Assembly (NCBI GenBank): GCA_902792555.1 | Contig: CADAZW010000048.1 | Coordinates: 1-36,344, forward strand | Direction of reading: 5' to 3' | Source of the DNA: an uncultured Bacteroidales bacterium | Lineage (GTDB): Bacteria > Bacteroidota > Bacteroidia > Bacteroidales > Bacteroidaceae | DNA: 36,344 bases | In this document: positions 1-36,344 of the stretch, in pieces | Layout: the number at the start of each line of letters is the position of its first letter | How positions within the stretch are numbered: position 1 is the stretch's first letter | The notes under the pieces: generated by a model | What the model was told of the DNA's origin: nothing | The model's input: only the letters and a program-made list of their open reading frames with translations | Database searches by the model: none | Made by a program: the position numbers and the translations under genes

Positions 1-929
1 TGGAGGAACATGCCATACCAGTTGCTGACCTGGTCCTTCCAGTACTGCTGCCAATTGCTGAGGGTGTATTTCTCGAGGAAGCGGTGGGAACCGATAATGA
101 GCATGGGAGCTGCAGCCTCGAAGCCCACACGGCCCTTGATGCCAATAATAGTGTCGCCCACATGGCAATCGCGACCTATGGCATAGGCGGCGCCTATCTC
201 CTCCACGGCTTGGATGGCCTTGATCTTGTCGGAATAGGTGGTGCCGTTGACGCTCACCAGCTCGCCTTTCTCAAAGCCAAGGGAGAGTATCTCACTGCCA
301 GTCTTGGTAGGATGCTTGAGGTATGCACTCTCGGGCAAGCCCTGAGTGCTGTCAAGTATCTCGCCTCCACAAATGCTGGTGCCCCATATGCCGACGTTGT
401 AGGAATATTTGAGCTTGGCAAAATCGGCATTGAAACCGTGCTTGTTGAGGTAGTCAACTTCCTCCTGACGGCTGAGGTTGTTGTCGCGGGTGAGAGTGAT
501 AATCTCCACTCCAGGCGACTTGACCAAGAAGGTCATGTCAAAGCGAATCTGGTCGTTGCCGGCGCCAGTAGAGCCATGAGCTATGGCATCGGCACCTATC
601 TCGTTGGCATAGCGCGCAATGGCCAGAGCCTGGAAAATACGCTCAGAGCTTACGGAGATGGGATAGCAGTTGTTGCGCAGCACATTGCCAAAGACCATAT
701 ACTTGAGCGACTTCTGATAATACTCCTGGGTAACATCAAGGGTCACATACCTGACGGCACCAAGCTTATAGGCGTTCTCCTCGTTGGTCTTAAGCTGCTC
801 GGGGCTGAAACCGCCGGTGTTGGCACACGCAGCATAAACCTCATATCCTTTCTCCTTAGCCAGATACATCACTGTATAGCTGGTGTCAAGACCGCCAGAA
901 AAGGCGACGACGACTTTCTTCTTTTTCAT
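1..929 (-). CDS. argG: Argininosuccinate synthase (3' part outside window)
   Basis: This enzyme joins citrulline and aspartate using ATP, the penultimate step of arginine synthesis, in the cytoplasm. The minus-strand frame starts at 929 with MKKKKVVVAFSGGLDTSYT. The SGGLDTS stretch is the ATP-pyrophosphatase loop of the family. About 309 codons are visible without a stop; the usual length is about 400, so the C-terminus lies beyond the left edge. It is the third gene after argR and the GNAT gene. A 163-base gap filled with period-7 repeats separates it from the GNAT gene and holds no clear TAnnTTTG promoter, so read-through from argR is likely. Identity is certain from the sequence; operon membership is inferred. 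Confidence 0.95.
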   Translation of the reverse strand, partial: MKKKKVVVAFSGGLDTSYTVMYLAKEKGYEVYAACANTGGFSPEQLKTNEENAYKLGAVRYVTLDVTQEYYQKSLKYMVFGNVLRNNCYPISVSSERIFQALAIARYANEIGADAIAHGSTGAGNDQIRFDMTFLVKSPGVEIITLTRDNNLSRQEEVDYLNKHGFNADFAKLKYSYNVGIWGTSICGGEILDSTQGLPESAYLKHPTKTGSEILSLGFEKGELVSVNGTTYSDKIKAIQAVEEIGAAYAIGRDCHVGDTIIGIKGRVGFEAAAPMLIIGSHRFLEKYTLSNWQQYWKDQVSNWYGMFL

Positions 930-989
930 ATTGGTTTGTTATATTTTGGAGTTAACCGCTTCGCGATGGAAGTCTTTTATTTAAAATTA

Positions 990-1070
990 GGAGTTAGAAG
1001 TTAAGAGTTAGGAGTTAGCGTTTCCTCCGGACTTGGCTAAATCTCAAACCTCAAATCTCAAACCTCAAAT
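990..1070. repeat. Two period-7 microrepeat tracts between GNAT gene and argG
   Basis: Positions 990-1017 hold four heptamers (GGAGTTA, GAAGTTA, AGAGTTA, GGAGTTA). Positions 1043-1070 hold four more of a different sequence (CTCAAAC, CTCAAAT, CTCAAAC, CTCAAAT). Between them lies CCGGACTTGGCTAA, a motif also seen near 20,594 and 34,230. Just upstream, 954-968 (CCGCTTCGCGATG) resembles a collapsed copy of the structured element at 20,613 and 27,490. Confidence 0.85.
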
Positions 1071-1092
1071 AATACCTGTTATTGGTTATTGT

Positions 1093-1722
1093 TTAACGTT
1101 CAATGGCATGACCTTCCAGTGCAGCAATTCGATCTAGCACTTCCTGAGGAATTTTGGCGGGCAGATGCTCCTCGGGGTCGAAGAGCATGGCAGTGCAGAT
1201 GCAGAACTTACGATTGCGCTCCTTTAGGACTGGATAGTTGACGCAGCCCTCACAGCCGCGCCAGAAGGCCTCATCGTCGGTAAGGTCGTCGAAGGTGACT
1301 GGCTGATAGCCCAAAGCCGTGTTCATCTTCATCACCGCCTTGCCACTGGTGAGCGAGAAAATCTTAGCATGGGGCCAGCGCATACGGGCTAGGGTGAAAG
1401 TCATGTCCTTTATCCGCTTGGCTATGCCGAGATGACGGAAATCAGGATGGACAATGAGTCCTGAAGTGGTTACATATTTCTTGTTTCCCCATGTCTCAAT
1501 ATAGCTAAAGCCGGCAAAACGGTCTCCCACCAAGGCTATCACGGCCTTGGCCTCCCTCATCTTGTTGGCCACATACTCATGGGTACGCTTGGCAATACCG
1601 GTGCCGCGATCCTTTGCAGCGTCTGCTATGGTCTGCAGAATGGTATCAACATACTTCTCGTGTGTCTCATCTGCCACGAGCACCTTTATTTCTTCAATGG
1701 TTTCTTCTTCGCCGTTATGCAT
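1093..1722 (-). CDS. GNAT-family acyltransferase, probable N-acylglutamate synthase
   Basis: This is a 209-residue single-domain GNAT protein. The acetyl-CoA-binding region is visible around residues 88-115 (GLIVHPDFRHLGIAKRIKD, the V-x-P-x-x-R-x-x-G-x-A motif A). A Cys-rich C-terminal part follows (WRGCEGCVNYP and CICTAML). It lies 15 bases after argR and before argG. No classical argA is visible, and the genome carries argF' at 34.3 kb. By position and family it most likely acylates glutamate (succinyl or acetyl) to start arginine synthesis; the substrate is inferred. The Cys cluster is not part of a standard GNAT fold and could bind a metal. Confidence 0.75.
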   Translation of the reverse strand: MHNGEEETIEEIKVLVADETHEKYVDTILQTIADAAKDRGTGIAKRTHEYVANKMREAKAVIALVGDRFAGFSYIETWGNKKYVTTSGLIVHPDFRHLGIAKRIKDMTFTLARMRWPHAKIFSLTSGKAVMKMNTALGYQPVTFDDLTDDEAFWRGCEGCVNYPVLKERNRKFCICTAMLFDPEEHLPAKIPQEVLDRIAALEGHAIER

Positions 1723-1737
1723 TTTCTCGCCTCCTCT

Positions 1738-2205
1738 CTATTCCCCGTAATGAGGGATGACAGCTTTAAGCATATGATTAATCACATTCCTCGAGGTACC
1801 CTCGCGCAGCACGACGATAATGGTATCATCGCCTGCCACTGTACCTATCACCTCACGGGCATTCAGATTGTCAAGTTCTCCGGAGAGAGAGCTGGCGTAA
1901 CCGCTCGCCGTCTTGATAACGGCCAGATTGCCGGAGAACTCCACAGACTGGAATCCGTAGGTATGAGAAATGACACGCCTCTTGCTCTCATGCTCAGCCC
2001 TTGACTGTGGCAGCACATAGGCGTAGGTGCCACTGTCGGTAAATATCTTCGCCACCTTCAGCGCCCTGAGATCCCTGGACAACGTGGGCTGAGCCACGGT
2101 ATAACCGCTGTCTATCAAAGCGCGGAGGATTGCCTCCTGGCTCTCAAAGGTGTGTTCCTGCAAGAGCGAACGCAGCACTTCCAGTCTTGATTTCTTTGTT
2201 GCCAT
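1738..2205 (-). CDS. argR: Arginine repressor ArgR
   Basis: ArgR is a 155-residue hexameric arginine-responsive DNA-binding protein. The N-terminal winged helix-turn-helix covers residues 1-70, with the recognition helix in QPTLSRDLRAL. The C-terminal oligomerisation/arginine-binding domain contains GTVAGDDTIIVVLREG, with the adjacent Asp pair that contacts arginine in the family. Length is normal. It is first in the arginine transcription unit and has a good promoter directly upstream, in which an inverted repeat overlaps the spacer, so autoregulation is plausible. Confidence 0.96.
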   Translation of the reverse strand: MATKKSRLEVLRSLLQEHTFESQEAILRALIDSGYTVAQPTLSRDLRALKVAKIFTDSGTYAYVLPQSRAEHESKRRVISHTYGFQSVEFSGNLAVIKTASGYASSLSGELDNLNAREVIGTVAGDDTIIVVLREGTSRNVINHMLKAVIPHYGE

Positions 2206-2232
2206 AGTTTTTCATTTTAAATTGATATCGGT

Positions 2233-2263
2233 GCAAAGTTATTCATAAATTTTGGAATAACAA
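2233..2263 (-). promoter_or_regulatory. argR promoter with operator-like inverted repeat
   Basis: On the minus strand a -7 box TAACTTTGC (2241-2233) is preceded after 19 bases by TTG (2263-2261), the Bacteroidota sigma pattern. Positions 2239-2260 form a perfect inverted repeat TTATTC - 10 bases - GAATAA that fills the spacer. Predicted transcription start is near 2230, leaving a leader of about 25 bases. The repeat is a candidate ArgR operator by position; it is not the textbook TGAAT-N4-ATTCA arrangement. Confidence 0.7.
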
Positions 2264-2302
2264 TGCTATTTTATGCAAAAAACGCACCGAAAGATAGAAT
2301 TT

Positions 2303-3415
2303 CTATTCTTTTCCCTTGATTTCCCCGCTTCCCAAACAAATCTTGCGGCCATCATCGGCATAGGGAACATAAATCACGGCAAACTGACCCGGAGCAACGC
2401 CTCGCAGAGTGCGATTGCACTTCACCACATAATGGCCCGACACCTCGGAATAGCCGAAGGTGCCCTCCTCAAAGTCTGGTGAATGGCGTATCTTAAAGAA
2501 GCAGGGAGAGGAACATTGCGAGATATCAAAAGCAGAAGGGGCAGTGCCTTGGCCAGCCTTTATTTCATGCCAATCGCTGAGAGCAAACTCGCTGGCGTTA
2601 CACAGAAGATCCGGGCTCTCAATGTTGCGGGTAACGAAAACGGTATTGTCGTCGATATCCTTCTTCACCACAAACCACGGTCCGCCACCCAAGCGCAATC
2701 CCTTACGCTGGCCCAAGGTAAAAAACCAATAGCCCTGATGCTGACCAAGCACCCGACCACTCTCCCACTCCACTATGTTGCCCTGTCGCTCGCCAAGGTA
2801 GTGACGGAGCAAGGCATTATAAGTGGTATTGCCAAGAAAGCAGATGCCCTGACTGTCCTTGCGATGGGCAGGAGCCAGGCCGTAGCGCTCAGCAATGGCA
2901 CGCACCTCACTCTTCTGCATCAGACCGATGGGGAAGTCGAGCACGCTGAGCTGGTCGGGAGTGATTTGGCAAAGGAAGTCCGTCTGGTCCTTGACGGGGT
3001 CAGGCGAGGTTGCGAGATACTTCACGCCATCCAGAGTGACCGTGGAGGCATAATGCCCCGTGGCAATGCTGTCAAAGAGATGGCCTACCCTATCATAGAA
3101 ACAGCCGAACTTAATCAGGCTGTTGCACATTACGTCGGGATTGGGGGTAAGCCCCTTCTTCACTCTGTCGATAAGATAGCCCACCACCTGCTCCCAGTAG
3201 TCACGGTGGAGGTCAACAGTCTCCACCTTAAGCCCGTACTGGCGGGCCAGAAGGTTAACCATCTCAAGATCCTCCTCCATCGTACACGAAAACTCACTGT
3301 CCTCGTGCGCGCCTATGATTATATAAAATAAGGTAGGCTTCTCCCCTCTTTCACAAAGCAGATGAGTAGCCACGGCGCTGTCAACGCCCCCCGAAGCAAG
3401 CAAAGCAATATTCAT
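2303..3415 (-). CDS. mnmA: tRNA 2-thiouridylase MnmA
   Basis: MnmA thiolates U34 of tRNAs for Lys, Glu and Gln using ATP and a persulfide. The 370-residue protein begins MNIALLASGGVDSA, whose SGGVDSA is the PP-loop. The two catalytic cysteines are visible: C97 in PDVMCNSLIKF and C192 in DSQGICFLG. The C-terminal beta-barrel is complete. The frame stays open 36 codons further upstream, but that extension is a low-complexity Phe/Ser stretch translated from hexamer repeats, so the start at 3415 is preferred. A -7 box ends 4 bases before the ATG, which suggests a leaderless mRNA. The gene ends 97 bases before argR. Confidence 0.95.
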   Translation of the reverse strand: MNIALLASGGVDSAVATHLLCERGEKPTLFYIIIGAHEDSEFSCTMEEDLEMVNLLARQYGLKVETVDLHRDYWEQVVGYLIDRVKKGLTPNPDVMCNSLIKFGCFYDRVGHLFDSIATGHYASTVTLDGVKYLATSPDPVKDQTDFLCQITPDQLSVLDFPIGLMQKSEVRAIAERYGLAPAHRKDSQGICFLGNTTYNALLRHYLGERQGNIVEWESGRVLGQHQGYWFFTLGQRKGLRLGGGPWFVVKKDIDDNTVFVTRNIESPDLLCNASEFALSDWHEIKAGQGTAPSAFDISQCSSPCFFKIRHSPDFEEGTFGYSEVSGHYVVKCNRTLRGVAPGQFAVIYVPYADDGRKICLGSGEIKGKE

Positions 3416-3418
3416 ACT

Positions 3419-3427
3419 GCAAAAGTA
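3419..3427 (-). promoter_or_regulatory. -7 promoter box abutting the mnmA start
   Basis: Minus-strand TACTTTTGC matches TAnnTTTG and lies three bases from the ATG at 3415. With usual Bacteroidota spacing the first transcribed base would fall at or next to the A of ATG. No good -33 TTG is visible 19-21 bases upstream, so this is a moderate call. Confidence 0.5.
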
Positions 3428-3457
3428 CGATAAAAAATGAAAATGGAAACGAATTAA

Positions 3458-3570
3458 CGAAAACGAAAACGAAAACGAAAACAAAAATCCGTTAGATCCG
3501 TGCAAACTGTGTTTTTTAACCACGGATTATTCCGATTGAACGGACAAGTTAACGAAAACGAAAACGAAAA
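3458..3570. repeat. Hexamer repeats flanking a nested inverted repeat
   Basis: Four CGAAAA hexamers (3458-3481) and three more (3553-3570) flank a nested palindrome. The outer arms are TCCGTT (3488-3493) and AACGGA (3539-3544). The inner arms are ATCCGTG (3496-3502) and CACGGAT (3521-3527), with an 18-base loop. No gene is supported in 3416-3665. Confidence 0.8.
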
Positions 3571-3629
3571 AATATGCGTATTCTGCTTTTATCTGCGTAT
3601 TCTGTGCGTCGCGAAACGACAAAATAATC

Positions 3630-3638
3630 TATCTTTGC
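3630..3638 (+). promoter_or_regulatory. -7 promoter box for the 3666 lipoprotein gene
   Basis: TATCTTTGC matches TAnnTTTG and would start transcription near 3641, about 25 bases before the ATG. The -33 region is weak. Confidence 0.55.
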
Positions 3639-3665
3639 ATTGCATAACTTCTAATCTGACAAAAA

Positions 3666-4016
3666 ATGAAAAAAATCATCCTCATTGCCATTGCAGCCTT
3701 TGGACTCATGGCCTGCGGCGAACAAAGCAAGTATGATGCCGCCCTCGACCAGTACGAAGACCTCATCGACCAGACCATCGAAGCCATCAAGAACGGTGAC
3801 CAGACGGCTGCTGATAATCTTAACCGCAAGATTACCGACATCGGCCCCACCATTCAGGAGATAGACGCCAAGGGCACCAGCGAACAGAAGAAACGAAAAA
3901 AGGACCTGGAGGTGAAGTTCGTGGGAGCACTGTTTCAGGGTGTAAACCCTAACGACAACAATACCGACATCGACCGCGGACAGATGGGAGAAATCACCGA
4001 TGATGCCGACGAATAA
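3666..4016 (+). CDS. Small lipoprotein of unknown function
   Basis: The 116-residue protein has a type II signal peptide with lipobox LMAC (Cys17). A mostly helical, charged segment follows (residues 22-90, spaced Leu/Ile with many Asp, Glu and Lys) and then an acidic C-terminus. It is probably anchored in a membrane on the periplasmic side. It has its own -7 box and faces aspS convergently across a repeat-rich gap. It resembles short Bacteroidales lipoproteins without assigned function; no catalytic motif is seen. Confidence 0.8.
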   Translation: MKKIILIAIAAFGLMACGEQSKYDAALDQYEDLIDQTIEAIKNGDQTAADNLNRKITDIGPTIQEIDAKGTSEQKKRKKDLEVKFVGALFQGVNPNDNNTDIDRGQMGEITDDADE

Positions 4017-4052
4017 AACCACGGGGAACGGTCAGGCTGCAATGTAGTAACA

Positions 4053-4080
4053 ATATTGGGCGCTTTTTGGCGACCAATAT
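4053..4080 (+). terminator. Hairpin after the 3666 lipoprotein gene, possible terminator
   Basis: ATATTGG (4053-4059) pairs with CCAATAT (4074-4080) and CGC (4061-4063) with GCG (4070-4072), with one G/A mismatch and a T-rich loop. A T run follows at 4091-4096, inside the first unit of the 21-nt repeat. Terminator function is inferred. Confidence 0.45.
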
Positions 4081-4081
4081 C

Positions 4082-4228
4082 GCGCGAATATTTTTTCTAA
4101 TTGCGAGAACATTTTTCCTCATCGCGAGAACATTTTTTCTAAATGCGCAGAGGTGTTCGGTTTCGGCGCGATTAGATTTGACTTGTGCGCGATTAGATTT
4201 CGTTTCGGCGCGATTAGATTTGACTTCC
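4082..4228 (+). repeat. 21-nt tandem repeat, locus 1 (seven units)
   Basis: Seven consecutive units of exactly 21 bases start at 4082, 4103, 4124, 4145, 4166, 4187 and 4208, each beginning GCG. The last three share the core GCGCGATTAGATTT. The fourth (GCGCAGAGGTGTTCGG) also begins the copy at 21,253. The first three are an AT-rich variant (GCGAGAACATTTTT). A short open frame crosses the array, but the repeats at 36.3 kb read in another frame, so coding is unlikely. The 329-base gap 4017-4345 holds only this array, the hairpin before it and the aspS terminator. Confidence 0.9.
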
Positions 4229-4265
4229 TCGCGACTATGTGACGACTGAGCCTGTCCATAAGAAA

Positions 4266-4298
4266 GTCCGCCAAAAGCGCAGAATGCTTTTGGCGGAC
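4266..4298 (-). terminator. Rho-independent terminator of aspS
   Basis: A perfect 13-bp stem (GTCCGCCAAAAGC with GCTTTTGGCGGAC) and a 7-base loop lie 48 bases beyond the aspS stop. On the minus strand it is followed by TTTCTT. Confidence 0.8.
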
Positions 4299-4345
4299 AT
4301 TGGTTTATCAGTGGCAGAAAATACTGCCATATGGTCAGCGAAAGA

Positions 4346-6112
4346 TTACTTTTCCGTAGGCGCCAGCATCAGCTTGAGCTCGTCGAGCTGTGCCTGGTCA
4401 ACGGCAGAGGGTGCGTCAAGCATCACATCGCGACCGGAGTTGTTCTTGGGGAATGCTATGCAGTCGCGGATGGAGTCGAGTCCGGCAAAGAGGCTTACGA
4501 AGCGGTCAAGGCCGTAGGCAAGGCCTCCATGAGGCGGTGCGCCGTACTTAAAGGCGTTCATCAGGAAGCCAAACTGCTCCTGTGCCTTCTCCGGAGTAAA
4601 GCCGAGCACCTCGAATATCTTGGCCTGCAGCACTGCATCGTGGATACGGATGGAGCCGCCGCCCACCTCAACGCCGTTGCATACCATATCGTAGGCATCG
4701 GCCAGTACAGAGGCAGGATCGGTGTCGAGCTTGGGCACGTCGCAAGGCTTGGGGGCAGTGAACGGATGGTGCATGGCCATGAGGCGCTGCTCCTCGTCGC
4801 TCCATTCAAACATCGGGAAGTCAACAACCCAAAGGAGGGCAAACTTATCCTTGTCGCGCAAGCCGAGACGGTCGCCCATCAGGAGGCGCAGCTCACACAG
4901 CTGCTTGCGGGCCTTCATGGCGTCGGGGCCGCTGATGATGAGGATAAGGTCGCCGGGGGCTGCCTGCATCTTGGCTGCCAGAGCGTTGAGCACCTCGGAG
5001 CTATAGAACTTATCGACGGAGCTCTTGACACTGCCATCCTCGCCCACCCGGGCATAGACAAGGCCCTTGGCGCCGATCTGCGGACTCTTGACGAAGTTGG
5101 TAAGCTCGTCAATCTGCTTGCGGGTGTAGGCGGCGCATCCCTTGGCGCAAATGCCGCCGATATACTCTGCCTCGTTGAACACGGCAAACTCGCCGGTGCC
5201 CTTGAGGACATCCATCAGTTCAACAAACTCCATGCCGAAGCGAAGGTCGGGCTTGTCGGAGCCGAAGCGGGTCATGGCCTCCAGCCATGGCATACGCTGG
5301 AAGGGCTGGTCGCCGAGGTCTATGCCGCGCACCTCCCTGAAGAGATACTTGGTCATTTCCTCAAAGGTGCGGATGATGTCATCCTGCTCCACGAAGCTCA
5401 TCTCGCAGTCAATCTGGGTAAACTCAGGCTGACGGTCGGCACGAAGGTCCTCATCGCGGAAGCACTTGACAATCTGGAAGTAGCGGTCCATGCCAGCCAC
5501 CATCAGCAGCTGCTTGAGCGTCTGGGGGCTCTGAGGCAGGGCATAGAACTGGCCGGGGTTCATGCGGGAGGGCACGATGAAGTCGCGGGCTCCCTCGGGA
5601 GTGGAACCCACCAGCACGGGAGTCTCAATCTCCAAGAAGCCCTTGGAGTCAAGGAAATGCCTTACCGCAAGGCAGAACTTGTGACGCAGCTCCAGGTTGG
5701 CCCTGACATTGCTGCGACGCAAGTCCAGGTAGCGGTACTTCATGCGCAGCTCATCGCCGCCGTCAGTATTCTCCTCGATGGTGAAGGGCGGAGTAAGGCT
5801 GGCATTAAGCACCTTGAGGGTGCTGACGATTATCTCAATATCGCCTGTGGGCATCTTGGGATTCTTGTTGTAGCGCTCATTGACGGTGCCCACCACCTGA
5901 ATGACAAACTCGCGCCCCAGCTTGTTGGCCTCATCGCACAGGCCCTTGTCGGCCTCTTCGTTAAAAACAAGCTGCGTGATACCGTAGCGGTCGCGGAGGT
6001 CAACGAATGTCATGCCTCCCATCTTGCGGGTTCTCTGTACCCAGCCCGCCAAGGTTACCTGCTGGCCTACATCGCTGATGCGCAACTGGCCACATGTCGT
6101 AGTTCTATACAT
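4346..6112 (-). CDS. aspS: Aspartyl-tRNA synthetase
   Basis: This class II synthetase charges tRNA-Asp in the cytoplasm. The 588-residue length and order are those of the bacterial type. An N-terminal OB-fold anticodon domain ([18 protein letters not shown]) comes first, then motif 2 ([18 protein letters not shown]), a GAD-type insertion around residues 290-410, and motif 3 near the end ([10 protein letters not shown]). It has its own promoter box and a strong terminator, so it is probably monocistronic. A long open frame on the opposite strand across the gene is a codon-usage shadow. Confidence 0.97.
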
Positions 6113-6120
6113 GATTTTTA

Positions 6121-6188
6121 TTTACAATTTCACTATTTACAATTTATTTACAATTTAATTTTGATTTACAATTTCACAAATTACAATT
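6121..6188. repeat. TTTACAATT repeats in the aspS leader
   Basis: Five copies of (T/A)TTACAATT start near 6121, 6136, 6147, 6165 and 6180. The segment 6164-6188, read in the gene direction, closely matches the leader of argF' at 34,242-34,274. Confidence 0.75.
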
Positions 6189-6193
6189 GGTTG

Positions 6194-6201
6194 CAAAAGT
6201 A
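6194..6201 (-). promoter_or_regulatory. -7 promoter box of aspS
   Basis: Minus-strand TACTTTTG matches TAnnTTTG and predicts a leader of about 78 bases containing the TTTACAATT repeats. The -33 region is poor. Confidence 0.5.
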
Positions 6202-6249
6202 ATGTTTTTTTAGAAGTATGGAGTAATTTGATAGGAGAAATTGGATATA

Positions 6250-6774
6250 TCAGGGGCAAGTGGTAAGGGGATTGGAACAAATCATGTCCTGCGTTATCCA
6301 TCCGGTGTGCTTGCCGTCAAGGCTGACTATCTTCACCCATTCGCCCTTCAGTTCAAGGGGGTGATAGCCTACCTCATGGTCCACAACGGACGTCACCTTG
6401 CCCTTGGTGCTGGGCGTGGCGCGTAACTTATGGCTGCCACCGACGAGACTGAAGCCGATGCAGCTGTAGTGAACCCAATAGCCGGTGGTGGAACCCTTGA
6501 GGCTGGTGGGCTTGGAGTCAGGATTGGTGTCGGGAACAGCATCGTAGTACTCGCCGTCGTCAATACGCCACCAGCCATTACGCGGATGGCTGACAAAGAG
6601 AATCCACTCGCCGTCAACGGGGATCTTGTCCACGACCTTGCCCTTGGGAGAATTTCGGACATTGGTGTCGGTGCCCGTTGGGTCAAGGATATAGACTTCC
6701 AATGAATTGTCGGTCTGCGCCATGGCGAAGATGCCTGACACGAACATAAGGGAAAGAAGGATGATGTGTTTCAT
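6250..6774 (-). CDS. Secreted protein with two SH3-like domains
   Basis: The 174-residue protein has a signal peptide (about residues 1-19, ending FAMAQ). Two bacterial SH3 (SH3b) repeats follow: the first around residues 25-80 (TNVRNSPKGKVVDKIP, GWWRIDDG), the second around 110-165 (LRATPSTKGKVTSVV, GEWVKIVSLDGKHTGWI). Such domains usually bind peptides or cell-wall material; the ligand here is unknown. It lies 12 bases after batE and is probably the last gene of the bat operon. BatE itself ends in an SH3 domain, so this may be a duplicated or expanded relative. Confidence 0.8.
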   Translation of the reverse strand: MKHIILLSLMFVSGIFAMAQTDNSLEVYILDPTGTDTNVRNSPKGKVVDKIPVDGEWILFVSHPRNGWWRIDDGEYYDAVPDTNPDSKPTSLKGSTTGYWVHYSCIGFSLVGGSHKLRATPSTKGKVTSVVDHEVGYHPLELKGEWVKIVSLDGKHTGWITQDMICSNPLTTCP

Positions 6775-6786
6775 ATCTATAACATT

Positions 6787-7530
6787 TTAGATTTTTTCAA
6801 AGTCCTTATTGCTCACCCATCCCTTCCGGCCATCGCTGAGCGAAACCTCTGTCCATGTGGGCAGCGTTGTGTCGCTTAGGCTTACCTTGGTACCGCCGTG
6901 GAGGGTGAAGAGATTGGTGCCCGTGGTGTCGGGGGTGCTCATCAGTTTGGTGGTGGTCATAATGATTGCCGAGGAATGGTCGTTGTACTTTGAGCGCTGA
7001 AGAGCTGCAAAGATATTGAATACCACGATGCATACTGCCGACAGCAGGATGACGGCAAACGACCACTTCTTCAGCCGCCGTGCTGCGCTGAAGCGCAATG
7101 TCAGTATTGCCGCCAGAAGCAGGGCAAAGGCCAGCACGGAGAGCCACTCCCAGCCAGCCGAGCCGAAGGTGTTGACCAGCCGGTTGAAGGACCAGGCTAT
7201 ATCAAGGTCGCTGGAAGAATAGAATTTGTCCTGAGTCTGAGCGCGGGCAAGGGTGAGATTATGCCTGCAGTCTGCATCGGAGGGGTTGAGCTTGGCTGCC
7301 CGCTCATAGCAAAGGATGGCATGTGGTATATCCTTCAGGCGGTAGTAGCTGTTGCCCAGGTTGTAGAGCAGCTGCGGATTGCGCGGGTTTGCCTTAAGCA
7401 GATGGCTGTAGGCTGCGGCTGCCTCGGCATAATGATGCTGTGAATAGAGGGTGTCAGCCTCTGCTTTATCCTGCGCCGACAGAGAAAGGCTGCACATCAG
7501 TGCTATAATGATAAATAATGTATGCTTCAT
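6787..7530 (-). CDS. batE: BatE, TPR and SH3 membrane protein
   Basis: BatE is the last classical subunit of the Bacteroides aerotolerance (Bat) system. The 247-residue protein has a signal peptide (residues 1-20), tetratricopeptide repeats (about 22-95, NPQLLYNLGNSYYRLKDIPH), two membrane segments (about 122-142 and 155-175) and a C-terminal SH3-like domain (about 190-245, SDGRKGWVSNKDFEKI). Its ATG overlaps the stop of the preceding short frame by 4 bases (ATGA), implying translational coupling. Confidence 0.88.
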   Translation of the reverse strand: MKHTLFIIIALMCSLSLSAQDKAEADTLYSQHHYAEAAAAYSHLLKANPRNPQLLYNLGNSYYRLKDIPHAILCYERAAKLNPSDADCRHNLTLARAQTQDKFYSSSDLDIAWSFNRLVNTFGSAGWEWLSVLAFALLLAAILTLRFSAARRLKKWSFAVILLSAVCIVVFNIFAALQRSKYNDHSSAIIMTTTKLMSTPDTTGTNLFTLHGGTKVSLSDTTLPTWTEVSLSDGRKGWVSNKDFEKI

Positions 7531-7772
7531 CTTTTCTTCTTCTTTAGCAGGGGATTGAGCTTTGCGATGATATCCTCAGCCTCATTGTAGGTATTGCGCA
7601 TCTCATCAGCGCTGACAGTGCTGACTCCATAGATATGCAGCTCACAGTTGGCCACCACGTCGCTATAGCGGCTGGCAATGTCGGCAGGCACACCGCGCTC
7701 TGCAAAGAGGGTGGAGATTTTCTCCTTGGTAATGTCTGCCGGAGAGAGGGCAAGCTTATTTGAGACGGGCAT
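7527..7772 (-). CDS. Detached C-terminal tail of BatD
   Basis: This 81-residue frame starts MPVSNKLALS inside the last 17 bases of batD and ends in ATGA overlapping batE. Its sequence (SPADITKEKISTLFAERGVP, then a helix with NCELHIYG and DIIAKLNP) fits the cytoplasmic helical tail that in other Bacteroidales BatD proteins follows the membrane segment (KLxxPxxxLTKDN...CEFARYAP). About 25 residues usually found between are missing. It is therefore either a separately translated domain or the 3' part of a broken batD. It has its own ATG and keeps an intact frame, which favours translation. Confidence 0.65.
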   Translation of the reverse strand: MPVSNKLALSPADITKEKISTLFAERGVPADIASRYSDVVANCELHIYGVSTVSADEMRNTYNEAEDIIAKLNPLLKKKKR

Positions 7773-9270
7773 TGGCCCTGCTGCCCGCCTTGCGGAGCAT
7801 ACGCCCCTGCACATCACCGCGGCGACGCTGGTGCAGCTGCATCAGCTTATAGGCAACGACGAATGCGATAAGAAGGAAGGCATAGGCTATATAGACAGGC
7901 ACCTCCCTACCCTCGGAGACATTGCTGCCGCTGACCAGAGGGTCAAGGTGAATATGGCGGATATCGTCATTCTTCAGACGCTGGCGCGCCGCATAGGAAT
8001 TGGGGTTTCCCTTGGCCACCCTGACGGCAATAGGCTTGCCGGTGGACACGGTGTGGTATGTGCCGTCGGCAGGATTGAAATAGGTCAGCTCAACGGGCGG
8101 AATGGTGAATTGCCCCTCATGATTTGGTATGGCATAGTACTCTATCATGAGGTCGCCCTCCATGCCCTGGGGAGTAAGCTGAGTATTGGCCTCCTGCTTG
8201 CTGTCAAGGGTCTCAAAGTCTGAAGGAAAGTGCACCTCAGGAGGGGTTATCAAGTCTATGTTGCCAGTGCCGTGTAGCCTTACGCGGAGGGTGAGAGTCT
8301 CATTCTCACGCGGTGTCTTGGTGGCAAGGTCTGCCTTGATGCTGAAGTTGTTGCCTACCGCCCCGGAGAATCCGGCAGGCTTGGGAGGCAAAGGCTTGAC
8401 GGTAATGTCGAGCGAAGGAGCATTAACGGTATGATTGACATGGGTGGTGGCACTGGTGCCGAATAAGAAGGCGTCGATTGGGTCAACATTGCGGTTGGCA
8501 TATGCTATAACGCCCTCAAAGGGAATGGACGGAATGGTCAGTTTGCCACTCTGCTGCGGAAACATCACATACTGACTCCATGTGGTGGTCTGCACAGCGC
8601 GTCCATTACGATTGACGACGCTTAGGTGCTTCTCCCGTGGCAGCGGCACCTCCTTGGCCACGAAGCCCTTAAGGTCAGGCATCTTGCCCTGCAGCTGCTC
8701 AAGGGCCTGGGTGGTAAACACCTTATAGGAAAGCAGCACAGGCTCCTGCTCATACACCACTTTCTTGTTGGAAGAAACCTCAATATACAAGTCGCCGGGA
8801 CCAACGCGGTGAGACCCCTGCGAGGAACGAGACTGGGCCGCAGGCTGCTGATAAGGCTGCGAGCGACCAGGCTGCTGCGAATAAGAGCTGCCGGCTTTGT
8901 CTACATGGACTGAAGGGCGATTGGAGGTATAGCTGCGGCCGTCAACATTGATGGTAACGGCAGGCAGTTGAAAATTGCCTTCCTTGCGAGCTATCAAAGT
9001 GTAGGTAAAGGTGGTAGAAGAGTTTTCCGTCTTATTGCCATTGATGATCTGCACGCTCTGACTTGTTGACACCGCAGGACCATACACTATATCAAAGCCT
9101 GCTATGTTGCCAATCTGAGGCCGGCCGTCGACGTCAGCACTGTTTACGATATATTGCAGGCGAAACTGATCACCCACCCCCACTGACGCCGGAGCTTTGG
9201 CCGTTACAACCACGGCAGCATCGGCCACAGTGAACGCAAACAGCATTATTATTGAAAGAATTTTCCTCAT
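7756..9270 (-). CDS. batD: BatD (C-terminal tail missing)
   Basis: The 504-residue protein has a signal peptide (residues 1-18), tandem Ig-like BatD domains on the periplasmic side, a Gln/Ser/Pro-rich linker (about residues 128-155) and one membrane segment near 455-475. The frame then stops after RKAGSRANARLK, where family members continue with about 100 cytoplasmic residues. The end of that tail is encoded in another frame immediately downstream. BatD probably serves as a large periplasmic partner of the BatA/BatB von Willebrand proteins; the molecular role in the family is unsettled. Confidence 0.88.
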   Translation of the reverse strand: MRKILSIIMLFAFTVADAAVVVTAKAPASVGVGDQFRLQYIVNSADVDGRPQIGNIAGFDIVYGPAVSTSQSVQIINGNKTENSSTTFTYTLIARKEGNFQLPAVTINVDGRSYTSNRPSVHVDKAGSSYSQQPGRSQPYQQPAAQSRSSQGSHRVGPGDLYIEVSSNKKVVYEQEPVLLSYKVFTTQALEQLQGKMPDLKGFVAKEVPLPREKHLSVVNRNGRAVQTTTWSQYVMFPQQSGKLTIPSIPFEGVIAYANRNVDPIDAFLFGTSATTHVNHTVNAPSLDITVKPLPPKPAGFSGAVGNNFSIKADLATKTPRENETLTLRVRLHGTGNIDLITPPEVHFPSDFETLDSKQEANTQLTPQGMEGDLMIEYYAIPNHEGQFTIPPVELTYFNPADGTYHTVSTGKPIAVRVAKGNPNSYAARQRLKNDDIRHIHLDPLVSGSNVSEGREVPVYIAYAFLLIAFVVAYKLMQLHQRRRGDVQGRMLRKAGSRANARLK

Positions 9271-9322
9271 CTCTTTATTATATCGTAGCTATAGATATCA
9301 TTGAATCTATCGTCTGCTCTTT

Positions 9323-11029
9323 TTACCAGTTTTTCTCCAAATGACGACGCCCTACCTGCTGCATTTTGTGTTTCAGCTTTTCTTGGGTATCGCGTTCACG
9401 CATCTGCACGGCCCTCAACATCTGCTCGGCATTTTCCTTCGACATTTTCTGGTCAGGCTGCTGTTGGTTTTTCTGATTTTGCTGCTGCTGATTATCCTTG
9501 GGCGGCTGCTGCTTATCCTTATCCTGCCCCTGCTTGTTGTCCTTGTCTTGCTGAGGCTTGGGCTGCGGATTTGGATTCTTCTTTCGCTGATGTTGGCATA
9601 GGGCAAGGTTATAGCGGGTACGATCGTCAAGCGGATAGGCACGCAACGATTTCTTATAAGCCTCTATAGCCTTATCGTAGTCCTTGACGGCCTGATTGAT
9701 TACTCCTATATTATGATAGATACCCGATGTCACGAGTCTTGACGGTGAGCACTGAGCGCTCTTCTCATATTCGCGAAGAGCATCCTGAGCCTTTCCCTGG
9801 CGCAGGTAGGTGTTACCCAGATTATAGTGAGCCTTAAAATTAGTGCTATCCATCGCAATGGCTTTCTGATAATGAATCACAGCCAGCGAGTCAAGCCTCC
9901 TGCCAAACGACACATTGCCCTTGTGGGTCTGCACTTTGGTGGGCGACTGCGCAACAACAGGGATACTCATAAGGGCAAAGACTACTGCAGCAACAGTTGC
10001 CTTGGTGCCCTGCTTCACTGAAAAGATATTCCATGAGTCGAAATAATGGCTCTTGCGAGGCTGCAAGATTACCTCCAACACCAGAAGGAGCAACACCCCT
10101 ATTGCCAGCCATGGGAAGAGGTCATAGTGCTCCTCATAGGCATTGACAGAGAGTTCCGAGCGCTGCAAGCGGTTAAGTTCATCCACCAGCTGGTCTTGCG
10201 CAGAGTTGCCGTTGTCAATATGAATATAGCTGCCGTCTGCCTTTGCGGCCAACTGCTTGCACATGTCTTCGTTGAGCCTGCTGACCACCACATTGCCCTC
10301 CATATCGCGCAAATAGTCATTGCCAACCTTAATAGGCGACCCCTTAGTGCTGCCAATGCCCAGCACATAGACGCCGGCACCCTTCTCCTTCACTTCGCCA
10401 AGTGCTTCGTCGACTCCACCCTCATGGTCCTCGCCGTCGGTGATAAGCACCACGGCACGCTTCACGTCCTTCTGCGCCGAAAAGCACTTGGAGCAAACTC
10501 TCAGTGCCTCAGCAATTGAAGTGCCCTGAGTAGGAATCATGTCGGTATTGATAGCGTCAAGAAACATCCTCACCGACACATTGTCAGCCGACATAGGCAT
10601 CTGCAGGAAGGCGTTGCCGGCAAAGACTACCAGGGCCACCTTGTCATTACGCAACCTGGAGCATAGAGAGCCGACCACCTGCTTGGCCTTGGCCAGACGG
10701 GTAGGATCCACATCAGCAGCCATCATGGAGTTTGACACATCCATCGCCACCACCACTTCTATGCCCGTTAAGGCATCTGTCTTCATACGCATGCCCATCT
10801 GAGGTCGCGCCAGTATCAGGATGATGAGAGTAAGCGCCGCCATAAGGAGAGAGAACTTAACCCACACCCTCGTTTCTGACACATCGGCCATAAGGCGCTT
10901 AACGTATTCGGGCTTGCCAAGACGCAGTAGCCTCCTGCGCGCAGCCTTGCGATTGAGCCAAAAGAGCAGCACCAGTAACGAAACAGTTATCAGCAGGTAT
11001 AGGTATTCGGGATTGGCAAATCTAAACAT
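9323..11029 (-). CDS. batB: BatB-BatC fusion (VWA domain plus TPR)
   Basis: The 568-residue protein combines two Bat subunits normally encoded separately. The N-terminal half is BatB: membrane segments at about 10-25 and 58-74, a VWA domain with intact MIDAS (DVSNS, 97-101; ITDGED, 196-201) and a membrane segment at about 306-322. A hydrophobic segment at 343-361 ends PVVAQ, like an old BatC signal peptide. The BatC half follows: TPRs at about 365-480 (AHYNLGNTYLRQGKAQDALR), a Lys/Gln/Asp/Pro-rich linker (482-530) and a basic helix. No stop or shift is seen at the junction, so the fusion looks genuine. Confidence 0.88.
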   Translation of the reverse strand: MFRFANPEYLYLLITVSLLVLLFWLNRKAARRRLLRLGKPEYVKRLMADVSETRVWVKFSLLMAALTLIILILARPQMGMRMKTDALTGIEVVVAMDVSNSMMAADVDPTRLAKAKQVVGSLCSRLRNDKVALVVFAGNAFLQMPMSADNVSVRMFLDAINTDMIPTQGTSIAEALRVCSKCFSAQKDVKRAVVLITDGEDHEGGVDEALGEVKEKGAGVYVLGIGSTKGSPIKVGNDYLRDMEGNVVVSRLNEDMCKQLAAKADGSYIHIDNGNSAQDQLVDELNRLQRSELSVNAYEEHYDLFPWLAIGVLLLLVLEVILQPRKSHYFDSWNIFSVKQGTKATVAAVVFALMSIPVVAQSPTKVQTHKGNVSFGRRLDSLAVIHYQKAIAMDSTNFKAHYNLGNTYLRQGKAQDALREYEKSAQCSPSRLVTSGIYHNIGVINQAVKDYDKAIEAYKKSLRAYPLDDRTRYNLALCQHQRKKNPNPQPKPQQDKDNKQGQDKDKQQPPKDNQQQQNQKNQQQPDQKMSKENAEQMLRAVQMRERDTQEKLKHKMQQVGRRHLEKNW

Positions 11030-11146
11030 TGTGAGGAGTTATATATTGATAAGATTAAGCAGTTAAACGGGTTGTCGTGGATTCCTTGGCGCCCCCCTTA
11101 TGGGAGAACAGCTCCCTTCTTGGAAGTTGAAGGAGGCGCGAGAACC

Positions 11147-12148
11147 TTATGGTATCTTGCGCAGAAGCGTATTGCTGAGCAGCAATTCAAGCAGCAAGGC
11201 CACGATGGCAATGAGTGCAAATATGTGGTATGTCTCATGGCGCTTAGTATAGTTGGTGACCATGATGCGCGATTTCTCAAGTTTTGATATATCCTCGTAA
11301 ATCTGCTCCAGTTCCTTATTATTCGTGGCGCGATAGAACTTTCCGCCCGTAATGCTGGCAATCTCCCTGAGCATATTAGTGTCAATCTCCACTGGCATTC
11401 GGGTGTAGCTCACGCCGCCTCCCGGCAGAGGATAGGGAAAGGTGGCCGTACCATTGGTGCCCACGCCGATGGTGTAAACACGCACGTTGAGCGTCCTGGC
11501 CATCTCTGAAGCAGTAAGGGGTGATATTTCACCCATATTGTTGGAGCCGTCGGTCAGCAAGATAACCACCTTGCTCTTAGCCTTGCTCTCCTGCAATCGG
11601 CTGACGGCATTAGCAATTCCCATGCCTATGGCGGTGCCGTCGTCAATCATACCTGTGGCAGGCAGATCACAGCTGATATTGGTAAACATCTGTAATAGGG
11701 CTTCATGGTCAGTGGTCAGCGGACACTGAGTGAACGCCTCTCCGGCAAAGATGGTGAGGCCGATATTGTCATTCTTCTGCCGCGAAACAAAGTCGGTAGC
11801 CACCATACGGGCAGCCTCCACACGATTAGGCTTGAAATCCATAGCCAGCATACTGGTGGACACATCCATGGCCAGCATAATGTCGATACCCTCCACCTCT
11901 GAATCATTCCAGCTGTTGTATGACTGCGGCCTGGCCAGCACCACCACAATCATGGTGAAACACAAGGCTCGCAGGGCAAACGGCAGCCACATCAGGCGTT
12001 GCCTCAGCGACTTTGGCGCATTCTGATAGGCCTCGGTGGAGGGAATCTTCATCGAGGGTTCCTTCTTGCCCCTGAGCAGGAAAAACCAAATGCCATAGGG
12101 TATCAGTAGCAATAGCAACAGCAGACATGCAGGATTAACAAACGTCAT
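11147..12148 (-). CDS. batA: BatA, von Willebrand factor A membrane protein
   Basis: The 333-residue protein has membrane segments at about 8-25 and 56-72, a VWA domain with MIDAS DVSTS (residues 95-99) and ILLTDGSNN, and a C-terminal membrane segment (about 308-327). The intact metal site suggests Mg-dependent binding of a partner, probably under control of the MoxR ATPase of the same operon. The 117-base gap to batB holds imperfect direct repeats around GGCGC and CTTATGG and no separate promoter. Confidence 0.92.
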   Translation of the reverse strand: MTFVNPACLLLLLLLIPYGIWFFLLRGKKEPSMKIPSTEAYQNAPKSLRQRLMWLPFALRALCFTMIVVVLARPQSYNSWNDSEVEGIDIMLAMDVSTSMLAMDFKPNRVEAARMVATDFVSRQKNDNIGLTIFAGEAFTQCPLTTDHEALLQMFTNISCDLPATGMIDDGTAIGMGIANAVSRLQESKAKSKVVILLTDGSNNMGEISPLTASEMARTLNVRVYTIGVGTNGTATFPYPLPGGGVSYTRMPVEIDTNMLREIASITGGKFYRATNNKELEQIYEDISKLEKSRIMVTNYTKRHETYHIFALIAIVALLLELLLSNTLLRKIP

Positions 12149-12181
12149 CTTTTAAATCTCGAGAGTTGAAAATTCAGAGGG

Positions 12182-13267
12182 TTAGAAATACATATTATAC
12201 ATTATCACCGCGGCCCAGGTAAAAAGAGCTATGCCAGCCAAAGCCACAGCTATGTTAGTGCCTATCAGCAGCATGCGCTGCCTACGGCTTCGCCTAACCT
12301 TAGGCTCCTCCTTTGGCTTTATATGTTTGCGTTGCTCTGACTCGGTTTCCTTGGTAGCATTAACATACTCAATGGCTATTAGCAGGTTGCGGTCGTTTTC
12401 GTCTATCACGGTATTAAGGCCGGCGTACTTAACAAGATCAGCCGCCTCAAACATCTCCTTCAGTTCAGCCAGCAGCTTAGGGTCATTGGCTCCACTGAGG
12501 CGCTCCACAATCTGTGCCGAAGTCATGGCTGTAGCCTTAAAGCCATACCGGCGAGATATATATGAACGCACAATATCGGTCAAGTCGGCATAGTAGCGAT
12601 GGGCATCGGCAGCCTCCTCTGGACGACTGGCCTGCAGCCTGGCAATCTGACGCATGGCCCACTTGTGGGGCGGTCCGTCGAAATGCAGCTTGAGCTTAGG
12701 CAGTATGCGTCGGTTATTCTTAATCTGCACAGCCATATAAGCGGCAGCCATCAGCAGCAGCACGCCCATCAGCCATAGCATGAAAGGACGCTCAAGATCG
12801 CTCCAATCATAATAAACTTCGGCATTCTCCTTAGGACCGAAGAACTTGTCAATCTTTGTTGTATCAACGTCTGGACTGACCACCTTGAGCGCCATACCTC
12901 CCTTGCTTTTATAGATACTGTCGCCCACCTGCACCTCGAGGGGCGGGATATAGTATAGGGCAGAGTCGAAGGAAGTGATACGGTACGACTCCACTATTGT
13001 CTGACGACGGCCACCATCGAGGCTTGCGTTGCTTTCGCGATAATGGCCCAGCACCTCCACGCCCTCCACCAGCACGCTGTCTGGAAACTCAGGCATGATG
13101 ACCACGTCATTGCTACCGGCACTGACCCTGAGCTTCAGGTGCACCTGCTCGCCAATAAATATCTGGTTGGTATCCATCTTCAACGTGACATTCACTTGAG
13201 CCCACACCGGACTGACAAGCAAAAGGCCGAAGATGGCAAACAAAAATATTTTCAGTAATTTTCTCAT
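12182..13267 (-). CDS. BatD-like membrane protein of the bat operon
   Basis: The 361-residue protein has a signal peptide (1-23, ending VWAQ), a periplasmic Ig-like domain similar to the N-terminus of BatD (about 25-130), a membrane segment (about 162-181), a cytoplasmic helical domain (about 195-300) and a final membrane segment (about 332-355). The helical domain (YYADLTDIVRSYISRRYGF, MTSAQIVERL, FEAADLVKYAG) has the same pattern as the BatD tail, so this operon still holds one intact copy of that domain. It lies 33 bases before batA and 10 bases after the DUF58 gene. Confidence 0.8.
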   Translation of the reverse strand: MRKLLKIFLFAIFGLLLVSPVWAQVNVTLKMDTNQIFIGEQVHLKLRVSAGSNDVVIMPEFPDSVLVEGVEVLGHYRESNASLDGGRRQTIVESYRITSFDSALYYIPPLEVQVGDSIYKSKGGMALKVVSPDVDTTKIDKFFGPKENAEVYYDWSDLERPFMLWLMGVLLLMAAAYMAVQIKNNRRILPKLKLHFDGPPHKWAMRQIARLQASRPEEAADAHRYYADLTDIVRSYISRRYGFKATAMTSAQIVERLSGANDPKLLAELKEMFEAADLVKYAGLNTVIDENDRNLLIAIEYVNATKETESEQRKHIKPKEEPKVRRSRRQRMLLIGTNIAVALAGIALFTWAAVIMYNMYF

Positions 13268-13277
13268 TGGAAGTTAG

Positions 13278-14147
13278 TTATCCTCTTCGATCAAACAGTT
13301 GCTTTAGAGCAGCTACATAGTCATCCTCAGTGGTAAGACTGACAAAGTCCACCTTCTGGGCACTAAAGAGCTGGGCCAAGCGCTGCTGGTGGTCAGCCCA
13401 ATGGCGGGCATGAGCCTGGCGAACCTTCAGGGAAGAGGAATCCACATACTGATCCTCGCCACTCTCGCTGTCGGCAACCTTGATAATGCCCACATTAGGC
13501 AGCTCTGCCATAAACCGGTCGTAGATTTGCAGGGCGGCCATCTCATGCTTGCGCGCCGCCACCATGAGCGGCTTGCTATAATCGCCACCGCCGACAAAGT
13601 CGCTTATCACGAAGACGGAGCAAGCCTTTTTCTGTGTGTTGATAAGGAATTGCAGTGCATTGCCGAGGTCAGTGCCATGACCCTCAGGCTCCAGCTCCAG
13701 CAACTCGCGCAGGATATAGAGTATATGCTTGCGTCCTTTCTTAGGAGGAATGTATTTCTCTATACGATCGGAGTAGAACAGCACGCCGATCTTGTCGTTA
13801 TTCTGTATGGCCGAAAAGGCAAGAGTGGCAGCAATCTCAGCCACCATGTCACGCCCTACTCCATTGTAGGCACCATAGCTGAGGCTGGCCGAAACATCCA
13901 CCATAAGCACGGCAGTAAGTTCGCGTTCCTCCTCAAAGAGCTTGGTGTAAGGCCGGCCGAAACGGGCCGTTACATTCCAGTCGATATCGCGCACATCATC
14001 GCCCATCTGATACTCGCGGACTTCGCTGAACGACATACCCCGCCCCTTGAAGGCAGAGTGGTATTCGCCTGCAAAGACATTGTTGCTCAGCACCCTGGTC
14101 TTTATCTCCAGTTGCTTGACCTTCTTGAGTAATTCGTTGGTATCCAT
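13278..14147 (-). CDS. DUF58 family protein (VWA-like, bat operon)
   Basis: The 289-residue soluble protein has the DUF58 signature around residues 38-70 (SFSEVREYQMGDDVRDIDWN, then ARFGRPYTKLFEEERE). It is followed by a VWA-like MIDAS DVSAS (residues 84-88). DUF58 proteins almost always follow a MoxR ATPase gene, as here, and are thought to be its partner or target. There is no signal peptide, so it acts in the cytoplasm. The gene is 37 bases after moxR. Confidence 0.9.
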   Translation of the reverse strand: MDTNELLKKVKQLEIKTRVLSNNVFAGEYHSAFKGRGMSFSEVREYQMGDDVRDIDWNVTARFGRPYTKLFEEERELTAVLMVDVSASLSYGAYNGVGRDMVAEIAATLAFSAIQNNDKIGVLFYSDRIEKYIPPKKGRKHILYILRELLELEPEGHGTDLGNALQFLINTQKKACSVFVISDFVGGGDYSKPLMVAARKHEMAALQIYDRFMAELPNVGIIKVADSESGEDQYVDSSSLKVRQAHARHWADHQQRLAQLFSAQKVDFVSLTTEDDYVAALKQLFDRRG

Positions 14148-14184
14148 AGGTGTGCGGAAGAGCTAAAGCGGGAGATGGAAAAAC

Positions 14185-15183
14185 CTAACTGATTTTCACA
14201 TTCTCCATAATCTGATCAATAATATTATCAGCACTGATATTATTAGCTTCAGCCTCGTAGGTAAGGCCTATACGATGACGCAACACATCGTGGGCCATTG
14301 CCCTTACATCGTCAGGTATGACATAACCCCTATGCTTGAGGAATGCATAAGCCCTGGCAGCCAGCGCAAGGTTGATGCTGGCACGCGGCGAGCCGCCAAA
14401 GGCGATATTCTGCTTCATGTCGGCCATGTTGTAGCGCTCAGGATAGCGAGTGGCAAAGACAATATCGGTGACATACTTCTCAATCTCTTCGCTGACATAG
14501 ATTTTCTTAACCACATCGCGGGCCTCTACAATGTCCTTAACGCCTATCATAGGTTTCACCTCCTGACTTTTGCCCTTAATATGATTGTCCACCACCATGC
14601 GTTCCTCCTCCAGGGTGGGATAGTCAATCACGGCCTTCAGCATGAAGCGGTCCACCTGAGCCTCAGGCAACTGGTAAGTACCCTCCTGCTCGATGGGGTT
14701 CTGGGTTGCAAGCACCAGGAATGGCTCCGGCAGGCGGAAAGTCTGCTTGCCAATAGTGACCTGGCGCTCCTGCATAGCCTCCAGCAATGCACTCTGCACC
14801 TTGGCCGGGGCACGGTTTATTTCATCTGCCAACACGAAATTGGCAAACACGGGGCCCTGCTTAACCATAAACTCCTCACTCTTCTGGCTATAGACCATGG
14901 TACCCACCACGTCGGCAGGCAGCAGGTCGGGAGTAAATTGTATGCGTTTAAAACTGCCGTCCACGATGCCAGCCAGGGTCTTGATGGCCAAAGTCTTGGC
15001 AAGACCCGGCACACCCTCAAGCAGCGCATGGCCATTGCTCAGCAGACAAACCAGAAGCGAGTCGACCAAGTGAGACTGGCCTACAATCACCTGCCCCATA
15101 CCAATCTTTATATTGGTAATGATGGCCGACTTGCTTTCTATCAGCTCATTCAGACTGCGTATATCTACATTTTCTTCCATCAT
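14185..15183 (-). CDS. MoxR-family AAA+ ATPase
   Basis: The 332-residue ATPase is probably a chaperone for the VWA proteins encoded downstream. Walker A is GVPGLAKT (57-64) and Walker B VLADE (117-121). Sensor and arginine-finger regions follow in VLATQNPIEQEGTYQLPEAQ, and the C-terminal lid domain is complete. Start is ATG at 15183 or the next codon. It is first in the bat operon (15183 down to 6250). The upstream 217 bases hold one -7 box and no other gene. Confidence 0.94.
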   Translation of the reverse strand: MMEENVDIRSLNELIESKSAIITNIKIGMGQVIVGQSHLVDSLLVCLLSNGHALLEGVPGLAKTLAIKTLAGIVDGSFKRIQFTPDLLPADVVGTMVYSQKSEEFMVKQGPVFANFVLADEINRAPAKVQSALLEAMQERQVTIGKQTFRLPEPFLVLATQNPIEQEGTYQLPEAQVDRFMLKAVIDYPTLEEERMVVDNHIKGKSQEVKPMIGVKDIVEARDVVKKIYVSEEIEKYVTDIVFATRYPERYNMADMKQNIAFGGSPRASINLALAARAYAFLKHRGYVIPDDVRAMAHDVLRHRIGLTYEAEANNISADNIIDQIMENVKIS

Positions 15184-15310
15184 AATATATTTGATGATTA
15201 GTATTTGTTTAATATTTAGAGCTAAATGTTTAATGATTTAAGCGAAAGAGCCATTCTGGCGTTCAACTTTACCATTCGCATTCATTTATTCACGGTTTTA
15301 AAATTCCACG

Positions 15311-15319
15311 GCAAAATTA
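15311..15319 (-). promoter_or_regulatory. Candidate -7 box of the bat operon
   Basis: Minus-strand TAATTTTGC matches TAnnTTTG about 128 bases upstream of moxR. No convincing TTG is present at -33. The leader between it and moxR is AT-rich without an obvious hairpin. Confidence 0.4.
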
Positions 15320-15400
15320 CGGATTTCCCATAGCCCGAATTACTAAAAAAGATAAAACAAATGAAACATAGTATAATTTCGGGCATATTTTTAACTAGAC

Positions 15401-16288
15401 TTAACTAATAGTGGCAAATTGCCACAAGCCATCAGCCGTCGGCTGGGAAACAGGCGTAAGAGGCAGTCTTAGCACGTTATCACACATACCCTTGGCGGCC
15501 AGCAGTGCCTTGATGCCTGCCGGGTTGCCTTCGGCAAAGACAAGGCGATAGAGTTCCTGCAACTTGTCATTAGTCTCGGCGGCCTTAACGGCATCGCCCT
15601 CCAGAGAATCTCTCACCATACCGGCAAAAGTATGCGGAATGGCATTGCCGACCACCGATATTACCCCACAGGCTCCATGTGCCAACAGCTCACAGGTAAG
15701 CGAGTCGTCGCCACTCAGCACTCCGAATCCCTCAGGGGCATTGTCGGCAATCATCTCTATCTGTGCTATGCTGCCACTGGCCTCCTTCACGGCCACAATA
15801 TTGTCATAGTCGCGAGCCAGCCTCAGAGTAGTGGCAGCCTGCATATTCACCCCTGTACGGCCAGGCACATTATAAAGCACCACAGGCAAATCGCCGGCCG
15901 CCTCAGCAACACGACCGAAATGCTCATACATACCCTGCTGTGAAGGCTTGTTATAATAAGGTACCACCGAGAGTATGCCGTTCACTCCGCTGAAGTCAAA
16001 TTTGCCTATCTCCCTACACAGCGCCATCGTGTCGTTGCCACCCATACCCAAGAGCACAGGCACACGCCCCCTGGCAGTGTCGACAACGGCATCCTTCACT
16101 GCAATTCGCTCATCCAGACTGAGACATGGAGTTTCTGCCGTGCTGCCCAGCACACAGAGGAAGTCTGTTCCTCCGTCTATCTGATAGTCAACCAGGCCAG
16201 CCAGCGCATCAAAGTCAATGCTTCCGTCTGCACAGAAAGGCGTTATCAGCGCAACGCCAAGTCCCTTGAATATGTTATTCATACCCAT
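15401..16288 (-). CDS. dapA: 4-hydroxy-tetrahydrodipicolinate synthase
   Basis: DapA condenses pyruvate with aspartate semialdehyde in lysine and diaminopimelate synthesis. The 295-residue TIM barrel shows the Schiff-base lysine K168 (VAVKEASGS), catalytic Y139 (VLYNVPGRTG) and the N-terminal GST-AET motif (LGSTAETPCL). Start is ATG 16288 or ATG 16282 (MGMNNIF); the second fits the family equally well. It has its own promoter box and appears monocistronic. Confidence 0.95.
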   Translation of the reverse strand: MGMNNIFKGLGVALITPFCADGSIDFDALAGLVDYQIDGGTDFLCVLGSTAETPCLSLDERIAVKDAVVDTARGRVPVLLGMGGNDTMALCREIGKFDFSGVNGILSVVPYYNKPSQQGMYEHFGRVAEAAGDLPVVLYNVPGRTGVNMQAATTLRLARDYDNIVAVKEASGSIAQIEMIADNAPEGFGVLSGDDSLTCELLAHGACGVISVVGNAIPHTFAGMVRDSLEGDAVKAAETNDKLQELYRLVFAEGNPAGIKALLAAKGMCDNVLRLPLTPVSQPTADGLWQFATIS

Positions 16289-16303
16289 GCATTTTAAAAC
16301 ACT

Positions 16304-16312
16304 GCAAAGTTA
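16304..16312 (-). promoter_or_regulatory. -7 promoter box of dapA
   Basis: Minus-strand TAACTTTGC lies 15 bases before the ATG, giving a very short leader. A TTTG lies upstream but only 16 bases away. Confidence 0.55.
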
Positions 16313-16413
16313 CACACTTTCCGTGAAACAAAAAAGCACGGGCGCAAATTTAATCACACACCGGCTTTCAGAAAAGAGGAATCGGCCGTTTTTTTAGGCA
16401 ATGATATAAAGTC

Positions 16414-16449
16414 ACTATAGTTTCTATAGTTCTTATAGTTCCTATAGTT
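16414..16449. repeat. Period-9 microrepeat
   Basis: Four 9-base units ending ATAGTT (ACTATAGTT, TCTATAGTT, CTTATAGTT, CCTATAGTT) are followed by a decayed fifth. A related CTATAG/TATAGTT stretch occurs at 32,848-32,877. The gap 16289-16487 holds nothing else recognisable. Confidence 0.75.
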
Positions 16450-16487
16450 ACTATATATGAAAATTGCAACTTCCCTTTCGTTTTCGT

Positions 16488-16976
16488 TTAGTTTGGGGAT
16501 TTCTCCAGGTATCGTCCAAATATACGGCTCGCCTCACCCACTATCTCCCGGCATGGGCGTTTGCGGTAATATTCCGGTGTGCGCTCCTCAGGCTGATGTG
16601 TGCCCTCGGGCTTATCAAGTCCCAGCAATTCGCCGCATGTGATCGAGCCCATAGCCTGGCGGAAGTCGGCTGCCAGCTGCTGCACGACCTTATAATTGGC
16701 TGCCTTGCCGTTGCGGTCAGTGGGATCGACGGTACCCGTTTCCAGTCCGGCGAGCATAAATATTCCGCTGGCTGCTCCGCACGTAAGCCTCATGCGGCCT
16801 ATGCCACCGCCAAAGCTGCTGCTGATGCGCAGGGCCGTATCCATATCGAGGCCGTAGCGGTCGGCCCACGCCCCCACAACCGACTGTGCACAGTTGTATC
16901 CCTGGCTAAAAAGCTGCATTGCGGCCTCTGCACGCTGCTCAATATCGACTGTCTGTTTTTCTTCTGAAGTTTTCAT
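16488..16976 (-). CDS. C_GCAxxG_C_C family protein
   Basis: The 162-residue cytoplasmic protein shows the family's spaced cysteines: C29 (GYNCAQSV), C66 in CGAASG (the GCAxxG-type motif, preceded by FGGGIGRM), C114 (SITCGELLG) and C142 (RPCREIV). The family is presumed to be redox-active or metal-binding, with no established reaction. Length and cysteine order are typical. It lies 35 bases downstream of the lipoprotein gene on the same strand. Confidence 0.88.
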   Translation of the reverse strand: MKTSEEKQTVDIEQRAEAAMQLFSQGYNCAQSVVGAWADRYGLDMDTALRISSSFGGGIGRMRLTCGAASGIFMLAGLETGTVDPTDRNGKAANYKVVQQLAADFRQAMGSITCGELLGLDKPEGTHQPEERTPEYYRKRPCREIVGEASRIFGRYLEKSPN

Positions 16977-17011
16977 CGTTAAGAATATAAAAGTAGCAAA
17001 GCCCTACACAG

Positions 17012-17377
17012 CTAAAGCTGCCAAGGACATTCAAAGTTCATCATTCTCAAACTGCATGGAAAGGCACTCCTTGCCATCGCTGAGAGCCAGATAGACATAT
17101 CGGCGCGCAGCTGTTTCTTGCCGTAGCGGATGGCCTCCGCAGTATAGAGAGCGTCGTCCATGGTATGATAATATACCAGGGTATTTGTGCGGCGGTCATA
17201 GTGGAGAGAATCGAGCACCACCCCACGGGTGATATTGCGAGGCATACGCCGCCACTCCTTTCTGACCATTTCGGCACATTGCTCCTCAATACTGGCCCGA
17301 TGGCATGCCGCAACCGTCAGCAAGAATAAAAGAACGCTAAAGGATATTAATGCTTTCTTTACAGTATTTTTTTTCAT
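17012..17377 (-). CDS. Small lipoprotein, probably frameshifted near its C-terminus
   Basis: The 121-residue frame starts MKKNTVKKALISF with a type II signal peptide (LTVAAC, Cys at about residue 24). A longer upstream frame exists but lacks a signal-peptide start. The first 95 residues look like a short Bacteroidales lipoprotein (LDSLHYDRRTNTLVYYHTMD). From about 17,108 downward a different frame is the protein-like one: it reads ARRYVYLALSDGKECLSM and stops at 17031-17033, with the FRYVY...GK...F pattern typical for the end of such proteins. The present frame ends in an unconvincing FECPWQL. One missing base near 17,105-17,115 would explain this. Function unknown. Confidence 0.65.
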   Translation of the reverse strand: MKKNTVKKALISFSVLLFLLTVAACHRASIEEQCAEMVRKEWRRMPRNITRGVVLDSLHYDRRTNTLVYYHTMDDALYTAEAIRYGKKQLRADMSIWLSAMARSAFPCSLRMMNFECPWQL

Positions 17378-17414
17378 TGCACCATAAAAGAGTTTGCTGA
17401 TTACATTTTTCCTG

Positions 17415-17954
17415 TTACCCAAACATAGCATGCCACTCACGGAACTTTTCCACTCCCCGCTCGCCATAACGCTGAAGGCCGGTGCAAACCTGCTCGAAGG
17501 TCAGCACCTGATCGGGGCGCGACTTTGAGTAGAACTTGTCGGCATAGCATACCAGCTGCTCCTCCAAGGTCTCAGGCAGATAGTCACGCGGCTCTACGCT
17601 GAGTCCGCGCTCCAGTATGGTCTGAGCCGTAAGGCCTGTGCCCGTATGGCGCTCACATATGCGGGCCTCAGCCTCACAGCCGAGCTCGCGCAGCAGCCGA
17701 GCGCCTATGAAGCCATGCATCAGGTAGTGCTCCGTACCATGGCAGTGGATGCTGGGTGCACGCGTCTGAAACACCCCAAGGTCATGAAGCAGCGCTCCCC
17801 GCAGCAGCAGATGTCTGTCTATGGGCAGCTCCCGATGAGCGGCAGCGCAGCGCAGCGCCCTATCGGCCACCTGCCAGCTATGGTGCAGCAGCAGCCGGCG
17901 CAGCTCATCGAAGTGGGGATAATATCTGTCGATAACGGCCAGTGGACTCATCAT
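17415..17954 (-). CDS. HD-domain phosphohydrolase
   Basis: The 179-residue protein has the HD metal-site residues in order: H25 (HHSWQVAD), H57-D58 (LLHDLG), H80 (LMHGFIGA), H103 (ERHTGTGL) and D139 (CYADKF). HD proteins hydrolyse phosphate esters or nucleotides; the substrate here is not known. Its start (ATGATG at 17954) lies inside the last 50 bases of the C10 peptidase gene, so the two are probably translationally coupled. Confidence 0.85.
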   Translation of the reverse strand: MMSPLAVIDRYYPHFDELRRLLLHHSWQVADRALRCAAAHRELPIDRHLLLRGALLHDLGVFQTRAPSIHCHGTEHYLMHGFIGARLLRELGCEAEARICERHTGTGLTAQTILERGLSVEPRDYLPETLEEQLVCYADKFYSKSRPDQVLTFEQVCTGLQRYGERGVEKFREWHAMFG

Positions 17955-19563
17955 ATTCTATCGTTATGCGATGGTTGAGGCGATAGCTGAACGGCTCCCG
18001 GCTCCGGGCTCCCGGCTCTTGGCTCTCAACGCCCCTGACAGCGGTGTAGACCGGTGTATGAAAATCCACCAGCATGGCCGGCTGCCACGGATTGCGCACC
18101 ACAAAGGTGTAATCAGTGTCGGGCTTAAGATGACCGAAAGTTACGCGGTCGGCTGTCCTGCCCTGCGGCGGCAGGTTGAGCACCGTGTAATGGCGCAGGT
18201 CAGTCTCCTCCTCGGTGTAGGAGCCCTCAAAGACGCTATAGGTGACCATACGGCCCGACCAATAGAGGGAAGAGGTGTTCTCTATGCTGAGCACGAACGA
18301 TGCCGAGGTAGCCGTCAGCGAGGAGTCGGCGAGAGCATAGACCAACCTTGGTTGCGAGGCACGGCTCACCTCCAGGCTGGAGTAAGGCAAATAGATACTG
18401 TCTGCCGTGGCCACGCCCAGCAGGCGCGGACCGTCGGCGGAAAAGCGCACATAGGCCTGGAGCACCGTGTCGGCACCCGCCTCCACCATAGCGTCAACCA
18501 CACCAAGATAGTCCGTGTCAACAGGACGGTTCAGCGAGTCAACCTCAGTGTATGTGAACAGCTCCACGGGAGCGAAGATGTCATCAACCGACACATTTCG
18601 CACCCTTACCGTGGCAACAGTATACATGTTGGTGTCGGGCGGACGGTTGAAGCCTACCGACTCCACCTCCACACGATGCTGGGCAGCCAGGGTGTCACCC
18701 GTGACATACTCCACGCTGTCGGGGCAGAGAAAGAGAGCCTCCTGCATGTGATTGTACCCCTCAGCCACTCCCTCGGGGGTAGGCTCCAGCGGGTGCTCAT
18801 TGTTGTTGAGCACACTGAGGTCAAACCATCCGTCATTAATGCCGTCGAACCCCCACGTTGCATGAAACCTGCCCTTCGCATCCACTCCGTCTATCACGAA
18901 AGCATGACCGCTGCCGGAAGTGTTATAGCCCGCATAGACCACCGGACGGCCCGCCGCCAGCTCACGCAGCAGCAGGTATATCCAGCGCTGAAGCGAATAG
19001 TCATAGCTGCACAGATAGCGCACATAGCCATAGCCGAAGGCACGCCTCAACGGCTCCACCAGACGCTCCACCTGAGCACCCGACGAGCCTACAGCCCAGT
19101 TCATCCTGCACGCCACGCCCAGATAGTAGGACAGATCGGCCACCGCAGCAGCCTCCTCACTGGAGTAGAGGCCGTCATCATAGGAGTCAAGGATATTGTC
19201 AAAATCCAATTCCGTGCCAGCCGGAATGGAGGCAATCTCACCGTTGTTGCGCGACGGAAAGCCCGCTATCGAGTCAAGCAGCACATCGGGATAGCCATAG
19301 TGTGACACCACCTGCTCAGCCGACGTCGCCACGCAGCCCACCAGGCAGCGCTCCTGCGATACGACACCGTCATCATATATATAATAAGGACACGCGCCAT
19401 TGAAAGGGGCACCCTGAGAGCGCACAGACCGCACAATAGGCTCAATAGGCAGCTCTATGCCCGCCTGGCGCGACACCTGCACGACGAGGCCTGTGCCCAG
19501 AGTCTGACCGGCGACACCGGCGAACGCGAAAAAAGCTAATATCTGAAAAATCAGCCGTCTCAC
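17905..19563 (-). CDS. Secreted C10 (streptopain-like) cysteine peptidase
   Basis: Catalytic residues of family C10 are visible: Cys in RCLVGCVATSAEQVVSHYGYP (about residue 77) and His in SGSGHAFVIDGV (about 220), with a following WGFDGINDGWF where most members have WGW. A signal peptide (VRRLIFQILAFFAFAGVAG) is followed almost directly by the peptidase domain, so the usual propeptide is absent. About 290 residues after the catalytic domain form beta-rich, probably Ig-like domains. The frame is open to a TTG at 19602, but a -7 box lies inside that stretch; GTG 19563 is chosen because it begins the signal peptide. No type IX sorting domain is evident. Confidence 0.85.
   Translation of the reverse strand: MRRLIFQILAFFAFAGVAGQTLGTGLVVQVSRQAGIELPIEPIVRSVRSQGAPFNGACPYYIYDDGVVSQERCLVGCVATSAEQVVSHYGYPDVLLDSIAGFPSRNNGEIASIPAGTELDFDNILDSYDDGLYSSEEAAAVADLSYYLGVACRMNWAVGSSGAQVERLVEPLRRAFGYGYVRYLCSYDYSLQRWIYLLLRELAAGRPVVYAGYNTSGSGHAFVIDGVDAKGRFHATWGFDGINDGWFDLSVLNNNEHPLEPTPEGVAEGYNHMQEALFLCPDSVEYVTGDTLAAQHRVEVESVGFNRPPDTNMYTVATVRVRNVSVDDIFAPVELFTYTEVDSLNRPVDTDYLGVVDAMVEAGADTVLQAYVRFSADGPRLLGVATADSIYLPYSSLEVSRASQPRLVYALADSSLTATSASFVLSIENTSSLYWSGRMVTYSVFEGSYTEEETDLRHYTVLNLPPQGRTADRVTFGHLKPDTDYTFVVRNPWQPAMLVDFHTPVYTAVRGVESQEPGARSREPFSYRLNHRITIEYDESTGRYRQILSPLR
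17993..18027. repeat. Period-7 repeat inside the C10 peptidase gene
   Basis: Five heptamers lie within the coding sequence near the C-terminus (GGCTCCC, GGCTCCG, GGCTCCC, GGCTCTT, GGCTCTC). They encode about VESQEPGARSREP. The frame stays open. Confidence 0.85.
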
Positions 19564-19568
19564 AGATG

Positions 19569-19576
19569 CGAAGTTA
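19569..19576 (-). promoter_or_regulatory. -7-like box abutting the C10 peptidase start
   Basis: Minus-strand TAACTTCG (one mismatch to TAnnTTTG) ends 5 bases before GTG 19563. The predicted transcription start would coincide with the start codon. Confidence 0.4.
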
Positions 19577-19627
19577 CAACTTTTCGCACAAATCACACCC
19601 AAACAGAAATATTTTTCTCGAAATACC

Positions 19628-19658
19628 TTGGCAGTTTCGCAAGAATGTGCTACTTTTG
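19628..19658 (+). promoter_or_regulatory. Promoter of tRNA-Lys
   Basis: TTG (19628-19630), a 20-base spacer and TACTTTTG (19651-19658) fit the Bacteroidota promoter consensus closely. Transcription should start near 19,662, giving a leader of about 65 bases that contains heptamer repeats. Confidence 0.75.
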
Positions 19659-19692
19659 CACCGCATTTGAGAAAAACCTCCGCCTCTCTGAC

Positions 19693-19720
19693 GGTTAGCG
19701 GTTAGAGATTAGAGGTTAGC
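19693..19720. repeat. Period-7 repeat in the tRNA-Lys leader
   Basis: Four heptamers: GGTTAGC, GGTTAGA, GATTAGA, GGTTAGC. They sit between the promoter and the mature tRNA 5' end. Confidence 0.85.
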
Positions 19721-19727
19721 GCAAAAC

Positions 19728-19803
<76 letters not shown>

Positions 19804-19813
19804 CATAGCCTTG

Positions 19814-19846
19814 AAGACTTCTTCCCGCAACGAAGAAGTCTTTTTT
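19814..19846 (+). terminator. Rho-independent terminator of tRNA-Lys
   Basis: An 11-bp perfect stem (AAGACTTCTTC with GAAGAAGTCTT), a 7-base loop and a T run at 19841-19846, starting 11 bases after the tRNA. Confidence 0.9.
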
Positions 19847-19966
19847 GGTGACAATTCTCGGTGAAGGAATGCCAGGGATAAATCCCCCCTGATGAAATGC
19901 AATATCCTTGATACTCCCATATAGGAGTTGAGAGGGCCTAGGGAGATAAGAAGGAATCTCCTCCTC

Positions 19967-19994
19967 GCTAACCGCCAACCCATAACCGCTAAAC
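19967..19994. repeat. Period-7 repeat before the 19999 gene
   Basis: Four heptamers (GCTAACC, GCCAACC, CATAACC, GCTAAAC) end four bases before the ATG at 19999, where a ribosome-binding site would normally be. Confidence 0.8.
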
Positions 19995-19998
19995 CTAT

Positions 19999-20220
19999 AT
20001 GACTCGTTTATTATCCAAGGCACTTGTTATAGTGCTGCTATTAGGTCTGCCCGCCCAGGGTGCGGCAGACAAGATTGCGCCGCGCTGTAAGGCAGTAACC
20101 AAAAAGGGCAAGAGATGCCCCAGGGCAGCCAAGAGTAAAGGCTATTGCTCCAAGCATTATATGATGAAGTTCCCTGACAGAGCGATGGATAAGTTTGACA
20201 AGACGCTAGATAAGCTATAG
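19999..20220 (+). CDS. Small exported Cys/His (DUF5763-like) protein
   Basis: The 73-residue protein starts MTRLLSKALVIVLLLGLPAQGAA, a clear signal peptide. A compact C-x9-C-x9-C-x2-H motif follows (C30, C40, C50, H53; KAVTKKGKRC and KGYCSKHY). This C-x-A-x-T-x-x-G-x-x-C...C-x-x-H pattern is that of a small presumed zinc-binding domain common in phage and mobile-element proteins. A signal peptide in front of it is unusual. The C-terminal tail is charged. It lies just downstream of tRNA-Lys and overlaps the convergent HU-like remnant by 6 bases. Confidence 0.7.
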   Translation: MTRLLSKALVIVLLLGLPAQGAADKIAPRCKAVTKKGKRCPRAAKSKGYCSKHYMMKFPDRAMDKFDKTLDKL

Positions 20221-20472
20221 CACGATGATGTTCTGGAACTGAGCCAACTTGGCTGCCACGGTCACCTTGGGCGTGGGCGTGTAGCGCACCCTCACGTTGT
20301 AGATACCGTCGACAAGCTTCTGCAGAAACTCGCGCATCTGCTTCTTCTCCTCATCGGTCTCGACCTTGGCAGGGCGAGTGTCAGGGATAAGCTTGCCGTT
20401 GCAGCTGAGGCTGAAGGTTCCAAGACGGGGCACGACGATGGTGTGGCCGTTGAGGAGGAATGTGGTAACCAC
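20215..20472 (-). pseudogene. HU-like DNA-binding protein, 5'-truncated
   Basis: The frame (85 residues from a GTG; open back to about 20,500) matches the second half of Bacteroidales HU/IHF-like (HU-HIG) proteins: TTFLLNGHTIVVPRLGTFSL is the beta-arm entry and VRVRYTPTPKVTVAAKL the C-terminal strand and helix. The N-terminal helical half is missing. The open frame begins at a stop and runs into 8-base repeats (GGTTAAAA, GATTAAAA) at 20501-20531. It is most likely a remnant, although translation from GTG 20472 cannot be excluded. Confidence 0.6.
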
Positions 20473-20612
20473 CTTGCTTAATAAGTCCCATGGTTTTTAA
20501 GGTTAAAAGGTTAAAAGATTAAAAGATTAAAGGTTAACAATTCTCGGTTGAGGAAAGTTGAAGAATTGAAGAATTGAAAAATGGAAGTCGCCTCTGGACT
20601 TGGCTTAACTAT

Positions 20613-20712
20613 GCCGCTTCGCTCTCAGACTCTCTTTTGTCAGCCCGGCTTCGCCGACCACTGACAGAGCCTTCGCGATGCCTGCGGCATTCAACTATCA
20701 ACTATCAACTAT
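20613..20712. repeat. Structured repeat element, copy A
   Basis: It begins GCCGCTTCGCTCTCAGAC, shared with copy B at 27,490. Hairpin 1 pairs TGTCAG (20638-20643) with CTGACA (20661-20666), with an inner CGGC (20646-20649)/GCCG (20653-20656). Then CTTCGCGATG leads into hairpin 2, ATGCC (20678-20682) with GGCAT (20686-20690). Three CAACTAT heptamers follow (20692-20712). The gap 20473-20751 holds this element, 8-base repeats at its left and a promoter at its right. Confidence 0.85.
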
Positions 20713-20736
20713 CTTCGTGCTCTCGCGAAAAGCAAT

Positions 20737-20768
20737 GCAAAGTTAACACTTTTATGTTAAATACGCAA
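20737..20768 (-). promoter_or_regulatory. Minus-strand promoter reading into the structured repeat
   Basis: TTG (20768-20766), a 20-base spacer and TAACTTTGC (20745-20737) fit the consensus very well. The transcript would run through the structured element toward the HU-like remnant with a leader of about 260 bases. It may be the original promoter of that gene or drive a non-coding RNA. Confidence 0.6.
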
Positions 20769-21144
20769 GACTTTTAACATGGTTTAATACAAAGAAAAAT
20801 TGTTGCTGTCCGTAGCGTGCTTGCAGAAGAAAAAATGAAAGCCTTCCCTCCTTCAGCTTCGACGAGAGGATCAGCACGTGGAGTCCGCTCTCGTTGATTA
20901 AGATGACGTTACGTCGCTGACCTGACAGAACGATTCGTTCACTCAGCTTGTCCTCTTCATCCACATAGTCGCGTAGCGCCTTGGCTGGGTTCTTGTACCA
21001 CAGTGACTTGGCCACGTCCTTGCCCACGAAAAAGGTCTCGCCCCTCTCGTTGGTCATCGTGCGGACAGTGCCACCTTCATCCTCTCGCTCATCACTCCGA
21101 AGGAAAGCAAAGCCGACTGACTCCCAACGACGCAGAGCCAGCAC
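20752..21144 (-). pseudogene. Bro-N antirepressor remnant
   Basis: Residues about 30-95 match the Bro-N domain of phage antirepressors (TFFVGKDVAKSLWYKNPAKA, DYVDEEDKLSERI, VILINESGLHVLILSSKL). After SSKLKEG the frame becomes Phe-rich and atypical; a neighbouring frame reads GKAF as expected, so a frameshift lies near 20,845. The C-terminal antirepressor domain is absent. It is a decayed phage or integrated-element gene beside tRNA-Lys. Confidence 0.75.
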
Positions 21145-21252
21145 TACGACAAATCATAGCCCGCAGCATGTCCATAAATCAAATTTGTAATTGTAAATAA
21201 ATGTAGAAATGGTAGCACTAAAAAATAGTCTATTTAGAAAAACCTTTTAATT

Positions 21253-21336
21253 GCGCAGAGGTTGTCAGTTTCGGAGCGATTAGATTTGTCTTCGACGGAC
21301 TCAGTATAGACTTCGGCGCAATTAAGGGGGAGTGTT
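21253..21336 (+). repeat. 21-nt tandem repeat, locus 2 (four units)
   Basis: Units start at 21253, 21274, 21295 and 21316. The first (GCGCAGAGGTTGTCAGTTTCG without its last base) matches unit 4 of locus 1. The second carries GCGATTAGATTTG. The others are diverged. The array ends on the stop codon of addB (21336). The gap 21145-21335 holds nothing else recognisable apart from an ATTGTAAAT stretch near 21,188. Confidence 0.85.
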
Positions 21337-24011
21337 CAGCTGCGCGCCGCTTTGCGACCGCACAACGGCTTGTACTTGCAGAATGTGCAGGGCGAGTCTT
21401 TGCCTTCTGCAGCCATGGGGAATTGCTCGGCGGTGAGTATCTCTTCCACCAGGGTAAGCAGGCGCTTCTCAAACGCATCCCTGACGGCGTCGAAATCCAT
21501 CAGGGGCTCTCCGCCCAGATGGAGGTGGGGATTGAATGTCTTCAGGTTCTTCTGTGTATAGAAGAGTATGGGGTACACCCTGGCATCCTGCCGCAGCAGA
21601 CTGCGTACGGCCTTGTCGGTGCGGGCGGCAAGGCAGTAGATGAGTGTCTGCAGGATGTTGCCCGTCTTGCTCTGACCGACCTCAAACAGGGCATCCAGCG
21701 AGTTGGCATTCATGTTGTCGTCATTGTATCTGCCTGTCTTATAGTCGGCTATGCGGCAACTGCCGTCTGCTATGCTGTCAATGCGATCGATGCTCCCGCC
21801 AATCTTAAGGTTCAGCCCACAGAGGCTGGTCTCATAGTAGGCCTCTTTCTCACAGCCTATTATCTGCAGGCCCGGGGTGCTCTCGTCGCCGGCAAGTATG
21901 TTGGCCAGGTGCTTGACCGCCACACCGGCCTCCACCTTATGCTGCTCCGGCTGATAATGGTCGGGCGCATTGGCATCGTGCCGGCGGCGATATTCATCGT
22001 TAAGCATCCGGAACGCCTCGTTCACGGCACGGACCAGCTGGGTTTTGTCCTTGCGGAACTGCCCTATGGCCTCCGGGGTGAGGGGACGATTCTTCTGGTC
22101 GGTGATTATGCCATAGGCCACCATCGCCGAGTTGTGGATGAGGGTGCCGAGCTCGTTGACCTGCAGCATCCTGTCGGCAGGCTCCGGCTCCGCCACTCCG
22201 AGGATGTAGTGGATGAAGAACTTCATCGGGCATGTAAGGTAGGTCTTTATGGCCGAGGGCGAGAGGGAAGCCTCCCTACCCTGCTGCTGCATCTGCCTCA
22301 GGCGGTCGGCGTAGCATCTGAAGTCTGCCATCCCATACATCAGCCCGATGGCCTGCTCTTCTGCCATCTCCACCGGCAGCGAGCTGCCCTCTGTCAGCAT
22401 ACGACGCCGAGTCTCGAAGCGTGGGCTGACCAGCATCTGCATCACGAAGCGCGACATTCCCTTCTGGCCCATTGCCGTCTGCGCATCACAGTAGGCTACC
22501 GTCACGTGACGGCAGCGCCTCAGCAGGCGGAAGAAGTTGTAGGCGTAGATGTCGGTCTGCTCATCATTGGTCGGCAGTCCGTAAGTCTTGCGCAGGTAAT
22601 AGGGTATGAATGACTTGTCCTTGCCTGCCTTGGGCACCACGCCCTCCTCCACGTTGAGAAACAGTATATTGTCAAAGTCGAGGGCGCGCGTCTCGAGCAC
22701 TCCGATAATCTGAATGTCGGTGATGGGCTCACCGTGGAACGGGATGCTCACCGTGGAGAGGTGGCGCAGCAGCAAGTTGCGCAGCGTGTGAATCTCCCTG
22801 ATATCGTCCAGAGTGCCGTCCTTCACCAACTGAAGGAATCGCACCACCACGAGCCTCGCCTGCCACAATGACTCGATGTCGAGCAGCTCGTGCCAGGGCA
22901 GAGCCGATGACTCTTGACTCTCGACTCTCGACCCATGACTGTCAATCAGTCGCAGCAGGCCCTGCAGCACTTCAGCGAAGTCGGCATCTTCCTTCTTCTG
23001 ACTATGCAGGCGCTGCGCTATCTCGGCGAATATGCGGGTATTGTGGAGTGGGAAGCCCTTGGTGATGTTTACTCTCTCTGCAAACTGCGGCGGTATGGCA
23101 AACACTACGTGCTCCAGCTGCATCTCGCTGCAAATGACGACGGCAGTGCGGTCGCCCTCCCGATGATGCGCCAGCAGCCAGTCGTGGACATAGCGGGCCT
23201 GGGCATTGTCTGACGGGGCGGCTATCACCTCTATCGGCTCCCTGCCGAGCTCGGCGCTGTCATCGTAAAAGCCGCCGAGGTTCTCCAGCCCGGTGCCGTC
23301 ATGGCGCATATTGCGACGCACATTCCTGTACACTCTGATGTTGTCGCCCTCATGCCTGTCGAAGTTGGCATCATAGTCCCAGTAGAAGAGGGCCATGTCA
23401 CGCTGCTTAAGGCGGAGCATCAGCGCCCGCTCGACGGACAGCAGCTGGTTGAAGCCGACGAAGACTAACTTGCGGTCCTCAAACTGCGGAGCCACCTCGT
23501 CAACGTGGTCCACCACCCATCTCCACCGTGCTCCCTCAAGGGCGCTGCCCTCCTTAAGCAACGCCTCTGTCAGGTCACGGTAGATGTCTGGAATCTTTTG
23601 CCACAGGGTCTCGTACTCCTTGCTCACGCTTTCCTCGCCGTCAGGAACTGACATGCCTGACTCCCTGACCAGGCCAATTATTCGCTTCCTGACCTCTTCG
23701 TCTATTTTGACCTCCCCCCAGCCATAGAAGGCATCGAGGCTCAGCTTCGTCTCCACATGCTTCGTATATATCCTGTATAGCAGGCACACCGTCTTCAACT
23801 CGTCGGCAGCCTTCAGCGGACAGAGGCTGTCAAAAAGGTCGCTGATTGTGGTACACTCCGGCGTAAACACCGGACGATTGCCGGCCAGCCGGCCCAGCCA
23901 TTCCTTGGCAAAGAGACCTGCACGCCGTGTGGGCAGCACCAGGGTAAGGTCCTGCATATTATCACCGTAGCGGCTGTACAAATCATTTATCGTATATTCC
24001 AGAAACTTCAT
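21336..24011 (-). CDS. addB: AddB-like helicase/nuclease subunit, PD-(D/E)XK family
   Basis: The 891-residue protein is a partner of the AddA-like helicase in double-strand-break resection. The N-terminal inactivated helicase half (TLVLPTRRAGLF at 23-34) is followed by a RecB-type nuclease domain at about 580-891: GGSIDRIDS and RIADYKTGR carry the catalytic Asp and Lys. Four cysteines frame it for a 4Fe-4S cluster: C594 (YLTCPMKFF) and C875, C878, C884 (CTFCKYKPLC). A period-7 repeat lies within codons 357-368. It lies 34 bases after addA. Confidence 0.9.
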   Translation of the reverse strand: MKFLEYTINDLYSRYGDNMQDLTLVLPTRRAGLFAKEWLGRLAGNRPVFTPECTTISDLFDSLCPLKAADELKTVCLLYRIYTKHVETKLSLDAFYGWGEVKIDEEVRKRIIGLVRESGMSVPDGEESVSKEYETLWQKIPDIYRDLTEALLKEGSALEGARWRWVVDHVDEVAPQFEDRKLVFVGFNQLLSVERALMLRLKQRDMALFYWDYDANFDRHEGDNIRVYRNVRRNMRHDGTGLENLGGFYDDSAELGREPIEVIAAPSDNAQARYVHDWLLAHHREGDRTAVVICSEMQLEHVVFAIPPQFAERVNITKGFPLHNTRIFAEIAQRLHSQKKEDADFAEVLQGLLRLIDSHGSRVESQESSALPWHELLDIESLWQARLVVVRFLQLVKDGTLDDIREIHTLRNLLLRHLSTVSIPFHGEPITDIQIIGVLETRALDFDNILFLNVEEGVVPKAGKDKSFIPYYLRKTYGLPTNDEQTDIYAYNFFRLLRRCRHVTVAYCDAQTAMGQKGMSRFVMQMLVSPRFETRRRMLTEGSSLPVEMAEEQAIGLMYGMADFRCYADRLRQMQQQGREASLSPSAIKTYLTCPMKFFIHYILGVAEPEPADRMLQVNELGTLIHNSAMVAYGIITDQKNRPLTPEAIGQFRKDKTQLVRAVNEAFRMLNDEYRRRHDANAPDHYQPEQHKVEAGVAVKHLANILAGDESTPGLQIIGCEKEAYYETSLCGLNLKIGGSIDRIDSIADGSCRIADYKTGRYNDDNMNANSLDALFEVGQSKTGNILQTLIYCLAARTDKAVRSLLRQDARVYPILFYTQKNLKTFNPHLHLGGEPLMDFDAVRDAFEKRLLTLVEEILTAEQFPMAAEGKDSPCTFCKYKPLCGRKAARS
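22909..22943. repeat. Period-7 repeat inside addB
   Basis: Five heptamers in the coding sequence: GACTCTT, GACTCTC, GACTCTC, GACCCAT, GACTGTC. They encode DSHGSRVESQES in a loop of the helicase-like half. The reverse complement AAGAGTC also occurs in the non-coding tract at 27,467. Confidence 0.85.
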
Positions 24012-24029
24012 AACTCCTTAATTGTTAAT

Positions 24030-24057
24030 CGCTCAACGCTAACCGCTAAACTCTAAC
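24030..24057. repeat. Period-7 repeat across the addA stop codon
   Basis: Four heptamers: CGCTCAA, CGCTAAC, CGCTAAA, CTCTAAC. They span the addA stop (24046-24048) and part of the addA-addB gap. Confidence 0.75.
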
Positions 24058-27000
24058 CAATTCTCCATCAAGGCCATACCATAGATAGCCCTCCACTTTC
24101 TCATAGCCCATCCGGCTCAGCAAAGTCATGTATTGCTCCACCTGCCTGGAGTAGTTGGCGTGATTGTGCTTGCCGAACTTAAAGTCGAGCACCACCGCCT
24201 CGCCATTGCGTACCATCACCCGGTCGGGGCGCAGCTCCCGCTTGGGCACCGGGCCCCGCTGCTGCTCCGGCTGCGACTTCCAGGCAAGCACCTCGGCATC
24301 ATACTCATCCTTGGGGCGCAGCACCGACACCTCGCACAGCACACGCCATCCCCCGCCGAACCAATCAGCCATCTGCGGGTTCTGCCACGCGCGCTCTATC
24401 TCACCGGCTATCGCCGCTGCCTCAGCCTGCGACTCAATGATGCCCTTGGTATAGAATTCGTTTATCACCCTGCCGGTGTCTGCCATGGTGTTGATGTGCG
24501 CAAAGATATCGTGGCGCAAATTGCCGGCATTGATAAGCCCCGTCATCCCAGTCGCACCATCTGCCCCGCGCTGCATATAGAACAGCGACTCCTGCGACTG
24601 ACGGAAGCGTATGGCGTCGTCGCTGCTGCAGAAGGTGTAGCCTACCATCTCATCATCCTTAAAGTGATGCTCGAACGGTGTGTCGGCATAATGCTCATTT
24701 TCAGCCACAATAGCCTTTTCGCCTTTGCAATAGCAGTCGGTGCCGACAAAGTCCCTGACAAGGTCGCCCACGGTCTTTGGGTCGGATGCGCTGGCCGACT
24801 GGCTAACATCGGCATACACATACAGATGGTCTGCTGCACGGGTGAACGCCACATAGAGCAGATTGAGATTGTCCACCTTCTGCGCCTCGTGCTCCTCATC
24901 ATAGGCTTCCTTGTAATCGGTTTCCTCTATTCCCTTGATTACCTCTGCGGGTATCAGCTTCAGCTTCTTCACCTGCCCGGTTCCCTGTCCGGCTTCCTGG
25001 GGCTCGCACATCGCCTCATGCCAAATTATCTTGTCGTTCCTGGTCAGGTCCCAGTCGCAGAAGGGAATAAACACGTACTTGCTCTCCAGGCCCTTGGCAG
25101 TATGGATGGTCATAATGCGCACACCCCCTCTGCCAGAGGCGGGTATGGCCTTTGAGTGCAGCTGGTCGTCCCAGTGGGCGAGAAAGTCTTTAACGCTGGA
25201 GCCATAACTGCTCACGTAGCTGCCTACCTCATCAACGAAGCTGTTAAGATAGGGCGTGTCGTCATAACGCAACTTGCCCTCTGCATCGAAGAGCGTCAGC
25301 CTTATCACCTTCTCCACCAACTCGTTGAGCGGCAAGCGCATCAAGGCCTTGCTCAAACCGTCGGTAGGCACCTGGCACATCTTCAGATACGTGGCGGACA
25401 GTGACTCACCGGTGGCAATATACTTCAGCGCACTGACCACCACCCTGACCGAGCGACTGCTCTCCAGCAGGAAACTGTCGTTGGAGCACAACATCAATTT
25501 GCCACCAACCGAGTCGCTCTTGGCATAGTGATTGATGATATCCTTGGCCTCGGCCTTATAACGCACAAGGATAAGGATATCACTCATCGCAGCGCCTTGC
25601 TCAATCAGGTGTTCCATGTCGGCAAACATGTCGTCCAGCATCCGCCCCTTCACCACGGAGCGTTTCAAGGGCTCCTCGGTGGCCTTGTACTTATATTCAT
25701 ACGTCTTCACCTGCACATAACCGGCATCCCTGTCGGCCTTGTTACAGAAATCCTTGATATCAAACGGAAGAGGATTGCCTTGCTCGTCTGTTCTTACCTC
25801 GCGGTATATATCAGCAAATCTATGAACAAATCCATTCTCCTGGCAGAGATACTCAAACAGACTGTGGTTAAACTCTACCACCTTCGCCTGACTGCGATAG
25901 TTCTTAGTAAGGGGAATGCTCTTCACGTAAGGCATGAGATTAGTCCCTGCTTCAACGTCAGCCCTTCCCGCATTCCCGCTCTTCAACCCCTGCATAATTC
26001 TATAGTCGCCATTGCGCCACCTATAGATGCTCTGCTTAACGTCGCCCACAATGAGCGTGGTGCCGCCGCTGGCCAGAATCTCACTAATCAACTGGCGGAA
26101 CACAGCCCACTGCAATGTTGAGGTGTCCTGAAATTCGTCAATCATAATGTGGCGGTAGCGGATGCCTGCCTTCTCCAGGATGAAGTCAGCATCGCCAGGC
26201 TTCAATGCAGACTGCAGCACATAGGCCGTGCGAGCCAACAATATGGTGTTGGCCTCCTCAAGGTTGCGCGTCAGTGTATCATCCACAAACTTCATCATCG
26301 CGAGGTCATTAAGATAACGGCTTGTTATCCTGCTTGAGAAATAAGCCTTGCGACAAGGCACCGTCAGCTCCTGCATCTTCTGCAGAATATGCTGTATCTC
26401 TGGACGATGCGGCACCTTTGGCGGGAATTTGTCGCCATATAATGTTTCAACAGTTTTGCCAAGACCGCGGAAAGCATTTTCGGTTGTGGCCTTGCCTTCA
26501 AGAGAATCACCAATCCTTTCAATAAACTTGTAGAAATTATTGCCGCCCTTTATCTCATCGTTATCCCTGCAATCCTTCACCTGCTCATAAAGATTGCGCA
26601 TTTCCTTCACACAAGGATCCTCCCTCCAATTGATGGATTTTTTGTAATTCTCAATCCCGACGGGATCGAGCACTATATCGTCCTTATCCTTCTGCACCGC
26701 CTCCTTAAGCAACTCCTTGGTCATGCCTATCAGGTCTTTGCGCACATCCCATCCCTTCTCGTCATCCATGCGCTCCTCCAGGTAGTTTATCAAGACGCCA
26801 ATGGAGCCTGCCGGCCCCTCTGTCATCACATCGTCCACCGCCACGGCAACTACATGGTTGCTGTCCAGCTCCACGCCAAAGTCTGCACCGATGCCCAGCA
26901 TCTGTGCCATACCCGTAATCAGCTGCTGCAGGAATGCGTCAATAGTCGACACATGCATATCGTCATATTCAGCCAGGATATTGTGATATATCTTCTCGGC

Positions 27001-27282
27001 CTTCGCAGCCATAGCCTCATTGTCAAGCTCAGAATGCATAAAGCTGCGCACAGAGTCAGACAAAGAACTATTCCCCTTGGAAATCTGATACAGATACGAC
27101 AGGATTCTCTGCTTCATCTCTGCCGTGGCCTTGTTGGTAAAAGTCACGGCCAGCACATGGCGAAAAGCCCTGTCATCGTCGTTATCCATCAGCAGCGCAA
27201 TATAGCGCGTCGCCAATGTGTAGGTCTTACCAGTACCCGCCGATGCACTATAAATGGTTAGTGTCTTCATTCCTTCTGACAT
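24046..27282 (-). CDS. addA: AddA-like UvrD/RecB helicase-nuclease
   Basis: The 1078-residue protein is a superfamily 1 helicase with Walker A SASAGTGKT (12-20) and DExx box IMIDEFQDTS. Further helicase motifs include TLIVGDVKQSIYRWR, LTKNYRS, TIHTAKGLESKYVF and NLLYVAFTRA. A C-terminal PD-(D/E)XK nuclease follows (RPDRVM, VVLDFKFGKHN). Start is ATG 27282 (MSEGMKT) or ATG 27270. With AddB it should form the Bacteroidota version of the AddAB recombination nuclease. It has its own promoter box upstream. Confidence 0.92.
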   Translation of the reverse strand: MSEGMKTLTIYSASAGTGKTYTLATRYIALLMDNDDDRAFRHVLAVTFTNKATAEMKQRILSYLYQISKGNSSLSDSVRSFMHSELDNEAMAAKAEKIYHNILAEYDDMHVSTIDAFLQQLITGMAQMLGIGADFGVELDSNHVVAVAVDDVMTEGPAGSIGVLINYLEERMDDEKGWDVRKDLIGMTKELLKEAVQKDKDDIVLDPVGIENYKKSINWREDPCVKEMRNLYEQVKDCRDNDEIKGGNNFYKFIERIGDSLEGKATTENAFRGLGKTVETLYGDKFPPKVPHRPEIQHILQKMQELTVPCRKAYFSSRITSRYLNDLAMMKFVDDTLTRNLEEANTILLARTAYVLQSALKPGDADFILEKAGIRYRHIMIDEFQDTSTLQWAVFRQLISEILASGGTTLIVGDVKQSIYRWRNGDYRIMQGLKSGNAGRADVEAGTNLMPYVKSIPLTKNYRSQAKVVEFNHSLFEYLCQENGFVHRFADIYREVRTDEQGNPLPFDIKDFCNKADRDAGYVQVKTYEYKYKATEEPLKRSVVKGRMLDDMFADMEHLIEQGAAMSDILILVRYKAEAKDIINHYAKSDSVGGKLMLCSNDSFLLESSRSVRVVVSALKYIATGESLSATYLKMCQVPTDGLSKALMRLPLNELVEKVIRLTLFDAEGKLRYDDTPYLNSFVDEVGSYVSSYGSSVKDFLAHWDDQLHSKAIPASGRGGVRIMTIHTAKGLESKYVFIPFCDWDLTRNDKIIWHEAMCEPQEAGQGTGQVKKLKLIPAEVIKGIEETDYKEAYDEEHEAQKVDNLNLLYVAFTRAADHLYVYADVSQSASASDPKTVGDLVRDFVGTDCYCKGEKAIVAENEHYADTPFEHHFKDDEMVGYTFCSSDDAIRFRQSQESLFYMQRGADGATGMTGLINAGNLRHDIFAHINTMADTGRVINEFYTKGIIESQAEAAAIAGEIERAWQNPQMADWFGGGWRVLCEVSVLRPKDEYDAEVLAWKSQPEQQRGPVPKRELRPDRVMVRNGEAVVLDFKFGKHNHANYSRQVEQYMTLLSRMGYEKVEGYLWYGLDGELVRV

Positions 27283-27304
27283 AACAGTATTCTAAAATTT
27301 CATT

Positions 27305-27313
27305 GCAAATATA
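27305..27313 (-). promoter_or_regulatory. -7 promoter box of addA
   Basis: Minus-strand TATATTTGC matches TAnnTTTG, 22 bases upstream of the ATG. The -33 spacing is imperfect. Confidence 0.55.
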
Positions 27314-27396
27314 CGCAAAAAAAACTATTTCCTCAGACAAACGCAAAAAAAATTTCGGCGCACAAACGAGCATAAAACCATTTTCTCAAAGCAACA

Positions 27397-27428
27397 GCAA
27401 TCCCCCTGTCGGCTGACAAGGGGATTGC
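27397..27428 (-). terminator. Terminator of the GH89-galM unit
   Basis: GCAATCCCC (27397-27405) pairs with GGGGATTGC (27420-27428), extended inside by TGTC/GACA with a GGCT loop. On the minus strand it is followed by TGTTGCTTT. It lies about 180 bases beyond the galM stop, so the structured repeat would sit in the 3' part of that transcript. Confidence 0.65.
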
Positions 27429-27440
27429 CACACTATTTTA

Positions 27441-27608
27441 AGTCTTGAGTCTTAGGTCATGAGCCAAGAGTCACTCCCAACTCCTAATTGCCGCTTCGCT
27501 CTCAGACTTTCTTTGTATGTTGGCACCGGCTCCGCCGACAGCCAACGAAAGTCTTCGCGATGTCTTCGACATTCCTAATTCCTAATTCCTAATTTTTAAC
27601 TCCAAACT
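27441..27608. repeat. Structured repeat element, copy B, with flanking heptamers
   Basis: Seven period-7 units (27441-27489) lead exactly to the element start at 27490 (GCCGCTTCGCTCTCAGAC). Hairpin 1: AGACTTTC (27504-27511) with GAAAGTCT (27547-27554), GTTGGC (27519-27524) with GCCAAC (27541-27546), inner CGGC/GCCG (27527-27530, 27534-27537). Then CTTCGCGATG and hairpin 2: ATGTC (27560-27564) with GACAT (27568-27572). Heptamers CCTAATT x3, TTTAACT and CCAAACT follow (27574-27608) to the galM stop. The 327-base gap 27283-27609 holds this, the terminator and the addA promoter. Confidence 0.88.
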
Positions 27609-27609
27609 C

Positions 27610-28776
27610 CTACTTCTCTACGCTGAACTTGTAGATGAGGTGATGGGAGTAGGGCTTGTCGGGAGTGACGGTGGGGTCATACCATCCGGCAAGGTCCTTC
27701 TTGTTGGGAGAGTCGGGATAAACCTGTGGCTCAAGGCAGAGGGCTGTGCGCTGCTGATAGGCGATGCCGTGCTTGCCTGTGACGGTACCGTCGAGGAAAT
27801 TGCCGACATACACCTGGAGGCCGGGTTGGTCGGTGAAGACCTCAAGCTTGATGCCGGTGACAGGCGAAACAACGCTGGCTGCAATCTGGTCGATGGCCTG
27901 GTTGGTGGAAAGTACCCAGTTGTGGTCATAGCCGTTGCCGTTGTGCAGCTGCTCATTGTCATCATTGATGCGTGCCCCTATCTCGGTGGCGGTATTGAAA
28001 TCGAAGGGAGTGCCTGCCACGAGGTCAATGTTGCCCAGAGTCATGAATGTGCTGTCAACAGGAGTGTACTGCTTGGCATTAATATAAAGCAGATTGTTGG
28101 TTATAGGCACATTGGGGTCGCCATTGAGGTTGAAATAGGCGTGGTTGGTCATGTTGACGATAGTCGGCTTATCGGTGGTGGCACTCATCTGGATGTCAAT
28201 GGCGTTATCCTCGGTGAGGGTATAGACAACCTTGGCGGTAACGGTGCCGGGGTAGCCATTGTCGCCATCAGGAGACACAAGGGTGAGCTCCAGCTTGGTG
28301 CTGTCTATCTGATTGGCCTTATAGACTTTATACTGCCAGCCGGTGGTACCGCCGTGAAGGGAATGAGGACCATTGTTGATGGTGAGCTGATAGGTGGAGT
28401 CGCCAAGAGTAAAGCGGCCCTGGTCGATGCGGTTGGCATAGCGGCCGATGGAGGCACCAAAATCGCTCTTGTTGTTCTCAGGATAATAGCTTGCCACATT
28501 GTCGAAGCCAAGCACTACATCGCGCAGGGAGTCCTGCTTGTCAGGCACCATAACGGAGACTATACGGCCTCCATAGTTGGTAATGCATACCTCCATGCCC
28601 TGGCTGTTTCGTAGCACATAAAGGGCGGTGGAGTCAGTCTGGAAGTCAGCGGGGTTGAGCCCCGACTTGGTCAGTTCTGCAGTAGGCTCCTTGGAGCATC
28701 CGCTCAGCATGAATATGCCGAAAAGGCCGAGCGACACTAACAGAAATCTTACATAGATCTTCATTGCTTTCATCAT
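27610..28776 (-). CDS. galM: Aldose 1-epimerase (galactose mutarotase), lipoprotein
   Basis: The enzyme interconverts alpha and beta anomers of aldoses. The 388-residue protein begins with a type II signal peptide (FMLSGC, Cys27), so it is membrane-anchored outside the cytoplasm rather than cytoplasmic. Family residues are visible: GRYANRI, the histidines in NNGPHSLHGG and TNHAYFNL, and the catalytic Glu in ALCLEPQ. It lies 39 bases after the GH89 gene and probably handles sugars released there. The start could also be ATG 28764. Confidence 0.92.
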   Translation of the reverse strand: MMKAMKIYVRFLLVSLGLFGIFMLSGCSKEPTAELTKSGLNPADFQTDSTALYVLRNSQGMEVCITNYGGRIVSVMVPDKQDSLRDVVLGFDNVASYYPENNKSDFGASIGRYANRIDQGRFTLGDSTYQLTINNGPHSLHGGTTGWQYKVYKANQIDSTKLELTLVSPDGDNGYPGTVTAKVVYTLTEDNAIDIQMSATTDKPTIVNMTNHAYFNLNGDPNVPITNNLLYINAKQYTPVDSTFMTLGNIDLVAGTPFDFNTATEIGARINDDNEQLHNGNGYDHNWVLSTNQAIDQIAASVVSPVTGIKLEVFTDQPGLQVYVGNFLDGTVTGKHGIAYQQRTALCLEPQVYPDSPNKKDLAGWYDPTVTPDKPYSHHLIYKFSVEK

Positions 28777-28815
28777 TCTAATATTTTAACTTTTTAATAT
28801 GTTAATTTTTCTATT

Positions 28816-31077
28816 CTAATAGAAATCATGCGGTGTTACCTTGACACGCTGCTCCTGACCGGCATTGGCAGCATTGAGGTCGGCCTGCTGCTGAATGAGT
28901 GGAGAGTACTTCACTGCCATGCGGCGCATCACCTCTACGGGAGTGCCATTGACGGGAGCCTCGGTCAGCTCGGGGTCAGCAAGCTTCTGGGTGAAATTCC
29001 ACTCAAACTGGAAAATGTCGTCACGCAAATTATTAGCATCCACGTCCACGCCCTTGCGGGCTGCATTGAGGGAGTGGTTGATGAAAATCTCCCAGCGGTG
29101 CTTGTAGAAGTGGGCAACGAGTCCGTGCCATGTACGTCTTGCATAGTCGCGCAGAGTGTGGCCCTTAAAGCCCCAAGTGGTAAGCAGGGTGCGAGCGTTG
29201 ACCTCAAAATACTCTTTCTCCTCAGGAGTCTGCCCCCATGAGCGGGCATCGTCAACCCACTTGTTGAAGGAGAAATCCTTGTGCAGACCGAGCAAGAGGT
29301 CGAGGTCGTCGAGGGTCTCGAGCATCTCCTTGGCCTTCTTCTCTGCCAAGGCGACATCACGCTTGTAGCAAGCCTGCGAGAAATCGTTGCGCAGACAGTA
29401 GAAATATGTGCCGAGCACCTCACGGCCCTGATTGACCGCGTCATAGACGAAAAGGGCATTGCTATTATGCTTGGTGGAGAGGAGATTCTGCCACACATTG
29501 AAGGCTAGCACATTATCGTTGGCAATCTTTGACGAGGTCTGATATGGTTTATTATCCTTGTTCAGACGCGGATACTCGGTGGCAGTATTGGGGCTGCCTG
29601 CATAAGAGTGGGAATCGATGATGTCGTAATAGAGCGACTTCCACGCACTACGGAACAAGGTGTCCTCGGCACCGCAGTGACGGTCGGCTAAAGCTGCAAG
29701 GAAAGCATCGTCGTCGGGGTAGTCGGTCCATGCTTTCTCGTAGAAATACTCATGCATCTCGGGGTTGATGTCAAAGCCTTCAAGGGTGCCGCCAAGGCCA
29801 CTGAAATTGGAACCGCCGTCCTTGAAAGTATCTTCCAAGCGCGTGCGAACCTTATTAAACTCTGCGTTATAGTGGGTGTTGCCGCCAAAATTACCAAGAT
29901 AGCACCAAATATAAGGCTGGCCGTGATACTTCTCATGAATGCGCCAAATCTCTTGATACTCACCCCAATAGTCAAGCAGGATAAGCTTGCCCTGCGGCAC
30001 AGCGGTGAGGAAAGCCTTAACGCGCTCTGGAGTCCATGTGGCCTTATCGAAATAGAACATCCAAGTCATCTGCAGCCATGTGGCCTGCGGGTCAACATCA
30101 GTGAGGGTACCATAGATTCCCTTAGCCACAGCTGCCAGGTAGGCAGGATCCTCGGAGGGTAGCTTCATCTCATTGAAGGGGTCAATACCGTAGATATGGT
30201 CGGTGCCAAACTCCTTGATGACCTCCTTGATATAACGGTGCTGTATCTCGGCGAAGAGACTGTCCTGCGGATCGAGGAAGTAGCAGCTTGTCTCGTCGCG
30301 GAAGCCGGCCCAGTTCTGCAGCTTGCTGATCTTGGCGTTGGGGAAGATAGTGCGGAGAGCACCGGGCACATGACCAGAAAATCCGGGTAGGATGGGCTTC
30401 ATGCCAAGCTCACGCTCACGTGCCACAATCTTCTTCTGCAGCTCCAGCTGTCCCTTTAACCAGCTGTGCGGCAGCGGACCCTGCCACTTGTCGATATTGC
30501 TCATGCGATGCCATGGCAAGTGAGCCGGACCGGTAAAGAACGAACGGGTATCCTCATCGGTCATACCAAGGCTAGTATATACCCTATAGGCTATCTCCTC
30601 TGCACCAGTGTTAGCCAGCGGCATATTGATGCCGTTAAGGGCCATCCAGTCAATGAGGCGCTCCCAGTCAGCCCAGGTAAACCAGGGCATGGTATAGCCG
30701 TAAGTGCAATAGTTGAGGAAGAAGCGATTGTCGCAGCGCGCCGTCTGAGAGAGGCGCTTTGTAACGGGCAGCACTGCAGGCATCTCCACCGGGCTGGACA
30801 CCAGCCATGATACAGTGGTGTGGCAGCAGTATTTCAGGTAATAGTTGAGACCCACGGCCATTGACTGTGCATTACTGCCAGTGATGACAACCTTACCACC
30901 CTTGCTCTCGACAGTGTAGGTCTCTGCCTTCTGTTTCTTTTGCTTAAACACGAAGCTGGTCTTGTGCTGCGGAGCAATGCGTCCCACCAAGTCATACAAG
31001 GCCTGCTCATCCTTAGTAATAGCTGACAGAGAAACACATGCTGCCAGCGCAGTGATGAATAAAGAGATTTTTCTCAT
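28816..31077 (-). CDS. Alpha-N-acetylglucosaminidase, family GH89
   Basis: The enzyme removes terminal alpha-linked GlcNAc, as found in gastric-type mucin and heparan sulfate. The 753-residue protein has a signal peptide (1-19) and the whole NAGLU fold: N-terminal domain (to about 105), catalytic barrel starting RCDNRFFLNYCTYGYTMPWF, and C-terminal helical domain. By comparison with human NAGLU the acid/base is E303 (IDPFNEMKLPSEDP) and the nucleophile E433 (LGGTLEGFDINPE). No carbohydrate-binding module is seen. It is transcribed with the epimerase gene; no SusCD pair lies in the window. Confidence 0.93.
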   Translation of the reverse strand: MRKISLFITALAACVSLSAITKDEQALYDLVGRIAPQHKTSFVFKQKKQKAETYTVESKGGKVVITGSNAQSMAVGLNYYLKYCCHTTVSWLVSSPVEMPAVLPVTKRLSQTARCDNRFFLNYCTYGYTMPWFTWADWERLIDWMALNGINMPLANTGAEEIAYRVYTSLGMTDEDTRSFFTGPAHLPWHRMSNIDKWQGPLPHSWLKGQLELQKKIVARERELGMKPILPGFSGHVPGALRTIFPNAKISKLQNWAGFRDETSCYFLDPQDSLFAEIQHRYIKEVIKEFGTDHIYGIDPFNEMKLPSEDPAYLAAVAKGIYGTLTDVDPQATWLQMTWMFYFDKATWTPERVKAFLTAVPQGKLILLDYWGEYQEIWRIHEKYHGQPYIWCYLGNFGGNTHYNAEFNKVRTRLEDTFKDGGSNFSGLGGTLEGFDINPEMHEYFYEKAWTDYPDDDAFLAALADRHCGAEDTLFRSAWKSLYYDIIDSHSYAGSPNTATEYPRLNKDNKPYQTSSKIANDNVLAFNVWQNLLSTKHNSNALFVYDAVNQGREVLGTYFYCLRNDFSQACYKRDVALAEKKAKEMLETLDDLDLLLGLHKDFSFNKWVDDARSWGQTPEEKEYFEVNARTLLTTWGFKGHTLRDYARRTWHGLVAHFYKHRWEIFINHSLNAARKGVDVDANNLRDDIFQFEWNFTQKLADPELTEAPVNGTPVEVMRRMAVKYSPLIQQQADLNAANAGQEQRVKVTPHDFY

Positions 31078-31140
31078 TGTAACTATAAGGTTTTAAATTA
31101 TTATTTGATTATTTTGATTGTTTATTGAAGTCTCTCTTAT

Positions 31141-31184
31141 CCGTGTTCCATCTTATCTCCTTTGGAGGGTAGGATGGAAAACGG
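31141..31184. other. Hairpin in the GH89 5' leader
   Basis: A 12-bp stem with one mismatch pairs CCGTGTTCCATC (31141-31152) with GATGGAAAACGG (31173-31184). It contains an inner CTCC/GGAG with a TTT loop. It lies between the candidate -7 box and the GH89 start, so it would be part of the mRNA leader. It has no T run for a terminator on the minus strand. Confidence 0.6.
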
Positions 31185-31214
31185 TTATTGATTATTGCTT
31201 AACGATATTTGACT

Positions 31215-31223
31215 GCAAATATA
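31215..31223 (-). promoter_or_regulatory. Candidate -7 box of the GH89-galM unit
   Basis: Minus-strand TATATTTGC matches TAnnTTTG, giving a leader of about 135 bases that carries the hairpin at 31141. The -33 region is weak. Confidence 0.45.
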
Positions 31224-31298
31224 GCGATATTTAGCGGAAACACTCCGCAAACATACATGTTTTTCCACACAGCTATGCTTTGAATGCTTTTTTTTGCC

Positions 31299-31307
31299 TA
31301 CATTTGC
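31299..31307 (+). promoter_or_regulatory. -7 promoter box of rfbA
   Basis: TACATTTGC matches TAnnTTTG, 27 bases upstream of the ATG at 31335. A TTTG at 31279-31282 is 16 bases upstream, shorter than ideal. Confidence 0.55.
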
Positions 31308-31334
31308 ACAACAAAACAATAAACTTTAGCAAAA

Positions 31335-32210
31335 ATGAAAGGCATAGTTCTGGCTGGCGGCAGTGGCACTCGCCTCTACCCCATCACCAAGGGTATCAGC
31401 AAGCAGCTTATACCCATCTACGACAAACCGATGGTTTATTACCCCATCTCTGTACTAATGCATGCCGGCATCAAGGATATCCTCATCATCTCTACGCCCA
31501 CCGACCTACCGTCATTTCGCAGGCTGCTGGGCGACGGCTCTGACTACGGAGTGCGCTTTGCATACGCTGAGCAGCCCTCGCCCGACGGCCTTGCACAGGC
31601 ATTCATTATCGGCGAGAAATTTGTGGGCACCGACTCCGTCTGCCTGGTGCTGGGCGACAATATCTTCCACGGCAGCGGACTGGAGGAACTACTCCACCGC
31701 GCCGTCAACATAGTAGAAAATGAGAATAACGGTTGCGTCTTCGGCTATCGCGTCAACGACCCCGAACGCTACGGAGTGGTGGAGTTCGACCGCGACAAAC
31801 AATGTGTATCGATTGAGGAAAAGCCCGAGCACCCCAAGAGCAACTACGCTGTAGTGGGGCTATACTTCTACCCCAACGACGTGCTGCAGATAGCCAAGAC
31901 CATCAAGCCCAGTGCCCGTGGCGAACTGGAGATCACCACCGTCAATCAGGAGTATCTGCGCCAAGGCCGACTGGCCGTGCAGACCATGGGACGCGGATTC
32001 GCATGGCTCGATACCGGCACCCACGAAAGCTTAAGCGAGGCATCCACCTTTATCGAAGTTATTGAAAAGCGTACTGGCCAAAAGATAGCCTGCCTTGAGG
32101 AAATTGCCTTCGAGAAAAAATGGATCAGCCTGCCCGAACTGCTCCGCGCTGCCAAACCCATGGAAAAAAACGAATACGGCCAATACCTCATCAAACTAGC
32201 AAACAAATAA
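31335..32210 (+). CDS. rfbA: Glucose-1-phosphate thymidylyltransferase
   Basis: The enzyme makes dTDP-glucose from glucose-1-phosphate and dTTP, the first step to dTDP-rhamnose. The 291-residue protein has the nucleotidyltransferase loop [17 protein letters not shown] (8-24), DKPMVYYP, the metal-binding LGDNIFHG and [15 protein letters not shown]. Length is normal. rfbB, rfbC and rfbD are not adjacent, and the next gene is unrelated, so it is a stand-alone copy with its own promoter box. Confidence 0.96.
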
Positions 32211-32270
32211 CAGACAACAGGTTGAAAGTTAAAAGATTAAAAGATTGAAAGATTAAAAATAATATGCATT

Positions 32271-32834
32271 ATGAAAAAGACTTTATTCATCTTGATGGCC
32301 GCCTTTACGGTTAGCCTCAGCAGCTGCGCCAAGCAGCCTCAGCCCTCTTCAGAAAATGCCACAACCGCAGAGAAGACCGAGAAGGAAGACTCCGTGGTAG
32401 TAAAAACCTTGCCTGCCGGCATCCCCGTTGACAATATCCTCAAGACCATCATCGGAGAATTTAAGGGCAAGGCAGTGGTTATCGACTTCTGGGCCACATG
32501 GTGCGGCCCCTGCATGTATGCCATGGAGCAGATAGACCCCATCAAGGACAGCTATCTCAGCAGCGGCAAGCCCGTGGCCTTCGTCTATATCACAGGCGAG
32601 ACCTCGCCATTGGCTAAATGGCAGCAAACCATCCCCGGCATAAAGGGCTACCACTATCGCCTGACCGACAAGGAATTTAACGGTCTCATGCGCAGCCTCG
32701 GCATCAGGGGAATACCCACCTATTACATTGCCGACAAGAAAGGGCAGCACGTGTATGACAACATAACCATGGGCGGCTATCCCGGCGACGAAGAAATAAC
32801 CGCTCAGATTGAGAATGCCCTCAGCAAGAAGTAG
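32271..32834 (+). CDS. Thioredoxin-like lipoprotein (TlpA type)
   Basis: The 187-residue protein has a type II signal peptide (VSLSSC, Cys19), a linker rich in Ser, Thr and Glu (20-42) and a thioredoxin fold. The redox motif WCGPC is at 77-81 and the cis-proline loop is IRGIPTYYI. It is a presumed periplasmic disulfide reductase or thiol transfer protein. The 60-base gap after rfbA contains period-7/8 repeats, so cotranscription is uncertain. Confidence 0.9.
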   Translation: MKKTLFILMAAFTVSLSSCAKQPQPSSENATTAEKTEKEDSVVVKTLPAGIPVDNILKTIIGEFKGKAVVIDFWATWCGPCMYAMEQIDPIKDSYLSSGKPVAFVYITGETSPLAKWQQTIPGIKGYHYRLTDKEFNGLMRSLGIRGIPTYYIADKKGQHVYDNITMGGYPGDEEITAQIENALSKK

Positions 32835-32896
32835 CAGATAATTTCTATAGAACCCATAATATCTATAGTTCCTCTATATTTCTAAAAAACGACTCT

Positions 32897-34195
32897 ATGA
32901 AAAGCATAAAGATTATCGCGGTGCTGCTGCTTGCTTCAGTATGTGCCATGGCCGACAAGGCAATTGAGCAGCAACTGGCTGCCCTCAGCAATGTGGTATC
33001 GGCCACTGAGGTAAAGGACGAGGCAGGCTTCGACAGCCGCTATATATTAAAGGTAAGACAGCCGCTGAGCCATAAAGATCCCTCTAAGGGCTCCTTTACC
33101 CAGCGTGTGATTGTTATGCACCGCGGTTTTGACCGCCCCACACTGGTCATCACTGAGGGTTATGGCGCCGGCTATGCCGCCGGGCCGCGCTACAACAATG
33201 AGCTCTCCACCTACTTCAACACAAACATAGTCTTCGTAGAGCACCGCTTCTTCCAAGAATCAAAGCCCGAGCCCTGCGACTGGCAATACCTTCGCGACGA
33301 AGACGCCATGGCCGACCTTCATGAGGTAGTCAGCGCCCTCAAGGCCCTCTACCCCGGCAAGTGGATGAGCACCGGCATCAGCAAAGGCGGAGAGACCTGC
33401 ATGGAGTACCGCTCCTATTATCCCGAGGATGTTGATGTATCAGTGCCCTACGTAGGCCCGGTATGCTACGCAGTAATCGACGGCCGCCATGAGCCGTTCC
33501 TGCGACAGGTGGGCACAGCCGCTGACCGCAAAGCCATTGAAGACTTCCAGCTGGAGGTGCTTAAGAGAAAAGCCGCCCTCATGCCTGCGTTTAAGAAATA
33601 TTGTGATGAGAAGAACTACAAATTCTATATCCCCATTGAGGATGTCTTCGATTACTGCGTGCTGGAGTACAGCTTCTCGTTCTGGCAGTGGGGCAAGCCC
33701 GTTTCTGAAATACCCGCAACCACTGCCTCCGATGATGTGCTGGTCAACTACCTGATCAAGGCTGTAGGCCCCGACTATTTCTCCACCACAGGCAATACGG
33801 AGTTCTTTGCCCAGGCCTACCGCGAGCTCGGCTACTACGGCTACGACATCAAGCCCTTCAAGCCCTACCTCTCCATCAAATCCGCCAAGCACTACCTGCG
33901 CGATGTTATGCTGCCGCCTGAGCTGCGCAACATCAAGTTTGACAAGACCGTCTCCCGCCATATCACCAAATACCTCAAGAAGAATGATCCCCAGATGATA
34001 TGCATCTACGGTGAGGTTGACCCCTGGACCGCTGCAGGAGTGACATGGCTGCAGAAATATCCCAAAAAGAATCTCAAAGTCTATATCAAGCCGGGCGGCT
34101 CACATGCCACCCGCATCAGCAATATGCCGCCCGAGCAGCGCGATGAGATACTCACCACCATCTCCAGCTGGCTAGGCGAACCGGTAGCAGAATAA
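32897..34195 (+). CDS. Secreted S37-type tripeptidyl aminopeptidase
   Basis: The 432-residue protein has a signal peptide (1-19) and an alpha/beta-hydrolase fold of the PS-10/S37 family. The triad can be placed at S162 (STGISKGGET), D375 (YGEVDPWTA) and H403 (KPGGSHATRI). FVEHRFFQESKP near 114-125 is also typical. It likely trims tripeptides from peptide N-termini in the periplasm. It lies 62 bases after the thioredoxin-like gene, with a CTATAG repeat stretch between. Confidence 0.88.
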   Translation: MKSIKIIAVLLLASVCAMADKAIEQQLAALSNVVSATEVKDEAGFDSRYILKVRQPLSHKDPSKGSFTQRVIVMHRGFDRPTLVITEGYGAGYAAGPRYNNELSTYFNTNIVFVEHRFFQESKPEPCDWQYLRDEDAMADLHEVVSALKALYPGKWMSTGISKGGETCMEYRSYYPEDVDVSVPYVGPVCYAVIDGRHEPFLRQVGTAADRKAIEDFQLEVLKRKAALMPAFKKYCDEKNYKFYIPIEDVFDYCVLEYSFSFWQWGKPVSEIPATTASDDVLVNYLIKAVGPDYFSTTGNTEFFAQAYRELGYYGYDIKPFKPYLSIKSAKHYLRDVMLPPELRNIKFDKTVSRHITKYLKKNDPQMICIYGEVDPWTAAGVTWLQKYPKKNLKVYIKPGGSHATRISNMPPEQRDEILTTISSWLGEPVAE

Positions 34196-34199
34196 GTTA

Positions 34200-34274
34200 G
34201 GAATTAGGAGTTAGGAGTTAAGAGTTAAGTCCGGACTCGGCTAAATTGTAATTTGTAATTCGTGAAATTGTAAA
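34200..34274. repeat. Heptamer tract and AATTGTAAAT repeat before argF'
   Basis: Heptamers GGAATTA, GGAGTTA, GGAGTTA and AGAGTTA (34200-34227) are followed by TCCGGACTCGGCTAAA. Next come AATTGTAATTTGTAATTCG and TGAAATTGTAAATTA up to the ATG. The last part matches the aspS leader in the same orientation to the gene. No TAnnTTTG box is found here. Confidence 0.75.
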
Positions 34275-34277
34275 TTA

Positions 34278-35240
34278 ATGAAGACTTTCCTCTATCCCAG
34301 CGACCTCGGCGACCTCAGGCAGGCCCTCGCCGAGGCCGCCGAAATAAAGCACGACCGATACAAGTACCAGACTCTGGGCCACAACAAGACCGCGCTGCTC
34401 ATATTCTTCAACAACAGCCTGCGCACACGCCTCTCCACCCAAAAGGCCGCCCTCAACCTCGGCATGCACGTAATCGTGCTTGACATCAACCAAGGCGCAT
34501 GGAAGCTGGAGACAGAGCGCGGTGTGGTAATGGACGGCGACAAGAGCGAGCACCTGCTGGAAGCCATTCCCGTGATGAGCTCCTACTGCGACCTGATAGG
34601 AGTGCGCACCTTTGCCCGCTTTGAGAGCCGCGAGGCCGACTACGGCGAGAGCATCCTCCGCCAGTTCATAGAGCATAGCGGCAAGCCCGTATTCTCCATG
34701 GAGAGCGCCACCGTCCACCCCCTGCAAGCATTGGCGGACCTTATCACCATTGAGGAACACAAAAGGACAGAGCGCCCCAAGGTCGTGATGACATGGGCTC
34801 CCCACCCCAAGGCCCTGCCGCAGGCGGTGCCCAACAGCTTCGCCCAGTGGATGCTGGCTGCCGATGTCGATTTCGTCTATACCTGCCCTGAGGGCTACGA
34901 GCTCGACCCCCAGTTTGTGGGCGACATGAAACCAGAGTATGACCAAAGCAAGGCGCTGGCCGGTGCCGACTTTGTTTATGCCAAGAACTGGAGCTGCCCC
35001 GGAGTTACGCGCCCCGCCGACTACGGCAAGGTGCTGAGTAAGGACATGAGCTGGATGGTGGACACCGCCCATATGGCCCTCACAAACAATGCCTATTTCA
35101 TGCACTGCCTGCCGGTGCGCCGCAACATGATAGTCAGCGACGATGTGATAGAGGCACCCACCTCGCTCGTCATACCCGAGGCCGCCAATCGCGAGATATC
35201 CGCCACCGTCGTCCTCAAGCGACTGCTGGAGTCACTTTAA
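34278..35240 (+). CDS. argF': N-succinylornithine carbamoyltransferase
   Basis: The enzyme carbamoylates an N-acylated ornithine in the Bacteroidota arginine pathway. The 320-residue protein aligns along its length with the Bacteroides fragilis enzyme as I recall it. The carbamoyl-phosphate loop is FFNNSLRTRLSTQKAALN (43-60). IVLDINQGAWKLETERG, MTWAPHPKALPQAVPNSFA and HCLPVRRN are also family hallmarks. The residue that discriminates succinyl from acetyl substrates (Pro90 in B. fragilis, Glu92 in Xanthomonas) is Ser90 here (DGDKSEHLL). That fits succinyl use. It is not next to argG/argR and probably depends on read-through or an unrecognised promoter. Confidence 0.95.
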   Translation: MKTFLYPSDLGDLRQALAEAAEIKHDRYKYQTLGHNKTALLIFFNNSLRTRLSTQKAALNLGMHVIVLDINQGAWKLETERGVVMDGDKSEHLLEAIPVMSSYCDLIGVRTFARFESREADYGESILRQFIEHSGKPVFSMESATVHPLQALADLITIEEHKRTERPKVVMTWAPHPKALPQAVPNSFAQWMLAADVDFVYTCPEGYELDPQFVGDMKPEYDQSKALAGADFVYAKNWSCPGVTRPADYGKVLSKDMSWMVDTAHMALTNNAYFMHCLPVRRNMIVSDDVIEAPTSLVIPEAANREISATVVLKRLLESL

Positions 35241-35256
35241 GCATTGATAGACACCG

Positions 35257-36189
35257 ATGTCATCCTGGAAGGAGAAATACCGCAGATTCCGCGATTGGCA
35301 GCAACGCCCGTACCAAGTGGCAGAAATGGCTGATGAAGAGCACGTGTGCCCCACATGTGCCACTCCGTTTCGCGGCAACTACTGTCCTCGCTGCGGTCAG
35401 TCCGGCAGGATAGGCAGATATTCCTTCAAGCAAGCCCTGCTGCTGTTTATTGACGTCTGGGGCTTGGGCAACAGAAGCATGTTCCGCACCCTGCGCGACC
35501 TGTTGCTGCGCCCGGGCTATATGATTCGTGACTATCTGCGCGGCATGCAGATGGCATACTTCCCGCCATTCAAGATGATGTTTCTGCTGGCAGCCCTGTC
35601 GCTGCTCGTCGCCCATGGCTGGAATATCAAGGGAACAAATGTCATAAGCGACCAGCAGCAGGGCTTTGAGCAAGCCTTCAAGGAAAAGCCCATAGTGTCA
35701 ATCGAATATAATGACGAAGAGGCCGACTCGGAGGAAATGCGGCAAACCAAGATTATCACAGAGAAGATAAATGAGAAGACGACCAAATTCTTCTTGAACC
35801 TATGGGATTACTATGAGCGCTACATGAGCATATTCATGCTGTGCACCCTGGTGGTCCTGTCAGTCTTCCTATATATATTCTTCCGAAAAAGCCCAGCCAT
35901 TCCCGACCTGCGGTATTCCGAGCTGCTGGTGGCGCTCGTCTACGTTGCCAACATGCTGTCCATCTACTCCATAGCATGCGACTTCTTCTGCGTACCCGAC
36001 ACTATCGAGATGGCCTTCCACCTCACGGCGCTCATCGCCCTCAAGCAGTTCAGCGGCTTCAGCTGGTGGCGCACCATCTTATATTCCCTGCTCGCCATAC
36101 TCCTGCTCTTTGCCGCGATTATGCTGTTGTCAGTACTGTTCGGAATCGGCATGTCCGTCTATTTGCAGAGCACGATGGAGTCACTATAA
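35257..36189 (+). CDS. DUF3667-type membrane protein with zinc ribbon
   Basis: The 310-residue protein has an N-terminal zinc ribbon (C31, C34, C43, C46; CPTC and YCPRCGQ). A conserved segment follows (FIDVWGLGNRSMFRTLRDLL, RPGYMIRDYLRG) and then about five membrane segments (near 106-122, 193-211, 225-245, 247-262, 272-300). An acidic soluble loop lies between the first two. This is the layout of DUF3667 proteins, whose function is unknown. It starts 16 bases after argF' and is probably cotranscribed. Confidence 0.85.
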   Translation: MSSWKEKYRRFRDWQQRPYQVAEMADEEHVCPTCATPFRGNYCPRCGQSGRIGRYSFKQALLLFIDVWGLGNRSMFRTLRDLLLRPGYMIRDYLRGMQMAYFPPFKMMFLLAALSLLVAHGWNIKGTNVISDQQQGFEQAFKEKPIVSIEYNDEEADSEEMRQTKIITEKINEKTTKFFLNLWDYYERYMSIFMLCTLVVLSVFLYIFFRKSPAIPDLRYSELLVALVYVANMLSIYSIACDFFCVPDTIEMAFHLTALIALKQFSGFSWWRTILYSLLAILLLFAAIMLLSVLFGIGMSVYLQSTMESL

Positions 36190-36244
36190 CTGACCGTCAG
36201 CCAACAACCGCCAACCGCCCCACACTGGGAGCAGATAATAGCGA

Positions 36245-36344
36245 AGGGGACTTTTTTAATCACGCCGAGCCGAAATCTAATCGCGCCAAAGTCAAATCTA
36301 ATCGCGCCAAAGTCAAATTTAATCGCGCCGAAACTGACCATTTC
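36245..36344 (-). repeat. 21-nt tandem repeat, locus 3 (continues past the window)
   Basis: On the minus strand, units run 36328-36308, 36307-36287, 36286-36266 and 36265-36245. The core is GCGCGATTAGATTTGACTT, with the last unit decayed. They are preceded by GGTCAGTTTCG, which matches the end of the first unit of locus 2. The array reads toward the 3' end of the DUF3667 gene (stop at 36189). Confidence 0.9.

Follow-up and report, generated by a model that had tools for sequence, protein, structure and literature searches.

Short hairpin-forming repeats associated with heptamer arrays in genomes of an uncultured Bacteroidales genus

The window, a stretch of 36,344 nucleotides from an uncultured Bacteroidales bacterium that was analysed as a whole, contains two intergenic copies of a structured element whose stems differ in sequence and still pair. 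A preliminary description of this DNA took the paired substitutions as strong evidence that the folded form is selected, and could not assign the element to a known family. The question raised by this locus is what kind of element the two copies represent, and whether their compensating changes do point to a selected RNA.

Anatomy of the unit and size of the family

The features of the two copies and their immediate flanks, as read from the sequence, are listed below.

20613-20691, plus strand: element copy A, 79 bp, with a start and end that recur about 100 times in the genome
20619-20622, plus strand: copy A, 5' arm of stem P0 (TCGC), partner GCGA at 20675-20678; conserved column pairs 7-10/70-73 in the 26-row alignment
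20627-20633, plus strand: copy A, 5' arm of stem P1 (AGACTCT), partner AGAGCCT at 20666-20672, with one A.C
20638-20643, plus strand: copy A, 5' arm of stem P2 (TGTCAG), partner CTGACA at 20661-20666
20646-20656, plus strand: copy A, apical hairpin CGGC-TTC-GCCG
20678-20690, plus strand: copy A, terminal hairpin ATGCC-TGC-GGCAT; alignment column pairs 74-77/81-84
20692-20713, plus strand: array of CAACTAT heptamers at the right flank of copy A, the left flank of which ends in TAACTAT
20737-20745, minus strand: TAACTTTGC motif, a putative lookalike of the Bacteroides-type -7 box, directed leftwards into copy A
27440-27489, plus strand: degenerate array in 7-bp phase left of copy B, last heptamer CCTAATT, without counterpart at the corresponding site of the sister genome G016
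27490-27573, plus strand: element copy B, 84 bp
27496-27499, plus strand: copy B, 5' arm of stem P0 (TCGC), partner GCGA at 27557-27560
27504-27511, plus strand: copy B, 5' arm of stem P1 (AGACTTTC), partner GAAAGTCT at 27547-27554
27519-27524, plus strand: copy B, 5' arm of stem P2 (GTTGGC), partner GCCAAC at 27541-27546
27527-27537, plus strand: copy B, apical hairpin CGGC-TCC-GCCG
27560-27572, plus strand: copy B, terminal hairpin ATGTC-TTC-GACAT
27574-27594, plus strand: (CCTAATT)x3, right of copy B

All of the paired segments named in the preliminary description are present, namely TGTCAG/CTGACA in copy A, GTTGGC/GCCAAC and AGACTTTC/GAAAGTCT in copy B, the inner CGGC/GCCG in both, and a second hairpin that reads ATGCC/GGCAT in copy A and ATGTC/GACAT in copy B. 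Copy A additionally has the outer stem P1, in which the single A.C mismatch becomes G.U on the minus strand, and its base 20666 is claimed by both P1 and P2, which compete there. The window units start with GCCGCTTCGCTCTC and finish with TCGCGATG(C/T)C-loop-G(G/A)CATT. Between these ends come P0 (TCGC/GCGA), a variable P1 of 7-8 bp, a 5'-side bulge, a variable P2 of 6 bp and the apical hairpin, and a separate terminal hairpin, ending in ATT, closes the unit. For the two window copies, RNA folding is predicted to be more stable on the minus than on the plus strand (-38.3 vs -28.8 and -33.8 vs -28.5 kcal/mol).

A promoter had been read into copy A, and the TAACTTTGC motif (20745-20737, minus strand) does precede this copy; its resemblance to the Bacteroides -7 box makes it a putative promoter element. 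The position ascribed to copy B also holds: this copy separates a galM-like gene (PF01263) from the following gene, which has the same strand, and a NAGLU gene that is presumably GH89 lies upstream of it. Copy A is housed in a 1.5-kb block (window 19804-21352) with a Bro-N fragment and small ORFs, located between tRNA-Lys and the next gene. Elsewhere in the window, 21-bp tandem arrays (3 x 7) are found at 4082-4234 and 36273-36329, and by eye the units of the arrays at 4162 and 36273 seem related, on opposite strands.

The element had been described as present twice, which is right for the window and wrong for the genome, where about 100 copies are found. In the window's own genome (G000; 2.29 Mb, 80.5% complete), the 5' end matches 100 places with at most three mismatches and the 3' end matches 126, each compared with a single match for the reversed pattern. 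The sister genome G016 (86% complete) has 104 matches and its reversed control none. Both assemblies are fragmented, and the sample holds one genome per species. From 135 candidate 3' ends, many of the leftovers being chance matches, 104 units with both ends were taken, the discrete unit being GCCGCTTCGCTCTC...TCGCGATGCC-ttc-GGCATT. Unit length is 79-87 bp in 78 of them and at least 111 bp in 23, with three shorter; most of the 23 long units hold extra modules, which are other sequences or internal duplications. Roughly a hundred such short, hairpin-forming repeats make up the family of which the two window copies are members.

For the unit borders, 74 pairs of near-identical copies outside tandems were compared. 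Position by position, identity mostly lies at 0.9-1.0 where the element starts and ends and at 0.91-0.96 at positions -1, +1 and +2; past +2 and -1 it drops to heptamer-level similarity, and farther out to a baseline of ~0.26. Both flanks differ (fewer than 10 of 14 positions alike) in 39 of the 74 pairs. Where units stand in tandem, they are joined head to tail, with ...CATT followed directly by GCCG.... A repeated module, CAGTGCCCACCTCCGGACTTGGCTAAATTT, often adjoins units (L013, L018, L003, L020 and others).

An exact 18-bp match retrieved 17 stretches from the genome collection, of which 11 (on ten contigs) come from the uncultured Bacteroidales assembly RUG13363; the other six were judged by their flanks to be chance matches. 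The exact 18-bp 5' pattern gave no match in viral contigs, and copy B gave none at 1e-5 by blastn against plasmids and phages. With Rfam 15 at the gathering threshold the window returned only tRNA-Lys, in line with the earlier failure to assign the element to a known family, and a permissive scan of four loci returned four rows, none on the element. Among the papers listed from a largely open-access literature, no title or abstract describes this hairpin family in Bacteroidales. A longer autonomous version, sought in 283,463 bases as starts and ends 210-4000 bp apart, yielded no clear example; starts without a partner end were taken for chance matches in coding sequence, for variant-ended units or for truncated ones. 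One unit of the own genome (L225:4953-5607) is interrupted by an insert of ~560 bp with a small open frame of ~100 codons.

Covariation of the stems

Pairing of the P1 arms was measured in 97 distinct units of the own genome, with arms located by distance from the conserved ends and the register chosen as the best of 16 and kept in the shuffles. The arms are 82.1% paired, compared with 57.3 +/- 1.9% when arms are shuffled between units (maximum 63.5% in 1000 shuffles). Common arm pairs are AGGCTCT/AGAGCCT (13), AGACTTT/AAAGTCT (11), AAAGGCT/AGCCTTT (11) and AGACTCT/AGAGTCT (9), followed by GCAGCTC/GAGCTGC (6), GCGGCTC/GAGCCGC (4) and ACTGCTC/GAGCAGT (4). The 26-row alignment combines 24 of 29 representatives, chosen from 77 simple units, with the two window copies. 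In it, 91.3% of cells are paired vs 30.6-45.0% in six slid registers, and 55 cells are changed on both sides vs 20.7 +/- 3.8 after shuffling. Two other measures were weaker and do not clearly exceed their shuffles: the alignment has 17 further pair types where shuffling gives 18.3, and 8 doubly changed pairs where shuffling gives 5.9, with 26 of 500 shuffles reaching 8. Compensated variants of the terminal hairpin include ATGGT/ACCAT, CCCC/GGGG (G002) and ATGGC/GCCAT (G153, of another genus).

Pair types were counted over 1573 cells from 104 distinct simple units (own and G016), with P1 included only if no fewer than 5 of its 7 arm pairs are Watson-Crick and with ends assigned by consensus similarity, both of which flatter pairing. 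On the plus strand, 1505 cells are Watson-Crick, 36 A.C, 19 G.T and 13 other. The excess of A.C over G.T, which corresponds to G.U on the minus strand, has a p of 0.03 with non-independent cells.

These results bear in two ways on the claim that the fold is selected. The compensating changes are real and extend over several stems in many copies. As proof of selection, however, covariation is undercut by pairs that are nearly all Watson-Crick, by the absence of orientation bias in 32 intergenic copies and by the precise, dispersed units. Wobble intermediates this scarce would, in our judgement, be unusual in an RNA that drifts slowly. Template switching in replication is reported to create perfect stems, and to maintain or repair them, in one step (PMC8794818), and since the pairs are nearly purely Watson-Crick, it may have produced the compensating changes seen here. 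Thus, because template switching can yield paired changes, the covariation shows that the hairpin form is maintained and not that an RNA is selected.

Heptamer arrays, empty sites and units inside genes

Among the 102 own units, 72 are non-tandem, and in 34 of these the left and right flanking 7-mers agree at no fewer than 6 of 7 positions (shuffled mean 4.9, maximum 12 in 200 shuffles). The mean identity of the flanks peaks sharply at 7 bp (0.617, vs 0.384 at 6 bp and 0.292 at 8 bp), unit flanks carry a clear lag-7 signal, and T occupies position -1 in 69 of the 72 copies. The same trend, weaker, is seen for 17 non-tandem units of G016 (4 with matched flanks; shuffled 0.9, maximum 3). Matching 7-mers are missing in the other 38 of the 72 (e.g. 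...TTTCTGT-unit-CAGTGCC). In 283 kb of own sequence, selected for holding copies, 100 period-7 arrays were counted vs 8, 14, 29, 15, 3 and 1 at periods 5, 6, 8, 9, 10 and 11. Of 44 units, 20 are no more than 30 bp away from a detected 7-bp array, compared with 2.7 for random placement (maximum 10 in 500 trials), and 24 are not; a unit lies within the same distance of 25 of the 100 arrays. Units flanked by CCTAAYT have a single orientation, 25:0 (20 own, 5 G016). Identity of the flanking 7 bp could be read as a target-site duplication, a trait of MITEs; this simple reading was set aside because many copies lie in longer arrays, where a duplication and an insertion into an array look alike.

Other palindromes share this surrounding. 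Two further palindromic repeats, unrelated in sequence to the unit, occur in a like heptamer context, in hemW of G002 and in carA of G008. A second palindromic repeat (...CCCTCCCCTCAAGGGAGGG...CCCCTTGAGGGGGAG...) has several copies, some adjoining heptamer arrays, at the following sites.

L001:775, L222:5179, L224:7156 and L232:16996: second palindromic repeat, own genome
L191:1008: second palindromic repeat, G016
L237:4915: second palindromic repeat, G002, in hemW

A strict gapped pattern found the unit in five of 19 genomes of the genus (G000, G016, G002, G007 and G008). Slightly relaxed, it matched seven of the 399 genomes that represent the taxonomic family. Six belong to the genus, G009 being added by one match, and the seventh, G356, was judged a chance match. 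The covariance-model search proposed in the preliminary description, with at most 30 candidates scored per genome, returned four of 151 genomes, one of them through the single G153 copy. With overlapping matches included, triple CCTAAYT arrays total 282 in G000, 334 in G002, 138 in G016, 17 in G007, 16 in G008 and 3 in G004, compared with 0, 40, 2, 9, 9 and 2 for the reversed controls; from these controls, the excess is clear in G000, G002 and G016 and slight in G007, G008 and G004. None were found in the other 13 genomes of the genus. Units and arrays thus occur in mostly the same genomes, the exceptions being G004 (arrays, no unit found) and G009 (a unit, no such arrays). When the window region was searched, the best match was G016, followed by G007, G002 and G008, so that shared descent alone could explain the overlap.

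Sites filled in one genome were compared with their counterparts in others. At the copy B site, G016 and G009 have ~70 bp where the window has ~250-285, and neither the unit nor the heptamers are present. In G016, G007 and G008, the block that houses copy A is missing from the interval between tRNA-Lys and the following gene. Conversely, G016 has a unit inside an AddB-like gene orthologous to window 21336-24011 (PD-(D/E)XK nuclease), and the window gene has none. The own HemW-like gene (Radical_SAM and HemN_C) carries an 81-bp unit with GACCATT heptamers, in frame, near its 3' end; the same place is short and uninterrupted in G016 and holds three heptamers and the unrelated palindrome in G002. 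For carA, ten relatives were matched at 1e-60. The linker is plain in nine, and in the tenth, G008 (L263), it contains two tandem short palindromes, TCGCGGCCTCCGAGCCGCGA, in frame and with CCTCAAA-like flanks. Empty sites usually differ by both the unit and the heptamers around it, so that only carA comes close to a single-step insertion of a bare unit.

Units were examined for an open frame in 110 own, 45 G016 and three G002 cases, a few of which are chance matches. The resulting listing has 51 rows, six of which were dropped as chance coding matches (L232 twice, L230:7570, window 21339, the second L165 row and L204), and the gene count rests on a Pfam scan of 20 ORFs. In one scanned set of ten ORFs, seven have no Pfam domain, the open frames of L200 and L060 have the element at their upstream end, and only L201 was counted. 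The frame is open through the unit in ten counted genes, six of which have conserved sequence on both sides or a unit-spanning domain. These are, in the own genome, CarA (between the CPSase small-chain and GATase domains), a glycosyltransferase and the HemW-like protein and, in G016, a threonine aldolase, an Omp85 protein (with a weak POTRA match) and the AddB-like nuclease. A recognised domain on one side only is found in an exo/endonuclease-phosphatase (unit near the N-terminus), a GDPD protein (near the C-terminus) and an alpha-2-macroglobulin-like protein of the own genome, and in a G016 GNAT protein (L201) carrying two units. CarA has 37 residues in place of 7 in mitochondrial CPS1 (6uel), although against E. 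coli CarA (1bxr) its surplus across the full match is only 15 residues, and it is 25 codons longer in the stretch matched in G016; the threonine aldolase has 52 residues where a homologue has 6.

All 11 counted in-gene copies have a length divisible by 3, vs 66 of 104 distinct simple units. All 11 are also read on the same strand, so that the mRNA carries the minus form, although it is the opposite strand that is more often open; some uncounted open-frame rows read that opposite strand. The own AroA (L230:13123-14657) contains two units, and the parts of its EPSP synthase profile (9-282 and 294-417) fall in different frames, so this aroA may be dead, phase-variable or misassembled. Intergenic copies (n = 32) show no bias relative to gene orientation (++ 9, -- 9, -+ 8, +- 6).

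Possible origins and related repeat systems

A family spread in 7-letter arrays, with some units in frame in enzyme genes, suggests a small mobile element over a regulatory RNA. We consider it probable that the units are a clade-specific family of short, non-autonomous mobile hairpin elements in one uncultured Bacteroidales genus. A single strand would fold, and the joining points would be set by the 3'-terminal hairpin ending in ATT together with a T-ended target. Insertion would take place on the 3' side of the T, either within a 7-bp array or within a direct repeat of 7 bp that arose by chance, genes included, and the flanking heptamers could later expand or contract. Copies would be mostly neutral passengers, with coding insertions persisting where length and frame are tolerated. 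No Y1 transposase (PF01797) or reverse transcriptase (PF00078, RVT_1) was found in G000, G016, G007 and G008, which are incomplete assemblies; among the 19 genomes of the genus, four have the former and five the latter, the carrier G002 being one in both cases. With neither enzyme in the two heaviest carriers, G000 and G016, the usual REP/RAYT and retro routes are unsupported, subject to the completeness of these two assemblies and to the presence of both enzymes in G002, and we would favour a factor that acts on single-stranded DNA in its folded form and may do so at replication forks.

A functional RNA family (a small RNA or an mRNA element) with a selected fold, as first proposed, seems to us very improbable. 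The strong covariation, the more stable minus-strand folds, the A.C excess that would be G.U in a minus-strand transcript and the minus form of every counted in-gene copy are consistent with it; intergenic copies without orientation bias, the rarity of wobble pairs, the copies within coding sequences and in tandem, and tested sites that are not conserved in G016 argue against it. That a Y1 (HUH) tyrosine transposase moves the unit in trans, as a REP/REPIN- or IS200/IS605-type element, is likewise very improbable. Elements of this type transpose as single strands, and the end-adjacent terminal hairpin, T-ended 5' flank, orientation specificity and head-to-tail junctions would all fit, as would the Y1 and RVT_1 proteins encoded by G002. 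However, PF01797 is found in only one of the five carriers, and none of 104 distinct units has GTAG or CGTC within 8 bases of either end (of the reverse complements, CTAC occurs in 2 and GACG in 0).

Two other palindromes occupy the same heptamer niche, so that a host process acting at replication forks competes seriously with this reading as a mobile element. It would require no dedicated element: replication slippage and template switching would build the 7-bp arrays and copy hairpin segments from array to array, and quasi-palindrome correction would keep the arms complementary. The missing Y1 and RVT_1 genes of G000 and G016, the heptamer context shared by unrelated palindromes in hemW and carA, and counted pairs with few wobble intermediates would all agree with such a process, perfect stems from template switching have been reported (PMC8794818), and the T-ended left flank and ATT right end could be microhomology. 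Constant borders across very different flanks and the fixed CCTAAYT orientation, in contrast, are not obviously given by error-driven copying, and among the genomes searched the phenomenon is limited to a few of one genus. On balance, we regard this process as unlikely, while taking it seriously. Also unlikely, in our estimate, is a related reading, in which one 7-nt-phased process would make heptamer arrays from chance 7-bp repeats and implant sequence-unrelated hairpins in and between genes, without Y1 or reverse transcriptase. To our knowledge, such propagation of short DNA has not yet been described; if true, heptamer changes (7 = 1 mod 3) would switch the reading frames of carrier genes.

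If the units are indeed mobile hairpin elements, several known repeats invite comparison. The Rickettsia palindromic elements (RPE; Ogata et al. 2000) are short palindromes dispersed between genes and also fused in frame in conserved protein genes, with long predicted stem-loops (PMC2229807, PMC10969869). The Bacteroidales units are likewise dispersed, hairpin-forming and in frame in conserved genes (ten, six of them on both-sided evidence). Compared by description, RPEs are 105-146 bp long with ~12-bp terminal inverted repeats (PMC2229807), whereas the units mostly measure 79-87 bp and lack such repeats; RPEs also belong to another phylum, and the sections seen of these sources report no association with 7-bp arrays. 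REPs with GTAG/CGTC tags are 20-40 bp, high in copy number and sometimes in genes, and the CGTC repeats, which also occur in Bacteroidetes, are said to lack a dedicated transposase (PMC3733652); the Bacteroidales unit is longer, with nested stems and neither tag at its ends. PINSR of Prevotella intermedia is a high-copy, lineage-specific, apparently non-coding 188-bp repeat that, as in our family, has no terminal inverted repeats; its greater length and the absence of "stem", "secondary structure" and "tandem repeat" from the main text (PMC4755523) set it apart in this comparison by description. A MITE was rejected, since terminal inverted repeats are lacking and the unit ends allow at most a 4-bp GCCG/CGGC alternative pairing.

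Heptamers link the family to two further systems. The small dispersed repeats (SDR) of Nostoc punctiforme, reportedly described by Elhai et al. in 2008, are said to be 21-27 nt long, to share a common fold with compensatory changes and to lie often in tandem heptamers. Heptamer embedding and a compensated fold are also found here; by that definition, the SDRs differ in being cyanobacterial and about a third as long, and the Bacteroidales units occur in frame in genes as well. SDR copies are reportedly also nested in themselves; most of the 23 long Bacteroidales units contain inserted modules, in the form of other sequences or internal duplications. We know of hairpin repeats in heptamer arrays only from Nostoc. 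An integron attC identity was set aside on general grounds. TAACTGA heptamers form direct repeats in Beggiatoaceae, cyanobacteria and five Bacteroidetes, mostly intergenic, with indels in 7-nt steps and other heptamers alongside (PMC4679880). They share the 7-bp tandem arrays, but one heptamer is followed there and many here, and the excerpts consulted of that study mention no hairpin unit. Membership among RPEs, REPs or MITEs fails on defining features, and by analogy the family may be said to resemble Rickettsia RPEs and Nostoc SDRs.

In-frame palindromic repeats are best known from Rickettsia, although intragenic copies of other small repeats have also been reported (PMC2229807, PMC10969869, PMC3733652). 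In these uncultured gut Bacteroidales, the in-frame and heptamer habits are combined, and closely related genomes with and without the feature are available. The family also cautions that compensating changes in bacterial repeats need not imply a functional RNA. With related carriers and non-carriers at hand, two old puzzles, RPE-like movement and the origin of bacterial heptamer arrays, become testable.
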